Of a DNA stretch of 64,000 nucleotides, positions 1 through 64,000 are shown in pieces. A program made the translations under genes and the position numbers. The notes beneath the pieces were generated by a model. That model did no database searches, was not told the DNA's origin, and was given only the letters and a program-made list of their open reading frames with translations. This stretch comes from Terriglobia bacterium (lineage in GTDB: Bacteria > Acidobacteriota > Terriglobia > Acidiferrales > UBA7541), in NCBI GenBank assembly GCA_020073485.1, contig JAIQFB010000010.1, forward strand, positions 124,001 to 188,000, given 5' to 3'. Each line of letters opens with the position of its first letter. Position 1 is the first letter of the stretch.

Positions 1-1413
1 AATTATTTTACCGATGCGAATGGAGTCTTGATCACCAACCCGTCGCTGGGCAATTCCGTTTTCTCACGTAACAACGCCAAGTGGCTGTTCAGCCCGCGCG
101 TGGGTTTGGCCTGGGACGTTTTCGGCAACGGGAAGACATCGGTTCGCGCGGGCGGCGGAATCTATTATTCCCTGATTGACGATCTTGCCTTCTTGTTGAA
201 TTCGCTGCCGCCTTACAATGGCGCCGCAACATTTACGGGATCGCTTTCTTCTTTTACACCCATCACGTCGAGCACGACGCTGCCACCTACATGCGGCCCC
301 GGCGTCACCGGGACCTGCACCACGTTCGCTCCACAAGGAATCCAGCAGAATGCGAAGACTCCCACGATTCAGGAGTGGAATCTCTCGGTGGAGCAGCAAC
401 TGTCCCGCAACACTTCGCTGCGCGTGGCCTACGTCGGATCATTTGGCGTACATGAATTTCTGAGCATCGATTCCAACAGCATCCCGGCGCAGATCTGCGC
501 TGCCACGACGTGCACCTCGGGTGGCGTAGCGACGTTAGCAAGCTTCAACAATATCGCTCCCACGGTACCGCAGGGAACGCTCTACATTCCGGGGCCTGGA
601 GCAAAACGGCCGAACCAGTTTCTTTCCGGCGGATTTTTCTGGCTGACCGAGGGCAACAGTAGCTACAACGCCCTGCAAGCGGACGTCACGCACCGGTTCA
701 GCGGCGGCTTGGAATTCCGCGGGAATTACACCTGGTCGAAAAATCTGGATATTAATTCGGGGCTGACCGGGGCGCAGTCGAACAATCAGGCGCAGATGGT
801 GCTGAACAGGAATAATCTGCGGGCCGATTGGGGGCCGTCGGCGTTGAACGCCGCAAGCCAGGCCAGCCTTTCCGCGCTGTATGAAATTCCCCTGGGTCAC
901 GGCCAGCGCTGGATGAGCGACATCAACGGCATGGAAAGCAAATTCGTGAGCGGCTGGCAGGTCAATGCGATCGGGACGTTCCTGAGCGGATTTCCGTTCA
1001 CGCCGCTGGCCGGATCGAACCGGTCGGGCGACGGCGACACGCGAAATCCGGACCGCGTCTCGATCAATTCCGCGTTCACCGGGGATGTGATCACCGGAAA
1101 TCCGAATCAGTGGTTTAATCCTGCGGCCTTCCTGCTCCCCGCTCCCGGGACGTATGGAAATATCGGACGGGGAACGCTGCGCGGGCCTGGCCTGGCCGAC
1201 GTGGACTTTTCCGTGTTTAAGAACACCGGGATCACAGAGAAAACCAACCTGCAATTCCGCGCCGAGTTCTTCAACCTGTTCAATCGCTCCAATTACGGAC
1301 CGCCGAACACCACCGTGTTTTCGAGCACCTCGGTGAGCCCCTCGGCAGGCTTGATTACGACCACGGCCACGAACCCGCGGCAGATACAGCTTGGGTTGAA
1401 ATTGATTTTTTAA
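1..1413 (+). CDS. TonB-dependent receptor, Oar-like, 3' fragment
   Basis: The reading frame is open from the first base, so this is the C-terminal 470 residues of a larger gene. It codes for the outer-membrane barrel part of an Oar-like TonB-dependent receptor, a family greatly expanded in Acidobacteria. Seen in the sequence: alternating amphipathic strands rich in Asn, Ser, Gly and aromatics, the phrases NFxYTWSKNLD-like 'GNYTWSKNLD' and 'LQFRAEFFNLFNRSNYGPP' typical of this family, and a terminal Phe (LGLKLIF) as expected for barrel assembly. The plug and carboxypeptidase-like N-terminal domain would lie upstream of the window. The ligand cannot be told from the sequence. The gene ends 13 bp from the oppositely oriented histidine kinase gene. 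Confidence 0.88.
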   Translation, partial: NYFTDANGVLITNPSLGNSVFSRNNAKWLFSPRVGLAWDVFGNGKTSVRAGGGIYYSLIDDLAFLLNSLPPYNGAATFTGSLSSFTPITSSTTLPPTCGPGVTGTCTTFAPQGIQQNAKTPTIQEWNLSVEQQLSRNTSLRVAYVGSFGVHEFLSIDSNSIPAQICAATTCTSGGVATLASFNNIAPTVPQGTLYIPGPGAKRPNQFLSGGFFWLTEGNSSYNALQADVTHRFSGGLEFRGNYTWSKNLDINSGLTGAQSNNQAQMVLNRNNLRADWGPSALNAASQASLSALYEIPLGHGQRWMSDINGMESKFVSGWQVNAIGTFLSGFPFTPLAGSNRSGDGDTRNPDRVSINSAFTGDVITGNPNQWFNPAAFLLPAPGTYGNIGRGTLRGPGLADVDFSVFKNTGITEKTNLQFRAEFFNLFNRSNYGPPNTTVFSSTSVSPSAGLITTTATNPRQIQLGLKLIF

Positions 1414-1426
1414 CGGAAAAGAAAAA

Positions 1427-2770
1427 TCACACTTTTGTGGCGGGAAGAATCGCGGGAATCTCGTGCGTCGCGGGGATCAACTCCGGGATCTCGATCTGGA
1501 TGCGGGTTCCCTCCCCTTCGCGGCTGGAAATATCCATTTTGAAATCGGCGCCGTAGAGCACGCGCAGGCGCTCGTGAACGTTGCTGATGCCGATGCCGTC
1601 CTCGAACACCTTGCCCATGCGTTCCTTGGGGATTCCCACACCGTTGTCCTCGATGGTGATCACCAGGCGGCCGTCCTGCGTGGCGGTGCTGATGGTGAGT
1701 TCGCCGACGCCTAGTTTTGCGGCCAGGCCGTGCTTCAGGGCGTTTTCGACAATGGGCTGCAGGAACATGCTGGGGACGAAGGCATCGAGGGTTTGCTCAT
1801 CGATGTGCTTGTGAATCTGGAGATTGTCGTGGCCGAAGCGGGCGACCTCGATGTCGAGGTAATCGTCGATGAAGTCGAGCTCTTCCTGCAGCGGCACAAA
1901 CGTCTCGTGCTTGCGCAACAGCCTGCGCAGAATGTTGCTCAGCTTGATGACCACTCCGCGCGCGGTGTCCGGATCGTAGCGGATCAGGGAAGAAACGGTG
2001 TTGAGCGTGTTAAATAAAAAGTGCGGATTGATTTGCGCGGTCAGCGCGTCCATGCGGGCCTTGAGCAGTAGTTGCTGGTGCTGTTCGAGATTCATTTCGA
2101 TGCGCGTGTTGTTCCAGATTTTCATGGGAACCGCGACGGCCATGACAGTCGATAGCAGGACCAGTGGAATGCCCCAGCCTTTTCCCACGTCCAGGTAAAA
2201 CAGCCATTGCGGCTTGGTGGCGTGGCCAAGGGCCTGCCGAGCCAATTCCAGCACGACCAGCGCTCCCAGCGGCAACATTTCCCAGCTGACTTTCTTGCGG
2301 CGGTAGAGCCGCATCAGCCAACGCGGCGTGCTCATGAATGTGAACGGGCCGAGCTTCCAAATTTCCTCCGTGTTGGGGACCGTGAGCCGGATCAGACCTC
2401 CCACCAGGCCGGCTGCTGCCGCCACGGGCATGGACAGCCATTCGTGGTGAAAAAATGCCGGCAGGCTGATGATCGATCCGCCCAGCGGCCCCACAACGCG
2501 CCCGCCCAACAGGCCGAGCAGGAACGAGCCTTCGAGCATGAGGTCGGCGGCGCGATAGGGGCGCCCCACAATTCTCAGAATCACGCCAAAGGCCAGCGGC
2601 GGTGTCACGAAAAGCAGAAGCTTCAGTTTTTGATCCGAGTCGCGGAGTTCGGTGAAGAGCACTTTGCGGAAGGTGGCCGAGCGCGCCAGCCAGGCGCAAA
2701 TCGACGCCGCCGCGCCCACGTGCAGCAGCAGCGTGAGCAGCAAATCCCCGCCGTAGGTGAGGGTATTCAT
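1427..2770 (-). CDS. LytS-type sensor histidine kinase
   Basis: A membrane-bound sensor kinase of the LytS/YehU class (His_kinase family PF06580). The first ~230 residues hold several hydrophobic segments, including a Gly-rich stretch around residues 80-125 that resembles the 5TM-LYT sensor. The phosphoacceptor motif QINPHFLFNTL lies near residue 246, with His at about 249. The ATPase domain follows with VENALKHGL (N box), DNGVGI (G1) and GIGISNVHERL (G2). The length of 447 residues is usual. Such kinases normally pair with a LytTR response regulator, but none is adjacent; the neighbours are a TonB receptor fragment and ribA on the other strand. The N-terminus starts 107 bp from ribA in divergent orientation, so the promoters must lie in that gap. 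The signal is unknown. Confidence 0.88.
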   Translation of the reverse strand: MNTLTYGGDLLLTLLLHVGAAASICAWLARSATFRKVLFTELRDSDQKLKLLLFVTPPLAFGVILRIVGRPYRAADLMLEGSFLLGLLGGRVVGPLGGSIISLPAFFHHEWLSMPVAAAAGLVGGLIRLTVPNTEEIWKLGPFTFMSTPRWLMRLYRRKKVSWEMLPLGALVVLELARQALGHATKPQWLFYLDVGKGWGIPLVLLSTVMAVAVPMKIWNNTRIEMNLEQHQQLLLKARMDALTAQINPHFLFNTLNTVSSLIRYDPDTARGVVIKLSNILRRLLRKHETFVPLQEELDFIDDYLDIEVARFGHDNLQIHKHIDEQTLDAFVPSMFLQPIVENALKHGLAAKLGVGELTISTATQDGRLVITIEDNGVGIPKERMGKVFEDGIGISNVHERLRVLYGADFKMDISSREGEGTRIQIEIPELIPATHEIPAILPATKV

Positions 2771-2858
2771 GAATGAAATCGCTTCGCGGCGGCCGCGTCA
2801 CGGCTACGTTAGCCAATCGCCCGGCCGATGTAAAGCGCCGCTTGCGGCGTGCGCCTGC

Positions 2859-2864
2859 TATAAT
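2859..2864 (+). promoter_or_regulatory. -10 box of ribA
   Basis: A perfect TATAAT lies 12 bases before the ribA ATG at 2877. Transcription would begin near 2871, leaving a leader of only about six bases with no room for a Shine-Dalgarno site. No convincing -35 hexamer is visible at the usual distance; TTGCGG at 2842-2847 is too close. Confidence 0.5.
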
Positions 2865-2876
2865 ACGGGACCCTTT

Positions 2877-3518
2877 ATGCCAGGCAAGACAGGACGAAAA
2901 ATTCGCAAACAGGCCGGCAAGCCCGGCGGCCGCATCCGCATCGTGGCCCGCGCCAAGCTTCCCACGCGATTCGGGCCGTTTGAAATCCTGGGCCTCGAAG
3001 GGCGCACCCCCCAAGAAAGCGCGGTGGCGCTGGTGCACGGCCCGGTGCGCACCAAGACGCCGCTGGTGCGTATTCACTCACAGTGCCTGACAGGAGACGT
3101 GCTGGCATCGGAGCGCTGCGATTGCCGCGCGCAATTGGAATTGTCTTTGCGCCGGATCGCCGCGTCGCCCTCCGGCATTCTGCTCTATTTGCCGCAGGAA
3201 GGGCGCGGCATCGGACTGATGAACAAGCTGCGCGCCTATGAATTGCAGGACAAGGGCATGGACACGGTCGAGGCCAACGAGGAGCTTGGATTCGCGGCCG
3301 ATTCGCGCGACTATGCATTTTCCGCGTCGGCCTTGAAGCTGCTGGGGGCGCGGAGCGTGCGGTTGCTGTCGAACAACCCCGATAAGGTGGCGCAGCTGGA
3401 AAAGGCCGGAATCCGAGTGCTCGAGCGCGTGCCGTGCCGGCCGCGCATTTCACAGATTTCGCGCGCTTACATGGAAACGAAGCGCACGAAGATGGGGCAT
3501 TTGCTGGACGCCCTGTAA
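2877..3518 (+). CDS. ribA: GTP cyclohydrolase II
   Basis: Converts GTP to 2,5-diamino-6-ribosylamino-pyrimidinone 5'-phosphate with release of formate and pyrophosphate, the first step of riboflavin synthesis, in the cytoplasm. The zinc site is plain: Cys70 in SQCLTGD and Cys81/Cys83 in ERCDC. The catalytic segment EGRGIGLMNKLRAYELQ and the C-terminal METKRTKMGHLL are family signatures. The 213-residue length suits a stand-alone RibA rather than a RibBA fusion. The frame is open further upstream to 2757, but the start at 2877 follows a TATAAT directly and gives the normal protein length. The N-terminal 20 residues are Lys/Arg/Gly-rich and not part of the domain. No other riboflavin gene is nearby. 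Confidence 0.93.
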   Translation: MPGKTGRKIRKQAGKPGGRIRIVARAKLPTRFGPFEILGLEGRTPQESAVALVHGPVRTKTPLVRIHSQCLTGDVLASERCDCRAQLELSLRRIAASPSGILLYLPQEGRGIGLMNKLRAYELQDKGMDTVEANEELGFAADSRDYAFSASALKLLGARSVRLLSNNPDKVAQLEKAGIRVLERVPCRPRISQISRAYMETKRTKMGHLLDAL

Positions 3519-3563
3519 TTTCAAAATCGAGTAAGAATTAAAAAGCTATTCCGGAGGGCCTTC

Positions 3564-3971
3564 ATGACTCCCGCCATCGAACAATCCGTCACATTCAAAA
3601 GCACTCCCGCGGAACTCTACCAACTCTTCATGGATTCGGCGAAGCATACCGCCGCGACCGGCGCACCCGCCAAGATCAGCCGCAAGGTGGGAGGAAAATG
3701 GTCTGCGTTCGGAGGAATGATTCTAGGGAAGAATCTCGCCCTGGTACCGAACCGCATGATCGTGCAGTCCTGGCGCTCGTCGGCCTGGAAATCTGGCGAC
3801 CCGGATTCAATTCTCGTCGTTCGGTTTGAGAAAACCAAGGACGGAGCCGCCGTTCATCTGGCCCATGTCGGCGTGCCGCCCTATGACCACAAGGGCGTGA
3901 CCGAGGGTTGGAGGACATATTACTGGGAGATGTGGCACGAGTATTTTAAGTCGCGAAAACGGATGGCATAA
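3564..3971 (+). CDS. SRPBCC-family (AHSA1-like) protein
   Basis: A 135-residue START/SRPBCC-fold protein resembling the activator-of-Hsp90 homologue-1 group. These form a single hydrophobic cavity and bind small lipophilic ligands, but the role of bacterial members is mostly unknown. Seen: an N-terminal 'VTFKSTPAELYQLFMDSAKH' start typical of the fold, central 'GGKWSAFGGMILGKNL' and 'NRMIVQSWRSSAWKSGDPDSIL', and a C-terminal helix ending in WHEYFKSRKRM. A good Shine-Dalgarno GGAGG at 3553-3557 stands 6 bases before the ATG. It follows ribA by 45 bp on the same strand, with no sign of a functional link. Confidence 0.82.
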   Translation: MTPAIEQSVTFKSTPAELYQLFMDSAKHTAATGAPAKISRKVGGKWSAFGGMILGKNLALVPNRMIVQSWRSSAWKSGDPDSILVVRFEKTKDGAAVHLAHVGVPPYDHKGVTEGWRTYYWEMWHEYFKSRKRMA

Positions 3972-3980
3972 ATCCCATTG

Positions 3981-4016
3981 GTCGAGCAGTAGGGGCACGG
4001 CATGCCGTGCCTCGAC
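3981..4016. repeat. palindromic hairpin between convergent genes
   Basis: GTCGAG at 3981-3986 pairs with CTCGAC at 4011-4016, enclosing a perfect 18-base palindrome (GGCACGGCA/TGCCGTGCC, 3994-4011). It lies between the convergent SRPBCC and thiS genes. It could act as a bidirectional transcription barrier, although no T-tract follows, or be a dispersed palindromic repeat. Confidence 0.55.
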
Positions 4017-4029
4017 TATTGAGAAATCC

Positions 4030-4242
4030 CTACCCTCCACCCACCATGTGAACGATCTCGAAGCGGTCGCCGGGCTCGACGGCTGCGGCGGGCCATTGGG
4101 AGCGCGGGAGAATTTCCAGGTTGCGCTCGATGGCCACGCGGTCGGCGGGCAAGCCAAGATGCGCCAGCAGACCCGCTACGCGCAATCCGGCGGGAACCTC
4201 GCGCGCGTCTCCATTCACCACGATGCGGATGGCTTCAGTCAT
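4030..4242 (-). CDS. thiS: ThiS/MoaD-like sulfur carrier protein
   Basis: A 70-residue beta-grasp protein ending in MVGGG, so it carries the C-terminal Gly-Gly that is adenylated and thiocarboxylated in sulfur carriers. The start MTEAIRIVVNGDAREVPAG, the middle LPADRVAIERNLEILPRSQW and the end EPGDRFEIVHMVGGG match ThiS, which donates sulfur for the thiazole ring of thiamine. No thiG, thiF or other thiamine gene adjoins it. It overlaps the preceding gene by four bases (ATGA), so the two are probably translated together. The three terminal glycines and lack of pathway neighbours leave open use in another sulfur transfer pathway. Confidence 0.82.
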   Translation of the reverse strand: MTEAIRIVVNGDAREVPAGLRVAGLLAHLGLPADRVAIERNLEILPRSQWPAAAVEPGDRFEIVHMVGGG

Positions 4243-4883
4243 TTGGTAACCGTGGCGGGAACCGGGCCGGAGGGCTTGGGTTTAAGACGGAACCTTAATT
4301 CGCCGTAGTGGGATCCATCGGCCGCCCGGATCACCAGGGATGCTCCGTCGCCGGCCATGGTTGGCATTGGAAATTTCAGAGTCACTTTGCCTGCCGCATC
4401 AGTCAGGGAAACCTGGCAATGGGTGCGCTGCTTTTCCCGTTCCACGAACGCCTCGACTTCCGCATCTTCCACAGGCTGGCTCGTTTTTCGGCGGCGCAAT
4501 TCGATTTCGAGGGTTACGTTGCCGGAATCGAGCCAGGATTTCGGATTGGCCAGGCGGACGTCTAGGCCGTCACTGGTCTCCTCTTCGGGCAGCGCGGGAG
4601 GCGCATTTTCCTTGCCGCGCAGCTTCAGGGATCCCGCTTCCAGTTGAGCAATCACTTCATGATGCTGGTGCGATAGCCGCTCGTGCAACTGCTGCGCCAG
4701 GTCCAGGCCTTGCTTGGCGGCAGCGGCCGCAAAATCCGCGTAGCTCGTGCTCTGTTTGTAAACCACGCGGCCGGCTTCGTAAACGACCGTATCGAGAAAG
4801 GGATGCGAAGGGCCGCGGTCCTCGGTCTGGACATGGTAAAGGGCCTCGGCAACGCGCACATTCGAGTTAAAACCAAAGTTCAT
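4239..4883 (-). CDS. conserved protein of unknown function
   Basis: A 214-residue protein I do not assign to a named family. The N-terminal ~55 residues (NVRVAEALYHVQTEDRG, TVVYEAGRVVYKQSTSYADF) look conserved and cytoplasmic, with no signal peptide. The middle is helical and charged. The C-terminal part from about residue 105 has the look of a small beta-sandwich ('VTLEIELRRRKTSQPVEDAEVEAF', 'DAAGKVTLKFPMP'), like carboxypeptidase-regulatory or Big-type domains. It overlaps thiS by four bases (ATGA), so it is the first gene of a two-gene operon. Any link to sulfur transfer is only suggested by that coupling. Confidence 0.7.
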   Translation of the reverse strand: MNFGFNSNVRVAEALYHVQTEDRGPSHPFLDTVVYEAGRVVYKQSTSYADFAAAAAKQGLDLAQQLHERLSHQHHEVIAQLEAGSLKLRGKENAPPALPEEETSDGLDVRLANPKSWLDSGNVTLEIELRRRKTSQPVEDAEVEAFVEREKQRTHCQVSLTDAAGKVTLKFPMPTMAGDGASLVIRAADGSHYGELRFRLKPKPSGPVPATVTK

Positions 4884-4939
4884 GCGATGGACCGCCTTCC
4901 GGGTTGGGATAGGATGACGAACCCGTCTCTAAATCTAAA

Positions 4940-4972
4940 CAGGCGGGCTCCAAGTAGAACCCACACCCATTC
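4940..4972. repeat. repeat family B, single unit
   Basis: Imperfect palindrome GGCGGGCTCCAAGTAGAACC followed by CACACCCATTC. It is a diverged copy of the unit also found near 23.85, 26.85, 30.15, 57.65 and 60.25 kb. It sits between the divergent unknown gene and nuoA. Confidence 0.6.
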
Positions 4973-5013
4973 ATCTGAATAAGCACAATTGCCGATCTAT
5001 TTTTCGAGCGCAT

Positions 5014-5042
5014 TTGACCGCTTGGCGCTTCATCGTTATTAT
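5014..5042 (+). promoter_or_regulatory. sigma70-type promoter of the first nuo operon
   Basis: TTGACC at 5014-5019 and TATTAT at 5037-5042 are separated by exactly 17 bases. The expected transcription start near 5049 is only 7-10 bases before the nuoA ATG codons at 5056 and 5059, so the mRNA is close to leaderless. The -35 hexamer supplies an in-frame TTG that could be mistaken for an upstream start of nuoA. Confidence 0.72.
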
Positions 5043-5055
5043 AGCTTGTGCTTCG

Positions 5056-5454
5056 ATGATGGGAAACGATCTACAAGGTTACGCGCCGCTACTTTTACAC
5101 CTCGTCCTGGCCATGGCGCTTTCGGGCGTGCTCCTGCTGCTTAGTTCCCTGGTGGGCTGGAGAAGGCCGTCCAAGGTCAAAAACCAGGCCTATGAATGCG
5201 GCATGACGCCCACGGGCGACGCGCGCGAACCGTTTTCCGTAAAATTTTATCTGGTAGCGATGGTATTCATTTTATTCGATGTGGAAGCCATCTTCCTGTA
5301 CCCCTGGGCCTATATTTTTCGCCAACTGCGGTGGTTCGGGTTCGTGGAAATGCTCCTCTATATCGGGATTCTGCTGGTGGGGTATTTCTATCTTTGGAAG
5401 AAAGGGGCGTTGGACTGGAACCGTCCAGCCATACGCCGGGACCGCGCTTCGTGA
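5056..5454 (+). CDS. nuoA: NADH-quinone oxidoreductase subunit A (set 1)
   Basis: Small membrane subunit at the junction of the quinone and proton-pumping modules of complex I. Three transmembrane segments are visible, with the loop signature AYECGM followed by FSVKFYLVAMVFILFDVEAIFLYPWA, which contains the conserved Asp and Glu residues of the family. The frame extends to a TTG at 5014, but that TTG is the -35 box of a strong promoter, so the start is ATG 5056 or 5059; neither has a Shine-Dalgarno site. Its stop overlaps the nuoC GTG (GTGA), leaving no space for nuoB, which normally lies here. Confidence 0.93.
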   Translation: MMGNDLQGYAPLLLHLVLAMALSGVLLLLSSLVGWRRPSKVKNQAYECGMTPTGDAREPFSVKFYLVAMVFILFDVEAIFLYPWAYIFRQLRWFGFVEMLLYIGILLVGYFYLWKKGALDWNRPAIRRDRAS

Positions 5455-5930
5455 CGGAAACACCTGACCTAGAGCAAGATCCGGCCGTCGCTAAAATTCG
5501 CGCCTGGCGACCCGATGCCGTTGCCGGGCTGATCGAATTCCGCGGGGAGCTGACCGTGCTCGTGCCTCGCGAACATTTGCGGCCACTGGCCGAGTTCCTT
5601 TGCGGCGATAAGGAACTCGCGTTCACTTACCTTTCCGACGTGACCGGCGTGGACCGGTTTCCGATCGAGCCCCGCTTCGAGCTGAATTATCATTTGCTGT
5701 CGATCTCCCGCAGGAATTCGCTGCGCCTGCGCGTCAGCCTGCCGGGGGACGATCCCAGGATCGAGACCGTCGTGCCGGTATGGCCGACGGCCAATTGGCA
5801 CGAGCGCGAGATTTTCGATTTGTTCGGCGTGCGTTTCGATGGCCACCCCAACCTGCGGCGCATGCTGTTGCCCGAGGATTGGGAAGGCTATCCCCTTCGC
5901 AAGGATTATCCGACGGAGGGTCCACGCTAA
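5451..5930 (+). CDS. nuoC: NADH-quinone oxidoreductase subunit C (set 1)
   Basis: Peripheral 30-kDa-type subunit of the quinone module of complex I. 159 residues from the GTG at 5451, which overlaps the nuoA stop codon. The C-terminal signature is clear: [41 protein letters not shown]. It is a separate protein, not fused to NuoD. The frame is open further upstream inside nuoA, but that part has no homology to the family and the GTGA overlap gives the expected length. NuoB, its structural partner, is not encoded next to it. Confidence 0.93.
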   Translation: MTETPDLEQDPAVAKIRAWRPDAVAGLIEFRGELTVLVPREHLRPLAEFLCGDKELAFTYLSDVTGVDRFPIEPRFELNYHLLSISRRNSLRLRVSLPGDDPRIETVVPVWPTANWHEREIFDLFGVRFDGHPNLRRMLLPEDWEGYPLRKDYPTEGPR

Positions 5931-5960
5931 GCGGCGATCTGTACCCAGCCTACAAACGCC

Positions 5961-7157
5961 ATGACCACCGTACAAACAGCTACCGGCCCTGAAAAAACCA
6001 TGGTCCTGAACATGGGGCCGCAGCATCCGTCGACGCACGGCGTGTTGCGCGTCTTGCTGGAACTGGACGGCGAAAACGTCGTCAAAGCGGACGTGGACAT
6101 CGGCTATCTGCATACCGGAATCGAAAAAACCGCCGAGGCGCTGACTTACTCGCAGGCCATCACGATTACCGACCGGATGGATTATCTGGCACCGCTTTCC
6201 AATAATCTGGCGTATTGCCTGGCGGTGGAAAAGCTGCTGGGACTGGAAATTCCCAAGCGCGCGCAATATATCCGCGTGCTGCTCACCGAACTCACTCGTA
6301 TCGGCTCGCACCTGGTGTGGCTGGGCACGCACGCCATCGACCTGGGCGCGATGTCCGTGTTCCTGTACTGCTTCCGCGAGCGCGAAGAACTGCTCAAGAT
6401 TTTCGAGATGGTCAGCGGGCAGCGCATGATGACCAGCTATTTCCGCATCGGCGGACTGGCCCTGGAGCCTCCCGCGGGGTGGACCGAGCGCGTCGAGAAT
6501 GTGGTGCGGACCTTCCCTTCCCGCTTCGACGAATACGAAGATTTGCTGACGAAAAACCGCATCTGGCTGGCGCGAACGCAGGGCGTGGGCATGCTCAGCG
6601 CGCAGGACGCCATCGCCTTCGGCGTTTCCGGACCGTCGCTGCGCGGCTCGGGCGTCGATTACGATGTCCGCAAATATTTTCCCTATTCCAGCTATGACGA
6701 ATTCGATTTTCAGGTGCCCGTGCGCAGCGAAGGAGATTGCTACGCGCGGTACATGTGCCGCGTGGCGGAAATGCGCGAGAGCATCAAGATTGTGAAGCAG
6801 GCGCTGGAGAAGATTCCTACCGAAGGACCCATCAAGGCCGATGCGCCCGGGATCGTCGCGCCGCAGCGGGAAAAAATGAAGACGGAGATGGAAGCGCTGA
6901 TCTACCACTTCAAGATTTATACCGAAGGGTTTGCGCCGCCCGCGGGCGAAGTCTACCAGCGCGTGGAATCGCCGCGCGGGGAGCTGGGCTGCTTTGTGGC
7001 CAGCGACGGTTCGCCCAAGCCCTATCGCATGAGGATGCGCACCCCGTCGTTCGTTAATCTGCAGGCGCTGCAAAAAATGGTCGAAGGCCATTTGATCGCC
7101 GACGTGATTGCCTCCATCGGCACTCTGGACATTGTGCTCGGGGAGATCGACCGCTGA
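5961..7157 (+). CDS. nuoD: NADH-quinone oxidoreductase subunit D (set 1)
   Basis: The 49-kDa-type subunit that, with NuoB, forms the quinone-binding cavity of complex I. The quinone-site loop [12 protein letters not shown] is present near residue 19, followed by DIGYLHTGIEK, YLAPLSNNLAYCLAVEKLLG, and the C-terminal [18 protein letters not shown], all diagnostic. The four nickel-ligand cysteines of the related hydrogenases are absent, as expected. 398 residues is normal. It starts 30 bp after nuoC and its TGA shares one base with the ATG of the next gene (TGATG), so translation of the fused EF subunit is probably coupled to it. Confidence 0.95.
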   Translation: MTTVQTATGPEKTMVLNMGPQHPSTHGVLRVLLELDGENVVKADVDIGYLHTGIEKTAEALTYSQAITITDRMDYLAPLSNNLAYCLAVEKLLGLEIPKRAQYIRVLLTELTRIGSHLVWLGTHAIDLGAMSVFLYCFREREELLKIFEMVSGQRMMTSYFRIGGLALEPPAGWTERVENVVRTFPSRFDEYEDLLTKNRIWLARTQGVGMLSAQDAIAFGVSGPSLRGSGVDYDVRKYFPYSSYDEFDFQVPVRSEGDCYARYMCRVAEMRESIKIVKQALEKIPTEGPIKADAPGIVAPQREKMKTEMEALIYHFKIYTEGFAPPAGEVYQRVESPRGELGCFVASDGSPKPYRMRMRTPSFVNLQALQKMVEGHLIADVIASIGTLDIVLGEIDR

Positions 7158-8971
7158 TGAATCTGCCGCCGCAGCTGGAAACCAAGTTTCAAACACTCGA
7201 GACACGCTATCCGGTGAAGCGTTCGGCGCTGATTCCCATGCTGCTGTACGCGCAGGACCAGTTCGGCTATGTCAGCGACGACATGATCGAGGAAATCGCG
7301 CGCCGCCTGGATCTGAACGCGCTGCAGGTCACCGAAACGATGGCGTACTACTCAATGCTGCGCCGCCAGCGCGCGGGGAAATTTCACGTGCAGGTCTGCA
7401 CGAACGTCTCCTGCATGTTGCGGGGCGGAAATAAAATTTACGATTTCGTCCAGAAAAAACTCGAGATTGGGCACAAGCAGACCACCGAGGACGGCGTGTT
7501 TTCCCTGGAAGAGGTCGAGTGCATCGGCGCCTGCACGGGCGCGCCGGCCATGCAGGTGAACTACGATTTCTACGAAAATCTGACCATCGAGCGCACCACG
7601 CAGATTTTTGAAGCCCTGGAAGTCGGGCGCAAGCCGGAAACCTCCACGCCGATTTCGGGCTCGGTGAAGCCCCGGCATCCGGCTGAAGTGCCTGTGATCA
7701 GCCGCCTGTTTGGCGTGAAGGACTCGCACAAACTGGAAGTGTACGTCGCGAACGACGGCTACAAGGGCATGGAGCGCGCGCTGAAGGAATTGACGCCGGA
7801 ACAAGTAGTTGACGAAGTGAAAAAATCGAACCTGCGCGGGCGCGGCGGCGCGGGCTTTCCCACCGGAATGAAGTGGAGTTTCGTGCCCAAGGATTCGCCC
7901 AAGCCGAAATACGTTTTGTGCAACGCCGATGAGAGCGAGCCGGGCACGTGCAAGGACCGCCCACTGATGGAAATGATGCCCCACCAGCTGATCGAAGGCA
8001 TCGTGATTGCCGGACGCGCGGTGGGCTCGCACCAGGGATACATTTATATTCGCGGGGAGTATCGCTACGTCCTGGACATCATGGACGGCGCGATCGCGGA
8101 GGCCTACAAGGCCGGCTACCTGGGAAAAAATATTCTCGGCAGCGGGTACGATTTCGATCTGGTCACGCACACCGGCGCGGGCGCCTACGAGTGCGGCGAG
8201 GAATCGGCGTTGATGGAGTCGCTCGAAGGCAAGCGCGGCTATCCACGCATCCGGCCGCCGTTCCCGGCCGTCGTCGGGCTGTATGGTTCGCCGACGGTCA
8301 TCAACAACGTCGAGACGCTTTCCTCGGCTCCAGAAATTCTGCGGCGCGGCGGAGAATGGTATGCGGGCTTGGGTACTCCGAAAAACGGCGGGACGCGCAT
8401 GTTCTGCATTTCCGGGCACGTCAACAAGCCGGGCATTTACGAATTGCCGATGGGATTTCCGCTGCGCCGGATGATTGAAGACGTCGCCGGCGGCATGCTC
8501 AACGGAAAAAAACTCAAGGCCGTCATCCCCGGCGGAAGTTCCTGCCCGCTGCTGACCGCGGACGAAATCGACATCAACATGGATTACGATTCGGTGGCCA
8601 AGGCGGGCTCGATGCTCGGCTCGGGTGGCCTGGTGGTGATCGACGAGGACACCTGCATGGTGGACCTGGCGCGGCGCATCATGCATTTTTACGCGCATGA
8701 ATCCTGCGGGTGGTGCATTCCCTGCCGCGAAGGCACGGGCTGGCTGCGCAAGATGCTCGACCGTTTCCACTCCGGGGCCGGGCGCGCGGAAGATATCCCC
8801 ATGGTGGGCGAACTCGCCAAGAACATGCTCGGAAAAACATTTTGCCCGCTGGGCGACGCGGCGGCGATGCCGACCATCAGCATCGTCAAGAAATGGCGCC
8901 ATGAATTTGAAGAGCACCTTTCGGGCAAGTGTCCCTACAAACCGGCCGATGTATTCGCAGCGGTCCGCTAA
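7157..8971 (+). CDS. nuoEF: fused NADH dehydrogenase subunits E and F (set 1)
   Basis: A single 604-residue chain joining NuoE and NuoF, the NADH-oxidising module of complex I. Residues 1-155 are NuoE, with the [2Fe-2S] ligands Cys81, Cys86, Cys122 and Cys126 (VCTNVSC, ECIGAC). A linker of about 30 residues leads into NuoF: the FMN/NADH site RGRGGAGFPTGMKWSF near residue 228, NADESEPGTCKDR near 257, and the N3 [4Fe-4S] ligands Cys517, Cys520, Cys523 and Cys563. There is no stop or frameshift at the junction. Separate genes are the rule in model organisms, so fusion is a notable variant, and it fixes E:F stoichiometry at one. It overlaps nuoD by one base. Confidence 0.95.
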   Translation: MNLPPQLETKFQTLETRYPVKRSALIPMLLYAQDQFGYVSDDMIEEIARRLDLNALQVTETMAYYSMLRRQRAGKFHVQVCTNVSCMLRGGNKIYDFVQKKLEIGHKQTTEDGVFSLEEVECIGACTGAPAMQVNYDFYENLTIERTTQIFEALEVGRKPETSTPISGSVKPRHPAEVPVISRLFGVKDSHKLEVYVANDGYKGMERALKELTPEQVVDEVKKSNLRGRGGAGFPTGMKWSFVPKDSPKPKYVLCNADESEPGTCKDRPLMEMMPHQLIEGIVIAGRAVGSHQGYIYIRGEYRYVLDIMDGAIAEAYKAGYLGKNILGSGYDFDLVTHTGAGAYECGEESALMESLEGKRGYPRIRPPFPAVVGLYGSPTVINNVETLSSAPEILRRGGEWYAGLGTPKNGGTRMFCISGHVNKPGIYELPMGFPLRRMIEDVAGGMLNGKKLKAVIPGGSSCPLLTADEIDINMDYDSVAKAGSMLGSGGLVVIDEDTCMVDLARRIMHFYAHESCGWCIPCREGTGWLRKMLDRFHSGAGRAEDIPMVGELAKNMLGKTFCPLGDAAAMPTISIVKKWRHEFEEHLSGKCPYKPADVFAAVR

Positions 8972-8986
8972 GGAACCGGGAACCAA

Positions 8987-11248
8987 ATGGCAGACTCGAA
9001 AGACATCACGCTGAAGATCGACGACCGCGACGTTACCGTCCCGCCGGGAACGCTGGTGATCGAGGCGGCGCGGCGCATGGGGATCGAAGTTCCGTCGTTC
9101 TGCTACTTCCCCGGGCTGTCGCTGCAGGCGGCCTGCCGCATGTGCCTGGTGGAAGTCGAAAAAGCGCCGAAGCTGCAGACTGCGTGCACGCTGGTGGCGA
9201 TGCCCGGCATGATCGTGCGCACGAACACGCAGCAGGTGCACGACGCGCGCAAGGGCATGCTCGAATTCCTGCTCGCGAACCATCCGCTGGATTGCCCGGT
9301 GTGCGACAAGGGCGGCGAATGCGAATTGCAGGACATGGTTTTCACATACGGCGCCGATAAGAGCCGCTTCGCCGAGGAAAAGCGCCACCAGCCGGAACAG
9401 AAATGGTCGGAAGCGGTCTACTACGACGCTCCGCGGTGCATTCTGTGCTTCCGCTGCGTGCGCGTGTGCGACGAGGGCATGGACGTCAAGGCGCTGGGCG
9501 TCGGACAGCGCGGCTCGCTTTCGACAATTATCCCGAATGGCGAAAATCATCTGGACTGCGAAGAGTGCGGCATGTGCATCGACATCTGCCCGGTCGGCGC
9601 GCTCACCAGCGGCACGTATCGCTACAAGACGCGGCCGTGGGAAATGACATACGTCTCCACCGTGTGCACGCACTGTTCCAACGGCTGCAAGACCACGCTG
9701 AGCGTGCGCAACAATGAAATTCTGCGCGCAAACAATCGCGATCTTTCCGGCTTCAACAAGGATTTTCTGTGCGTGAAGGGCCGCTTCGGATTCGATTTCA
9801 CCAAGCATGCCGAGCGCGTGAAGCTGCCTCTGGTGCGCCGCGATGGCAAGCTGGTGCCCTCGAGTTGGGAGGACGCCCTCGCGGAAGTTTCGCGGCGGCT
9901 CGCGGAAATTCATAAGGCCTCGGGGCCGGATGCGATCGGGTTCATCGGCTCGAATCGCACCACCAATGAAGACAATTACCTGCTCGGGCGCATCGCGCGC
10001 GCGTCCATCGGCACGAACAACATCGATCATCACCGCACTGCCGATTACGCCAGCCTGATCGCGGCGCTGGGCCCGCAAGCAGCTGCCGCAAGCGCCACCA
10101 TGACGCAGCTCTACGAGGCGGACGCGGTGCTGCTGATCGGCGACGATCCCACCGAGCAAAGCCCGTTGGTCGCCTGGCAGATTCGTTCGGCCGTTCGGCA
10201 TCGCGGCGCGCGGCTGTACGTGATCAATTCCAAGTCGATCAAGCTGCTGCGGAAGGCGAGGGGATTTGCGGAAGTTCCAGCGGGCGGCGAAGGATCGGCG
10301 GTGCGCTGGCTTGCGGGCGGCGACACGCACATGGACGCGGGCGTTGCCGAACGCCTCAGCGCGCTCAAGGCCGCGCTGGAAAAGGAATCGAACGTCGTCA
10401 TCGTCTTTGGCGCGGAACTGACAGGCTCGGCGGTACAGAACCTGGTGAAATTCGGCTCTTCCCTGCCCGGCCAGACGCGCTATATCGCGCTCGGGGATTA
10501 CGCCAATTCGCGCGGCGCTTCCGATATGGGGCTGCTTCCTGGCATGCTTCCCGGCTACGCCGGCGTTGGCGATGCGAGCGCGCGCGATAAATTCGGAAAA
10601 CTCTGGGGCGCGAAACTGCCGGAAAAGCCCGGGCTGGACGCTCGCGGAATGCTGGCGTCCGCGGCAAATGGAAAACTGAAGGCGCTCTACGTGGTTGGCG
10701 CGAATCCGGTGAAAACGTTCGGCGTGTCCGCAAAGGACCGCCTCGGCAAACTCGATCTGCTCATCGTTCAGGACTTGTTCCTGACCGAGACCGCGCAACT
10801 GGCGGACATTGTCCTGCCCGCCGCCGCGGCCTATGAGAAAAACGGAACCATGACGAATACCGCCGGCGAAGTGCAACTGGTGCGCAAGGGCGGCGACGTG
10901 ATGGGCACGCGTTCCGACTTCGATATCCTGCGCATTCTTTCGCATCAATTGGCCAAGCAAGGGCTGGGACCCGCGATCACGTTGCGCACGCCTGACGCCG
11001 CGTTCGACGAAATTCGCCAGTCGGTCGCGGGGTACGGCGTTTCGATGCCCACGCTGCTGCTGGGCGAAGCGGAGCGAACTTCTCCGGTCTCGACAGCCAA
11101 TGGCAATGCGAAATTTGATGTCCCGGCCGGAGCGATTTTCTCCTCGCACGATACGCTGTTTACAAGCGGCAGCCTGGGACGCTACTGCTCCACCATTCTT
11201 TCTCTTCCGGAAGCGGCGGAAGAGGTGGAAGTGGAGGCGCAGCCGTGA
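8987..11248 (+). CDS. nuoG: NADH-quinone oxidoreductase subunit G (set 1)
   Basis: The large iron-sulfur subunit carrying electrons from NuoF toward the quinone module. The cluster ligands can be read off: Cys39, 50, 53 and 67 for the [2Fe-2S] N1b; His99 with Cys103, 106 and 112 for N5; Cys151, 154, 157 and 201 plus Cys161, 191, 194 and 197 as in a two-cluster ferredoxin-like region. A CTHCSNGC motif near 227 with a later Cys (FLCVKG) would hold the extra N7 cluster, present only in some bacteria. The C-terminal half is a molybdopterin-oxidoreductase-like domain without expected cofactor. 753 residues is on the short side of the family. It begins 15 bp after nuoEF. Confidence 0.94.
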   Translation: MADSKDITLKIDDRDVTVPPGTLVIEAARRMGIEVPSFCYFPGLSLQAACRMCLVEVEKAPKLQTACTLVAMPGMIVRTNTQQVHDARKGMLEFLLANHPLDCPVCDKGGECELQDMVFTYGADKSRFAEEKRHQPEQKWSEAVYYDAPRCILCFRCVRVCDEGMDVKALGVGQRGSLSTIIPNGENHLDCEECGMCIDICPVGALTSGTYRYKTRPWEMTYVSTVCTHCSNGCKTTLSVRNNEILRANNRDLSGFNKDFLCVKGRFGFDFTKHAERVKLPLVRRDGKLVPSSWEDALAEVSRRLAEIHKASGPDAIGFIGSNRTTNEDNYLLGRIARASIGTNNIDHHRTADYASLIAALGPQAAAASATMTQLYEADAVLLIGDDPTEQSPLVAWQIRSAVRHRGARLYVINSKSIKLLRKARGFAEVPAGGEGSAVRWLAGGDTHMDAGVAERLSALKAALEKESNVVIVFGAELTGSAVQNLVKFGSSLPGQTRYIALGDYANSRGASDMGLLPGMLPGYAGVGDASARDKFGKLWGAKLPEKPGLDARGMLASAANGKLKALYVVGANPVKTFGVSAKDRLGKLDLLIVQDLFLTETAQLADIVLPAAAAYEKNGTMTNTAGEVQLVRKGGDVMGTRSDFDILRILSHQLAKQGLGPAITLRTPDAAFDEIRQSVAGYGVSMPTLLLGEAERTSPVSTANGNAKFDVPAGAIFSSHDTLFTSGSLGRYCSTILSLPEAAEEVEVEAQP

Positions 11249-12471
11249 ACGAGTTTGCCGCCCAGCATCCGATCCTGGTGGTCGCGCTGCCGAAAATCGT
11301 CGTGCTGCTGTTCGTTCTGCTTACCGCTCTGGCCTACCTGACTTGGTTTGAGCGCAAAGTGGTGGCGCACATACAGGCGCGATGGGGGCCGTACCGCGTG
11401 GGTCCACACGGGCTTCTGCAGCCGCTGGCCGACGGCGTGAAATTTCTGTTCAAGGAAGATGTGACGCCCGCGGGCGCCGATAAATTCGCTTATTTTCTCG
11501 CGCCGTTTCTGGCGCTGTCGCTGGCGATTACGTCGATCGCCGTGATTCCCTTCGGGCCGAAGGAATTTTCGGTATTCGGCCAGTCGACGCCTCTTTCCAT
11601 TACGAACCTGAATATCGGGTTGCTGGTGCTGTTCGCGATTACGTCGATGGGCGTGTATGGGGTCGTGCTGGCCGGATGGGCTTCCAACAGCAAGTACCCG
11701 CTGCTGGGCGGGCTGCGCAGCTCGGCGCAGATGGTCAGCTACGAACTGGCGCTGACCATGTCCGTGGTGGGCGTGATCCTGATGGCCGGTACGTTCAACT
11801 TGAGCGAAATCGTCAACGCGCAGCAGGGTTTTCATTGGGGATTCGTGCCTCGCTGGAACCTGATCGGCTCTCCAATGCCGCAAGTGCTCGGGTTTTTTTT
11901 GTTTTTTACTTCGGCGATCGCGGAAACCAATCGAGCGCCATTCGATCTGGCCGAAGCGGAATCCGAACTGGTGGCTGGATTTCACACCGAGTACGCCAGC
12001 TTCAAGTTCGCCATGTTTTTCATGGCCGAGTACGCGAGCATGATCACGGTATCGTGCCTCGCTACGATTTTGTTTTTCGGCGGATGGCTGTCGCCGTTTC
12101 CGCAGACCCCGATCTGGGCGTGGACGCACTATATCCCCGCGGCGGTCTTCGCGGCGGCGGGCCTGGCGTTGATCGTGCACGGCGTCCGCTACATTACGAT
12201 GTTTGGGCGCGTCGTATTGCCGGCTATGGGAGTCGCACTGTGCGGCCTGGGAGTGCTGTGCGGCCAGCCCGGTGTCCTCGATTTCGTGCAGGGGCCGTTC
12301 TGGTTCCTGCTGAAGATTACGATTTTTCTTTTTATTTACGTGTGGGTGCGCGGCACGCTTCCGCGCTTCCGGTACGACCAGTTGATGGGCTTCGGGTGGA
12401 AGTTGCTGTTGCCTCTGGCCATCTTCAACGTGGTCATCACCAGTCTGGCGATCGTGTGGACGCAGCGATGA
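11245..12471 (+). CDS. nuoH: NADH-quinone oxidoreductase subunit H (set 1)
   Basis: Membrane subunit forming the entry of the quinone channel. About eight hydrophobic helices are visible. The diagnostic segments are FERKVVAHIQARWGPYRVGPHGLLQPLADGVK near residue 31, ETNRAPFDLAEAESELVAGFHTEY, and the C-terminal WVRGTLPRFRYDQLMGFGWK. Its GTG start at 11245 overlaps the nuoG stop (GTGA). The next gene is nuoJ, 26 bp on; nuoI, which usually sits between H and J, is missing. 408 residues is a little long because of an extended loop around residues 185-205. Confidence 0.95.
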   Translation: MNEFAAQHPILVVALPKIVVLLFVLLTALAYLTWFERKVVAHIQARWGPYRVGPHGLLQPLADGVKFLFKEDVTPAGADKFAYFLAPFLALSLAITSIAVIPFGPKEFSVFGQSTPLSITNLNIGLLVLFAITSMGVYGVVLAGWASNSKYPLLGGLRSSAQMVSYELALTMSVVGVILMAGTFNLSEIVNAQQGFHWGFVPRWNLIGSPMPQVLGFFLFFTSAIAETNRAPFDLAEAESELVAGFHTEYASFKFAMFFMAEYASMITVSCLATILFFGGWLSPFPQTPIWAWTHYIPAAVFAAAGLALIVHGVRYITMFGRVVLPAMGVALCGLGVLCGQPGVLDFVQGPFWFLLKITIFLFIYVWVRGTLPRFRYDQLMGFGWKLLLPLAIFNVVITSLAIVWTQR

Positions 12472-12496
12472 GATTCATGACCCGAGGAACAAGACC

Positions 12497-12997
12497 ATGA
12501 CGCCGCAGATCGCGATGTTCCTGGTGCTGGCGGCGGTGGCCGTGGCAGGGGCGGTGAGCTTGATCCTGCAGCGGCACCCGATTCACAGCGCGCTGTCGCT
12601 GATCACGGTGATGGTCGCGCTGGCGGGGCTCTACCTGCTGCAGGGCGCCGAATTCGTCGCGGCCGTGCAGATCATCGTGTACGGCGGCGCGATCATGGTG
12701 CTGTTCGTGTTCGTGATCATGCTGCTGAACGCCGGGGAAGAAGAGCGCACGAACATGAGCCGCATGGCGCGATACGTGGGCGTGCCGCTCGGCGTGGTTT
12801 TTATGATCGAGATCGCCTACTGGATCGGGAGCGCGACGCTGCACCTGAACGCGCCGGCTTCGGGCGTGGTTTCGACGCGGGACCTGTCCAATCTGCTGTT
12901 TCGCGAATATGTGTTTCCGTTTGAGCTGACGTCGTTCCTGATTTTGATTGCCTTGCTCGGCGCGCTGGTCCTGGCGCGGCGGGAAGAATCCGAATAG
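12497..12997 (+). CDS. nuoJ: NADH-quinone oxidoreductase subunit J (set 1)
   Basis: Membrane subunit J of the complex I arm, 166 residues with five hydrophobic helices. Recognisable are RHPIHSALSLITVMVALAGLYLLQGAEFVAAVQIIVYGGAIMVLFVFVIMLLN, containing the pi-bulge helix region of the family, and a C-terminal ELTSFLILIALLGALVLARRE. It follows nuoH directly, with nuoK 12 bp downstream. It carries no iron-sulfur ligands, so it is not a disguised NuoI. Confidence 0.93.
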   Translation: MTPQIAMFLVLAAVAVAGAVSLILQRHPIHSALSLITVMVALAGLYLLQGAEFVAAVQIIVYGGAIMVLFVFVIMLLNAGEEERTNMSRMARYVGVPLGVVFMIEIAYWIGSATLHLNAPASGVVSTRDLSNLLFREYVFPFELTSFLILIALLGALVLARREESE

Positions 12998-13009
12998 GAC
13001 GGGGGAGAA

Positions 13010-13312
13010 TTGGTTCCGACTTCCTACTTTCTGGTGCTGAGCGCTGTCCTGTTCGGACTTGGCGTGATTGCGTTTGTGTTCAAGCGCAACATCCTGACGA
13101 TTTTCATGTCCATTGAGCTGATGCTGAACGCCGTCAATTTGGCGTTTGTGTCCTTCAGCCGCGCACTGGGACAGCTGCAGGGGCAGGTGTTCGTTTTCTT
13201 CGTCATCGTGGTGGCCGCCGCGGAAGCCGCGGTGGGTCTGGCCATTGTCATACTGATTCATCGGAACCGGGGAACGCTCAACGTGGAACGCGTGGATACG
13301 CTCAAAGATTGA
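13010..13312 (+). CDS. nuoK: NADH-quinone oxidoreductase subunit K (set 1)
   Basis: A 100-residue, three-helix subunit of the proton path, homologous to MrpC. Both conserved membrane glutamates are present: in MSIELMLNAVNLAFV and in AAAEAAVGLAIVI. The start is TTG at 13010; it is supported by the purine-rich GGGGGAG at 13000-13006 and by the N-terminus VPTSYFLVLSAVLFGLG, which matches the family. The stop shares a base with the nuoL ATG (TGATG). Confidence 0.93.
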   Translation: MVPTSYFLVLSAVLFGLGVIAFVFKRNILTIFMSIELMLNAVNLAFVSFSRALGQLQGQVFVFFVIVVAAAEAAVGLAIVILIHRNRGTLNVERVDTLKD

Positions 13313-15261
13313 TGCCAGCCCTTACTTATTTGTGGATCATTCCGCTGCTGCCGCTTCTGGGCGCGGCGGCCAACGGCCTGTTTGGCGCGCGGTGGCCGAA
13401 AAGCGTCGTGACCGGCGTGGCGCTTTCCTCCACGACGCTCGCGTTTTTGGCCGCGCTCGAGGTAGTGCGCGAATTCCTTGCGCTTTCCCCGGATCAAGTT
13501 CCCTGGACCCACTCTTATTTCACGTGGATTTCCGCGGGCGGCTTCCGCGCCGATTTCGCGCTGCAGGTGGACCAGCTCACCGTGGTCATGCTGCTGGTTG
13601 TCACCGGCGTGGGCTGGCTGATTCACATTTATTCGTCGGGATACATGCACGACGATCCCGGCTATCGCCGGTTTTTCTCCTATCTCAATCTGTTCATGTT
13701 TTTCATGCTCATCCTGATTCTGGCGGCGAACTATTTGGTCATGTTCGTCGGCTGGGAAGGCGTGGGCTTGTGCAGCTACCTGCTGATCGGATTCTTTTTC
13801 CTGAAACAATCCGCGACCAACGCGGGCAATAAGGCGTTCTGGGTGAATCGCATCGGCGATTTTGGATTCATCCTGGGCGTGCTGCTGATTTTCCGCACGT
13901 TCCACACGCTGGATTTCGCAGGCGTGCTGCCACAGGCCGCAAGAATGGCCGCTGATCCTGCCGGGCAAATCGGGACGCTCACGGCGATTGCGCTTCTGCT
14001 GTTCGTGGGCGCGGCTGGAAAATCGGCGCAGCTTCCCCTCTATGTGTGGCTGCCGGACGCGATGGAAGGCCCGACGCCGGTCAGCGCGCTGATCCACGCC
14101 GCGACCATGGTTACGGCGGGCGTCTACATGGTGGCGCGATCGCACGCGATCTTCCTGAATGCGCCGGTGGCGATGCAGGTGGTCGCGACCGTGGGGTGCC
14201 TCACGGCGCTGTTCGCGGCGACCATCGGCATGGTGCAGACCGACATCAAGAAAGTGCTGGCCTACTCGACCGTCTCGCAGCTCGGCTACATGTTTCTGGC
14301 CTGCGGCGTGGGCGCGTTCGGCGCGGGTGTGTTCCACCTGATGACGCACGCGTTCTTCAAGGGCCTGCTCTTCCTTGCGGCGGGCAGCGTGATTCACGCC
14401 ATGGGCGGCGAGCAGGATATGCGCAAGATGGGCGGCTTGCGCAAGAAAATTCCGGTTACGTTCTGGGCCATGTTCATGGCCACGATGGCGATTGCCGGGG
14501 CGCCGGGTTTTTCGGGATATTTCAGCAAGGACGAAATTCTGGAAGCGGCGCAGCATGCGAGCCCCGTGCTTTGGGGACTGGGAGTGCTGACCGCGGGGAT
14601 TACTTCGTTTTACATGTTCCGGCTAATGTTCCTCACGTTCTTCGGGAAAGAGCGCTATGACGAGCATCACGTACACGTGCACGAATCGCCAAAGAACATG
14701 CTCGCGCCTCTGGTGGTTCTCGCGATTCTCTCCGTGTGCGGAGGGTGGATGGCTGCGCCGCAACTCTGGGGCGGCGTGAATCATTTCCAGCATTTCCTTG
14801 CGCCCGTACTGGCAACCGCTTCCGAGCCTACCGCCGCGGCGGCCGCGGAAACCGCGCCCGGCGGCGCGGACATCCTTCAGGCGATTTTCGGCCCGCCAGT
14901 GATCGCGGGGCTGCTCGGATTTTTCCTGGCGTGGTGGATGTACATCAAGAGCCCGGAGACGCCGAAGAAGTGGGCGGCTTCACTCTCGGCGCCTTACAAG
15001 TTGCTGAGCGGAAAATATTTTATCGATGAACTATACGCAGCGGCAGTCGTGCGCCCCCTGGTCTGGGCTTCCGAGAAAATCCTGTGGCACGTGGTCGATG
15101 AAGGCGCGATCGACGGCGCGGTGAACGGCGTCGCCACGGTGTCGCGCGAGTCGGGAGACCGGTTGCGCCGGGCCACTTCCGGAAACGTGCGCAGCTACGC
15201 CACATGGATCGTTGTGGGAGCGCTGGTATTCACTTCCCTGCTGCTCTGGATGGTGAACTGA
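13312..15261 (+). CDS. nuoL: NADH-quinone oxidoreductase subunit L (set 1)
   Basis: The distal antiporter-like proton pump subunit of complex I, 649 residues. The key membrane acid is in FVGWEGVGLCSYLLIGFFF and the pumping lysine region in GAAGKSAQLPLYVWLPDAMEGPTPVSALIHAATMVTAGVYM. A second half with DIKKVLAYSTVSQLGYMFLACGVGAF and a long C-terminal amphipathic helix with a final membrane anchor complete the usual plan. I place the start at ATG 13312, overlapping the nuoK stop by one base; a TTG three bases earlier is in frame but less likely. Confidence 0.95.
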   Translation: MPALTYLWIIPLLPLLGAAANGLFGARWPKSVVTGVALSSTTLAFLAALEVVREFLALSPDQVPWTHSYFTWISAGGFRADFALQVDQLTVVMLLVVTGVGWLIHIYSSGYMHDDPGYRRFFSYLNLFMFFMLILILAANYLVMFVGWEGVGLCSYLLIGFFFLKQSATNAGNKAFWVNRIGDFGFILGVLLIFRTFHTLDFAGVLPQAARMAADPAGQIGTLTAIALLLFVGAAGKSAQLPLYVWLPDAMEGPTPVSALIHAATMVTAGVYMVARSHAIFLNAPVAMQVVATVGCLTALFAATIGMVQTDIKKVLAYSTVSQLGYMFLACGVGAFGAGVFHLMTHAFFKGLLFLAAGSVIHAMGGEQDMRKMGGLRKKIPVTFWAMFMATMAIAGAPGFSGYFSKDEILEAAQHASPVLWGLGVLTAGITSFYMFRLMFLTFFGKERYDEHHVHVHESPKNMLAPLVVLAILSVCGGWMAAPQLWGGVNHFQHFLAPVLATASEPTAAAAAETAPGGADILQAIFGPPVIAGLLGFFLAWWMYIKSPETPKKWAASLSAPYKLLSGKYFIDELYAAAVVRPLVWASEKILWHVVDEGAIDGAVNGVATVSRESGDRLRRATSGNVRSYATWIVVGALVFTSLLLWMVN

Positions 15262-15262
15262 C

Positions 15263-16900
15263 GTGCAGCAACCCTATTTGCTAACGATCCTTACGTTCCT
15301 GCCCGTCGCCGGGACCCTCGCGCTTCTCTTGCTGCGCGACGACGACCATGTGTGGATCCGGCGCCTGGCCATGGCCACGGCGGTTGCGGAATTCGCCATT
15401 TCGCTGCTGCTGTTCCGGGGATTCAATTCGCAGGCCGCCGGATACCAGTGGGAGGAGTTTCACAACTGGATTCCGCAGCCCCCCATTCATTATCACTTCG
15501 GCGTCGACGGCCTTAGCCTCTTCCTCATCGTGCTGACCACGCTGCTGACGCCGGTGTCGATTCTGGCGTCGTGGAAATCCATCAACGAGCGCGTCAAGGG
15601 ATTTTTCATCTGCCTGCTGGTGCTGGAAACGGGCGTGATCGGTGTGTTCGTCTCGCTGGACATGTTTCTGTTCTTCCTGTTCTGGGAAGTGATGCTGATC
15701 CCGATGTATTTCCTGATTGGCATCTGGGGCCACGAACGGCGCATTTATGCGGCGCTAAAGTTCGTGCTGTACACGATGTTTGGATCGATCCTGATGCTCG
15801 TGGCGATGCTGTGGCTCTACAGGCTCGCGGCCGCCGCCGGAACTCCGACCTTCGACATTCCGCAAATTCAGTCCATGCTTTCCAGCGGCACGATTACGCT
15901 GCCCGCGCTCACGGAAATGCTGCTGTTCGGCGCGTTTTTCCTGGCGTTTGCGATCAAGGTGCCCTTGTTCCCGCTGCACACCTGGCTGCCGGACGCGCAC
16001 ACCGAGGCGCCGACAGCCGGTTCCGTGATGCTTGCGGGGGTTCTGCTTAAGATGGGCACCTACGGCATGCTGCGCTTCTGCCTGCCGCTGTTCCCGGAGG
16101 CCGCGCGGCGTTTCGCTCCGGCGATTGCCGTGCTTGCGATCATCGGGATTATTTACGGCGCGCTGGTCGCCATGGTGCAGGTGGACCTGAAGCGCCTGGT
16201 GGCGTACTCCTCAGTCAGCCATTTGGGATTTGTCGTGCTCGGAATATTCGCGTTTCATGCAATTTCGATTCAGGGCGCGGTCTACCAGATGCTCGCCCAC
16301 GGAATTTCCACAGGCGCGCTCTTCCTGGGCGTGGGCATGCTGTACGACCGCCGGCACACGCACCTGATCAAGGAATTCGGAGGTCTGGCGACGCCGATGC
16401 CGGTGCTCGCTGCGCTCTACCTGTTCTCGTGCTTTGCCTCTGCGGGGCTGCCGATGCTGAATGGTTTCGTGGGCGAGTTCCTGATTCTTGCGGGAACGTT
16501 TCAGAGGCACGCGGCGTGGGCTTCGTGGGCCGCGCTGGGCGTGATTTTCTCGGCCGTGTATCTGCTGTGGTCTTACCAGCGCGTCTTTTTCGGCGTGGTC
16601 ACGAAAGACAAGAACGCGGCGCTGCCGGACGCCGACCTGCGCGAGCGCGGGATTCTGTTCCTGATGGCCGCCGTTATTCTGTGGATGGGCATTGGGTCGC
16701 CGTTTTTCACGCGGCGGATCGAAGCCTCGGCTCAGAACGTGCTGCAACTGATGCAGCGCCCGCAGGCGGCTTACGATGCCGGCATGATTGGCGGCAGACC
16801 GGAAATGAACACCATGAACTTGAATCGCTCCGCCATCCCGGCAACCGCCGCGAACATCCCGGCGTCCGGTACCGCGGCGGAAACGGTGAACTCGAAATAA
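15263..16900 (+). CDS. nuoM: NADH-quinone oxidoreductase subunit M (set 1)
   Basis: Antiporter-like pump subunit, 545 residues, about 14 helices. The essential Glu is in FFLFWEVMLIPMYFLIGIWG and the Lys in FAIKVPLFPLHTWLPDAHTEAPTAGSVMLAGVLLKMGTYG. RLVAYSSVSHLGFVVLGIFAF is also diagnostic. The GTG start at 15263 comes one base after the nuoL stop. After the last helix there is a tail of about 45 residues rich in Ala, Met and Asn (from near residue 500) that is not part of the conserved family. Confidence 0.94.
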   Translation: MQQPYLLTILTFLPVAGTLALLLLRDDDHVWIRRLAMATAVAEFAISLLLFRGFNSQAAGYQWEEFHNWIPQPPIHYHFGVDGLSLFLIVLTTLLTPVSILASWKSINERVKGFFICLLVLETGVIGVFVSLDMFLFFLFWEVMLIPMYFLIGIWGHERRIYAALKFVLYTMFGSILMLVAMLWLYRLAAAAGTPTFDIPQIQSMLSSGTITLPALTEMLLFGAFFLAFAIKVPLFPLHTWLPDAHTEAPTAGSVMLAGVLLKMGTYGMLRFCLPLFPEAARRFAPAIAVLAIIGIIYGALVAMVQVDLKRLVAYSSVSHLGFVVLGIFAFHAISIQGAVYQMLAHGISTGALFLGVGMLYDRRHTHLIKEFGGLATPMPVLAALYLFSCFASAGLPMLNGFVGEFLILAGTFQRHAAWASWAALGVIFSAVYLLWSYQRVFFGVVTKDKNAALPDADLRERGILFLMAAVILWMGIGSPFFTRRIEASAQNVLQLMQRPQAAYDAGMIGGRPEMNTMNLNRSAIPATAANIPASGTAAETVNSK

Positions 16901-18361
16901 ATGTTTCCACCACTTCAAGATTTATACCGGATCGCTCCGGAACTCGTGCTCTGCGGGTTCGGCATGCTGGTCATGTTCCTCGCCCCGATTGTGCCCAAGG
17001 CGCGGCATGGCGCGCTGGCGTTTATTTCCCTGCTCGGCGCGGCCCTGGCGCTGGGGGCTACTCGATTTATGGCCCTGAATCCCGGCGCCGCGTATTCGGG
17101 GCTGGTCCGCGCGGACGCATTCAGCCTGTTCGTCCACCTGATCGTGATCGGCGTGGCGTTTCTGGCGATTCTTGGCTCGGTCGATTACCTGAAGCGCGAG
17201 GATCTGGACGGCGGAGAATTTTGCGCCTTGATCTTATTCGCCACCGCCGGGATGGGCGTGATGGCCGGGGCCCATGAACTGCTCACCGCATTCGTTGGGC
17301 TGGAAATGAGCTCGATCGCTTCCTACGTTCTGGCCACTTACCGGCGCGATGAGCCGCGCGCGAACGAAGCGGCCATGAAGTATTTTCTGCTGGGCTCGTT
17401 TGCCACGGCATTTTTCCTGTACGGCATCGCGCTCTCGTTCGGCGCTACAGGGTCGACGCACCTCGATCTGATGACGCCGCTGGCCAATGACTCCTCGCAC
17501 ACACTTCTAAAGACCGGGCTGGGACTCATATTCATCGGCTTGGCGTTCAAGGTGGCCGCAGCCCCGTTCCAGATGTGGACGCCGGATGTGTACGAGGGCG
17601 CGCCCGCGCCGGTCACGGCGATGCTCTCCACCGGCCCTAAGGCCGCCGCCTTTGCCTTGGCGCTGCGCATTCTGGCGAGCATCGATGCCGCCGCCCCGGT
17701 ATGGTTCTGGGCGTTGTGGGTGGCCGCCGCGCTCAGCATGTTTGCCGGCAACCTATCAGCGGTGGTGCAGACCAGCCTGAAGCGCATGCTGGCGTACAGC
17801 TCGATCGCGCACGCGGGATACATTCTGGTCGCGCTGGCCGCCGCGGCCGCCAGCGACCGCATGGAATTGGGAATTGCGGCGGCGCTGTTTTACCTCGTGA
17901 GCTACGCGCTGGTGAAGCTGGGGGCGTTCCTGATCGTCGCGCACCTTGGCGGGGCGGGTGAGCGCCACGTGGACATCGAGGATTTCGCGGGCCTGGGGCG
18001 CCGCCAGCCCGCGATGGCCGCGTGTTTGTCCATTTTCCTGCTCTCGCTGCTGGGATTGCCGGTGACGGCGGGATTTCTCGGGAAATTTTACATCTTCAAC
18101 GCGGCTCTGCAATCCAACCAGCCCAGCCTGCTCTGGCTGGCCATCCTGCTGGGCCTCAATAGCGTGATCGGCGCCTATTATTATTTGCGCGTGATCGTGG
18201 CCATGTACATGCGCGAGCCCGAGCGCGAGATTGCGGCGGAACCCGCGCCATGGACTCTTTCCATCGTGTTGTGGATCGCGGCTGCGGGCACAATTTATGC
18301 AGGATTACTCCCCGCTCGGATTATCGGCTACGCCACCAAAGCCGCGATGAATATTCGATAG
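16901..18361 (+). CDS. nuoN: NADH-quinone oxidoreductase subunit N (set 1)
   Basis: Third antiporter-like pump subunit, 486 residues, last gene of the first operon, starting directly after the nuoM stop. Diagnostic segments: TAFVGLEMSSIASYVLATYRRDEPRANEAAMKYFLLGSF, GLAFKVAAAPFQMWTPDVYEGAPAPVTAMLST with the pumping Lys, and SLKRMLAYSSIAHAGYILVAL. The family member in the second set (20474-22036) is clearly a different paralogue rather than a recent copy, since even conserved loops differ. The operon ends at a hairpin repeat facing the atpE end of the second operon. Confidence 0.94.
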   Translation: MFPPLQDLYRIAPELVLCGFGMLVMFLAPIVPKARHGALAFISLLGAALALGATRFMALNPGAAYSGLVRADAFSLFVHLIVIGVAFLAILGSVDYLKREDLDGGEFCALILFATAGMGVMAGAHELLTAFVGLEMSSIASYVLATYRRDEPRANEAAMKYFLLGSFATAFFLYGIALSFGATGSTHLDLMTPLANDSSHTLLKTGLGLIFIGLAFKVAAAPFQMWTPDVYEGAPAPVTAMLSTGPKAAAFALALRILASIDAAAPVWFWALWVAAALSMFAGNLSAVVQTSLKRMLAYSSIAHAGYILVALAAAAASDRMELGIAAALFYLVSYALVKLGAFLIVAHLGGAGERHVDIEDFAGLGRRQPAMAACLSIFLLSLLGLPVTAGFLGKFYIFNAALQSNQPSLLWLAILLGLNSVIGAYYYLRVIVAMYMREPEREIAAEPAPWTLSIVLWIAAAGTIYAGLLPARIIGYATKAAMNIR

Positions 18362-18381
18362 GTCGCGGATAAGAAACCTCT

Positions 18382-18457
18382 GGTGGCACACGCTTCAGCC
18401 TGTGGGCCTTTTGACTCCACCCCTCGAAAAATCGCACAGGCTGAAGCCTGTGCCACC
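18382..18457. repeat. repeat family A hairpin between the two respiratory operons
   Basis: Two 23-base arms, 18382-18404 (GGTGGCACACGCTTCAGCCTGTG) and 18435-18457, are inverted with one mismatch, and each arm is itself partly palindromic (AGGCTTCAGCCT-like). A run of seven A's follows at 18460-18467. It lies between the ends of nuoN (+) and atpE (-), so it may stop transcription from one or both sides. Copies occur near 36.67 and 51.18 kb. Confidence 0.75.
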
Positions 18458-18521
18458 ACAAAAAAAACGGCACGCCCCCGAAACTTCGAGAGCGTGCCGC
18501 CGGAAGCAAAATCGAAATCGC

Positions 18522-18836
18522 TTACTTGACCTTGGCGAAGATGATGGCAAACGTGTACAGCGCCATCGACTCGATCAGCACGAGCGCGAGCAGCAGCGCG
18601 AAGCGGATCGGAGCGGCGGCTCCGGGATTGCGCGCCAGTCCTTCGCAAGCCGAAGAGGTCGCGCGGGCCTGAGCGATGCCGCAAGCCGCCGAAGCGATGG
18701 CCATGGCAAAGCCGGAAGTGATGGCCACCCAGTTGGTCGGCTCGGCAGCGCCGCCTGCGCCGGTCTGGGCGAACGCCGCCGGGGCGACAAAAGCCACCGC
18801 CAGCAGGGCGAACAGGATCATCGAATACTTCTTCAT
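18522..18836 (-). CDS. atpE: ATP synthase F0 subunit c
   Basis: The ring-forming rotor subunit of ATP synthase, 104 residues. An N-terminal signal-like helix (residues 1-23, ending AFA) precedes the two-helix hairpin. The ion-binding Glu89 lies in LIESMALYTF; Gln56 in the first helix, Ser90 and Tyr94 complete a pattern seen in Na+-binding rings, with the same 33-residue spacing between Gln and Glu as in Ilyobacter. The polar loop reads EGLARNPGAAAP. Shine-Dalgarno AAGGAG stands 8 bases before the ATG. It is the last gene of the nuo-atp operon; atpF and the F1 genes are not here. Confidence 0.93.
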   Translation of the reverse strand: MKKYSMILFALLAVAFVAPAAFAQTGAGGAAEPTNWVAITSGFAMAIASAACGIAQARATSSACEGLARNPGAAAPIRFALLLALVLIESMALYTFAIIFAKVK

Positions 18837-18947
18837 CGTGTTTCTCCTTCGTTAGGAATTAGCCGCTCGGAGGTGGTTCCCGGACATCCTCGTGCAGCCG
18901 GGCTCACGCGAGACAGCGGATCATGCCCTTATAAAATGAGGCCGAAT

Positions 18948-19760
18948 CTAGTGCTCTTCCGCGACCGCTCCGCCGACGTAAATAATCGGCAGCAGCGTGA
19001 ACACGAACGCTTGTATGAATCCGACGAAAATATGGAGCAGAATAAAAACGCATGGAGCAAGAAGCGGAAACGGCGCCAGCACGTAGCCCAAGGCGTTCAG
19101 CTTGCTTACGAATAAGAACAGGGAGAGCGTCAGCCCGAGGAACGTGACGTAAAGAAGTTCGCTGACGAGCATGTTTACCCAAAGACGAACAGTGAGAGAG
19201 AGCAGGCGCGCGAGATGGCTGAAAATCTCCACCACAAACATAATCGGCGACATCACCAGAACCGGGCCCAGGAACGTCTTGCCGTATCCCAACGGGCCGT
19301 GATGCACCAGGCCGCTCCAGTTGTAATAGAGAAATACGACGATCGCGCATCCCAGCGGCACGGAATTTTCCGCCGTGGGAGAAGAGAAACCGGGGACCAG
19401 GCTGATCAGGTTGCTCATCAGGACGAAGATTCCGATGCTGCCGATCATGGGCAGATACTTCTCAGCGCCGTGACCGGCGGTGTCTTCCAGCAGGTCGCGA
19501 GCACCCACGCCCATGGAATTGGTCAGCAGCGCTTCCATGCACTGCTGCGTACCGCCGGGATTTTCCACCGACAGGCGGCCCTTGAGCCAAGTGAAAAATA
19601 CGATGGCGATCAGGAAAACAACCAGCTCCATGGCGATGTGGTTGGGAATGGGATACTCGGAATTCTCGACGTGAATGTGCAGCGCGGCGAGCAAAGCCAG
19701 TGCGGGCTTGCCCAGCAGCGCGTTGACCAGTTTGGTCACACCCAAAATTTGCTCTTCCAT
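18948..19760 (-). CDS. atpB: ATP synthase F0 subunit a
   Basis: Stator half-channel subunit of ATP synthase, 270 residues, six or so membrane helices. The essential Arg is in LSLTVRLWVNMLVSELL, and the C-terminal helix FVGFIQAFVFTLLPIIYVGGAV matches the family. An AGGA lies just before the start. It sits between the atpI-like gene (42 bp upstream) and atpE (111 bp downstream). In most bacteria it is followed by atpE and atpF with the F1 genes; here only a and c are present, joined to complex I genes. Confidence 0.94.
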   Translation of the reverse strand: MEEQILGVTKLVNALLGKPALALLAALHIHVENSEYPIPNHIAMELVVFLIAIVFFTWLKGRLSVENPGGTQQCMEALLTNSMGVGARDLLEDTAGHGAEKYLPMIGSIGIFVLMSNLISLVPGFSSPTAENSVPLGCAIVVFLYYNWSGLVHHGPLGYGKTFLGPVLVMSPIMFVVEIFSHLARLLSLTVRLWVNMLVSELLYVTFLGLTLSLFLFVSKLNALGYVLAPFPLLAPCVFILLHIFVGFIQAFVFTLLPIIYVGGAVAEEH

Positions 19761-19802
19761 TTATCCTGTTGACCCCGGGATTGAGCCTCTAGAGGATCGG
19801 CT

Positions 19803-20228
19803 CTAAACGTGTGTTTCGGTTCCCCGCTTGCCGCGGAGCAACTCAAAAATCACTTCCAGCATGACGGCGCCAACCAGCACAAACAACCCTCCAAGGACCG
19901 ACGCCGCCGGTAAAATCGATCGCGAAAGGATAACATAGACCACCAGCAGCAGCAATGCGAAGCGGCCGAAGAACTTGAGATAGACGCTCATCGGCACGCG
20001 GGCGCGGTCCGTGCCGGCTTGCGCGGTCGAGATGTCCACTAGCGCTCCTACGCCCTGCTTCAGCCACCGGAAATTAATCCACGCCAGCAATGCGCCGAGG
20101 GCCACTCCCGCCCCCGCGCGCCATTCCCAGCGGGCCCCCGCAAACACGGCCGCTGCAAAACCCAGCGCAAGCATGAGCCATTCAATGCGCCGCTCGGCCG
20201 CCCTGTAAGATGAATCAGGCTGCGCCAT
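19803..20228 (-). CDS. atpI: ATP synthase subunit I-like membrane protein
   Basis: A 141-residue protein with four hydrophobic helices (about residues 16-30, 38-50, 83-100, 108-128) and a charged C-terminus. Its position immediately before atpB and its helix layout fit the AtpI/UncI assembly factor, which helps c-ring formation or ion supply. Sequence conservation in this family is weak, so the call leans on context. It overlaps the preceding small gene by 14 bases, indicating one operon. Confidence 0.75.
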   Translation of the reverse strand: MAQPDSSYRAAERRIEWLMLALGFAAAVFAGARWEWRAGAGVALGALLAWINFRWLKQGVGALVDISTAQAGTDRARVPMSVYLKFFGRFALLLLVVYVILSRSILPAASVLGGLFVLVGAVMLEVIFELLRGKRGTETHV

Positions 20229-20484
20229 CGTCCTTGGTATCCTTCGAGAGCCGGCGTACTAATTGAATCATTCCTGCCGCAAACCCTACCAAACCCAATA
20301 CCAGCGTGAAGACAGGCGAAGTGTGAAACCGCGCATCGAGGTAATAGCCGAGACCTCCGCCGATCGCGATACAGGCCACCAGCGTGAACGGAAGATCCAT
20401 GACGTCGGAAATCTGGCGCGCCACGGTTGCGGGCCGTTTGCGCGGCGCTGGCGGGGGAGGCGAGCTGGGTTCTTCAGTGGCCAC
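20215..20484 (-). CDS. AtpZ/AtpI-family small membrane protein
   Basis: An 89-residue protein with a Pro-rich N-terminus and two helices: DLPFTLVACIAIGGGLGYYLDARF and SPVFTLVLGLVGFAAGMIQLVRRL. The GGGLGYYLD...G motif is typical of the putative F0F1-ATPase subunit family (PF09527), often encoded ahead of atpI-atpB. The start overlaps the end of nuoN by 11 bases, which ties the ATP synthase genes to the complex I operon. It probably aids assembly or magnesium/calcium transport with AtpI, as proposed in other bacteria; that is inference. Confidence 0.82.
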   Translation of the reverse strand: MATEEPSSPPPPAPRKRPATVARQISDVMDLPFTLVACIAIGGGLGYYLDARFHTSPVFTLVLGLVGFAAGMIQLVRRLSKDTKDDGAA

Positions 20485-22036
20485 TGAACGTCGTGGGGAA
20501 GAACAACGAATACGTCGCCAGCTTCACGAACGGCTCGGGAAAAATCCCGGCGGCGACGGTGACAAAGCACAGCGCAGCGAAGGCGACCCGCTGCCCGACG
20601 GTGATGATCGGCGACGGCGCGTTGCCCGGTTCGTAGAGGTACGCGTGCGCGACGATGCGGAAATAATAGTACAGCGCCGGGACGATGTAGAGGGCGCCGA
20701 ACAGCGCCAGGCGCGTGTGCCCGGTTTCAATCAGCGCCTGCAGGATGAAATATTTCCCGATGAAGCCTGCCAGCGGCGGAATCCCGGCGAGCGACAGCAT
20801 GAAGATCAGCAGCACCACCGCGGAAAGCGGGCTGCGGCGGTACAATCCGTTCAGGTCGTCCAGTTCGTCGCCGATAATTCCCTGCCGCTGCAGCACGATG
20901 AGCACGGCGAACGCGCCGATGGTCATGAATCCGTACACGAACAGGTAGAACGCCACGCCCTTCATTCCGGTCATGAACCCGAGCGTGCTGGACGCGGCCG
21001 CAACGATTCCGAGCAGGATATAGCCGACGTGGGAGATGGAGGAATAGGCCAGCATGCGCTTCACGTTGGTTTGCGTGATCGCGGCAAAATTTCCGATGGT
21101 AAGAGAAGCGATGGCCACTCCGGCCACAAGCATGGCCCAATCCAGGCGTATCGGCCAGAACACCGTGAGCAGCAGGCGCAGCAGCAGCGCGAAGCTCGCG
21201 GTCTTGGACGCCACGCTGATGTAAGCGGTGATCGGCGTGGGAGCGCCCTCGTACACGTCCGGCGCCCATTGGTGGAACGGCACGGCCGCGACCTTGAAAA
21301 ACAGACCGGAGATGACCGTCACCAACGCCAGAATCACCAGCAGGTCGCCATGGCCGCGGGCCTCAACCGCCAACTGGATGACGTCCAGATTCGTTCTGGG
21401 GGGCAAGGGGCCGTCCACCGAACTCAGGTTAGCCGTCGCCCCGATCCCGTATAGAATCGAGAATCCGTAAGCCAAAATCGCCGAGCTGAATGCGCCGAGC
21501 AGAAGATATTTCACCGCGCCTTCGTTGGAACGCTTGTCGCGCCGGAGAAAACCCGCCAGGACGTAAAAACTCAGGGCCATCGTTTCCAGGCCCAGGAATT
21601 CCACGATCAGGTCGTAGCCCGAAACCATGAACATCATGCCCACGGTGGCAAAAAGGACTAGCGCGTAATACTCGCCGTGGTTTTCGTCCTCAACCTGGAG
21701 ATAGCGCACCGAAAGCAGGATCACCAGGGCGGTCGCGATGAGGAAAATCAACCCGAAGAACAGGAAGAACGGATCCACCACCAGCGACCGGCTGAACCCG
21801 ATGGCTCCGCCTTCGGCGACGCGCCGCAACTGCCAGAGGGTGATGGCGCTGAAAATCACGCCCAGCATGGCCATCAGCGCGTTGAAGAACTTGTCGCGGA
21901 CTTCGAGCAAATGATCGGTGAGCAAGATGCCCATGGCAAACAGGACGAGCATCATCTCCGGCAAGAGCAGCCCGCCGCCGCCTTGCTGCATGAACGATTG
22001 GAATGGTCCGAGAATCCGGTGAATTAAATCAAACAT
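20474..22036 (-). CDS. nuoN: NADH-quinone oxidoreductase subunit N (set 2)
   Basis: Antiporter-like pump subunit of the second complex I set, 520 residues. Diagnostic segments: SGYDLIVEFLGLETMALSFYVLAGFLRRDKRSNEGAVKYLLLGAF, FFKVAAVPFHQWAPDVYEGAPTPITAYIS and NVKRMLAYSSISHVGYILLGI. It is about 34 residues longer than the set 1 paralogue and clearly divergent from it. Its 3' end overlaps the start of the AtpZ-like gene by 11 bases. It starts 28 bp after nuoM. Confidence 0.94.
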   Translation of the reverse strand: MFDLIHRILGPFQSFMQQGGGGLLLPEMMLVLFAMGILLTDHLLEVRDKFFNALMAMLGVIFSAITLWQLRRVAEGGAIGFSRSLVVDPFFLFFGLIFLIATALVILLSVRYLQVEDENHGEYYALVLFATVGMMFMVSGYDLIVEFLGLETMALSFYVLAGFLRRDKRSNEGAVKYLLLGAFSSAILAYGFSILYGIGATANLSSVDGPLPPRTNLDVIQLAVEARGHGDLLVILALVTVISGLFFKVAAVPFHQWAPDVYEGAPTPITAYISVASKTASFALLLRLLLTVFWPIRLDWAMLVAGVAIASLTIGNFAAITQTNVKRMLAYSSISHVGYILLGIVAAASSTLGFMTGMKGVAFYLFVYGFMTIGAFAVLIVLQRQGIIGDELDDLNGLYRRSPLSAVVLLIFMLSLAGIPPLAGFIGKYFILQALIETGHTRLALFGALYIVPALYYYFRIVAHAYLYEPGNAPSPIITVGQRVAFAALCFVTVAAGIFPEPFVKLATYSLFFPTTFSGH

Positions 22037-22063
22037 AAAGTTTGTCGTTTCACTCAGCCTGGC

Positions 22064-23770
22064 TTACGGCCGCTTCCCTTCCGTGGAAGGCGCGGAGGCC
22101 TCGCCGGAATTTCCCGGCATTTGCATCGTCCCGTTCGGAGAACCCGCATTGTCTGGTGTTCCCATCCCGGGCATCGCGCCCATTCCCGGGGTGGCGGCAG
22201 CCGCAGGCAGTTCCGCCGGGGCCGCTGCACCATTCACTGCCGGGGCCACCGCGCGCTCGGCGCCATAGTAGCCGGGGTTCACCTGTTCCACGATCTGCTG
22301 CACGGGGCGTTCCAGCACGCGGAACAGCGGCTTGGGATAAATCCCGATCCAGAAACACAGAATGATCAGGGGAATCAGCGTCGCATACTCGCGGGCGTTG
22401 AGGTCTTCCAAATGTTCGTTGGCGGGATTGGTGACCGGGCCGAACATCACGCGCTGATAGAGCCACAGCAAATACGCGGCGCCGAGGATGATGCCGATCG
22501 AGGCCCAGGCCGTGTACTTGATGCTCACCTCGTACGTGCCGCGAAGGATGGTGAACTCTCCGATGAACCCATTGAGCAGCGGCAGGCCCAGCGAGCTGAG
22601 CGTGGCGATCATATAGATGGCTGCGAAATTGGGCATAGGCGTGGAAAGCCCGCCAAACTCGGAGATCAGGCGCGTGTGGCGCCGCTCGTACAGCACGCCG
22701 ATCAGCAGGAAGAGCGCGCCGGTGGAGAGTCCGTGGTTGAGCTGCTGAATCACGCTGCCGGAAAGCCCGTGCGGGGTGAGCGCGAAAATGCCCAGCGTGC
22801 AGAAGCCCAGGTGGCTCACCGAGCTGTAGGCGATCAGCTTCTTCATGTCCTTCTGCATCATGCAGACCAGAGCGCCGTACAGGATGCCGATGATGGAAAC
22901 GACCAGCATGATGGTGACAATTTTGTGGCGCGCCGCGGGATCCTGCGGGAGAAGCGGTAGCGAGAAGCGGATGAATCCATACGTGCCCATCTTCAACAGG
23001 ACGCCGGCGAGGATGACCGAGCCGGCCGTGGGCGCTTCGGTGTGCGCATCCGGCAGCCAGGTGTGGAACGGGAACATCGGCACCTTGATGGCGAAGGCGA
23101 AGAAGAACGCCCAGAACAAGAGCACTTGTGTTTTTGTGTCAAACGACGCGGCCGTGGCCAGCAGCGTGGGAATGTCAAATGTGCCGCCGCCCGCCTTGAA
23201 ATACAGAGCCAGGATGCCCAGCAGCATGATCACGGAACCAACCAGGGTGTAGAGGAAAAACTTGATGGCGGCGTACAGCCGGCGGTCGCTGCCCCACACG
23301 CCGATCAGGAAATACATGGGCACGAGCATTACTTCCCAGAACATGTAGAAGAGGAAGAAATCCAGGGCCATGAAGACGCCGAGCATGCCCACCTGCAACA
23401 GCAGGAACAGAATGTAGTATTCCTTCCGGCGCAGCTTGATCGCGCTCCAGGACGACAGGATCGAAATCATGCCCAGCAGCGTGGTCAGGATCACGAGGCA
23501 AAGGCTGATGCCGTCGATGCCCAGCGAATAATGCGCTCCGATCGAGGGAATCCAGTCGTGATTTTCCATGAACTGATATCGGTCCGCCGTGGGGCTCAGG
23601 CTAAACCGCCAGATCAGTGGGAGAGAAACGATGAACCCGAGGAAGGCGAATAGATTGCCGATGACGCGGTGCGCGTTTTCGCTGTCGCGCGGCACGAACA
23701 GCAGCAACAACGCCCCCACCAGCGGTGTGAACAGTACCACCGTCAGGATATGAGTATTGTAAAATTCCAT
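22064..23770 (-). CDS. nuoM: NADH-quinone oxidoreductase subunit M (set 2)
   Basis: Pump subunit M of the second set, 568 residues. It has the essential Glu in FYMFWEVMLVPMYFLIGVWG and the Lys in FAIKVPMFPFHTWLPDAHTEAPTAGSVILAGVLLKMGTYG. Beyond the last helix it carries a long tail of about 70 residues rich in Ala, Pro, Gly and Met, including GMGAMPGMG and TMQMPGNSG, which is not conserved in the family and is probably disordered. Set 1 NuoM has a shorter tail of different sequence. Confidence 0.94.
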   Translation of the reverse strand: MEFYNTHILTVVLFTPLVGALLLLFVPRDSENAHRVIGNLFAFLGFIVSLPLIWRFSLSPTADRYQFMENHDWIPSIGAHYSLGIDGISLCLVILTTLLGMISILSSWSAIKLRRKEYYILFLLLQVGMLGVFMALDFFLFYMFWEVMLVPMYFLIGVWGSDRRLYAAIKFFLYTLVGSVIMLLGILALYFKAGGGTFDIPTLLATAASFDTKTQVLLFWAFFFAFAIKVPMFPFHTWLPDAHTEAPTAGSVILAGVLLKMGTYGFIRFSLPLLPQDPAARHKIVTIMLVVSIIGILYGALVCMMQKDMKKLIAYSSVSHLGFCTLGIFALTPHGLSGSVIQQLNHGLSTGALFLLIGVLYERRHTRLISEFGGLSTPMPNFAAIYMIATLSSLGLPLLNGFIGEFTILRGTYEVSIKYTAWASIGIILGAAYLLWLYQRVMFGPVTNPANEHLEDLNAREYATLIPLIILCFWIGIYPKPLFRVLERPVQQIVEQVNPGYYGAERAVAPAVNGAAAPAELPAAAATPGMGAMPGMGTPDNAGSPNGTMQMPGNSGEASAPSTEGKRP

Positions 23771-23801
23771 CTGCCCGCCTCGCCTTCTTTATCTTTTATC
23801 T

Positions 23802-23890
23802 GGCAGGCTCCACGCTTCACTCAAGACGTTCAGCGTAAAAGTAGAGCCCGCAACTTTATTCCGGTGGGCTCCAAGTAGAGCCCGCACCCG
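23802..23890. repeat. repeat family B, two units, between nuoM and nuoL
   Basis: The first unit has arms around GCTCCACGCTTCACTCAAGACG / TTCAGCGTAAAAGTAGAGCC, and the second is GTGGGCTCCAAGTAGAGCCCGCACCCG. It fills the 120-bp gap inside the operon and ends exactly at the nuoL stop codon (23891-23893). Being inside an operon, it is unlikely to be a strong terminator. Confidence 0.7.
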
Positions 23891-25981
23891 TTAATGAATC
23901 AATTTCCCAAAGTCGATACCTGAGTTTCGGAAATAATATCCCAGGAAAATCAGCACGCCGAGCAGCATGAACACGGCGTAGCGCGACACGCGCCCGGTCT
24001 GCAGCATACGCACGGGAAAACTCAAAACCCAGACGATGCGCGCCGCCAGATTCACCAGGCCGTCCACGATCCAGGAGTCCCAGATCATGGAGATGCGCGA
24101 CGTTACGCGCGTCAGCCAGCCGGAACCGTCCACGCCGAGGCCGTTGATCACGCCGACGTCGAACGATCCCAGCGTCAGCGCCAGGTCTTTTATGCGGTTC
24201 ACGAACATGGCGTCGTAAATCTGGTCCACGTAATACTTGTTGTACAGCAATTTGTACAAGAATGGGCTCGCGGCGGCGATTTTTTCGGGTACTTCCGGAC
24301 GCTGGATATACCAGCGGTAGGCCAGCCAGATGCCGCCCGCGCCAATCGCCACCGACAGCAACATAAGCAGGTACTCCATGGATCCGCCGGACGCCGCGTG
24401 CGCTGCCCCAGCCGCTTCGGCGGCTTCTTCCGCGTGCTTGGCCATTACCGGTTCCAGGAATTTGGCGAAGCGGTCGCTGCCGCCCAGCGATTCCGGCACG
24501 CCGATCCAGCCGCCGACGATGGATAGCATGGCCAGGATCATCAGCGGAACGGTCATTGAGCCAGGAGATTCGTGAATGTGGTGCTCGACCTCGTGATCGA
24601 CCCGCGACGTCCCGAAGAACGTCATATTCACAAGACGGAACATGTAAAACGCCGTCATCCCCGCAGTAATGAATCCCACCAGCCACAGGATTGGGCTGTA
24701 CTCGAACGCGTGGCCCAGGATCGAGTCCTTGCTGAAAAAACCGGCCAGCGGCGGAATTCCCGCTATGGCGATCGAAGCCACGACGAACGTTTTTGCCGTA
24801 GTCGGAATTTTTCCCCACAGGCCGCCCATCTTGCGCATGTCCTGCTCGCCGGAGAGCGAGTGAATCACGCTGCCCGATCCGAGGAATAGACATGCTTTGA
24901 AAAACGCGTGGGTCATCAGATGGAACACGCCGGCGGTGAATGCGCCCACGCCGCAGGCCAGGAACATGTATCCCAATTGGGAGACGGTGGAATAGGCCAG
25001 GACACGCTTGATGTCGGTCTGTACCAGACCCATGGTCGCGGCAAACAGCGATGTGACGCAGCCGACCACGGCGATAACGCCAAGCGCCTTTGGCGCCATC
25101 GAAAACACGGCGTTGGTTCGCGCGATCATGTACACGCCGGCGGTGACCATGGTCGCCGCGTGGATCAACGCGCTGACCGGCGTGGGGCCTTCCATCGCGT
25201 CCGGCAGCCAAACGTAGAGAGGTAGCTGCGCCGACTTTCCGGTCGCGCCGACGAACAGGAGCAGAGCGATCGCCGTCAGCGTGGCATCGCCCATCGAGAA
25301 ATGTCCGGCGGCGATGGCCGGGCCGATTTCCGTAAACTGAATCGTGCCGAGCGTCCCGAGCATCAGGAAGAGGCCGAGCAGGAAGCCGGCGTCGCCGATA
25401 CGATTGACGATGAACGCTTTTTTCCCGGCATCCGATGCCGATTTCTTCAGGAAATAGAACCCGATCAGGAGGTAGCTGCAGAGCCCTACGCCTTCCCATC
25501 CGACGAACAGGAGGAGCAAATTGTTCGCCAGGATCAGCGTGAGCATCGAGAACATGAACAGATTCAGGTAGCCGAAGAAGCGGTAGTAGCCGCCCTCATG
25601 CGACATGTACCCAGTGGAGTACACGTGAATGAGGAAGCCAACGCCGGTGACCACCAGCAGCATCACGGCGGTCAGCGGGTCCATCAGAACGCCCCAAGGC
25701 ACGTGGAAATCCATCACGCGCCCTGCATTGGTGTGCATGATGCCGGCGGGAACCCAATCGAAGAGGACATAGCTAACCACGCGCTCCTCAACGGGGCGCG
25801 CGATCAATTGCCAGATGGCGCCGAACGCGAAGCACATCGAGAGGAAGACGCTGCCGACGCAAATCACGTTTACGCCGGCGTTGGGCAAACGGCGGCCGAT
25901 GAAAAGCATCAGCGCCGCCCCCGCCAGGGGAAACAGCGGGATCAGCCAGATGTGCGCCAGAAAGTATTCAGTCGGCATCAT
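23891..25981 (-). CDS. nuoL: NADH-quinone oxidoreductase subunit L (set 2)
   Basis: Distal pump subunit of the second set, 696 residues. It shows FVGWEGVGLCSYLLIGFYFLK, GATGKSAQLPLYVWLPDAMEGPTPVSALIHAATMVTAGVYM and DIKRVLAYSTVSQLGYMFLACGVGAF. The C-terminal lateral helix region (residues 560-640) and a final membrane anchor are present. It is 47 residues longer than the set 1 NuoL, mainly in the C-terminal half. The stop codon coincides with the end of a family B repeat. It begins 22 bp after nuoK. Confidence 0.95.
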   Translation of the reverse strand: MMPTEYFLAHIWLIPLFPLAGAALMLFIGRRLPNAGVNVICVGSVFLSMCFAFGAIWQLIARPVEERVVSYVLFDWVPAGIMHTNAGRVMDFHVPWGVLMDPLTAVMLLVVTGVGFLIHVYSTGYMSHEGGYYRFFGYLNLFMFSMLTLILANNLLLLFVGWEGVGLCSYLLIGFYFLKKSASDAGKKAFIVNRIGDAGFLLGLFLMLGTLGTIQFTEIGPAIAAGHFSMGDATLTAIALLLFVGATGKSAQLPLYVWLPDAMEGPTPVSALIHAATMVTAGVYMIARTNAVFSMAPKALGVIAVVGCVTSLFAATMGLVQTDIKRVLAYSTVSQLGYMFLACGVGAFTAGVFHLMTHAFFKACLFLGSGSVIHSLSGEQDMRKMGGLWGKIPTTAKTFVVASIAIAGIPPLAGFFSKDSILGHAFEYSPILWLVGFITAGMTAFYMFRLVNMTFFGTSRVDHEVEHHIHESPGSMTVPLMILAMLSIVGGWIGVPESLGGSDRFAKFLEPVMAKHAEEAAEAAGAAHAASGGSMEYLLMLLSVAIGAGGIWLAYRWYIQRPEVPEKIAAASPFLYKLLYNKYYVDQIYDAMFVNRIKDLALTLGSFDVGVINGLGVDGSGWLTRVTSRISMIWDSWIVDGLVNLAARIVWVLSFPVRMLQTGRVSRYAVFMLLGVLIFLGYYFRNSGIDFGKLIH

Positions 25982-26003
25982 GTTTAGGACCAGACCGCTT
26001 CGC

Positions 26004-26306
26004 TTACCACTTCAGCAAATCCATTTCATCGCTCAGCAACGTCTCGCGATTGCGGAAAAACGAAATAATAATGCCCAGACCGACGGCGGCTTCCGCGGCG
26101 GCATCGGTAATAATGAAAATCGCGAACACGTGGCCTTCGGCCGAGCCCACCAGGCGCGAGAAGGCCACCAGATTAATGTTCACGGCATTGAGCATCAGCT
26201 CGATGGACATCAGGATGATGATGACGTTGCGCCGGGTCACGACGCCGATGATGCCGATCGTGAACAATCCCAGGCTTAGAAATAAATAATGGCTTGTAGG
26301 AATCAT
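26004..26306 (-). CDS. nuoK: NADH-quinone oxidoreductase subunit K (set 2)
   Basis: A 100-residue, three-helix subunit with both conserved membrane glutamates (LMSIELMLNAVNINLVAFS and AAAEAAVGLGIII). The N-terminus MIPTSHYLFLSLGLFTIGIIGV is typical. It is the same length as the set 1 protein. It lies 11 bp after nuoJ and 22 bp before nuoL. Confidence 0.94.
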   Translation of the reverse strand: MIPTSHYLFLSLGLFTIGIIGVVTRRNVIIILMSIELMLNAVNINLVAFSRLVGSAEGHVFAIFIITDAAAEAAVGLGIIISFFRNRETLLSDEMDLLKW

Positions 26307-26317
26307 CTCTATACCCG

Positions 26318-26824
26318 CTACACTTTCTTCTTCGCCATCACCACCGCGCCGATCATGGCCACCAGCAGCAGGATCGACGCGATCTCAAACGGAAGCATGT
26401 ACTCGCCAAACAGTGTTCTACCCACGATCTGAGTGCTTGGCTCGAGCATGGTTGCCGGCGCAGGCTCCCCGAACGGCAAAACCGAGCGGCCCACCGCGAC
26501 GGCCAGAATCAGGTGCGCGCCCACCACCAGCGCGAGGAGGAGTCCGAGCCACCATTGCCGGTTGTACTGCGCCTGGTGCAAGGAAATGTCCAGGTTGATC
26601 AGCATGATGACGAACACGAACAGCACCATGATGCCGCCCGCGTACAAAATCACCTGCACGATGAACAGAAACTCAGCGTGAAGCTGCAGAAAAATGCCCG
26701 CCGTCGCCAGCAGCGCGGTGATCAGAAAAATCGCGCACTGCACGATGTTGCGACGCGTCACCACCAGGACCGCGGAGATCGCGGCCAGTGCGGCGAAAAA
26801 ATAAAATACGATCTGATCGAGCAT
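26318..26824 (-). CDS. nuoJ: NADH-quinone oxidoreductase subunit J (set 2)
   Basis: Membrane subunit J, 168 residues: VVTRRNIVQCAIFLITALLATAGIFLQLHAEFLFIVQVILYAGGIMVLFVFVIMLINLD marks the family. The frame is open to a TTG at 26851, but the extra nine codons come from a family B repeat, and the protein from ATG 26824 (MLDQIVFYFFAAL) begins as other NuoJ do. No nuoI separates it from nuoH; the 84-bp gap holds only the repeat. Confidence 0.92.
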   Translation of the reverse strand: MLDQIVFYFFAALAAISAVLVVTRRNIVQCAIFLITALLATAGIFLQLHAEFLFIVQVILYAGGIMVLFVFVIMLINLDISLHQAQYNRQWWLGLLLALVVGAHLILAVAVGRSVLPFGEPAPATMLEPSTQIVGRTLFGEYMLPFEIASILLLVAMIGAVVMAKKKV

Positions 26825-26840
26825 CTTCGTCGTTATTCCC

Positions 26841-26872
26841 GCGGGCTCCAAGTAGAGCCCGCACCCGTTCCC
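26841..26872. repeat. repeat family B, single unit, where nuoI would be expected
   Basis: CGGGCTCCAAGTAGAGCCCG is a hairpin with 8-base arms, followed by CACCCGTT. It lies between nuoH and nuoJ, just upstream of the nuoJ start. Confidence 0.68.
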
Positions 26873-26908
26873 TGCTTCCTTGCTGCCCTGCTTCCCTGCC
26901 GCCTGCTT

Positions 26909-28228
26909 CTACGACTCACCCACGAACACGTGCTCTTTGTCTTTCTTCTCGCCGGCCCATCCCAGCCATCCGGCCACCAACAACGTCAGTGCCGTCGTCA
27001 GCGGAAACGCCGTCCAGTGGCTCCAGCCCCACTGCCGGTGCAGCACCAGAGCCAGGCCGATTCCCATTACGTTGACGATTGAAAGCGGGATGAGGAACTG
27101 CCACCCCAGGCGCATGAGCTGGTCAAAACGGTAACGCGGAAACGTGAATCGCAGCCACATGAAAAGATAAATATACGATCCGACTTTGAGAAGGAACCAA
27201 AACGCGCCGTGCAAGCCGGGCTTGAGTCCGGGGAGCATGTCGTTCACGCGGCCGATCAGCGGGGCCGCCAGAATCAACGCGACCCCGAAAAATGCCAGCC
27301 CTAGAACCATCATGAACAACTGCTGCACCTTCACCGGCTGCTTCGGCGCGCGATAGAGGCAATACGCGCCCACGAAAATCATCAGCGCCGACGGAAAATA
27401 ATCGAGGAAATTAAACGCGGGCGTACCGGCAAACGGCCGCAGCCATCCGCCCAGAAACAGCGTGGTGGCAATCGACGCGACCACGACCATGTTGGTGTAT
27501 TCGGCCAGGAAATACAGCGCCCAGCGGAATCCGCTGTATTCGGTCATATATCCGGCGACGAGTTCGGATTCGGCCTCGGGCAAATCGAATGGCGCGCGAT
27601 TGGTTTCGGCGATGGATGCGACCACGTAAATAAAAAATCCCACGGGCGCGGCAAAAATAAACCAAGTTCCGTAGTCGCCCTGAGCCGTGACGATTTCGCG
27701 CGTCGAAAGCGTTCCGGCCAGCAGGAGCGCCCCCACCACGGCCATGCCCGCGGCGGTTTCGTAACTCACCAGTTGCGCAGCGCTGCGCAGCGCTCCCAGC
27801 AGCGAATAGTGGCTGTTGGACGACCATCCGCCGAGCACGATCCCGAAAATTCCCAGCGCGCTGATTCCCACGATGAAGAGCAAACCGACATTCAAGTCCG
27901 CGATCTGGAACCACGGGCCAATCGCCAGCGCGGACATTGCTAGCATTCCGGCGGTCACCGAAATCAGCGGAGCAATCCAGAAAATCGCTTTGTCCGCCTC
28001 GTCCGGAATGATGTCTTCCTTGATGAGCAGTTTCACCGCGTCCGCGATCGGCTGCAGCAGGCCGTGAGGCCCAACGCGCATCGGCCCCAGCCGCGCCTGC
28101 ATGTCGGCCATGACCTTGCGCTCCATCAACACGATGTATCCGGTGACCAGCGGAAGGACTCCGACGATAACCAGAGCGCAAACCAGCGGCACCCAAATGG
28201 AAATCAAGTATTGGATCACGGCATGCAT
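26909..28228 (-). CDS. nuoH: NADH-quinone oxidoreductase subunit H (set 2)
   Basis: Quinone-channel membrane subunit of the second set, 439 residues. LMERKVMADMQARLGPMRVGPHGLLQPIADAVKLLIKEDIIP, ETNRAPFDLPEAESELVAGYMTEYSG and WLRFTFPRYRFDQLMRLGWQ are diagnostic. It is 31 residues longer than set 1 NuoH, with an added loop near residues 305-345 and an extra C-terminal helix ending in a charged tail (GEKKDKEHVFVGES). It begins 4 bp after nuoD. Confidence 0.95.
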   Translation of the reverse strand: MHAVIQYLISIWVPLVCALVIVGVLPLVTGYIVLMERKVMADMQARLGPMRVGPHGLLQPIADAVKLLIKEDIIPDEADKAIFWIAPLISVTAGMLAMSALAIGPWFQIADLNVGLLFIVGISALGIFGIVLGGWSSNSHYSLLGALRSAAQLVSYETAAGMAVVGALLLAGTLSTREIVTAQGDYGTWFIFAAPVGFFIYVVASIAETNRAPFDLPEAESELVAGYMTEYSGFRWALYFLAEYTNMVVVASIATTLFLGGWLRPFAGTPAFNFLDYFPSALMIFVGAYCLYRAPKQPVKVQQLFMMVLGLAFFGVALILAAPLIGRVNDMLPGLKPGLHGAFWFLLKVGSYIYLFMWLRFTFPRYRFDQLMRLGWQFLIPLSIVNVMGIGLALVLHRQWGWSHWTAFPLTTALTLLVAGWLGWAGEKKDKEHVFVGES

Positions 28229-28232
28229 CGCG

Positions 28233-29375
28233 CTACCTGTCCACCTCTCCCAGCACGATATCCAGGGTTCCGATGATGGCCACCACGTCCGCCACCAGGT
28301 GCCCGCGAATCATCTTGTCGAATGCTTCCAGATTGATGAGTGACGGCGGACGGATGCGCACGCGGTAGGGCTGCGTGGTGCCGTCGCTGACGATGTAGTA
28401 TCCGAGTTCGCCCTTGGGCGCTTCGATCGCGTGATAGACCTCGCCCGGGGGCGGCTTGAGGACTTTGCCGACCTTCCCCATGATCGGCCCGGCCGGAATA
28501 TTTTCGATGGCCTGCAGGCAGATCAGGCGCGACTGCCGCATTTCCTCGAGGCGCACGATGTACCGGTCGTAGGTGTCGCCGTTCTTGCCCGTGGGGATCT
28601 CGAATTTGTACTGGTCATAAGCGGCGTAGGGCATCGCTTTGCGGATGTCCCACTTCACGCCGCTGGCGCGGATGACGGGCCCGGATGCGCCGTAGTCGAT
28701 GGCTTCGGCTGCAGTCAGGATGCCGATGCCCTTGGTGCGGCCCACCCAGATGCGATTTTCAGTGAGCAGCGATTCGTATTCGTCCACGCGCTTGTCAAAC
28801 GGCTTGCAGAAGCGCTCGACGTCTTTTTCCAGTTCGTCGTAAGCTTCATATTGCAAGCCGCCGATCCGGAAGGCGTGCGTGGTCAGACGCGCGCCGCAAT
28901 ATTTCTCGAAAATTTTCAGAATTTCTTCGCGCTCGCGCAGGCAATAGAACAGCGGGGTCAGCGCGCCGATATCGAGCGCGTGCGTTCCCAGCCAGAACAG
29001 ATGGCTGGCGATGCGCTGCAGTTCGGTGAGAATCACGCGGATCACACGCGCGCGGGGCGGCGCTTCCGCGCCCAGCAATTTCTCCACCGCCTCACAATAC
29101 CCCAGGCCGTTCGACACCGCCGCGACGTAATCCATGCGGTCCACATATGGCGCGAACTGCTGGTAGCTGCGATGCTCGGCAATTTTCTCGACGCCGCGAT
29201 GCAGGTAGCCGATCACGCATTCCGAGCCGATGACTTTTTCGCCGTCCAGGCGCAGTTTCACGCGCAGCACGCCGTGGGTGGAGGGATGCTGCGGCCCCAT
29301 GTTGAGGACAATTTCATCCGCGCCGAGCACGGTGGACTCGGCGTGGGTGGCAAACGGTATGCGTTCGTCGGCCAT
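28233..29375 (-). CDS. nuoD: NADH-quinone oxidoreductase subunit D (set 2)
   Basis: The 49-kDa-type quinone-cavity subunit, 380 residues, with [39 protein letters not shown] and the C-terminal [18 protein letters not shown]. Compared with set 1 it has HRGVEK in place of HTGIEK and lacks an insertion near residues 285-310 (set 1 has extra KTEMEALIYHFK sequence). The His and Tyr of the quinone loop appear intact. It starts 3 bp after nuoC. Confidence 0.95.
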
Positions 29376-29378
29376 CGG

Positions 29379-30083
29379 CTACTGTCCGCTCTCGATGCCC
29401 AGGTTTTCGCGCACCCAGGCCGTATCCTGCGTCAGAATGTCGTAGTCCTTGCGCAGCGGATATCCCTGCCACTCGTCGGGCAGCAGAATCCGCTTCAAGT
29501 CCGGGTGGCCTTCAAACACCACGCCAAACATGTCGTACACTTCACGCTCCATCCAGTTCGCCGTGGCCCAGATTCCCTGCACGCTGGGCACGCGCTCATC
29601 GGCCGAAGCTTGCGCCTTCAGGCGCAGCCGCTCGTTCTTTTCGAACGAATACATGTTCAGCACGATGTCGAAACGCTTCTCGCGCTTGGGCCAGTCCAGG
29701 GCCGTCAGGTCGCTCAGCCAATCGAATTTTTCGTCGTCGCGGCTATACACGGCGATCTCCGCCAGCAATTCGCGCGCGACCACCAGGATGGCCTGCTTGC
29801 GGTCGACCCAAGCCTCCAAAATTGCCGGCCCGAATTTTTCCTTGTAGCGTTTTACGAGATCGTTATCCAGCGCGACGGGGCCTTCTTTGGGAGGCGCCGG
29901 AGCCGCAGGAGGGCGCGGCGGAGGGGCCCCAGCCGGAGCCTTCGGTGCAGGAGGTTTCGCGGCAGCCGCGGGAGGAGCAGCCGGTTTAGATACGGGTTCC
30001 CCAGCTGACGCCGAAGGTTTCGGCGCAGACGGCTCACTCGGTGAACTCGCAGAAGGCTGCTTTTCTTCCGGGTCGTTTGCCAT
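29379..30083 (-). CDS. nuoC: NADH-quinone oxidoreductase subunit C with Pro/Ala-rich extension (set 2)
   Basis: The 30-kDa-type subunit of the second set. The conserved domain runs from about residue 70 and ends with [41 protein letters not shown]. The first ~68 residues are almost only Pro, Ala, Ser, Lys and Gly and should be disordered; they are absent from set 1 NuoC. The ATG at 30083 is the first in frame. It is the first gene after a terminator and repeat, so it probably has its own promoter. No nuoB is present on either side. Confidence 0.92.
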
Positions 30084-30130
30084 GAATTAGGATTAGACCG
30101 GGCCGCACCAAGTCGGTACGACCATTATCC

Positions 30131-30178
30131 AGGTGGGCTGCACGCTTCACTTTAAGCGTAAAAGTACAACCCACACTC
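30131..30178. repeat. repeat family B, single unit, upstream of nuoC (set 2)
   Basis: GGTGGGCTGCACGCTTCACTT and AAGCGTAAAAGTACAACCCACA form an imperfect inverted repeat in the leader region of the second operon. Confidence 0.65.
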
Positions 30179-30193
30179 CATATTAAGCTGTAG

Positions 30194-30223
30194 CTTTTAG
30201 CACACGGCGGAAAACAGAGTCAA
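30194..30223 (-). promoter_or_regulatory. candidate promoter of the second nuo operon
   Basis: On the minus strand TTGACT (30218-30223) and TAAAAG (30194-30199) are 18 bases apart. It lies 110-140 bases upstream of nuoC and downstream of the nuoA terminator. The -10 match is modest, so this is a candidate only; the leader would contain a family B repeat. Confidence 0.38.
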
Positions 30224-30271
30224 CCTCTTCCGCCATAAAGTCGTGATGGCCTCGCCGGCAAATCCGGGCAT

Positions 30272-30303
30272 AAAAAAATCCCGGCCGTTCTGTACGGTCG
30301 GGA
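30272..30303 (-). terminator. rho-independent terminator after nuoA (set 2)
   Basis: Read on the minus strand, a 10-bp stem with one mismatch (TCCCGACCGT / ACGGCCGGGA), a 5-base loop and seven T's. It stands 28 bases beyond the nuoA stop and separates nuoA from the rest of the operon. Confidence 0.82.
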
Positions 30304-30331
30304 CTCCACTACAAAAAAAGTTAGGCCCCGC

Positions 30332-30712
30332 TTACACCCATTCGAGCGCGCCCTTCCGGAACAGCCAAATGTACCCAATGATCAAAATGCCGAGGAAAAC
30401 AAACATGCTCGCCAGCGCGAAAACCGGCTCCAGGCGAAATCCTTCTTCTCGCGTGGAAAACAGCACCGCCCACGGAAACAGAAACGTGGTCTCCACATCG
30501 AAGATCACAAACAAAATGGCCACGATATAAAAACGAACCGAGTAGCGCCCGCGCGTGTCCCCTTCCGCTTCGACGCCGCACTCGTAAGGTTTCAACTTTG
30601 CGCCTACCGCGACGGGTGTAGGCCGAATGAGCCGGAATATGACAAGCGTCACCGCGGGAAAGGCAGCGGCCAGCGCGGCAAAAATGAAAATCGGGATGTA
30701 CTGGGTCGGCAT
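30332..30712 (-). CDS. nuoA: NADH-quinone oxidoreductase subunit A (set 2)
   Basis: A 126-residue, three-helix subunit with LKPYECGVEAEGDTRGRYSVRFYIVAILFVIFDVETTFLFPWA, the family signature. The frame is open far upstream, but the natural start is ATG 30712 (MPTQYIPIFIFAALAAAFP). It is followed by a strong terminator 28 bases after its stop, so it seems to be transcribed apart from nuoC-N. This is unusual, since nuoA normally leads the operon. No nuoB follows it. Confidence 0.92.
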   Translation of the reverse strand: MPTQYIPIFIFAALAAAFPAVTLVIFRLIRPTPVAVGAKLKPYECGVEAEGDTRGRYSVRFYIVAILFVIFDVETTFLFPWAVLFSTREEGFRLEPVFALASMFVFLGILIIGYIWLFRKGALEWV

Positions 30713-31034
30713 TTCGATTTCGCTGGGAATCCTAACACAGCAGTCAAGAGGGAGCCAGCACGGAAAGCATCGCGGTGGGTCGCACGCCGGTGAATTGACG
30801 GGAGCGGAATTCCAACCCGCTTCGTTAGTGCCTGGCCTTCCAGATTCCGATGCCCGGAGGCGGTCAAAGCTTCGCCGCCCGCCCAAACCAGCCGGGGTGT
30901 GGGGATGACGCGAGAAGGTAACTGCCGTGCGGCTTTGGGCAAACGGGACCTGGAAATGGGGTAAGGGACGTATGAACATGGCTAAAATTAGACTTGTCCC
31001 ATTTTGGTACCGGAGCTCAGGGGAGGGTCGACTC
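30713..31034. other. intergenic region between divergent nuoA and barrel gene
   Basis: About 320 bases that must hold the promoters of nuoA (minus) and the outer-membrane protein gene (plus). I see no convincing -35/-10 pair. A Shine-Dalgarno GGGAGG at 31021-31026 belongs to the gene on the right. No repeat of the four dispersed families is present. Confidence 0.5.
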
Positions 31035-31646
31035 ATGCAGCGGATCATTTGCCTGGTTGGAACCATGCTCTTAATAGCGGTTTCCGCAGCCGCGCAAGGG
31101 CCGGCAGGCGCTGGATCGAGCGGCTCAAGCCCCAGGGGCCAAGGGAAAACACGCACATTTTCGATCCGGGAGTATTCGACCTGGCAGGTCGCGTTGGGCT
31201 ACCAATACAACCAGATCAATTTGCTGGGTAGCCCATTCACAACAAACGGTTTAAATGTAAGCGCCGTCCGGTATTTGGGCCGGTGGTTTGGGGTCGAGGG
31301 GCAAGCCGGGTTCGGATTTGGGAATACGGGAACGACCTCGACGCCCCCTAACTTGAACACCCAATCGCTCTTTTTTGGAGGCGGGCCTCGCCTGGCCTAC
31401 CGTAATCGCGGAAGGATCGAACCCTGGATCCACGGTGTCTTTGGGGAGCAGCATTTCCGGTTTAACCAGACCGCGGGCGTACTCGGGAGCAACACGGCGC
31501 TGGCTGGCGCGGCGGGCGGCGGCGTGGACTACCTGTTGGGGACTCACACGGCATTCCGGGCGGAAGCGGACTTCATTGGGTCGCGTTTCTTCTCCGCGAA
31601 TCAAAGACATTTCCAGGTAGTCAGCGGCCTAGTCTTCAATTTCTGA
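31035..31646 (+). CDS. outer-membrane beta-barrel protein
   Basis: A 203-residue exported protein. Residues 1-20 (MQRIICLVGTMLLIAVSAAAQ) are a signal peptide. After a Gly/Ser-rich linker come amphipathic strands in the OmpA/OprF-like small barrel style (WQVALGYQYNQINLLG, LFFGGGPRLAYRNRGRIEPWIHGVFG, VVSGLVFNF), ending in Phe. The ATG at 31035 is chosen because of the signal peptide and GGGAGG 8 bases upstream; the frame is open to 30927. The function is unknown; such proteins are commonly structural or adhesive surface proteins in Acidobacteria. Confidence 0.82.
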   Translation: MQRIICLVGTMLLIAVSAAAQGPAGAGSSGSSPRGQGKTRTFSIREYSTWQVALGYQYNQINLLGSPFTTNGLNVSAVRYLGRWFGVEGQAGFGFGNTGTTSTPPNLNTQSLFFGGGPRLAYRNRGRIEPWIHGVFGEQHFRFNQTAGVLGSNTALAGAAGGGVDYLLGTHTAFRAEADFIGSRFFSANQRHFQVVSGLVFNF

Positions 31647-31932
31647 CTGCCATCCCCCCGCGACTGGAGCGGAACTTACGACCTGGCCAATTTACCGCGC
31701 GTCCGCAGCAATCGTGATTCCTCAAGTACCGCGTTGCCGGAGCAGCGTGGTTCTCTTTCCGCCTCTGGAAGCGCCGACGCCCGAATGTGACAAATTTGAC
31801 GACCTTCTCCGCGGTGTTGCAAATCTTCGAGTTGCATTAGATAATCGGGCGTCTCCTAAAGATTTGAAAAAAATTCACCCTGGGTAGGGATTTCACTTCA
31901 TTCCTCCCGAGACAAACTGGAGAGGTGCCGGA

Positions 31933-32448
31933 ATGCCCGTATGGCTGCCCACGTGGATTTATAATTTCGCTCAGTGGATGGACAAGACTCCGTTCGGGAG
32001 GTACATGCGCGAGTCGCTGTATTCCTTCCCGATCGTGGAGACGCTGCATATCTTCGGCATTGTCTTTCTTCTGACGTCCGCATTCCTGCTGGACATGCGC
32101 CTGTTCGGCATCGGGCCGATGCGGGATGAACCGGTCCCAAAGCTGGCGAAGTGGATCCTGCCCTGGGTCTGGACCGGCTTTGCCATTCAAGTGACCACCG
32201 GCTTGTTGATGTTTTCGGCCGAGGCCACGCGCTCCGCCCTGAATTCCCTGTTCTGGGTAAAGATGTTCATGATCATCGTGGCGGGACTGAACGCGCTCGT
32301 ATTTCACTCGACCATGTATAAGAACGTTGAAACGTGGAAGAACGACCGCGTCGCGCCCCTTGGCGCGCGAATCTACGGCGTCATTTCAGTTGCTTCCTGG
32401 TTCTTGGTGGTCGGGCTGGGCCGCTGGTTCTCGTTCCATTTGACGTAG
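31933..32448 (+). CDS. four-helix membrane protein of unknown function
   Basis: A 171-residue protein with four hydrophobic helices: about residues 33-54 (FPIVETLHIFGIVFLLTSAF), 72-92, 107-125 and 148-168. A conserved-looking His (TLHIFG) and a second His in LNALVFHSTMY could bind a cofactor, but this is a guess. It resembles the DUF6644-type proteins common in soil bacteria. A GGAGAGG lies about 8 bases before the ATG. It is flanked by 286 featureless bases on the left and a family D repeat on the right. Confidence 0.7.
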   Translation: MPVWLPTWIYNFAQWMDKTPFGRYMRESLYSFPIVETLHIFGIVFLLTSAFLLDMRLFGIGPMRDEPVPKLAKWILPWVWTGFAIQVTTGLLMFSAEATRSALNSLFWVKMFMIIVAGLNALVFHSTMYKNVETWKNDRVAPLGARIYGVISVASWFLVVGLGRWFSFHLT

Positions 32449-32495
32449 GAGCGTAAACCTGGCTCGTTCTTACTCTGCAGACCGAATCAAACCGA

Positions 32496-32585
32496 TGTCA
32501 TTCCGAGGCATGGTTCTCGCCGAGGAATCTCTCTTTCTTTTGACCTTGAAACACGGAGAGATTCCTCACTCCGTTCGGAATGACA
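32496..32585. repeat. repeat family D
   Basis: Inverted arms: TGTCATTCCGAGG at 32496-32508 with TCGGAATGACA at 32575-32585, and inside them GAGGAATCTCTC with GAGAGATTCCTC. The whole forms a long imperfect hairpin at the 3' side of both flanking genes. A second copy lies at 38132-38241. Confidence 0.78.
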
Positions 32586-32610
32586 GCTATGCAAACTTTC
32601 TAAAATCCCA

Positions 32611-33450
32611 CTACGGTTCCAGAATTAATTCCTTCGCCCGCTGCGTGGCCTTCATCACCGCCTTTATCAGCGTTACGCGCACCTTGCCGTCTTCGAGTTC
32701 CAGGATCCCGTCCATCGTGGAGCCTGCTGGCGTGGTGACGGCATCTTTCAGCAGCGCCGGATGATCGCCCGTATCAAGAACCATGCGCGCGGCGCCCATC
32801 ATGGTCTGCGCGGCGAGCAGGGTGGAAACATCGCGGGGCAAGCCCACCTTCACGCCGCCTTCGGCGAGCGATTCCAGAATGATGTAAATGAACGCGGTTC
32901 CGCTAGCGGATAACCCGGTCACGGCATCGATCTGTTTTTCATCCACCACGACCACGCGGCCCACAGCCTCGAACATCGCTTGCGCGATTTCCAAGTGCTC
33001 CTTCGAGGCGTGCACACCCTTCGCAAGCCCGGTCATGCCGCATCCGATCGCGCAGGGCGTGTTGGGCATGGCGCGCACCACGGGCAGATCCAGCCCCAGA
33101 AGTTTTTCCATCATCACCGTGGAAACGGACGCGACCACGGAAACGATCATCTTCCCCGGCTTCATCTCGGGCTTGATTTCTTCCAGGATCTCGCGCACCG
33201 CCTGCGGCTTCACTGCGAGCAAAATAATATCCGCGTCACGCACCGCCGCGCGGTTGTCGGTCGAGGCCGCGATGCCGAGCTGCTTGGCGAGGGTGTGTGC
33301 CTTTTCCGCGTGGCGCGCGGTAGCGTGCACATTCTTGGGCTGCACGAGCTTCTGCTCCAGGAACGCGCGCAGCAGGATTCCGCCGATTTTTCCGGCGCCC
33401 AGCACGGCCAGGCGCTTGTTTGCCAGTTTGTTTGATTTTGTTGTTTTCAT
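32611..33450 (-). CDS. proC: pyrroline-5-carboxylate reductase
   Basis: Final enzyme of proline synthesis, reducing pyrroline-5-carboxylate with NAD(P)H in the cytoplasm. The Rossmann motif LAVLGAGKIGGILLRAFL is at residues 14-31, followed by the middle signature AVKPQAVREILEEI and VVRAMPNTPCAIGCGMTGL. The C-terminal dimerisation part contains DAVTGLSASGTAFIYIILESLAEGGVKVGL and DAVTTPAGSTMDGILELE, both classic ProC. 279 residues is normal. The first 12 residues are an extra Lys/Asn-rich start. It stands alone, with a repeat downstream. Confidence 0.95.
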   Translation of the reverse strand: MKTTKSNKLANKRLAVLGAGKIGGILLRAFLEQKLVQPKNVHATARHAEKAHTLAKQLGIAASTDNRAAVRDADIILLAVKPQAVREILEEIKPEMKPGKMIVSVVASVSTVMMEKLLGLDLPVVRAMPNTPCAIGCGMTGLAKGVHASKEHLEIAQAMFEAVGRVVVVDEKQIDAVTGLSASGTAFIYIILESLAEGGVKVGLPRDVSTLLAAQTMMGAARMVLDTGDHPALLKDAVTTPAGSTMDGILELEDGKVRVTLIKAVMKATQRAKELILEP

Positions 33451-33552
33451 AGTGCCAGCATTGTTGACGACGAAAAGCCGGGCGTCAACCTTGTTCCTTT
33501 CTTGCGCAGGGATGTTAGATTGTGAAACGGAATCAGCGGGAAACGGGCCCCG

Positions 33553-34029
33553 TTAATCGTGGCGCGCGCCGCGCAGAACTTCCAGCGCGTGCGGGAGAAG
33601 TTCGGCGACCGCGTCGAGCGACTCGGTCGCGCCCCGCGGGCTTCCCGGCAGATTGACGATCAGCGTGGTCCCGCGCACACCGGCTACCGCGCGGGAAAGC
33701 ACCGCGCGCAGGTTCTTCTCCCGGCCATACTGGCGCATGACCTCGGGGATGCCCGGGACGAGTTTTTCGCACGATTGCGTGGTGGCTTCGGGGGTGGAAT
33801 CGCGCGGCCCGATGCCAGTGCCGCCCGTGGTGAGGATCAATTCCACATCGCCGCCATCGGCCAGCGTCGTGAGACGGTCGCGGATAAAGGCTGGATCGTC
33901 CGGCAGGACGGTTTCGGAAACAATCTCCCAGCCCAACTGGCGGCAACGCGCGCTCACGGCGGGTCCGGAAGCGTCCTCGCGGACACCATGAGAGACGGAA
34001 TCGCTGATGGTAATGACGGCTACTCGCAT
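33553..34029 (-). CDS. mogA: molybdopterin adenylyltransferase (MogA/MoaB type)
   Basis: Activates molybdopterin by adenylation before metal insertion. 158 residues with the family's MPT-binding site: ILTTGGTGIGPRDSTPEAT near residue 65 and the Ser/Pro loop TLIVNLPGSPRGATESLDAV near 121. It cannot be told from sequence whether it should be called MogA or MoaB. It begins 9 bp after the response regulator gene and is the last gene of a run moeA-moaC-regulator-mogA, so it fits a molybdenum cofactor cluster. Confidence 0.9.
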   Translation of the reverse strand: MRVAVITISDSVSHGVREDASGPAVSARCRQLGWEIVSETVLPDDPAFIRDRLTTLADGGDVELILTTGGTGIGPRDSTPEATTQSCEKLVPGIPEVMRQYGREKNLRAVLSRAVAGVRGTTLIVNLPGSPRGATESLDAVAELLPHALEVLRGARHD

Positions 34030-34038
34030 TGTATTGGG

Positions 34039-34791
34039 CTAGCTTTCCACGCTTTGGTTGGCTTCGTCCATCAAGCGCATGGCTTCCATGAGCAGGCCGG
34101 TGGTTGTGTGCGTGGTGGTTTCGCGGTCCGAATTCGCGCCAAAATCGATTTCAAATTCGCCATCGGTCCAATTCACAGTCTGGTACACGACGGAATCGCC
34201 CACGACGCCGCCGAGCTGCGCGTGCTTGCATTGCCCGGCGGTGAAATAGAGTTCCGCTTCTTCCCCGTTGCGGCGCAGCGTCAGACGGCAAGACTTCTGG
34301 CCCATTTCGAGAGACTGCATCAATTCGGTGACGCTCATTTCTTCCAGGCGTCCCTGAATTACTCCGGGGCGCGAAGCCTGTTTCTGCATCTTTTCCAGAT
34401 GCAGGCGGTCGACGATTTTTTTCGTCTGCCGCACCAGGTCGGCGATGAAAAATGGTTTGGGAATAAAATCCTCGACACCGCCACCGACCGATGGGCGGAG
34501 TTTCTCCTCGATATCGCCGCGGCTGGCCACGAACACGAAAGGAATGTTCCGGGTATTTTCACGCCCCCGCAATTTCTCGAACAGTTGACGGCCATCAAGG
34601 CCCGGCATGCGGAAATCGGAAATGATCAGATCGGGCGGGCTGTCGATGGATTTCAGCAGCGCGTCCGCGCCGTCGGTGGCCGGGATCACAGTGCAGTGCG
34701 TCTCCATCCCATGGCACATGAGGTCGCGGATGAGCGGATTGTCATCCACGATCAACACGTGCACGTCATGTGAGGAAGTCTTCATCGGCAT
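34039..34791 (-). CDS. response regulator with DUF4388 (PATAN-type) output domain
   Basis: A 250-residue two-domain protein. The receiver domain (residues 10-125) has the acidic pair Asp16/Asp17, phosphoacceptor Asp59 (LIISDFRMPGLDG) and the Lys in FIPKPFF. The C-terminal domain (about 140-245: GVIQGRLEEMSVTELMQSLEMGQKSCRLTLRRNGEEAELYFTAGQCKHAQLG) is DUF4388, found in gliding and phototaxis regulators such as PatA-like proteins and in many Acidobacteria and Myxobacteria. There is no DNA-binding domain. It lies between moaC and mogA on the same strand with short gaps, so it is probably co-transcribed with cofactor genes; no kinase is adjacent. Confidence 0.88.
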   Translation of the reverse strand: MPMKTSSHDVHVLIVDDNPLIRDLMCHGMETHCTVIPATDGADALLKSIDSPPDLIISDFRMPGLDGRQLFEKLRGRENTRNIPFVFVASRGDIEEKLRPSVGGGVEDFIPKPFFIADLVRQTKKIVDRLHLEKMQKQASRPGVIQGRLEEMSVTELMQSLEMGQKSCRLTLRRNGEEAELYFTAGQCKHAQLGGVVGDSVVYQTVNWTDGEFEIDFGANSDRETTTHTTTGLLMEAMRLMDEANQSVES

Positions 34792-34827
34792 TTCTTCAAA
34801 TGGCCTTCCAAGGATTTTCCCAGTGAG

Positions 34828-35304
34828 CTACTTCTTCGGGCGCAGGTAATGACCGCTCTTGCCGCCGATCTTTTCGACGAGAACGATGTCCGTAATTTCC
34901 ATGCCTTTGTCCAGGGCCTTGCACATGTCGTACACGGTCAAGGCCGCCGCCGACACGCCCACGAGCGCTTCCATTTCCACACCCGTGCGCGCGGTCGCCG
35001 TGACACGAGAAGTAAGCTCCACGCCATTCTTGCATAGCCGCGCGGTCACATCAATGTGCGTCAGGGGGAGGGGGTGACAAAGAGGTATCCATTCGGCCGT
35101 GCGCTTCACCGCGGCTATGCCCGCAATTCTGGCGATTTCCAAGGGGTTGCCCTTGGGCAGCTTTTCGCGGCGCAGCGCACGCAACACTACCGGGGACATG
35201 CGCACAAATCCGCGCGCCACGGCCGTGCGCTCGGTCACGGCCTTCTCGGTGACGTCCACCATGGCAACTTCGCCGCGTTTCCGGTAATGCGTCAGTTTTG
35301 GCAT
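34828..35304 (-). CDS. moaC: cyclic pyranopterin monophosphate synthase
   Basis: Second step of molybdenum cofactor synthesis, forming cyclic pyranopterin monophosphate after MoaA. 158 residues with the active-site segment AGIAAVKRTAEWIPLCHPLPLTHIDV, VTARTGVEMEALVGVSAAALTVYDMCKALD, and the C-terminal KIGGKSGHY. MoaA, MoaD and MoaE are not in the window. It is 65 bp after moeA and 37 bp before the response regulator gene. Confidence 0.95.
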   Translation of the reverse strand: MPKLTHYRKRGEVAMVDVTEKAVTERTAVARGFVRMSPVVLRALRREKLPKGNPLEIARIAGIAAVKRTAEWIPLCHPLPLTHIDVTARLCKNGVELTSRVTATARTGVEMEALVGVSAAALTVYDMCKALDKGMEITDIVLVEKIGGKSGHYLRPKK

Positions 35305-35368
35305 AGCATGCGGTCTCTAGACTGTAGGGGGCAAGGTGTACCGCGCCCCATCTCGTGCAGAATGTATA

Positions 35369-36583
35369 CTAAATTGCCCCCCGCCGGGGTAGCACATCCG
35401 CCAATTCTCCTGCGGGAATGTCAGGTTGCTCCGGGCCGACCACAAGAAATCCATTGGCCGAGGCCAACGCAACGACATCTCCGGAGCCCTGCCAGGCCAA
35501 CTGCGAGACGCGCGCTTCCCGGTCCTGCCAGTCGATCCGGGCGGGCAGGAAATGAATCAAGGGGCCCTTCTCGTGGACGTCGGTCGCAAGCTTAGCGCGA
35601 AATATTGGCAGTGGACGCGGGGCCGCTCCGCTGAAGACATCGATCGCCGGAAGAACGAACAGCTCGAACGTAACCATGGTCGAAACCGGATTCCCCGGCA
35701 GGCCGAAAACGAGTTTGTCGCGGCAAGTGCCAAACACGGCTGGCCGCCCGGGGCGAATGGCGACGCCGGTATAGTGGAATTCGGCTCCCAGGTCGGCAAG
35801 GACCGGCTCGACAAGGTCGTATTTCCCCATCGACACGCCACCGGAAAGAACCAGGATATCCTGTTCCAGGCCACGTTCGATGGCGGCACGCAGCGCGGCC
35901 TTTTCGTCGGGCGCGTTTCCGAGTTGAATGGGATGGGCTCCCCCTGTGCGCGCCAAAATTTCGATGGAGATGCCGTTGCTGTTCCGGACCTGCAAGGGGC
36001 CTGGCGTTGTACGCGCATCCACAACCTCGTCGCCAGTGGAAAGGATAGCCAGACGCGGGCGCGCGAACACTTCGAGGCGCGTCGCCCCGGCTTGAGCGGC
36101 CAGCGCCATTTCGGCGTAACCCATGCGCGTCTTTACGGGAACCAGCAGTGAACCGGCCCGCGCTTCATTGCCGCGCGGCACGATGTGGTCGCCGGGTTTC
36201 ACCGCGCGGTCCAGCGTGATCGTCCGGCCATCGCGGTGGATATGCTCGATCATGATGACCGCATCCGCGCCCTCGGGCACGCCCGCTCCGGTCATGATTT
36301 CGATGCATTGTCCAGGGCCCACTACGCCTGCAAAGCTGCCGCCCGCTCTCAATTCTCCAATGCAATCCAAGCGCGCGCCCGGCGCTAATGCGTCGGCCGA
36401 GCGCACGGCGAACCCATCTCTTACAGAGCGATCGAACGGAGGATAATCGCGGTCGGCATTCACCTGCGCGGCGAGGATGCGCCCGAAGGCTTGCTCGATT
36501 TCGATGGTTTCGCGAACGAGTGGCCGCCGGATGGATCCCGCGACCTCGACCACTTTTTGCCGCGCGTCAGAGTAGGAGAGCAT
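35369..36583 (-). CDS. moeA: molybdopterin molybdenumtransferase
   Basis: Inserts molybdate into adenylated molybdopterin. 404 residues in the usual domain order: N-terminal YPPFDRSVRDGFAVRSAD, domain II with IMTGAGVPEGADAVIMIE, the MogA-like domain III with LAILSTGDEVVD, SGGVSMGKYDLVEPVL and FGLPGNPVSTMVTFELFV, and a C-terminal beta-barrel domain IV. It leads the minus-strand molybdenum cofactor run. A family A repeat lies just upstream, between it and the purA stop. Confidence 0.95.
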   Translation of the reverse strand: MLSYSDARQKVVEVAGSIRRPLVRETIEIEQAFGRILAAQVNADRDYPPFDRSVRDGFAVRSADALAPGARLDCIGELRAGGSFAGVVGPGQCIEIMTGAGVPEGADAVIMIEHIHRDGRTITLDRAVKPGDHIVPRGNEARAGSLLVPVKTRMGYAEMALAAQAGATRLEVFARPRLAILSTGDEVVDARTTPGPLQVRNSNGISIEILARTGGAHPIQLGNAPDEKAALRAAIERGLEQDILVLSGGVSMGKYDLVEPVLADLGAEFHYTGVAIRPGRPAVFGTCRDKLVFGLPGNPVSTMVTFELFVLPAIDVFSGAAPRPLPIFRAKLATDVHEKGPLIHFLPARIDWQDREARVSQLAWQGSGDVVALASANGFLVVGPEQPDIPAGELADVLPRRGAI

Positions 36584-36636
36584 GGAAATATGCGATTGGC
36601 CTGAGCTTCAGTAAAGATTTGTACTGGCGCTGTGCA

Positions 36637-36712
36637 GTGGCACAGGCTTCAGCCTGTGCGGTTTTGATTTTCTAAATCCTGAACAGCGCCCAGGCTGAAG
36701 CCTGTACCACCA
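36637..36712. repeat. repeat family A hairpin
   Basis: Arms GTGGCACAGGCTTCAGCCTG.. (36637-36658) and CAGGCTGAAGCCTGTACCAC.. (36691-36712) are inverted copies with few mismatches, separated by about 30 bases. It lies between the purA stop and the moeA start, directly downstream of purA. Confidence 0.75.
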
Positions 36713-36724
36713 AAAACCAGCCCG

Positions 36725-38023
36725 CTAAATCCAGGAAGCGAGTTCGGTGCCGGCGCAAACGATGGTGGCGTCGCGCTCGGGCCCCGTGGAGATCATACCA
36801 ATTTCGACGCCCAGAAAATCGGCGATGAATTTCAGGTAGTCGGTGGCCGCGCGAGGGAGCTTGGCCGCGTCCTGCACGCCGTAGGTGTCCGATTGCCAGC
36901 CCGGCAGCGTGCGATATTCGGGCGTAACTTCGGCCAGATCCTCGGCGGCCGCGGGCATTTCCTTCAGCGGTGTGCCTTTGTAGCGATAGCCGGTGCACAC
37001 TTGGATCTCTTTTTGCGTGTCGAACACGTCCAGCTTGGTGACCACCAGCGACGTGATTCCGTTGATGCGCACGGCGTACCGCAGTTCGGCCAGATCGAGC
37101 CACCCGCAGCGGCGCGGGCGTCCGGTGACCGCGCCGTATTCCTTTCCGCGGGCGCGGAGTTCGGTCGCCTCAAGATCGGGCATTTCCGTCGGGAAAGGGC
37201 CGCTGCCGACGCGCGTCGTGTAGGCCTTGGTCACTCCGGCCACGGCGTTGATGCGAGTGGGGCCCACGCCGAGTCCCGTGCAGGCGCCTCCGGAGATAGC
37301 GTTGGAGGAGGTAACGAACGGGTAAGTCCCAAAATCGATATCGAGCATGGTGCCCTGTGCGCCCTCGAACAGGACGGACTTGCCGGCGTCCAGCGCGTCA
37401 TTGATCAGCTCGGAGGAATCGCCGATGAGCGGACGAATGCGCTCGCCCAGCGCGAGATACTGCTCCGCAAGACCCGCCGTATCGAGAGGCACGCCGTAGG
37501 TGGCGCGGCACACAGCGTCTTTCTCGGAAATTACGCGCTCCAGCTTTTCACGGAATCGCTCGGAATTCAGCAGGTCGCCCACGCGGATTCCGTGGCGCGC
37601 CATTTTGTCTTCGTACGCCGGTCCGATGCCGCGCGATGTGGTGCCGATCTTCCCAGCCCCGCGCGCCGCTTCCGCGGCCTTTTCCATCTGCCGGTGATAC
37701 GGAAAAATCAGGTGCGCGCGATTGGAAAGGTGCAATCGTCCCGTGACGTCGATGCCGGATTTTGCGAGCGTGTCGAGCTCGGCCGCCAATGCCGCCGGAT
37801 CCACCACGACGCCCGAACCGATCACGGCATGTTTTCCCGGCCGCAGAATGCCGCACGGGATCAACTGCAGGACGAAACGGCTATCGTTGTAGATGACCGT
37901 GTGCCCCGCGTTGTGCCCGCCGGCGCACCGCGCAATGTAATCGAATGATGCCGCAAGGTAGTCCACTACCTTGCCCTTGCCTTCATCGCCCCACTGCGCG
38001 CCCACGACTACGATTGACTTCAT
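36725..38023 (-). CDS. purA: adenylosuccinate synthetase
   Basis: Joins IMP and aspartate with GTP to make adenylosuccinate in AMP synthesis. 432 residues from ATG 38023. The GTP loop VVVGAQWGDEGKGKVVDYLA is at the N-terminus, with AGGHNAGHTV, GPAYEDKMARHGIRVGDL, FEGAQGTMLDIDFGTYPFVTSSN and GSGPFPTE further on, all diagnostic. The frame is open for 20 codons upstream, but homologues begin at the chosen Met. A GGGAG lies about 12 bases before it. It stands alone between two repeat families, A downstream and D upstream. Confidence 0.96.
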   Translation of the reverse strand: MKSIVVVGAQWGDEGKGKVVDYLAASFDYIARCAGGHNAGHTVIYNDSRFVLQLIPCGILRPGKHAVIGSGVVVDPAALAAELDTLAKSGIDVTGRLHLSNRAHLIFPYHRQMEKAAEAARGAGKIGTTSRGIGPAYEDKMARHGIRVGDLLNSERFREKLERVISEKDAVCRATYGVPLDTAGLAEQYLALGERIRPLIGDSSELINDALDAGKSVLFEGAQGTMLDIDFGTYPFVTSSNAISGGACTGLGVGPTRINAVAGVTKAYTTRVGSGPFPTEMPDLEATELRARGKEYGAVTGRPRRCGWLDLAELRYAVRINGITSLVVTKLDVFDTQKEIQVCTGYRYKGTPLKEMPAAAEDLAEVTPEYRTLPGWQSDTYGVQDAAKLPRAATDYLKFIADFLGVEIGMISTGPERDATIVCAGTELASWI

Positions 38024-38131
38024 TGGCAAATTGCTCCCGCCTGAATTCGTTACACTGCTTTTCAGCAACCTATTCTGTCCCACTCAGCTCGCGTTGCGTG
38101 GCCGTTCCCTGTCCTGACAGGCCAAATTGAT

Positions 38132-38241
38132 TGTCATTCCGAGGGCTGCTTTTGGCCCGAGGAATCCCTCCGCGGTTTCCGCCGATGTGCAAAAACCTAA
38201 GAGAGATTCCTCACCCGCACATACCGCGGGTTCGGAATGAC
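38132..38241. repeat. repeat family D, within a 397-base gap
   Basis: Arms TGTCATTCCGAGGG (38132-38145) and TTCGGAATGACG (38230-38241), enclosing GAGGAATCCCTC and GAGAGATTCCTC. It occupies the gap between purA and the methyltransferase gene (38024-38420). The rest of that gap contains a purA leader on the minus strand and, on the plus strand, an isolated AAAGGAGGG at about 38312-38320 with no clear gene behind it. Confidence 0.75.
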
Positions 38242-38420
38242 GCGTTTCTAAAGAATTCACCCCGCCGGTCCGCCCACACGCCTCCGCGCCTCTCCAAAAA
38301 CAACGGATTCAAAAGGAGGGATTAACGTGACCGCAGAATGACTATGCTACATGGGGTAAACGTGGAAGGCAAGGCCAGGCGCCTCTCGCCGAATCCAGGG
38401 GTTGAAAATGAACTTGTGTT

Positions 38421-39254
38421 TTATCCCCTGGATAATGGCTGCTTTTTCGCCGCGTGCAAAACCAACGTATTTCCCCCCATCAGCACCGCGTCGGAAGCCA
38501 ACTCCTCCGCCCAGCGTTCGCGGCGCTTGCGCTCGGGCTTCAGCCGGGCGAAGAAACGAATCATCGCCACTAGCGGCCAGTAGAGCCAGATGTTGGGCTT
38601 GGGTTTGTCGCGATAGGCGCCGCGCAGTTCAAAGCCGTATTTTTCGAGGATGTAGCGCAGTTCGGTGTAGGCGATGGGATTGATGTGCAGGACGACTTCT
38701 TCTTTTTCGCCCCACTGTTCGTGGCGCATGCGCAGGTGCTCTTCGGAGATGGGCTTGAAGTGCGAGGTGTAGCCGTTGAACAGCCACTTCACGCGCTCCT
38801 CGATGTTCAAAATGTTAGGGACGCTGATGACCAGTTGCCCGCCGGGCGCGAGCATGCGCGCGAACTCGCGAATCGCCTGGTGAGGATTTTCGATGTGCTC
38901 GAGGCCTTCCAGGCACGTAATGTACTGAAATTCCGCGTCCGCATAAGGCAACACGCCGGAAAGGTCGCCGCGCCGCACCGTGATGCCCGGTACCCTGAAG
39001 ATTTCGGGATACAGGTCGCAGGCTTGCACATCGAAACCTGCTTCGGCAAGGCGCTGCGACAGCGCACCCTCGCCTGCGGGAACGTCGAGAAGTTTTCCTC
39101 GCGGGAAAGGATCGAGGATGCGAGCGACGGTTTGGTGGATTTCCGGACGCGCAATCGGCACCGGTTCGCGGACTGCACTGCCCGCTACGGGAGAGGCTTG
39201 CTTGTTTTCCGGGGCCTTCAAAGGGTTCGCATTCACGATTGTGGACGATAGCAC
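38421..39254 (-). CDS. class I SAM-dependent methyltransferase
   Basis: A 277-residue methyltransferase of the UbiE/Methyltransf_11-like type. The SAM-binding motif I is LLDVPAGEGALSQRLAEAGF near residue 56 (Pro replaces the usual Gly in LDxGxGxG), motif II-like DLYPEIF, and the post-motif ITCLEGLEHIENPHQAIREFARMLAPGGQLVISVPN. The C-terminal third, with a hydrophobic stretch WLYWPLVAMIRFF, may contact the membrane. The substrate is unknown. The start is a GTG at 39254, uncertain by some codons. Not part of an operon. Confidence 0.82.
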   Translation of the reverse strand: MLSSTIVNANPLKAPENKQASPVAGSAVREPVPIARPEIHQTVARILDPFPRGKLLDVPAGEGALSQRLAEAGFDVQACDLYPEIFRVPGITVRRGDLSGVLPYADAEFQYITCLEGLEHIENPHQAIREFARMLAPGGQLVISVPNILNIEERVKWLFNGYTSHFKPISEEHLRMRHEQWGEKEEVVLHINPIAYTELRYILEKYGFELRGAYRDKPKPNIWLYWPLVAMIRFFARLKPERKRRERWAEELASDAVLMGGNTLVLHAAKKQPLSRG

Positions 39255-39291
39255 GATTTCGATATTCGGCGCGATTTCAAGTCGAGCCTCG

Positions 39292-39402
39292 AAACTCTCT
39301 GTGACCTCTGTGTGCTCGGTGTCCTCTGTGTTAAATCTTTGGTCGGGGATCGAAAGGGCTTTAACACAGAGGACACGGAGGGCTCAAAGGACACAGAGAA
39401 AA
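39292..39402. repeat. repeat family C, inverted pair
   Basis: Left arm 39292-39335 (CTCTGTGACCTCTGTGTGCTCGG..TGTGTTAA) and right arm 39358-39402 (CTTTAACACAGAGGACACGG..CACAGAGAAAA) are complementary over about 40 bases with scattered mismatches; each arm is made of shorter CACAGAG-type sub-repeats. It lies between the methyltransferase start and the tag stop. Confidence 0.75.
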
Positions 39403-39440
39403 TCGGGTGCTTCACGAACTGAGACAGGACAAAGCCCATA

Positions 39441-40037
39441 TTAGCGGAGCTCCGCCCAACGGAAGCAATCGCGCGCGTGATCATTTACCATGCCGGTGGC
39501 TTGCATGAACGCGTAGCAAATCGTGGAACCGACGAAACGAAATCCGCGCTTCTTCAGGGCCTTGCTCATGGCGTCCGAGACCGCCGTAAAAGCCGGGACG
39601 ATTCCCTGCCCGCGACGGTCGTGTTGCAGCGTCCGGCCCTCGGTAAATTGCCAGATGTAGGAGTCAAAGCTGCCAAATTCTTGCTGCGCGGCGAGAAACG
39701 CCTGGGCGTTGGAAATGGTGGCGGAAATTTTCAGGCGGTTGCGGATGATTCCCGGATCGGCCAGCAGCGCGCGCGTTTTTTTCGCATCGTAACGGGCGAT
39801 TTTCCGTGCGTCGAAATCGTCGAAAACTTCGCGGTAGCGGTCGCGCTTTCGCAGCACTGTTTCCCAGCTGAGGCCGGCCTGCGCGCCTTCGAGGATCAGG
39901 AATTCAAACAGGGTGCGGTCGTCGTGCACCGGCACACCCCACTCCTGGTCATGATAGCGGATCATGACCTCGCTCTGCGCCCAGGCACACCTGCGCCGGG
40001 ACTGCGGCACGGTCCCGGCGCGATTTTGATCTGGCAT
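39441..40037 (-). CDS. tag: DNA-3-methyladenine glycosylase I
   Basis: Removes 3-methyladenine from alkylated DNA. 198 residues. The Tag zinc ligands are visible: Cys17 in RRCAWAQ, His29 in RYHDQEWGVP, His187 and Cys191 in NDHARDCF. The glycosylase core has LFEFLILEGAQAGLSWETVLRKRDRYREVFDDFD and GFRFVGSTICYAFMQATG. It follows trxA by 7 bp on the same strand, forming the end of a glgA-trxA-tag run. Confidence 0.94.
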   Translation of the reverse strand: MPDQNRAGTVPQSRRRCAWAQSEVMIRYHDQEWGVPVHDDRTLFEFLILEGAQAGLSWETVLRKRDRYREVFDDFDARKIARYDAKKTRALLADPGIIRNRLKISATISNAQAFLAAQQEFGSFDSYIWQFTEGRTLQHDRRGQGIVPAFTAVSDAMSKALKKRGFRFVGSTICYAFMQATGMVNDHARDCFRWAELR

Positions 40038-40044
40038 GGAACTG

Positions 40045-40380
40045 TTACGAGATGTGGCGCCGAACGGCTTTCTCGATCGCGTCGCGCGGTACCGCGCCGA
40101 CCACCTGCTCGGCGACCTGGCCGCCCTTGAAGATAAGCAGCGTCGGGATGCCGCGGATGTTGAACATTCCGGCGGAATTGGTGTTTTCGTCGACGTTCAA
40201 TTTCACAACCTTGATTTTCCCGGCAAAAGCGGTCGCGATCTCGGCCACCGTGGGCGCCAGCATCAGGCAAGGCCTGCACCACTCCGCCCAGAAATCGACC
40301 ATCACCGGCTGGGTCTTGCTCGCGTCAATGACCTCGGCCTGAAACGTGCTATCCGTCACACTGCTTACGTTATCTGCCAT
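40045..40380 (-). CDS. trxA: thioredoxin
   Basis: A 111-residue cytoplasmic thioredoxin. The active site is WAEWCRPC (Cys35, Cys38), with Arg in place of the common Gly; this variant occurs in other thioredoxins and may shift the redox potential. Other family marks are VMVDFWA, VVKLNVDENTNSAGMFNIRGIPTLLIFKGGQ with the cis-Pro, and VGAVPRDAIEKAV. Its start overlaps the end of glgA by 11 bases, so the two genes are co-transcribed. Confidence 0.94.
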   Translation of the reverse strand: MADNVSSVTDSTFQAEVIDASKTQPVMVDFWAEWCRPCLMLAPTVAEIATAFAGKIKVVKLNVDENTNSAGMFNIRGIPTLLIFKGGQVAEQVVGAVPRDAIEKAVRRHIS

Positions 40381-41905
40381 GAGAACCCTTTCCTGTAGGA
40401 GCTGCCGGGGGTATCTTAGCCGACTTTGCCCCGGCTTGATTAGATGATGTTGCGGTGATTCGGTTTCTGGATTTACAAGCTACCTCATATAGCCTGGCAT
40501 ATTCAATCGCGGATGCCTGCCAGGAGAAATCCTTGCCCATGCCGTTGGTCTGAATCCGCCGCCAAGACGCCGGGTCGTTGCGGTACACATGCAGCGCCTC
40601 TCGAATTTTGACCAGCAGCGCATTTCCATCATACGCCTGAAACTTGAAGCCGGTGCCGTTTCCTGTGGCGGGATCAAACGCTTCAATCGTGTCGTCCAGC
40701 CCGCCGGTCGCGCGCACCACGGGCACGGTGCCGTACTTCAAACTGTAAATCTGGTTCAGGCCGCACGGTTCGTAATGCGAGGGCATCAGGAACATGTCCG
40801 CCCCCGCTTCAATCTTGTGGGCCAGCGTATTGTCGTACTTGATTTGCACGCCGAGTTTTGCCGGGTAAGCCTTCTGCAGGTCGCGCATCAATTTTTCGTA
40901 GCGCGGCTCGCCCGCTCCCAGGGCCACCAGGGCCAGATCCTCGGCCAGCAGATCGGGCGCGATTTTCTCGATCAGATCGAAGCCCTTTTGCCCCGCGAAC
41001 CGCGAGACGATTCCGATGACGGGTTTTCGCACCGTATCGCCGGGCAGGCCGAAGGCCTCCACAAGATTTTTCTTGCAGGCCATCTTGCCGGACAAATCTT
41101 TGGTCGAATAACGCGCGGCGATGAGGTTGTCTTTTTCCGGGTTCCAGGCAATGTAGTCCGCGCCGTTGAGAATTCCGCTGAGGGTGGCGGCGCGATTGCG
41201 CACCACGCCGTCCAGGCCGTGGCCGTATTCCGGCGTCTGGATTTCCCTGGCGTACTTAGGGCTGACGGTGGTCAGGAAGTCGGAGTAAACCAGGCCGCCT
41301 TTCAGGAAATTTACGCGCCCGTAAAATTCCAGCGCGTCCATGCTGAACAGGACTTCCGGCAAGCCCAGTTTCTTCATGGCTTCGCGCGGAAATGCGCCCT
41401 GGTAGCCCATGTTGTGAACCGTGAAAATCACCGGAAGGCTCTGGACGGCGGGGTCGCCGGCATACTCGGTCCGCAAAAGGGCGGGAACCAATCCGGTTTG
41501 CCAATCGTGACAGTGGATCAGATCTGGCATCCAAACGCGTTTGCAGAACTCGATCACGGCGCGGGAAAATTCGCCGAAGCGTTCTGCATTGTCCGGATAA
41601 TCCTTGCCTGCTACGCCGTACAGTTGTTCGCGGTCGAAATATTCCGGGTCGTCCAGAAAGTAGTAGTGCACTCCGTGCACTGGCCCACCATCGGCAATCT
41701 GCGGAAAACGCGCCGCGCCGTCCATGGGAATCGTCAGGCTGGGTGCTGCAACGGCAATCGCGCGGGTGTTGCGGTACCGCGGGAGCAGCACGGCGAGCTC
41801 GTGGCCGCGGGCCGCCAACGCCTTGGGCAGCGCTTCGATCACGTCCGCCAAACCACCCGTCTTGGAAAACGGCAACCCCTCGGGTGCGGCAAAAAGTATT
41901 TTCAT
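40370..41905 (-). CDS. glgA: glycogen synthase (ADP-glucose type)
   Basis: Extends alpha-1,4-glucan from ADP-glucose. 511 residues from ATG 41905 (MKILFAAPEGLPFSKTGGLADVIEALPKAL); the KTGGL sugar-nucleotide motif is at residues 15-19. Further marks are HCHDWQTGLVPALL, FTVHNMGYQGAFP, GIVSRFAGQKGFDLIEK and MPSHYEPCGLNQIYSLKYGTVPVVRATGGLDDTI. The frame is open over 100 codons upstream, but that stretch overlaps rsmA on the other strand and is not homologous. The C-terminus has about 30 extra Ala/Lys/Thr-rich residues. Other glycogen genes are not in the window. Confidence 0.95.
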   Translation of the reverse strand: MKILFAAPEGLPFSKTGGLADVIEALPKALAARGHELAVLLPRYRNTRAIAVAAPSLTIPMDGAARFPQIADGGPVHGVHYYFLDDPEYFDREQLYGVAGKDYPDNAERFGEFSRAVIEFCKRVWMPDLIHCHDWQTGLVPALLRTEYAGDPAVQSLPVIFTVHNMGYQGAFPREAMKKLGLPEVLFSMDALEFYGRVNFLKGGLVYSDFLTTVSPKYAREIQTPEYGHGLDGVVRNRAATLSGILNGADYIAWNPEKDNLIAARYSTKDLSGKMACKKNLVEAFGLPGDTVRKPVIGIVSRFAGQKGFDLIEKIAPDLLAEDLALVALGAGEPRYEKLMRDLQKAYPAKLGVQIKYDNTLAHKIEAGADMFLMPSHYEPCGLNQIYSLKYGTVPVVRATGGLDDTIEAFDPATGNGTGFKFQAYDGNALLVKIREALHVYRNDPASWRRIQTNGMGKDFSWQASAIEYARLYEVACKSRNRITATSSNQAGAKSAKIPPAAPTGKGSHGR

Positions 41906-42011
41906 ATCCGTTTCAAAGCTTCCACCGTACTGAAAGGCTCCGGCGGCGTCAAGAACCCAGCGTAACGCGTGGCGCGCATGGAAGCCACCCGGCTTGATAC
42001 ACTTGATTCCC

Positions 42012-42797
42012 ATGTCACCCGAAAAACTGGGGCAGCATTTTCTTGCCGATGAAACCTGGCAGGAGCAGATCGCCGAGGCGATCGGGATCGACGGCGGCGT
42101 GTGGGTGGAAATCGGAGCGGGCCACGTAGAAATGACGGCGCGGTTGGCGCAGCGCGCGCGCAAGGTGTTCGCCATCGAGCTCGACCCGCGGCTGGCCGCA
42201 CGGCTGCGCAAAACGATGGCACGCCATGCGAACGTGGAAGTGATCGAAAGCGACGTGCTGGCCGTGGATTTCGGAAAATTAGCGGGCGGCGGGCGATTTT
42301 CCGTTTATGGGAGCCTGCCCTACTACATCACGTCGCCCATCCTGCATCGGCTGTTTGAGCATGCCGAAAGGATCGATGCGATCCACATTGTGATCCAACT
42401 CGAGGTTGCGGAGCGCATTGTGGCCGCGCCGGGACGGCGCGATTATGGATATCTGTCGGTTGTTTCGCAGTGGTTCGGACGTCCGGAAATCGTGTTTCCG
42501 ATTCCGCCAGAAGCGTTCCGGCCGCCCCCAAAAGTCGATTCCGCGCTAGTAAGTTTTCATATGCCCGGGGAACGCGCGAAGATTCTGCTCGACGATGAAA
42601 CGGCATTCCTCGAGTTCGTGAAGGAATGCTTCGCGCAGAAGAGGAAGACGCTGCGCAACAATCTGCGAGCGCGGCTCGGGACGCAGGCCGAGGACGTGCT
42701 GCGGGAAGCGGAAATATCGCCGGGATCGCGCGCGGAAGAGCTGACGGTGGGGCACCTTGCGGGGCTGTTCCGGGTGGTGCGGGCGAAGGGGATCTAA
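42012..42797 (+). CDS. rsmA: 16S rRNA dimethyladenosine transferase
   Basis: Dimethylates two adjacent adenines near the 3' end of 16S rRNA during 30S maturation. 261 residues from ATG 42012 (MSPEKLGQHFLADET). Motif I is WVEIGAGHVEMTARLA (Ala-Gly-His where many have Pro-Gly-Thr/Gly), and the catalytic motif IV is YGSLPYYITSPILHRL with Leu replacing the usual Asn in NLPY; this change in a conserved position is worth noting. FRPPPKVDSALVSF and FAQKRKTLRNNL are typical. An in-frame TTG lies six codons upstream. It is divergent from glgA across 106 bp. Confidence 0.92.
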   Translation: MSPEKLGQHFLADETWQEQIAEAIGIDGGVWVEIGAGHVEMTARLAQRARKVFAIELDPRLAARLRKTMARHANVEVIESDVLAVDFGKLAGGGRFSVYGSLPYYITSPILHRLFEHAERIDAIHIVIQLEVAERIVAAPGRRDYGYLSVVSQWFGRPEIVFPIPPEAFRPPPKVDSALVSFHMPGERAKILLDDETAFLEFVKECFAQKRKTLRNNLRARLGTQAEDVLREAEISPGSRAEELTVGHLAGLFRVVRAKGI

Positions 42798-42803
42798 ACC
42801 AAA

Positions 42804-42955
42804 GGCTTTAACGCAGAGAACACCGAGGGCACAGAGGACTCAGAGAAAAGCAAAAACTGTAAGGTAAAAATAAAACCGAACAGATTGGATTTAGTCAGGA
42901 TTTCAAATCAATTGGTTTTCTCTGCGCCCTCGGTGTTCTCTGTGTTAAAGCTTTT
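42804..42955. repeat. repeat family C, inverted pair
   Basis: Arms at 42804-42847 (GGCTTTAACGCAGAGAACACC..) and 42914-42955 (..GGTGTTCTCTGTGTTAAAGC) are inverted over about 40 bases. The 65-base centre is A+T-rich. It separates the convergent rsmA and glycerophosphodiesterase genes. Confidence 0.77.
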
Positions 42956-42993
42956 CGCTTTTCGCTTTTTGCCTATCGAAAGAAACTTTCGCC

Positions 42994-43734
42994 TCACGCC
43001 CCAAGTTCGCGGATCACGCTGACCAGCCGGTCCGGGTAATCCGTCATGATGCCGTCGACGCCTGCGTCCATCAGGCGGCGCATTTGCTCCGGCTCGTTGA
43101 TCGTCCAGGCGACCACCTGCAAGCCCGCTTCGTGAGCCTTTTTCACCAGGGCCGGCGTGACCAGGTCGCCGCGCGGCGCCAGTTGTCGCGCTCCAAGCCG
43201 CACGGCTCGCTCCACTAAATCGCTGGAGGGAATCTCGCACAGGAATCCGGTCATCACCGTTTCGTCCAGCCGGTAGACCGAGTCGAGGGTGGCGGAATCG
43301 AACGATAGGATCACCACACGCGCAAACGCCTGGGAATTGCGCACCGCCGCGACCACCGAGTGCTCCACTCCCCAGGCCGCTCCGGACTTGATTTCGAGAT
43401 AAAAATTAACGTCGTGCTCCTTCGAGAAAGCAAGAATTTCGTCCAGGGTGGGGACGCGCTCCCCCGCGTAGGAAACCGGGGCGCGCGAGCCAAACCAGGC
43501 GCCCGCATCCAGCGCGCGGATTTCCTCCAGCGTTTTCATGTGGACCTGGCCGCGGCCGTTGGTGGTGCGGTCCAGTGTCGTGTCGTGGATGGCGACGATT
43601 CGCGCGTCCCTGCTGATCTGCAGGTCGGTCTCGATAAAGCGCGCGCCCATGTCGACGGCCTTGCGAAACGCCGCCAGCGTATTCTCCGGCGCGTGCCCCG
43701 AGGCACCGCGATGTGCTACGACCCAAACAGACAC
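42994..43734 (-). CDS. glpQ: glycerophosphodiester phosphodiesterase
   Basis: Hydrolyses glycerophosphodiesters to glycerol-3-phosphate and an alcohol. The GDPD fold is clear: VVAHRGASGHAPENTLAAFRKAVDMGARFIETDLQISRD with the catalytic His and metal-binding Glu/Asp, VAIHDTTLDRTTNG with the second His, FYLEIKSG and WTINEPEQMRRLMDAGVDGIMTDYPDRL. I choose the GTG at 43734, which has GGAG just upstream and gives the usual start right before the HRG motif; Met codons at 43788 and 43866 are also in frame. No signal peptide, so probably cytoplasmic. It stands alone. Confidence 0.9.
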   Translation of the reverse strand: MSVWVVAHRGASGHAPENTLAAFRKAVDMGARFIETDLQISRDARIVAIHDTTLDRTTNGRGQVHMKTLEEIRALDAGAWFGSRAPVSYAGERVPTLDEILAFSKEHDVNFYLEIKSGAAWGVEHSVVAAVRNSQAFARVVILSFDSATLDSVYRLDETVMTGFLCEIPSSDLVERAVRLGARQLAPRGDLVTPALVKKAHEAGLQVVAWTINEPEQMRRLMDAGVDGIMTDYPDRLVSVIRELGA

Positions 43735-43923
43735 TCGGCTCTCCACAATCCCGTTTTCGGCAGGGAATAAGTCCAAACCCAAGGCCATCCTAGCAGACTT
43801 GGCAAGAGTGGTTGCAGGTCTTCGGGTACACGTGTTTCCAGGCTGCTTTTCCCAATATGGCTGCATCTAATTGGCTGATGAAGAAAGAGGCGCAGTTTAG
43901 GAAGAAGCGGAAAGGAGTGTTCC

Positions 43924-44199
43924 ATGAGAACGCTATCTCGTGCATTAAGATTAATTTCTGTGTCGGGGGCGCTCGTTCTGGCCGGGTTCCTGCTCGGAGT
44001 TCCGGGAGCGAATGCCGGAACCGCTACCACGCCGGATACCACAGCCATCAGCAACCAGGTGCATCACGATCTGGTTTCGCTGCCCTGGTATAACCTGTTC
44101 GATAATCTCGAGTATCAGGTCAACGGCAGCGAAGTAATTCTGAGCGGGCAAGTGATCAGCGAGCACGCGGTAACGAAATACGACGCGGAAACGCCGTGA
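43924..44199 (+). CDS. BON-domain secreted protein, N-terminal part (frame broken)
   Basis: A 91-residue product with a signal peptide (residues 1-32, ending ANAG) followed by the first half of a BON domain (ISNQVHHDLVSLPWYNLFDNLEYQVNGSEVILSGQVISEHAVTKYDAE), after which the frame runs into TGA. The continuation of the same domain is found in another frame starting at GTG 44196. A single missing A in the AAA at 44189-44191 would restore one protein of about 187 residues. Shine-Dalgarno AAAGGAG stands 6-7 bases before the ATG. BON domains bind phospholipid or glycans in the periplasm. Confidence 0.72.
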   Translation: MRTLSRALRLISVSGALVLAGFLLGVPGANAGTATTPDTTAISNQVHHDLVSLPWYNLFDNLEYQVNGSEVILSGQVISEHAVTKYDAETP

Positions 44200-44483
44200 A
44201 ACGCATCCCTGGCGTGACCCATGTCGTGAATAACATCGAAGTGCTGCCAATTTCCCAATTTGACGATCAGATTCGCCGGGCCGAGTACCGCGCCATTTTT
44301 TCTCAGGGGGATCTGGGACGCTACACCCTGGGAGCGATTCCGCAGGTTCACATTCTTGTGAAAAACGGGCATGTGACTCTCGACGGCGTGGTAATGAATC
44401 AGATGGATAAGACGATTGCGGGAATCGTCGCGAACACCGTTCCGAACGTATTTTCCGTAACCAACAACCTGCAAATTGGCTAA
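44196..44483 (+). CDS. BON-domain protein, C-terminal part (frame broken)
   Basis: A 95-residue frame that begins inside a BON domain (VKRIPGVTHVVNNIEVLP) and continues with a second one (LGAIPQVHILVKNGHVTLDGVVMNQMDKTIAGIVANTVPNVFSVTNNLQIG). It has no signal peptide of its own. The start GTG overlaps the TGA of the N-terminal part, so either translation is coupled or a base has been lost from one gene. Conservation across the joint favours one original protein. A strong terminator follows 28 bases after the stop. Confidence 0.7.
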   Translation: MKRIPGVTHVVNNIEVLPISQFDDQIRRAEYRAIFSQGDLGRYTLGAIPQVHILVKNGHVTLDGVVMNQMDKTIAGIVANTVPNVFSVTNNLQIG

Positions 44484-44510
44484 CGGTTTGTCTTCCCTCT
44501 CTGCCACGCA

Positions 44511-44545
44511 GCGGGCCCGGAATTAAACGGGCCCGCTTGCGTTTT
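44511..44545 (+). terminator. rho-independent terminator after the BON gene
   Basis: A perfect 9-bp G+C stem (GCGGGCCCG at 44511-44519, CGGGCCCGC at 44528-44536) with an 8-base loop, followed by TTGCGTTTT. The region 44546-44787 beyond it holds no gene I can support. Confidence 0.82.
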
Positions 44546-44787
44546 CCCGCCATTCAGAATCGCGCGCCGCGGCTTGACCTTCCAAACCTCTTTAAAGACG
44601 ATGTATTGGCCGATGGAACAGATTCCGTCAACACGGGAATCCGCGCGGCGATTGGGCCTGGTGACGATCGGTAAGAAGGTGGGAGCGCTGGTGCGGGCGG
44701 TTGAGAATCCGGCGCAGGGGTGCGCATCGCGGGCGTGCAAGAAATTCGCGGAGAAGCTATCTCCCTGCCCTGAATAAATCCGGCGAG

Positions 44788-45252
44788 CTATTTCTTCGCG
44801 CGTTCCTTAAGCAGGCCTTTTAGTTCGGACATGAATTCCTTGACGTCCTTGAAGTCGAGATAAACCGAGGCGAAGCGCACGTAGGCGACTTTGTCGATTT
44901 TCTTAATGCGGTTCATCAGAAGTTCGCCGATCTCGCTGGTTTTGCGCTCTCGCTCGGGAGCTTCGTGCACGAAGCGCTCGACTTCATCCACCAGCGCTTC
45001 CAGTTTTGCTGTAGGCACGGGCCGCTTTTCGCACGACTTCAACAATCCCTGCAGAATCTTCTGGCGGTCGAAGCGCTCGCGGCGACCGTCCTTCTTGATG
45101 ACCATGTAGGGGATTTCGTCTATGCGCTCGTAGGTGGTATATCGTCGGCCGCACTTCAGGCATTCGCGGCGACGGCGGATCAGGTCCCCGGCGCGGCCCT
45201 CGCGCGAGTCGATAACTTTATCTTCCACGGCCGTGCAAAATGGGCATTTCAC
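44788..45252 (-). CDS. nrdR: transcriptional repressor NrdR
   Basis: Represses ribonucleotide reductase genes in response to dATP/ATP. 154 residues. The N-terminal zinc ribbon has Cys3, Cys6, Cys31 and Cys34 (CPFC, CLKC), followed by the ATP-cone domain (IKKDGRRERFDRQKILQGLLKSCEKRPV). The C-terminus is Lys-rich. Its start overlaps the stop of the flippase-like gene by four bases (ATGA order on the minus strand). No nrd genes or NrdR boxes were seen in the window. Confidence 0.96.
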   Translation of the reverse strand: MKCPFCTAVEDKVIDSREGRAGDLIRRRRECLKCGRRYTTYERIDEIPYMVIKKDGRRERFDRQKILQGLLKSCEKRPVPTAKLEALVDEVERFVHEAPERERKTSEIGELLMNRIKKIDKVAYVRFASVYLDFKDVKEFMSELKGLLKERAKK

Positions 45253-46409
45253 CGCGCCGAATCTCCCCGCACTTTCTCTTTCACCGCATTGGAAACAGAA
45301 GTCCCGTTGGTTCCCTGCACCGCGACGTGCTTGCCGACTTCTTCCGCGTCGGCTTCGGCGCGCGCCAGTTGGCGCAACTGGCCGACCGACATGCCCTCAT
45401 GAATCAGCAGAGGGATGCCCACCAGCGTGCAGCTGGCAAAAGTGATCAGCCAGAGCACCACGGCGATGGCGATGGCAGGCTCCTGCTCGACGCCGAAGAT
45501 CGCGGTCAGCCCGACGATGCTCGCGATCTGCGCGCCGCCGCCGATGCCCGGCAGTTGCAATACCGAACCCACCAAGGTGACCGCCAGCAAGAGCATGGCA
45601 CCTGAAAAATTCATCTCCGAATGAACAAACGCGCTGGGGAAGGCTTCGGCGACCCACAAGTAAACGAGTGAAGCGAGCGCCCAGTGCGCGGCCGTATAGC
45701 CGAGGGCGGCCCACAAATCGGGAAACGTTCGTATGGCCTGCAATCCTTCGTTGATCCCGGACAGAAACGCGGCAATGCGCGTGCGGAAGCCGCCGGCGCC
45801 GCGCCAACGCTCCAGGGCCCGGTCGACGGCCCCGGCGCCGTGCACGCGGTAGTACACCAGCACGCCGATCAGTCCAGCCATGCCTGCCAACAGCAACCAT
45901 CCACCACTCCGGGCGTGTTCCACCCAATTCATATCCGCGCCCGCATCCGAAAGGCGTCCGGGAAATACCAACAGGCTGAGGCACGCAAGAACGGCGGCGG
46001 CGGCGAAGTCGCAGAACCGCTCCAGAAAGAAAATTCCAAACATGCTGGCTACCGGCAGGCGGTCTTTCCGCGCCAGCAGCATCGGGCGCATGGGTTCCCC
46101 GGCGCGCCCCAGAACAAAAATCGCGGCGAAACCCATCACCGTGCCGGCAAATGTGTTGCGAAAAGTGGTTGGGCCAACGTACCGGCAAAAGCGCTGCCAG
46201 CGAACCGCCCGGATGGCATAGCATCCGTAGATCGACACCAAAGCCAGCAACAGCAGCCAGACGTTGGCGTTACCGATGCTGACGATGAGTTTATTCCAGG
46301 TGAAATCGGCCAGATGAATCTTATGCCGGGATTGATAGGCGAGCGCGACCAGGGCCGCCAGAATGATAAGCGCGATGAATAGCCTGCGAAGAGTTCCACG
46401 CATCCGCAC
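45249..46409 (-). CDS. flippase-like integral membrane protein (UPF0104 type)
   Basis: A 386-residue protein with about eight membrane helices, belonging to the lysylphosphatidylglycerol synthase transmembrane-region family. Marks are IRAVRWQRFCRYVGPTTFRNTFAGTVMGFAAIFVLGRAGEPMRPMLLARKDRLPVASMFGIFFLERFCDF near residues 66-135, and LLAVTLVGSVLQLPGIGGGAQIA. No synthase domain is attached. Members are thought to flip or transport lipids, but the substrate here is unknown. The 40-residue tail is hydrophilic. It is coupled to nrdR by a four-base overlap. Confidence 0.85.
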   Translation of the reverse strand: MRMRGTLRRLFIALIILAALVALAYQSRHKIHLADFTWNKLIVSIGNANVWLLLLALVSIYGCYAIRAVRWQRFCRYVGPTTFRNTFAGTVMGFAAIFVLGRAGEPMRPMLLARKDRLPVASMFGIFFLERFCDFAAAAVLACLSLLVFPGRLSDAGADMNWVEHARSGGWLLLAGMAGLIGVLVYYRVHGAGAVDRALERWRGAGGFRTRIAAFLSGINEGLQAIRTFPDLWAALGYTAAHWALASLVYLWVAEAFPSAFVHSEMNFSGAMLLLAVTLVGSVLQLPGIGGGAQIASIVGLTAIFGVEQEPAIAIAVVLWLITFASCTLVGIPLLIHEGMSVGQLRQLARAEADAEEVGKHVAVQGTNGTSVSNAVKEKVRGDSAR

Positions 46410-46546
46410 GCGAGGTTACCCGCTGCGATGACTGAGTGTCAAGAAATGACACGCATGCGCGTTCTTATTTGTGTCTGGCCCGATTGCCCAAAATGAATGA
46501 TCTGTAACAATGGAGGAGTGATTGCCGGGGGAAATGCAAAGATGCA

Positions 46547-46702
46547 AGGCTTTAACACAGAGAACACCGAGGACACAGAGAGTACAGAGAAAACCAAAGT
46601 CGCTTGAAAATAAAATTAAAAAATATTTGAATCGGTTTTTAAGATAATTTGCCTTTCTCTGCGCCCTCCGTGTCCTCGGAGTCCTCTGTGTTAATTCTTT
46701 TT
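46547..46702. repeat. repeat family C, inverted pair, in a 330-base gap
   Basis: Arms at 46547-46595 (GGCTTTAACACAGAGAACACC..) and 46651-46702 (..GTCCTCTGTGTTAATTC) with an A+T-rich centre. It fills most of the gap between aroA and the flippase-like gene (46410-46740). The left part of the gap (46410-46546) shows no feature other than presumed promoter sequence of the flippase gene. Confidence 0.77.
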
Positions 46703-46740
46703 TTCGTCTTCAAGCAGGGCTACCCCCGCAGCCCCGGTAA

Positions 46741-48033
46741 CTATCGCTCCACCAACCGCTCCAGCGTCGCATAAAAGGCCGGATAGGAGACCGCGGCGCA
46801 CTCGGCGTCGCGAATCACCGTGTCGCCTTCGGCTCCCAGAGCCGCCACGGCAAAGGCCATGGCCATGCGGTGATCGCCGCGCGGTTCGATCTCGGCGCCG
46901 TGCAAACGGCCCGCCGAGCGCCCCTCGACGCGCAGGCCGTCGGGACGCTCCTCGACCTTTGCTCCCATGCGCCGCAGGTTCTCGGCCAGTGCCGCGATGC
47001 GGTCACTCTCTTTCACGCGCAACTCGGCCGCGTTGCGGATCTCAATTCCCTGCTCGGTGTACGGCCCCAGCGCGGCGATGGCCGGAAGCTCGTCGATCAG
47101 CTGGGCGATGGCGTCGCCTTCCAGGACTCCCCCGCGCAGCGGCTGATGCCGCACGGCGACGTCGCCGACCAGTTCCCCATGCGCGCTGCGCACCGACACC
47201 AGGCTGATCGCCGCTCCCATCGAACCCAGGACGTCGAGCACGGCGGACCTCGTCGGATTCAAGCCAACGTTGTGAATGACGATATTGGATTCGGGCAGAA
47301 CCAGCGCCGCAGCCAAAAAGAAAACCGCCGACGAAAGATCGCCGGGCACCTCCAGCGTGCGAGCCCCGAGGCGCGGGCGCCCGTGAATGCGTACGGCGGG
47401 GCCCTCGCGATCGATGCGCGCGCCAAACTCGGCGAGTGCCAGCTCGGTATGGTCGCGCGTGCGGACCGGTTCGATCACCGACGTGACGCCCTCGGCAAAT
47501 AGTCCGGCCAGCAGAACCGCGGATTTCACCTGCGCGCTCGGCACCGGAAGGGTGTACTCGATGGGAGAGAGGCGAGCGCCCGTAATCTTGAGGGGAGCGT
47601 AGCCGCCTTCGCGGGCCTCGATCCGCGCGCCCATCTTCGTCAGCGGATCCATCACGCGGCGCATGGGCCGGCGCCGCAGCGAGGCGTCCCCATCGATGGT
47701 CGACGAAAATTCCTGGCCGGAGAGAATACCCGCGAGCAGGCGCATGGTCGTGCCGGAGTTTCCGGCGTCCAGCGCGCGGCGGGATTTGCGCAACCCCGCA
47801 AGGCCCGCTCCGGTGATGCGCACGCGGCTGTCCTTGATGTCTACTTTGGCGCCCAGGCGCGAGACGCAATCCAGGGTGCTGTGGCAATCGGCGGCCGCGG
47901 AAAAATGAGCAATTTCGCTGGTGCCTTCGGCCAGCGCCCCCAGCATGGCGTAGCGATGTGAAATGGATTTGTCGCCGGGAACTTCGAGTGAACCGCTGAT
48001 GGTGCGCGCGGGATGGATGATTTGTTTTGTCAC
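46741..48033 (-). CDS. aroA: 3-phosphoshikimate 1-carboxyvinyltransferase
   Basis: EPSP synthase, sixth step of the shikimate pathway. 430 residues starting with GTG at 48033. Marks: GDKSISHRYAMLGALAEGTS near residue 19 (PEP and shikimate-phosphate site), LDAGNSGTTMRLLAGIL near 88, RRPMRRVMDPLTKMGA, SAQVKSAVLLAGLFA, and the C-terminal RVKESDRIAALAENLRRMGA and DHRMAMAFAVAALG. GNSGTT with Thr in place of the Ala of GNAGTA-type enzymes is common in the class with natural low glyphosate affinity; the sensitivity was not tested here. Stand-alone gene. Confidence 0.95.
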   Translation of the reverse strand: MTKQIIHPARTISGSLEVPGDKSISHRYAMLGALAEGTSEIAHFSAAADCHSTLDCVSRLGAKVDIKDSRVRITGAGLAGLRKSRRALDAGNSGTTMRLLAGILSGQEFSSTIDGDASLRRRPMRRVMDPLTKMGARIEAREGGYAPLKITGARLSPIEYTLPVPSAQVKSAVLLAGLFAEGVTSVIEPVRTRDHTELALAEFGARIDREGPAVRIHGRPRLGARTLEVPGDLSSAVFFLAAALVLPESNIVIHNVGLNPTRSAVLDVLGSMGAAISLVSVRSAHGELVGDVAVRHQPLRGGVLEGDAIAQLIDELPAIAALGPYTEQGIEIRNAAELRVKESDRIAALAENLRRMGAKVEERPDGLRVEGRSAGRLHGAEIEPRGDHRMAMAFAVAALGAEGDTVIRDAECAAVSYPAFYATLERLVER

Positions 48034-48139
48034 ATCGGGATTCTAACATGTCCGTTCCCGGCGCGACGGAAACGCCGCGTCAGATTTTTTTTCGCGCGGC
48101 GCGCAAATGCCCCATACTAGAGAGCGAGGCCCAAAGCAG

Positions 48140-48325
48140 ATGCCTTTTGAAATGGATTCCCTAAAGTCGAGAATCGAAGAATTGAACGGCAAAAGAAAGC
48201 CTCTGTCCGAGCAATTTTCGAAAAACCCGGGCAACACGCACCTGGCCCTCGAGTTGAAGCTCATCGACGACCAGATCGCGGAATGCAACGTGCAAATACA
48301 ACTGGACAGGAGAAAGCGGAAGTGA
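48140..48325 (+). CDS. small coiled-coil protein of unknown function
   Basis: A 61-residue charged protein (MPFEMDSLKSRIEELNGKRKPL..) with a heptad-like helical pattern throughout. The frame extends to an ATG at 48107, but a TACTAG at 48115-48120, which could be a -10 box, overlaps that region; I prefer ATG 48140. The TGA stop at 48323-48325 overlaps a GTG at 48322. No family is recognised. Confidence 0.5.
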   Translation: MPFEMDSLKSRIEELNGKRKPLSEQFSKNPGNTHLALELKLIDDQIAECNVQIQLDRRKRK

Positions 48326-48371
48326 ACACGAGAACGTTTCTCAAGATGAGAAACCATGGTTTGCGCGGTAC

Positions 48372-48638
48372 GTGGGGCCCCCGATGTTGACCGGAGGTTT
48401 TTGGGCCGAAGTCGAAGTGGATGGCGAGCACCTGCGCCTGTTTTCCGAACACAATGCCATCGGAATTCAAGTTTCCGTTTATAACGTAAAGACCAAGACC
48501 TGGATTGCGCCTTCCGAAACGGTGGACGACATCGAAGAAGGCAAGGACCGTGCAGCAGCCTACGCCAGGGAGTACTTGAAGCGCGCCGCCGGTGTGGAGT
48601 TGCCTCCCCTGCAGTGGAAGAAATCCCGTTCGCGGTAG
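48372..48638 (+). CDS. small conserved hypothetical protein
   Basis: Read from GTG 48372 it is 88 residues: MLTGGFWAEVEVDGEHLRLFSEHNAIGIQVSVYNVKTKTW is a well-ordered beta-rich pattern, followed by a helix ending in Lys/Arg. The same frame stays open upstream for at least 85 bases with protein-like content (EKPWFARYVGPP) but without ATG, GTG or TTG, so the true start is unclear; an unusual start or a lost base near 48322-48350 is possible. It probably follows the small coiled-coil gene in one transcript. Confidence 0.55.
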   Translation: MGPPMLTGGFWAEVEVDGEHLRLFSEHNAIGIQVSVYNVKTKTWIAPSETVDDIEEGKDRAAAYAREYLKRAAGVELPPLQWKKSRSR

Positions 48639-48720
48639 AAGCGATTGGTGACCGGTGACTGGTGAAAACCAGCCGTCGCAAATTGACGGCGGTGCGGCGC
48701 TGTGCTACCTATCAAGTGGT

Positions 48721-49203
48721 ATGTCCCCGGATCGAAGATCGCAGGCCCAGCAACTCTTCGAGGAAGCTTTCGACGCGCAGATGCAGGGCGACTTCGACCG
48801 CGCCGTCGAACTGTACCAGGGGTCGATTGCGCTGCATCCCACCGCCGAGGCTCACACGTTTCTGGGCTGGACATACAATATGCAGGGAAAAGTCCCCGAG
48901 GCCATCGCCGAGTGCAATCGCGCCATCGAAATCGATCCGGATTTCGGGAATCCGTACAACGATATCGGAGCCTACCTGATCGAACTCGAACGGTACGACG
49001 AAGCGATCCCGTGGCTCGAACAGGCCATTGCCGCAAAACGATACGATCCGCGCCACTTTCCTTACTTCAACCTCGGGCGGGTGTATCTCGCCAAGGACCT
49101 GCTGAATCGCGCACGGGAACTTTTCCGCAAATCGCTCGACATCGAACCCCGCTATACGCTGGCACGCCAGGCTCTGGAAAACCTTCGCCGCATGGTGAAT
49201 TGA
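48721..49203 (+). CDS. TPR-repeat protein
   Basis: A 160-residue protein composed of about four tetratricopeptide repeats: QGDFDRAVELYQGSIALHP, QGKVPEAIAECNRAIEIDP, LERYDEAIPWLEQAI and KDLLNRARELFRKSLDIEP. There is no signal peptide or membrane segment, so it is probably a cytoplasmic adaptor. ATG 48721 is chosen since the first helix begins soon after; the frame is open to 48655. The partner is unknown. Confidence 0.83.
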   Translation: MSPDRRSQAQQLFEEAFDAQMQGDFDRAVELYQGSIALHPTAEAHTFLGWTYNMQGKVPEAIAECNRAIEIDPDFGNPYNDIGAYLIELERYDEAIPWLEQAIAAKRYDPRHFPYFNLGRVYLAKDLLNRARELFRKSLDIEPRYTLARQALENLRRMVN

Positions 49204-49312
49204 GTTCTTCCGGCGGCATTTTCTTGCCTGGGGAAATTCCATACGACGCGAAATTTGGGACGGCCCGGTGCGTAGAATAGATACGGGGAGGAGAACAGCG
49301 AGGGAATTCGTC

Positions 49313-50131
49313 ATGGATCGTCCAAAGATTCTTTTCGCATTTTTCTTGGGATTGATTTCGCTGGCCCTGGCCGGCTCCGCCGTGCACGTCTCGGCTCAGC
49401 AGCAAACGCCGCAAAAGAATAAGCCGCAGCCCGGCGCAGGCTCCGGCCAGATGCCGGATATGCCGGGAATGGACCACGACATGCCCGGCATGGACATGAG
49501 GCAGGGCGCCGAAGACAAAGATCCGCAGGCCGAGCATGGCGCGATGGATGCCATGAGCCACATGCACCATCACCAGATGGGGCCGCACATGTACATGACC
49601 AAGCTGCGGCCCTCGAATCCGCAGGATTGGGCCAAGGCCGACGAGATCGCTAAGGAATTGCGCGAATCGATCGAGAAATACAAGGACTACCATGTGGCGC
49701 TCGCCGACGGCTTCCGCATTTTCATGCCGAACGTTCCGCAAGCCGAATATCACTTCACGAATTATTACGACGGGTATCTGGAATCTTTCCGCTTCGATCC
49801 CACGCTGCCCACTTCCCTGCTCTACAAGAAAACAAAAACAGGCTATGAACTGATCGGAGCGATGTACACGATGCCGAAGCGCGTGACCGAGGACCAACTG
49901 AACGAGCGCGTCCCGCTGAGCGTGGCGCAGTGGCACCTGCATACCAAACTGTGCCTGCCGCCCAAGGAAGACCGCGGGCACGCGGACCTGACGCGGTTTG
50001 GATTGACGGGCTCGATCATCACGAAAGAAGCCTGCACCCAGGCCGGGGGCACGTATTATCCCGTGATTTTCGGGTGGATGGTGCACGTTTATCCCTTCGA
50101 GGACACGCGCGAGAAAATCTGGGGGCAGTAG
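49313..50131 (+). CDS. exported Met/His-rich protein, possibly metal-binding
   Basis: A 272-residue exported protein. The signal peptide is residues 1-29 (FAFFLGLISLALAGSAVHVSA). Next comes a Met/Asp/His-rich segment (GQMPDMPGMDHDMPGMDMRQG and MDAMSHMHHHQMGPHMYM) like those of copper-resistance proteins. The C-terminal globular part has WHLHTKLCLPP, a second Cys in KEACTQAGG and GWMVHVYPFED, a possible His/Cys metal site. ATG 49313 follows GAGGG with 8 bases spacing. I do not recognise a named family; copper or other soft-metal binding is inferred from composition. No copper genes are adjacent. Confidence 0.72.
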   Translation: MDRPKILFAFFLGLISLALAGSAVHVSAQQQTPQKNKPQPGAGSGQMPDMPGMDHDMPGMDMRQGAEDKDPQAEHGAMDAMSHMHHHQMGPHMYMTKLRPSNPQDWAKADEIAKELRESIEKYKDYHVALADGFRIFMPNVPQAEYHFTNYYDGYLESFRFDPTLPTSLLYKKTKTGYELIGAMYTMPKRVTEDQLNERVPLSVAQWHLHTKLCLPPKEDRGHADLTRFGLTGSIITKEACTQAGGTYYPVIFGWMVHVYPFEDTREKIWGQ

Positions 50132-50138
50132 AGAGGTG

Positions 50139-50190
50139 GAGATTTGAGTTTTGAGATTTGAGTTTTGAGATTTGAGTTTTGAGATTTGAG
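50139..50190. repeat. 14-bp tandem repeat, 3.7 copies
   Basis: GAGATTTGAGTTTT is repeated at 50139, 50153 and 50167, plus a partial copy at 50181-50190. It lies in the 82-base gap between convergent genes, 8 bases beyond the stop on the left. Confidence 0.9.
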
Positions 50191-50213
50191 ATTCTAAATT
50201 TCAGGTCTTAAAG

Positions 50214-51134
50214 TCATTGTGAGAGCTTGGCATTTGCCACATCGCGCGCGGCGATGATGGTATTGACGTGAATGCGGACCGTGTCGGGCACGCGGCGCGC
50301 ATAGCCTCCCGCGAGCGTGGACGCCACTGGAATGCCTCGCCGCCGGGCATGTTCAAAGACCAGGCGGTCGCGCTGCTGCAGGCCTTCGAGCGTCAGCGCC
50401 AAGCCGCCCAGCTGGTCTTCGCGGTACGGGTCCGCTCCCCCGACATAGAAAATCAGGTCCGGCGTCATTTTTTTCAGCGAGTGCAGCAGGCCCTCTTCCA
50501 GTGCGTCGAGATACTCGTGGTCGCGCGTGCCATCGGCCAGACCGATATCCTCGTCCGAAGGCGGTTTCGGCAGCGGGTAGTTATTTTCCTGATGGATGGA
50601 AAGGGTGAAGACGCTGGCGTCGTCCTCGAAAATCGCGGCGGTGCCGTTGCCCTGATGAACGTCTGTGTCCACGACCATCGCAGTGCGAATCGCGCCCGAG
50701 GCTTGCAGTGCGCGGATGGCGATGGCTACGTCATGCAGCATGCAGAAGCCTTCGCCGTGTCCCGGGTAGGCGTGGTGAAACCCTCCGCCCAGGTTCGCGG
50801 AAAATCCATCGCTCAGGGCGTGGCGCCCTGCCAGAATCGATCCTCCCGCCGACAGCCAGAATCCCCTGATGGTCGCGTCGGAAACCGGAATCTCCAGCTT
50901 CATGCGTTCGCTGAGCGTCAGCGAATCGGTCTGAAGTTTTCGCACCCAGGCGGCGGTGTGCACGCGCAAAACGTCTTCATCCGGCGCGGGCTCCGGCTGC
51001 ACGAAATCCGCCGCCTCGGCGATACCCTCTTCGATCAGCGCATCGTGGATCATTTTAAATTTTTTAGAGGGAAAGACGTGAGGGCCGAGGTCCAAATCGT
51101 ATTCTGGATGGTAGATGATCTTGAACGGCAGCAT
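50214..51134 (-). CDS. histone deacetylase family protein
   Basis: A 306-residue zinc-dependent amidohydrolase of the arginase/deacetylase fold. Catalytic and metal residues are visible: His120/His121 in GGGFHHAYPGHGEGFC, Asp156, Asp158 and His160 in VVDTDVHQGNGT, and the third metal Asp in YVGGADPYRED. The bacterial members deacetylate acetylated polyamines or lysines, such as acetyl-CoA synthetase in AcuC systems; the substrate here is unknown. 306 residues is normal for a single domain. It lies upstream of the prenyl synthase on the same strand as part of the minus-strand cluster, separated by a repeat. Confidence 0.9.
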   Translation of the reverse strand: MLPFKIIYHPEYDLDLGPHVFPSKKFKMIHDALIEEGIAEAADFVQPEPAPDEDVLRVHTAAWVRKLQTDSLTLSERMKLEIPVSDATIRGFWLSAGGSILAGRHALSDGFSANLGGGFHHAYPGHGEGFCMLHDVAIAIRALQASGAIRTAMVVDTDVHQGNGTAAIFEDDASVFTLSIHQENNYPLPKPPSDEDIGLADGTRDHEYLDALEEGLLHSLKKMTPDLIFYVGGADPYREDQLGGLALTLEGLQQRDRLVFEHARRRGIPVASTLAGGYARRVPDTVRIHVNTIIAARDVANAKLSQ

Positions 51135-51136
51135 TT

Positions 51137-51232
51137 GGTAGGACAGGCTTCAGCCTGTCGGGTTATCGTCCTGAAAAAACAAAGGGCAGACAGGCTGATG
51201 ATTCGCTCCGCTCACCACAAGAGCCTGTCCTG
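51137..51232. repeat. repeat family A, diverged copy
   Basis: GGTAGGACAGGCTTCAGCCTGTCGGG (51137-51162) pairs with GACAGGCTGATG.. and ..AGCCTGTCCTGC (to 51232). It is a variant of the family at 18.4 and 36.7 kb with GGACAGG in place of GGCACAGG. It separates the deacetylase and prenyl synthase genes. Confidence 0.68.
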
Positions 51233-51238
51233 CTTTCT

Positions 51239-52213
51239 TCAATTATCGCGGCCGAGAATAAAATCCGGGACGGTGCGCAGGGCCCGGCCAAAATCGGAGT
51301 TGGCGTTGCCGTTCAGGCAGGCCTTGGCGCGATTGGCGAAATCCAGGGCCATGGCCCGCGTGCGGTCCAGCGCCCCAGATTCGTGCACCAGAGCGGTGAT
51401 CTGCTCCGGGCGCACGGTGTCGAATCCTTGTTCCTCGAGGACGGTGTGCACCAGGCGCTGACCGGCGGCTCCGGCGCTTTCCAGCGCATAGATCAAAGGC
51501 AAAGTCACTTTGCCTTCCTTCAGGTCGCTGAGCACGGGTTTGCCGAGTTGTTCGGGCGAGGCCGTAAAATCGAGCACGTCGTCAACCAGCTGGAACGCAA
51601 GGCCCGAAAAGTGACCGTAGTCGGCCAGCGCCTGCTCGCCCGCGTCGTCCAGATTTCCAAGGACCGCGCCCAGCCGCGCGCATCCAGCGAAAAGGCACGC
51701 CGTCTTGCGGGCGGCCAGCTCCAGGGCGTCCTCTTCGGTCAAATCCTCGCGTCCGAGCTTGGACAATTGGACGAGTTCGCCTTCCACCATGTCCTGCGTC
51801 AGCTCGATCAGGACGTCCAGAATCTTGAAGTTGCGTTCGGTGAGGGCCATGTGGAACGACTGCATGTAGAGCCAGTCTCCGGCCAGCACGCTGCGGTGAT
51901 TGCCCCAGCGCGAATTGGCCGAAGGCCGGCCGCGGCGCGTATTGGCTCCGTCAATGACATCATCGTGAATAAGGGTTGCGCTATGAATGAGTTCGACCAC
52001 AGCGCCCAGGCGGACTGCGCTATCGCCGCGGTATCCGGCATAGCCCGCCGCGAGCAGCAACAAGGCCGGGCGCAGGCGTTTGCCGCCTCCGGCTAGCAGG
52101 TAGCTGGAAATCTCCGCGACCGGCTCGATGGCCGAATTATTCTGCAGAGTTAGTTCCAGCTCGACCTTGATCAGATCGTCGCGAACGAGATCAAAAATTT
52201 CCTTCGCCGTCAG
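51239..52213 (-). CDS. ispB: polyprenyl diphosphate synthase, probable CTG start
   Basis: Makes the long isoprenoid chain of respiratory quinones from farnesyl diphosphate and isopentenyl diphosphate. Both Asp-rich motifs are present, LIHDDVIDGANTRRG and QLVDDVLDF. A count from the first standard codon (TTG 52063) would lose the first ~50 residues, including GGGKRLRPALLLLA, which is essential. The frame is open upstream and gives TAKEIFDLVRDDLIKVELE, a normal start, preceded by CTG at 52211-52213. That CTG overlaps the tatD stop as CTGA, like the ATGA and GTGA couplings elsewhere in this window, and GGGAGGAG lies about 13 bases upstream. The resulting 324 residues is the usual length. The chain length cannot be predicted here. 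Confidence 0.88.
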   Translation of the reverse strand: MTAKEIFDLVRDDLIKVELELTLQNNSAIEPVAEISSYLLAGGGKRLRPALLLLAAGYAGYRGDSAVRLGAVVELIHSATLIHDDVIDGANTRRGRPSANSRWGNHRSVLAGDWLYMQSFHMALTERNFKILDVLIELTQDMVEGELVQLSKLGREDLTEEDALELAARKTACLFAGCARLGAVLGNLDDAGEQALADYGHFSGLAFQLVDDVLDFTASPEQLGKPVLSDLKEGKVTLPLIYALESAGAAGQRLVHTVLEEQGFDTVRPEQITALVHESGALDRTRAMALDFANRAKACLNGNANSDFGRALRTVPDFILGRDN

Positions 52214-53043
52214 AAGTGAGATGATGCTCCTCCCGGAACTGCCTGGTCGCGATTGGGGACCCGATCGATGGCAAACAAACGCCGAAAATTTTCCGCCGTC
52301 ACCCCGGCCACATCGTCCGCCGGCAAGTTTCTCACATTCCCGATGGTTCGCGCCACTTCCGCGACGTTGGCCGGCTCGTTGCGGCGTCCGCGGTGCGGCA
52401 CCGGAGCAAGGAACGGAGAATCCGTTTCGATGAGCAGGCGGTCCATCGGAATCGCAGCGGCTGCGTCACGCAAATTCTGGGCCTTGGGGTAGGTCACGTT
52501 CCCCGCGAACGATACCAAAAATCCCATGTCCAATCCGTGGCGCGCTTCTTCGACAGTTCCGCCGAAGCAATGGAAAATGCCGCCCAGCCCGGAACTCCGC
52601 CAATCCTGGTCCAAGATCTTGAGGCAATCCGGCCAGGCTTCGCGGCAATGAATGACGATCGGTTTGCGGGCTGCGCGCGCCTGCTCAAGCTGGCGGCGAA
52701 ACACCTGCGCCTGGATCTCGCGGGGCGAGTGGTCGTAATGAAAGTCGAGTCCAATCTCGCCCCAGGCGATGACGCGCGGATGCCGTGCCAGGCGGTCGAG
52801 TTCGGCGTAGTGCGCTTCGGTGGCATGCCGCGCCTCGTGCGGATGAATTCCGATGGAGGCGTAGATCCAGTCGTGCGCCTCGGCGTAGGGCACCGCCGCG
52901 CCCAGCTTTTCGATCTCCGGGCCGTTGCCGATGGCGAGGATCATGCCCACACCCGCCGACCGGGCGCGCGCCAGCATGGCGTCGCGGTCGGCGTCGTAGT
53001 CGGAGACATCCACGTGCGCGTGCGAATCGATCAGGTTCATCAA
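52210..53043 (-). CDS. tatD: TatD-family metal-dependent DNase
   Basis: A 277-residue TIM-barrel hydrolase. Metal residues are visible: His8 and His10 (IDSHAHVDV), Glu in WGEIGLDFHYD, His in PIVIHCREAW, His in IFHCFGG and Asp in LLIETDSPFLAPVPHRGRRNEP. The family has 3'-5' exonuclease or DNA/D-amino-acyl editing roles. It is often encoded directly after metG, as here, where metG lies 103 bp upstream on the same strand. The downstream ispB starts on its stop codon. Confidence 0.93.
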   Translation of the reverse strand: MMNLIDSHAHVDVSDYDADRDAMLARARSAGVGMILAIGNGPEIEKLGAAVPYAEAHDWIYASIGIHPHEARHATEAHYAELDRLARHPRVIAWGEIGLDFHYDHSPREIQAQVFRRQLEQARAARKPIVIHCREAWPDCLKILDQDWRSSGLGGIFHCFGGTVEEARHGLDMGFLVSFAGNVTYPKAQNLRDAAAAIPMDRLLIETDSPFLAPVPHRGRRNEPANVAEVARTIGNVRNLPADDVAGVTAENFRRLFAIDRVPNRDQAVPGGASSHF

Positions 53044-53065
53044 GTTGGTCGAGTCTTATTTTATA

Positions 53066-53123
53066 GCGCCCGCCTTCAGGCGGGGAGTTGCTCGACGCGA
53101 AAGTGTCCGCCTGAGGGCGGGCA
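53066..53123. repeat. G+C-rich inverted repeat between metG and tatD
   Basis: GCGCCCGCCTTCAGGCGGGG (53066-53085) and GTCCGCCTGAGGGCGGGCAC (53104-53123) are inverted with few mismatches, each with an inner palindrome. The layout resembles family A but with a different core (CCGCCTTCAGGCGG). It lies inside the metG-tatD gap. Confidence 0.65.
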
Positions 53124-53145
53124 CTTCACGGATCGAGACCGAGGA

Positions 53146-55149
<2,004 letters not shown>

Positions 55150-55241
55150 TCGTGAAATTCGATAGTAAGCGGGCTGCCGATGGCTGTCAAATCGCCCTAT
55201 GCGGCTTGATTGTCTCAGGATTAGATTGAGTGGCTCAGACC

Positions 55242-55271
55242 AAAAGAGGCACCCCAAAACCGGGGTGCCTC
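55242..55271 (-). terminator. rho-independent terminator after the secreted-protein gene
   Basis: Minus strand: perfect 10-bp stem (GAGGCACCCC / GGGGTGCCTC), 6-base loop, then TTTT. It lies 53 bases beyond the stop of the gene at 55324 and isolates it from metG. Confidence 0.83.
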
Positions 55272-55323
55272 TGATGCCTACTGAATCAATTCTGAATTCG
55301 AACTAGTTGAACGATCCTCCGGC

Positions 55324-56184
55324 TCAATCCTGCGGTGGGGGCGTTTGCTTGCCTTCTCCACCCGGTCCGCCACGTCTGAATTCGCCGTGTTTCTGGACGA
55401 GTTGAAAGGAAGGATCGGGCAAAAACAAGGAGGACGCGGGCTGACCGATGTTGGAAAGCTGGTAAGTGGAATTTCCAAACCGCGGGTCGGTGCGCGTGAC
55501 CTGCAGGACCAAGTCGAGATCCGGCGAATACAGGCGCTCGGTGGTGGTCACAATGTCAAATTCATTGCCAATCTGGCCCTTGGGGATGGTGCGCGTGACT
55601 TTGCGGTCGTCGACTTTGTAAACCGTAGATGTCATCGGATCGGTGTAGGTCGTCTGCGTGTCGCTGACGGATTCGTTGGCTGCGGACGGTCCCTTGGGCC
55701 CGCGGTCCGGACGTTTGAGATCGCCACGCGGAGGATTGTGCTCGCGAATGGCAAAGACCTGATAGGTCTTCTTGGCGACGTTTTCGATGTATTGCTCCAT
55801 CTTCGTCAAGTTGCGGATATAGATCAGTTCGGGAGCGTCGCCGGATGCGGCCCATGGACCGATGGCCGGCAATTTGACATCACGATAGGTGCTTCCGTCG
55901 GCGTCCCGGGCGATGGTGCCGGTGATGGTGTTCTTGATGGAGTTCCCGGGTAGAGTTTCGCTGTGCGTGATCGTGAAGGTGGCTTGAAACGGCTTACCCG
56001 TTACGGTCTTGCCGCCAAACCCTCCCATCAGCCCGCCGAACTCGAACGACCCGTCCATCAATCGCCCCGGACCGCGGCCCGGTCTGTCAATGCCGCCAGG
56101 AGGCGGCCCTTGCGCTCCCACTACCAGCGCAAGACCAGCCACTGCAAGTGCCGCCCAACCTGTTCGGATCGCAAACTTTTTCAC
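55324..56184 (-). CDS. exported protein of unknown function
   Basis: A 286-residue exported protein. I choose the GTG at 56184 (MKKFAIRTGWAALAVAGLALVVGAQ as the signal peptide) because AAGGAG lies at a proper distance of 8 bases; the ATG two codons earlier is only 2 bases from that site. The mature part is rich in Pro and Gly at both ends (GPPPGGIDRPGRGPGR, EFRRGGPGGEGKQTPPPQD), with a central beta-rich region (VTGKPFQATFTITHSETLPGNSIKNTITGTIARDADGSTYRDV). This looks like an Acidobacteria-type exported protein. It follows an ECF sigma and anti-sigma gene in the same direction. Confidence 0.72.
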   Translation of the reverse strand: MKKFAIRTGWAALAVAGLALVVGAQGPPPGGIDRPGRGPGRLMDGSFEFGGLMGGFGGKTVTGKPFQATFTITHSETLPGNSIKNTITGTIARDADGSTYRDVKLPAIGPWAASGDAPELIYIRNLTKMEQYIENVAKKTYQVFAIREHNPPRGDLKRPDRGPKGPSAANESVSDTQTTYTDPMTSTVYKVDDRKVTRTIPKGQIGNEFDIVTTTERLYSPDLDLVLQVTRTDPRFGNSTYQLSNIGQPASSLFLPDPSFQLVQKHGEFRRGGPGGEGKQTPPPQD

Positions 56185-56248
56185 GGTCATATCTCCTTCT
56201 GCAACACTCCTGAACTGGAAGCGTTCTTTCTCCCAACGACCTGCAAAT

Positions 56249-56968
56249 CTATTGAACCAACTTCACGCCGCGCGGCCAGCCGTCTTCTCCGACCAACACA
56301 TCCGCCTGAATCAGGTCGTCATCGGGAGCTGCCGCGACGGGATAGCCGAGTTGCGCCAAAGAAGCGCGCGTCAACTGCACGCGCACGACCATGCCCGGAT
56401 CGTCGGGAGCTATGGCTCCGGTAAACGGCACCGGCACAAAATCCGATGCGGCGTACGTATCGCCAGAAGCAGCTTCGCCGGCAACCGCATCGGCAGCCTT
56501 TTCTTCCGCTTCTTGCGCCGCCTGCGCACTATCATCCTTCGCCGAGGACGCGGGACCTTTGGCATCCAGCGGAGCGACCGATTGCGAGGAAAAATCCTTC
56601 CTCAGAGCAGGCTGCGACGGCCCCCTGGGCCGGAAACCCAAAGTCCAGATAAAAATCAGCAGAACGGCTGCGGCGGCTCCCATGGAAGACCATTCCAGCG
56701 TCCGGCGCCAGGAGACGCGCCGCTTATGGCTGCGGAACTCAGCCAGCAGCGCAGCTTCCACTCGGGGGGGTGTCTGCTGATGCTGGGCGCGACGGCTGGC
56801 GGCTTCGGTGGCCTCCGCAAGGGCGATGGCCTCGACCATGCGATTCGCGCAAAGGCTGCATACGGCGGTGTGCTCCAAGACCGCTTCGCGCAAACGCACG
56901 TTGAGTAATTCCATGCGCACATAGCCGTGCACGATTTCGTCGAATTCCCTGCACGTCATTTCATTCAT
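56249..56968 (-). CDS. anti-sigma factor with zinc-finger domain
   Basis: A 239-residue transmembrane anti-sigma factor. The cytoplasmic N-terminus has the ZAS motif HTAVCSLC (His, then Cys-x2-Cys) in a helical domain. One membrane helix (WSSMGAAAAVLLIFIWTLGF) follows near residue 100. The extracytoplasmic part has an Ala/Glu/Lys-rich stretch and a C-terminal segment (VRVQLTRASLAQLGYPVAAAPDDDLIQADVLVGEDGWPRGVKLVQ) that may sense a signal. The ATG at 56968 overlaps the sigma factor stop (ATGA), the normal arrangement for the pair. Longer starts exist in frame inside the sigma gene. Confidence 0.87.
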   Translation of the reverse strand: MNEMTCREFDEIVHGYVRMELLNVRLREAVLEHTAVCSLCANRMVEAIALAEATEAASRRAQHQQTPPRVEAALLAEFRSHKRRVSWRRTLEWSSMGAAAAVLLIFIWTLGFRPRGPSQPALRKDFSSQSVAPLDAKGPASSAKDDSAQAAQEAEEKAADAVAGEAASGDTYAASDFVPVPFTGAIAPDDPGMVVRVQLTRASLAQLGYPVAAAPDDDLIQADVLVGEDGWPRGVKLVQ

Positions 56969-57624
56969 TCCCTGCCTCCCAGGCCGGCCCCAAGCGCCTT
57001 GCTGCCAATACGGGCCGGACGGAGTTTCTCGAGCAATATCGAACGCGCGCGGTTCAGGCGTGACCTCACCGTTCCCACCGGGCACGCAAGCAGCGCCGCG
57101 GCTTCGATGTAACTCTTGCCCTCCAGATCGCATAGGGTCACGGGTTCGCGGTAGTGCTCCGGAAGAGTCAGCACCGCGTCTCGCAGAAGATCTTCAATTT
57201 CCGTGCGTTCCAGGCCTTCCAGCACCGTCTCGGCTTTGGGCAGATTCACCGGCGAATGGCCCTTCCCGTTCGAGTGGCCCGGGACTGCGTTCCAATCCGA
57301 GGATCGGGAGGATTCGCCTTCTTCCAGAAGCTGCACGTAGCGGCTCTCTTTTTCATGCAACTTCCGCAAATGATTCCGGGCGATGCCGTAAAGAAAAGCC
57401 CCCGGGGATCCTTTTTCCTGGTCGAACTTCGCGGAATGGCGGATCAAGGTCAAGAACGTCTCCTGAACCACATCGGCTGCGGACTCGGGCCGGGCGGACA
57501 TATGCAAGGCAAAGCGATACAGGCCGCCCTGGTGGCGCCGGTAAAACTCCAGGAAGGCGTCCTCGTCGCCCGAGGAGAGGCGCCGCATGAGTTCAATGTC
57601 GCGTGGTTCCGGTATGTCAGCCAT
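56965..57624 (-). CDS. ECF-type RNA polymerase sigma factor
   Basis: A 219-residue sigma factor of the extracytoplasmic function class. Region 2: DAFLEFYRRHQGGLYRFALHMSARPESAADVVQETFLTLIRHSAKFDQEKGSPGAFLYGIARN; region 4: LPEHYREPVTLCDLEGKSYIEAAALLACPVGTVRSRLNRARSILLEKL. The spacer between them (SRSSDWNAVPGHSNGKGHSP) is longer than usual. It directs its own regulon when freed from the anti-sigma factor encoded next. No clear autoregulatory promoter was seen upstream, where family B-like repeats lie. Confidence 0.93.
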   Translation of the reverse strand: MADIPEPRDIELMRRLSSGDEDAFLEFYRRHQGGLYRFALHMSARPESAADVVQETFLTLIRHSAKFDQEKGSPGAFLYGIARNHLRKLHEKESRYVQLLEEGESSRSSDWNAVPGHSNGKGHSPVNLPKAETVLEGLERTEIEDLLRDAVLTLPEHYREPVTLCDLEGKSYIEAAALLACPVGTVRSRLNRARSILLEKLRPARIGSKALGAGLGGRE

Positions 57625-57641
57625 GTGGTCTTTTCAGGACG

Positions 57642-57744
57642 GGCTGCAAGTACAGCCCGTACCCGTTCGAGCCGGGCTGCGCGCTCCTCTTTCACTCCCG
57701 CGGGTGAAGCGTTACACGCATGAGCAAAGCCCGTACCCGTTAGA
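57642..57744. repeat. repeat family B-like units upstream of the sigma factor
   Basis: GGGCTGCAAGTACAGCCCGTACCCGTTCGAGC, then CGGGCTGCGCGCTCC..TTCACTCCCGCGGGTGAAGCG, and AAAGCCCGTACCCGTT at the end. These share the core of family B with substitutions. They fill the gap to the DUF336 gene, so they may lie in the sigma factor leader. Confidence 0.6.
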
Positions 57745-57892
57745 CGCACGCCCAATGCATTCAGGGTGTATTGCTTTGCGAGGCGTGCAAAGTTCCATTT
57801 TATCGTGCCGGCGCGATCAAGACGCCGGCCTGCAAAGACGATAGTTAGTGTATGCTTACGGCAGCTCGAACCTAAAACATCTGGAGGCCACT

Positions 57893-58384
57893 TTGAAACA
57901 TATTTCCGGAAAACTTGCGGGCGTAATAATGGCGATCGCCTTGACGGGCGTGTCTGGTTTTGCGCAGCTCGCGGAAAAGAAAGCGCTGACGCTGGCGACG
58001 GCCAAGCAGATCGCGGCCGCGTCGGAAACCGAAGCCAACAGCAACAAACTGGCCATGGTCATCACGGTGCTGGACGATGGCGGCAACATGATTTACCAGG
58101 AACGCATGGACGACGCGCAGTTGGCCAGCATTCAAATTTCACTGGGCAAGGCGCATACGGCGCTGGCCTTCAAGCGTCCCACCAAGGCGCTGGAAGATAC
58201 GATTGCCGGAGGACGCAACGCCATATTGTCGCTTCCTGGCGCGGTACTGGTTGAGGGCGGATTGCCCCTGATGGCGGACGGCAAGGTCATCGGCTCGATT
58301 GGCGTCAGCGGCGGCACATCGGCACAGGACGGAATGGTGGCCAAGGCCGGCGCGGATGCGTTCATGAAGATGCTGGCGCACTAA
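57893..58384 (+). CDS. exported DUF336 (GlcG/HbpS-like) protein
   Basis: A 163-residue protein of the DUF336 family, members of which bind haem or cobalamin-type ligands, or act in glycolate use. The signal peptide is residues 1-24 (KHISGKLAGVIMAIALTGVSGFAQ). The domain has LATAKQIAAASETEANSNKLAMVITVLDDGGNMIYQERMDDAQLASIQISLGKAHTALAFKRPTKAL and GGLPLMADGKVIGSIGVSGGTSAQD. The TTG at 57893 is supported by GGAGG five bases upstream and by the signal peptide; the frame is open to 57848. The ligand is unknown. Confidence 0.82.
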   Translation: MKHISGKLAGVIMAIALTGVSGFAQLAEKKALTLATAKQIAAASETEANSNKLAMVITVLDDGGNMIYQERMDDAQLASIQISLGKAHTALAFKRPTKALEDTIAGGRNAILSLPGAVLVEGGLPLMADGKVIGSIGVSGGTSAQDGMVAKAGADAFMKMLAH

Positions 58385-58569
58385 GCCGCGGCCCTGAAAT
58401 TGGAAAGTAAGATAGGCTGCTGATATTATTACGTATGTACTCGGGAACGGGCCCGAGTGCGGAGATTGGGTCTCCGCTGAGCAATCCCGCGAGATCCGGC
58501 CGCGAAAGCATCCGGATCCTTCAGCAATTTTCGCAACGCTCAAAGATTTTCAAGGGGAGGACTGTGCCC

Positions 58570-59913
58570 ATGAAATTCAAATTCTCTCGGTCCGTCACGT
58601 CTGCGCTTCTGATTGCGCCGTTGGCCGCGGGTACGATTTTTCTGGCAGGCGCCGCGGCGCAAAACTCCGGCAAAGCGGCGCAGGTCCAGACCGGGCAAGG
58701 CGGATTCAACGATTGGCACAAAGAACAGCCCGGCAAGCATTACTTGGTGAAGGCGTCCGACTTGCCCCAGCCTTACGTGACCGAGTCGTTTGCCAACCAG
58801 TCGGAAGTGGTGCCGCGTCCGGCGAATGCCTGGCCGAAGGTGCCTGAGGGATTCAAGATCGATCAGGCGCTGACGGGGCTCGAAGGCCCGCGGACGATCA
58901 TCACCGCGCCGAACGGCGACCTGTTTGTGGCGGAAAGCAATCCAGGACGGATTCGCGTGATCCGCGGATTTTCGAGCGACGGAAAAGTGGAAACCAACGA
59001 AGTGTTCGCCTCCGGGCTGACAATGCCCTACGGAATTGCGTTTTATCCGGTGGGGCCAAATCCTCAGTACGTCTACATTGGCAACACCAATTCCATTGTG
59101 CGCTTTCCATACAAGAATGGCGATTTGAAGGCCAGCGGGCCGGCGGAAACCATTGTCGCCAGCATCCCGGGCGGCGCGCGATACGGCGGCGGGCACTGGA
59201 CGCGCAGTCTGGTCTTCACGAGCGACGGAAAGAAATTGCTGGTCGGCGTCGGCTCCAAATCCAACGTGGGCGATGACGCGGCGGAAACCAATCGCGCAGA
59301 TGTGCTGGAATTTAATCCAGACGGATCGGGGCAGCGGATTTACGCCTCCGGAATCCGGAACGCGGCGGGGCTAACCATTAACCCCAAGACCGGACAGCTG
59401 TGGGTGGCCGTGAACGAGCGCGACGCGCTGGGCGACAACCTGGTGCCAGATTACGTGACGCACGTGCAGGAAGGCGGCTTCTACGGATGGCCGTGGTACT
59501 ACCTGGGCCCGAATCCTGATCCGCGATTTGCGGGAAAGCATCCGGAACTCAAGGAGAAAGTCCTCGTTCCCGACACGCTGCTGCAGTCGCACTCGGCTCC
59601 GCTGTGCCTGACGTTTTACGATGGCAAGCAATTCCCCGCCGAATATCGCGGCGATATTTTCGTGACGTCGCACGGATCGTGGAACCGCGATCACCGAACC
59701 GGTTACAAGGTGGTGCACGTCCTTACCCCGAATGGAAAAGCGACCGGCGAGTATGAAGACTTCGTCACCGGATTTGTGCTGAACGATGCCAAGGTGTGGG
59801 GGCGTCCGGTAGGGGTGACGGTGGCCAAAGACGGGTCGTTGGTATTCACGGACGACGCTTCCAATAGCGTGTGGCGCGTGACGTATGCAGGCGGCAAGCA
59901 TTCCGGGAATTAA
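58570..59913 (+). CDS. sorbosone dehydrogenase-like quinoprotein
   Basis: A 447-residue exported six-bladed propeller enzyme of the glucose/sorbosone dehydrogenase family (PQQ-dependent sugar dehydrogenases). Signal peptide: residues 1-30 (LLIAPLAAGTIFLAGAAAQ). Family marks: LEGPRTIITAPNGDLFVAESNPGRIRV, GLTMPYGIAFYP, GARYGGGHWTRSLVFTSDGKKLLVGVGSKSN, IRNAAGLTINPKTGQLWVAVNERD, GWPWYYLG and HGSWNRDHRTGYKVV. ATG 58570 has GGGGAGG 9 bases upstream. The substrate is probably a sugar or aldose in the periplasm. It lies 185 bp after the DUF336 gene. No PQQ biosynthesis genes are in the window. Confidence 0.88.
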   Translation: MKFKFSRSVTSALLIAPLAAGTIFLAGAAAQNSGKAAQVQTGQGGFNDWHKEQPGKHYLVKASDLPQPYVTESFANQSEVVPRPANAWPKVPEGFKIDQALTGLEGPRTIITAPNGDLFVAESNPGRIRVIRGFSSDGKVETNEVFASGLTMPYGIAFYPVGPNPQYVYIGNTNSIVRFPYKNGDLKASGPAETIVASIPGGARYGGGHWTRSLVFTSDGKKLLVGVGSKSNVGDDAAETNRADVLEFNPDGSGQRIYASGIRNAAGLTINPKTGQLWVAVNERDALGDNLVPDYVTHVQEGGFYGWPWYYLGPNPDPRFAGKHPELKEKVLVPDTLLQSHSAPLCLTFYDGKQFPAEYRGDIFVTSHGSWNRDHRTGYKVVHVLTPNGKATGEYEDFVTGFVLNDAKVWGRPVGVTVAKDGSLVFTDDASNSVWRVTYAGGKHSGN

Positions 59914-59978
59914 ATGGCTAGTTTGCTGGTTCCGCGTTTCATGAGGGCTGCGGGGTAGTGAAAACTTGCTTGGATATT

Positions 59979-60122
59979 GGATTTAGCACAGAGAACACTG
60001 AGGACACAGAGAGCACAGAGACAAGAAATTTTCGATCCTTGGAAATTTCTGAGCGACGCTAGACTTTCCCTGCACTCTTGTAGTGTCCGTGTTCTCTGTG
60101 TCCTCTGTGTTAGAGCTTTCAA
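59979..60122. repeat. repeat family C, inverted pair, in a 404-base gap
   Basis: Arms at 59979-60032 (TTTAGCACAGAGAACACTGAGG..) and 60073-60122 (..TGTTCTCTGTGTCCTCTGTGTTAG). It occupies the first half of the gap 59914-60317 before argS. Confidence 0.76.
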
Positions 60123-60194
60123 GGTTTAGAATGGGCACCACGGCAACCTCCAACCCGCAACCTACTACCTACGGCCTACATCGTCTCTCATTTC

Positions 60195-60282
60195 CGGCTG
60201 GCTCCACGCTTCGCTTAAAGCGTTCAGCGTAAAAGTAGAGCCCGTTCTTTTTTCCGGCTGGCTCCAAGTGGAGCCCGCACCC
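60195..60282. repeat. repeat family B, two units, upstream of argS
   Basis: First unit: GGCTGGCTCCACGCTTCGCTTAAAGCGTTCAGCGTAAAAGTAGAGCCCG; second unit: GGCTGGCTCCAAGTGGAGCCCGCACCC. Same two-unit order as at 23802-23890 between nuoM and nuoL. Confidence 0.72.
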
Positions 60283-60288
60283 TATAAT
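60283..60288 (+). promoter_or_regulatory. -10 box of argS at the end of a repeat
   Basis: TATAAT lies immediately after the CACCC of a family B repeat, 30 bases before the argS GTG. No good -35 is visible at 16-18 bases distance; that region is repeat sequence. Confidence 0.42.
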
Positions 60289-60317
60289 CACTAATTCTCA
60301 TTCTGGATTGGAGCTTT

Positions 60318-62333
60318 GTGGTTCACGTACTCGAAGCACGCATTCGCGCCGCGCTGGCCGCGCATATCAAACAGCACTACGGCCAGGACGTCGCCATCGT
60401 CACCGAAAGACCTCCCCGGATTGAAATGGGGGAGATTGCCACGCCCGTCTGCTTTGAACTGGCGAAGCGCCTGAAGCGCGCTCCCCGCCAGATCGCGGCG
60501 GAAATTGCCGCGCAACTGGCGCCCATTGAGGGCGTCGAGCGTGTCGAGGTCGCAGGCGGCGGCTACGTGAACCTGTTTTTTGCGCGGGCCGCGTTTCTGG
60601 CTTCGGCCGTGGCCGATGCGGAGACTTCCCCTATTCTTGCGGCTGCCGATGCGCCCAAGTGCATCGTCGAGCATACGAATATCAATCCAAACAAAGCCGC
60701 GCACATCGGGCACCTGCGCAATGCGGCGCTGGGCGATACGCTGGTGCGCGTGCTGCGGCGCGCCGGGCGGCGCGTGGAAGTGCAAAACTATATCGATAAC
60801 ACCGGAGTGCAGGTCGCCGATGTGGTCATCGGCTTCGTGCACATCGCGAAGAAGACTCCGGCAGAAGTGCAGGCTCTCGCCGCACAGCCGAAATTCGATT
60901 ACCTCTGCTGGGATCTGTATGCGAGCGTTTCGCGCTTTTTCGAGGAAGATAAAACGCGGCTGGCGTTGCGCGGCGAAACGCTGCAATCGATCGAGGAGGG
61001 GCGAGGTGCGGCGTCGGAAATGGCGGGGATCGTTGCGCCGGCCATCGTGCGCTGCCACTTGCACACCATGGAACGGCTGGGGATCGAATACGACCTGCTG
61101 CCGCGCGAGAGTGAAATTCTGCATTTGAAATTCTGGGACGCGGCGTTCGAGCAGTTGAAACAGCGGAAAGCGATTCACTTGGCCACAGCGGGGAAAAATG
61201 CGGGCTGCTGGGTGATGCGCACGAACGATTCGGGAATTGCGGCCTCACCGGCCGACTCAGGAAATGCCACCGCTCACGCCGAAGGCGGCAGTGAGGACGA
61301 CGACGCGAAAATTATTGTGCGCTCGAACGGCACGGTCACATACGTCGGAAAAGATATCGCCTACCAGTTGTGGAAATTCGGCTTGCTAGGCAAGGATTTT
61401 CAGTACGAGAAATTCCACACGTATGCGGACGGCCGCACGCTGTGGTCGAGCGTTTCGAGCGGCGGCGATCCGTCCGCGCCCGCTTTTGGAAAGGCCGCGA
61501 TCGTCTACAACGTGATCGATGCACGGCAGGCGTACCTGCAAAACGTGGTGGTGGCGGGCCTGCGCGCGCTGGGTTTTCAGGAAGCGGCCGACCGGTCGAT
61601 CCATTTTTCGTACGAAATCGTGGCGCTCACGCCGCGCTGCGCCCGCGAACTCGGCTACATGCTCAGCGAGGAAGACGCGAAGAAACCGTACGTCGAAGTC
61701 AGCGGCCGCAAGGGCCTGGGCGTGAAGGCGGACGACCTGCTGGACCGTCTGGAGGCTGCCGCGCTGGCCGAGGTTGCCGAGAGACACCCGGATTTGTCCG
61801 GCGCGGAACGCGCCGCGATCGCGCACGCAATCGCCATCGGCGCGCTGCGGTATTTTCTATTGAAATTTACGCGCACGGCGATTATCGCGTTCGACTTCAA
61901 GGACGCGCTGAGCTTTGAGGGCGAAACCGGGCCGTATTGCCAGTACGCCGTGGTGCGCGCGCGCAACATTTTCCGCAAGCTGCTCGAACAGGAGCCGAAT
62001 TTTGAGATGGCGTCTCTTGCGCAAGTGGACTTGTCGGCTGCTTCCACTCTCTTGACCGGAACCGACGGCAATGCATTTTGGGAACTGGTGCTGCTGGCAG
62101 GTTCACTCGGCACGCAGATTGAGGCTGCGGTTGGAGCGCAGGAGCCTGCGTTTATTGCCAAGTACGCGTTTCAGCTGGCGCAGGCGTTTAATCTTTTTTA
62201 TCACCATCACCGGGTCCTCACGGAAGAAGACACTGCGAAGAAGAAATTTCTACTGCAGATCAGCCGGCTGGTCGAGATGCAACTCGTGGCCGCCCTGGAA
62301 CTTCTTGGGATAGAAGCGCCGGAGAAGATGTAG
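60318..62333 (+). CDS. argS: arginyl-tRNA synthetase
   Basis: Charges tRNA-Arg with arginine. 671 residues from GTG 60318, with GGAG four bases before it. The N-terminal additional domain is present, then the HIGH motif (NKAAHIGHLRNAALGD, residues 126-140), the YIDNTGVQVADV stretch, and VEVSGRKGLGVKADDLLD in the KMSKS position. The C-terminal DALRson-type anticodon domain ends RLVEMQLVAALELLGIEAPEKM. Between about residues 305 and 335 there is a low-complexity insert rich in Ala, Ser and acidic residues. Stand-alone gene. Confidence 0.95.
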   Translation: MVHVLEARIRAALAAHIKQHYGQDVAIVTERPPRIEMGEIATPVCFELAKRLKRAPRQIAAEIAAQLAPIEGVERVEVAGGGYVNLFFARAAFLASAVADAETSPILAAADAPKCIVEHTNINPNKAAHIGHLRNAALGDTLVRVLRRAGRRVEVQNYIDNTGVQVADVVIGFVHIAKKTPAEVQALAAQPKFDYLCWDLYASVSRFFEEDKTRLALRGETLQSIEEGRGAASEMAGIVAPAIVRCHLHTMERLGIEYDLLPRESEILHLKFWDAAFEQLKQRKAIHLATAGKNAGCWVMRTNDSGIAASPADSGNATAHAEGGSEDDDAKIIVRSNGTVTYVGKDIAYQLWKFGLLGKDFQYEKFHTYADGRTLWSSVSSGGDPSAPAFGKAAIVYNVIDARQAYLQNVVVAGLRALGFQEAADRSIHFSYEIVALTPRCARELGYMLSEEDAKKPYVEVSGRKGLGVKADDLLDRLEAAALAEVAERHPDLSGAERAAIAHAIAIGALRYFLLKFTRTAIIAFDFKDALSFEGETGPYCQYAVVRARNIFRKLLEQEPNFEMASLAQVDLSAASTLLTGTDGNAFWELVLLAGSLGTQIEAAVGAQEPAFIAKYAFQLAQAFNLFYHHHRVLTEEDTAKKKFLLQISRLVEMQLVAALELLGIEAPEKM

Positions 62334-62470
62334 TGATCCACCGGAATGACACGAGATTCCACGCACGAGGCGATCCATTCGCGGCTACCCAGTGACGTGA
62401 CAGGACGAGGACTTTTAGCGGCGATGGTCACTCCAACCGACAGCCCTGAAGTCAAGTGGCGAAGCCTCTG

Positions 62471-63940
62471 TCACTCCGGCGGGATTGGGCAAAAGCCAGG
62501 TACTTGCGCAACTATCTCACAAGTGTGAGGTTCCCCAGGCCGCTGATGTAAAAACGCTGGAGCACAGTCGTCTGGCTTGAAATTTCCCGGACTTTTTGGA
62601 CCGACCCACAGGACAATTAGGTCGGGCGAAATCGAAGGATCGACCACATTCCGCTGACGATGCTTTATGCCCTCTACACTATTCAGCAGGTCAATTGCCC
62701 TCTGATTCGGTGTAGCGCGAAAATGGTCACTGATTGATATTTGCACATCTACGACCCGCTCGTTTCCGACCGGTACGGAGCGCGGCCCGTCCACATTCCA
62801 CTGTAGCGACCCGAAGAAATCACGAAATTCCATGGCATAGGCCAGAGTCTTGGGGCCGCCAGCATACAGGATTAAGATTTTTGTCCCTCGATACGTGGAC
62901 AATTTGGATCTCATGATCGTTTGCTCAAATTCGGTCAAGTGTCTGTCATCCGATTGAGCGTCGAGATCGGTCGCTGTGGGCAGCAGTCTTGGTCTAACTA
63001 ACGCGTACGAGCCATTTGGCCGTTGGAACCCATAAGGCTCCGGGTGCAGCCTACTGAGAAATGTTTGATCCACGCCCATCAATTTGTCGCAGGTTTCTTT
63101 GGCGCCTTTGCCAAGCAGATAACCATCAGGCAACAGATTGTCGCGACAGATCAAAACAGGCATTTTCCTTGAGTCAACCTTGATTTCCGCTGCGAATCGA
63201 ACACCTTGTTTGAAACTACGAATTACTGTTTCCTGCACTGACCGAAACCGTGACCCGGTGACTGTAATAGTGTAGTCCTCGTCCCAAGGATGGGATGGTT
63301 TCACCCAAATGTAGCGGGGGGCGTCCGGATTCTGTGGACCCGGCTCAACACCGTTCTTATAGTCGTAAATTTCTTCAATGGAACCGCTCTTGTTATCCTT
63401 GATGATGACCCTCACGTTTTCCAGACGCCTCAATCCCGAGTGATTTACGAAGAATGCCCGTCGATCGCAATCGATGAGCTCACGGCTCGGGACAAAATTC
63501 AGGAAGGTGGGGGTCCATTGGTCTCTGATCCAATTGTAATCAAACCAGGCGAACGACACCGCCGCCGCTCCGACCACAATGCAGAACGAAACGATTTTCA
63601 GCCTCGTGTTACACCACGCCCAGAATCCTCGAAAGAACACCATCAGGCCTAGGAAGCACGAAGCCGAGGCAAGAACTGGACTGAAATCGCGTACCTCGTA
63701 GCCGAAACCTCCAAATGCGGCCACGACGACTGCGTACTTGAAAAGAAAATCCCAGAAGCTTTGGTGCTCCTTGGCAGGTCCTCTTTCGGTATTTGACGAA
63801 TGGATATAGGTTTCCATTATGCTTCGGAGGGTTCTTCGTAAGGAAAATGGACGGGATCCCATCCCGACATCCGCCATGCTGCTGGGTGGCAGATCGTGTT
63901 CAGATGGAAGATTGTCATCTATCACTAGATGTCGCTTCAT
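62471..63940 (-). CDS. unrecognised membrane protein with a C-terminal soluble domain
   Basis: A 489-residue protein with three hydrophobic helices near residues 66-84, 88-107 and 113-133 and then about 350 soluble residues. The N-terminal 40 residues are hydrophilic; an ATG at 63820 (METYIHSSNTER) would give a 449-residue form. The soluble part contains several Cys (RELIDCDRRAFF, ICRDNLL, KETCDKLMG, TCEIVAQVPGFC) and RGTKILILYAGGPKTLAYAMEFRDFF, which has a Rossmann-like look. I do not recognise a family. It reads with lower G+C and more Lys/Asp/Phe than its neighbours, which suggests acquisition by transfer. The 60 bases beyond it show no feature. Confidence 0.62.
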   Translation of the reverse strand: MKRHLVIDDNLPSEHDLPPSSMADVGMGSRPFSLRRTLRSIMETYIHSSNTERGPAKEHQSFWDFLFKYAVVVAAFGGFGYEVRDFSPVLASASCFLGLMVFFRGFWAWCNTRLKIVSFCIVVGAAAVSFAWFDYNWIRDQWTPTFLNFVPSRELIDCDRRAFFVNHSGLRRLENVRVIIKDNKSGSIEEIYDYKNGVEPGPQNPDAPRYIWVKPSHPWDEDYTITVTGSRFRSVQETVIRSFKQGVRFAAEIKVDSRKMPVLICRDNLLPDGYLLGKGAKETCDKLMGVDQTFLSRLHPEPYGFQRPNGSYALVRPRLLPTATDLDAQSDDRHLTEFEQTIMRSKLSTYRGTKILILYAGGPKTLAYAMEFRDFFGSLQWNVDGPRSVPVGNERVVDVQISISDHFRATPNQRAIDLLNSVEGIKHRQRNVVDPSISPDLIVLWVGPKSPGNFKPDDCAPAFLHQRPGEPHTCEIVAQVPGFCPIPPE

Positions 63941-64000
63941 AGCAGAATCGCCATCTTCCCATGAACCGTCCCAATTTATTCCGATCCGTCTGACCTCGGA

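Follow-up and report, generated by a model that had tools for sequence, protein, structure and literature searches.

A polyprenyl diphosphate synthase gene of Acidiferrales most likely starts at a conserved AUC codon, and its translation is probably held low

To our knowledge, few bacterial genes have a conserved start codon other than AUG, GUG or UUG. In Escherichia coli, the poly(A) polymerase gene pcnB has an experimentally demonstrated AUU start, and Binns and Masters reportedly described in 2002 that this codon limits its expression. The polyprenyl diphosphate synthase gene analyzed here would share the AUH start type (AUC, AUU or AUA) with pcnB, from which it differs in the function of the product and in the experimental proof available for the pcnB start.

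According to the excerpted text of PMC5472188, infC, the gene for initiation factor IF3, starts at ATT in E. coli and at ATC in Streptomyces and is repressed by IF3; in Staphylococcus aureus its start is AUA (PMC13009471, excerpted text). The synthase gene resembles infC in having an AUH codon after a good Shine-Dalgarno (SD) sequence, and the two genes appear to share the start type in genomes of the same family. The synthase is, however, a metabolic enzyme for which autoregulation is impossible, and its regulation by IF3 is putative. Two other S. aureus genes, cvfC1 (AUU) and ccpN (AUA), have conserved AUH starts with an extended SD, similar to the synthase. In poor medium they reach about 10% of the output obtained with AUG, and in rich medium ccpN reaches 30% (PMC13009471, excerpted text). 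These are other genes from another phylum, their starts were measured with Ribo-RET and reporters, and AUC is not among them in the excerpts of that paper. The Streptomyces gene sigR, with an IF3-repressed GTC start, provides another conserved non-canonical start that was missed by annotation, as in the synthase, but it encodes a regulator and its start was shown experimentally, whereas the synthase start is read from sequence (PMC5472188, excerpted text). In vitro, initiation on weak codon pairs is lowered by IF3 (PMC10158994, excerpted text). Conserved AUH starts are a known type, to which the synthase probably adds a further gene. A literature search for an AUC start of a prenyl synthase, or for work on start codons in Acidiferrales, returned nothing.

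The window, which is the whole 64,000-nucleotide stretch of Terriglobia DNA that was analyzed, contains the following features. The counts refer to 63 genomes of the family to which the window belongs (f1), outside genus g4.

51239 to 52222, minus strand: long-chain polyprenyl diphosphate synthase gene; proposed start ATC at 52222; 327 amino acids, first residue read as Met
52210 to 53040, minus strand: tatD (TatD/YcfH-type nuclease), 5' of the synthase; PF01026, E 7.3e-81 (query 52210-53034)
52220 to 52222, minus strand: proposed start codon ATC (AUC); ATC in 56, ATT in 6, ATA in 1 and ATG in 0 of the 63 genomes
52227 to 52234, minus strand: SD sequence GGGAGGAG; predicted pairing -10.3 kcal/mol; GGAGG-like core in the alignment
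52211 to 52213, minus strand: CTG taken as the start in the original prediction, here internal Leu codon 4; CTG in 26 of the 63 genomes; no SD at its distance

By Pfam and NCBIfam, the synthase gene encodes a polyprenyl synthetase and its upstream neighbour a nuclease of the TatD type. The synthase product matches PF00348 (E 2.8e-67), and its best NCBIfam models are octaprenyl, solanesyl and heptaprenyl diphosphate synthase, each under its own curated cut-off. The translation contains GGGKRLRP and LIHDDVID, the latter presumably the first DDxxD-type motif; we take both to have roles in long-chain trans-polyprenyl diphosphate synthases. Relatives align over the full length, first residues included, the closest named one being Ca. 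Acidiferrum typicum (92% identity; order Ca. Acidiferrales, Acidobacteriota). Another homologue, of a shorter-chain type, is encoded elsewhere in the same genome.

The reading frame of the synthase is free of stops from 52465 down to the stop at 51239, leaving 81 open codons upstream. Its earliest ATG, GTG or TTG is the TTG at 52063, which lies past GGGKRLRP; the 53 codons ahead of it, this motif included, encode the conserved synthase N-terminus. A coding-potential calculation that used no start codon places the onset of the signal at about 52228-52213, not at 52063. The earlier claim that the gene lacks an ordinary start and that its true N-terminus lies 5' of 52063 is supported. A mechanical ORF finder drops 53 residues, GGGKRLRP among them, so that annotated synthase proteins in the family may well be wrong.

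The codon ATC at 52222-52220 lies three codons 5' of the CTG at 52213 and at normal spacing after GGGAGGAG, and the final 13 bases of tatD overlap the gene from this start. The SD strength is equalled by only 3.3% of 627 gene models with canonical starts in the same genome, in which the candidate anti-SD sequence GGATCACCTCCTT occurs twice. Two ATC codons are adjacent in the window; only the second is conserved, and the first (52225-52223) was rejected as a start for that reason and for its short SD spacing. The very rare AUC at 52222-52220, and not CUG, is the most likely start of synthase translation in these soil Acidobacteria.

The start region was compared across the order, where 95 genomes yielded 84 with a synthase match at 1e-60. 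With G075 left out (N-terminus missing) and G013 added (partial gene), the set comprised 84 loci: 79 from f1, one from family f2 and four from family f3. The 63 f1 genomes outside g4 cover 12 genera, and since 33 of them belong to genus g5 the rows are related. An ATH codon stands three codons before the CTG site (codon 0) in all 63 (63 of the 79 f1 genomes), with ATG in none. The SD pairing ahead of it averages -9.3 kcal/mol (range -11.3 to -5.9). For comparison, the Ile of the EIFDL motif in the same 63 genes is encoded by ATT in 41, ATC in 11, ATA in 4 and other codons in 7 cases. The ratio of ATC to ATT plus ATA is 56/7 at the start and 11/45 at this Ile (Fisher p 7e-15, an overstated value because the rows are related), and in its third base the ATH codon differs from an ordinary Ile codon. 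Calculations of mRNA structure gave no sign of a conserved fold around the start (mean z +0.30 over the 63 genomes, mononucleotide shuffles).

The original prediction regarded CTG 52213-52211 as the only plausible start, forming an overlap with the tatD stop; such an overlap would serve termination at tatD followed by reinitiation. The codon is present and overlaps the tatD stop TGA (52212-52210) as CTGA; the same overlap occurs in 6/6 genomes of g1, the genus of the window, and in 5/5 of g12, and CUG is among the starts of translation table 11. Elsewhere, the four-base overlap with tatD reads CTAA (G017) or GTGA (G018, G025). The check suggested with the original prediction, a search for ATG or GTG at the overlap in relatives, lends the CTG start slight support: GTG is at codon 0 in four of the 63 genomes (G018 as GTGA) and also in G025, the f2 genome. 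The arrangement is nevertheless not conserved across relatives. Most other genomes have the tatD stop at another site, its position and frame varying between genomes; in many of them it falls well 5' of the synthase start region, but the ATH codon and the SD persist. Codon 0 is CTG in 26 genomes, CTC in 16, CTT in 7, GTG in 4, CTA in 3, TTG and CAG in 2 each, and TTC, ATA and CGA in 1 each; it is therefore canonical (GTG or TTG) in only 6/63 and none of ATG, GTG, TTG and CTG in 31/63. SD pairing at the CTG distance is +2.0 kcal/mol in the window and +0.3 on average over the 63 genomes, as compared to -10.3 and -9.3 kcal/mol three codons upstream. Codon 0 conservation and SD pairing led us to reject CTG as the start, which we regard as very improbable; the broader idea of a non-standard start near the tatD stop, overlooked by ordinary gene callers, holds.

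If the ATC were instead an internal Ile codon, the protein would begin further upstream or arise by frameshifting or readthrough from tatD. The 81 open codons in the window would permit this, and 19 of the 63 genomes have at least one in-frame upstream ATG, GTG or TTG; in g5, for the most part, the sites of these codons differ between genomes and coincide with the SD or precede it. In the other 44 genomes (9 genera), however, an in-frame stop is present upstream with no ATG, GTG or TTG between it and the ATH codon, and in 17 of these the stop lies within five codons of the ATH. The next downstream ATG, GTG or TTG in these 44 is at least seven codons past codon 0 in 34 and at codon 0 in six. 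Over all 63 genomes, 23 have some ATG, GTG or TTG within -25 to +4, in scattered places; in G045 an ATG occupies the exact position used by g4. Some conservation is also found directly 5' of the ATH codon, with G at -3 in 50/63 and C at -1 in 51/63, which is not accounted for by an ATC start. This conservation could be left over from an earlier gene start of the form ATG-GCC-ATC, as found in G028 of family f3 and, as ATG-GCC-ATT, in the outgroup G126, where ATG stands two codons before the ATH. The variable place and frame of the tatD end, the conservation of the SD at start-codon spacing and a codon choice unlike that of a true Ile all argue against an internal codon, and we give this explanation hardly any weight.

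In genus g4, all 16 genomes have ATG (15) or GTG (1) two codons before the ATH site and TTC or TTT at the site itself; the alignment of G095 is out of register, and this genome was inspected by eye. The SD pairing ahead of the g4 start is weaker on the whole (+2.9 to -6.3 kcal/mol for the 15 genomes in register). In a quick protein tree, g4 forms a single clade (83) within f1. The genus appears to provide a natural control, in which the ATH codon is absent where an ordinary start is found two codons upstream. On the same tree, in which inner branches are partly weak and long f5 branches lie beside f3, at least four changes between AUH and canonical starts are needed. Among the reviewed genes with conserved starts other than AUG, GUG or UUG, the products are regulators, small proteins and IF3. 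Here the gene of a metabolic enzyme has retained a probable AUC start in 12 genera, and its counterpart in the sister genus g4 has an ordinary one, which offers a ready comparison for studying the purpose of such starts.

Family f3 has SD and ATC in G026, G027 and G030 and ATG in G028, and the f2 genome has GTG at its overlap. Outside the order, 49 genomes from eight families were collected from the class sample and a homologue search. All 49 have ATG, GTG or TTG within -25 to +4; G031 and G141 additionally contain ATH with an SD. An SD with ATC as the candidate start also occurs in 3/4 f3 genomes and perhaps in G031.

The gene for IF3 shows a similar beginning in the same family. In 15/15 f1 genomes examined, of 23 with an infC match, the infC frame has a G-rich SD (GGAGGT in 11, GGGGGA in 2 and GGGGGTGA in 2) followed by ATC, at which infC appears to start in all 15. 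Two of the 15 are the g4 members G008 and G020, whose synthase gene has ATG. In the f3 genomes G026, G027, G028 and G029, infC seems to start at ACG after a GAGG-type SD, with an alternative GTG a few codons later. The C-domain of IF3 (PF00707) scores 83-104 bits in f1, as compared to 104-119 bits in f2, f3 and further families belonging to the class. The lower scores indicate divergence of IF3 in the very family in which the AUC start is retained.

In the mechanism that we propose, the strong SD, which lies within the last part of tatD, would position the ribosomes, and the usual initiator, fMet-tRNA(CAU), would decode AUC 52222-52220, making Met the first residue. IF3 would reject part of the initiation complexes on AUC, AUU or AUA and in this way keep enzyme levels low, and synthase output could respond to IF3 activity, as is the case for infC. 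The family would keep these codons because their partial rejection by IF3 holds synthesis at a low, presumably beneficial level. We are highly confident in this combination of initiation at AUC through the SD and fMet-tRNA(CAU) with retention of AUH for IF3-limited synthesis. Since an AUH codon is kept behind a good SD, as at infC, translation of the synthase is probably held low on purpose. The weakness of AUC could also be merely tolerated, with reinitiation after tatD and the strong SD compensating for it and no regulatory meaning attached. The position of tatD upstream in 84/84 loci and the unusual strength of the SD fit such tolerance, and drift as the cause of AUC retention is compatible with the data. 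However, AUG is one base away and occurs in 0/63 genomes, ATC was kept over 12 f1 genera, and g4 lost the ATH codon when ATG appeared, which makes tolerance rather unlikely as compared to IF3-limited synthesis. More tentatively, the AUC starts of infC and the synthase might form a family-wide link of the initiation machinery to isoprenoid chain supply, placing quinone or lipid-carrier precursors under IF3, a circuit that g4 would have left by gaining AUG two codons upstream. If this possible though doubtful link exists, precursor synthesis would go up at low ratios of IF3 to ribosomes.

A survey of 999,156 bases of the genome (704 gene models), based on clear coding signal at least 12 codons above the first ATG, GTG or TTG, flagged only the synthase gene. 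It gave no sign of a general AUH habit among genes losing at least 12 codons, but it overlooked infC, present in the same stretch, and is therefore no proof that other genes of the genome lack AUH starts. A special initiator tRNA reading AUC was also considered and rejected: in 1.0 Mb searched with ARAGORN and for RF00005 match sites (assembly 97% complete), the search found one tRNA-Met(cat), which we take to be initiator-type from its initiator features, and an ordinary tRNA-Ile(gat).

Two repeats were noticed in the window. An inverted pair, GCGCCCGCCTTCAGGCGG, lies at 53066-53124 between tatD and metG; as a dispersed repeat it has two matches in the window, which is not above chance. A palindromic repeat around GACAGGCTGAAGCCTGTC is found at 51141-51160, 18434-18452 and 36641-36706. 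With five matches in the window at no more than three mismatches, against zero expected, it is probably a dispersed intergenic repeat.
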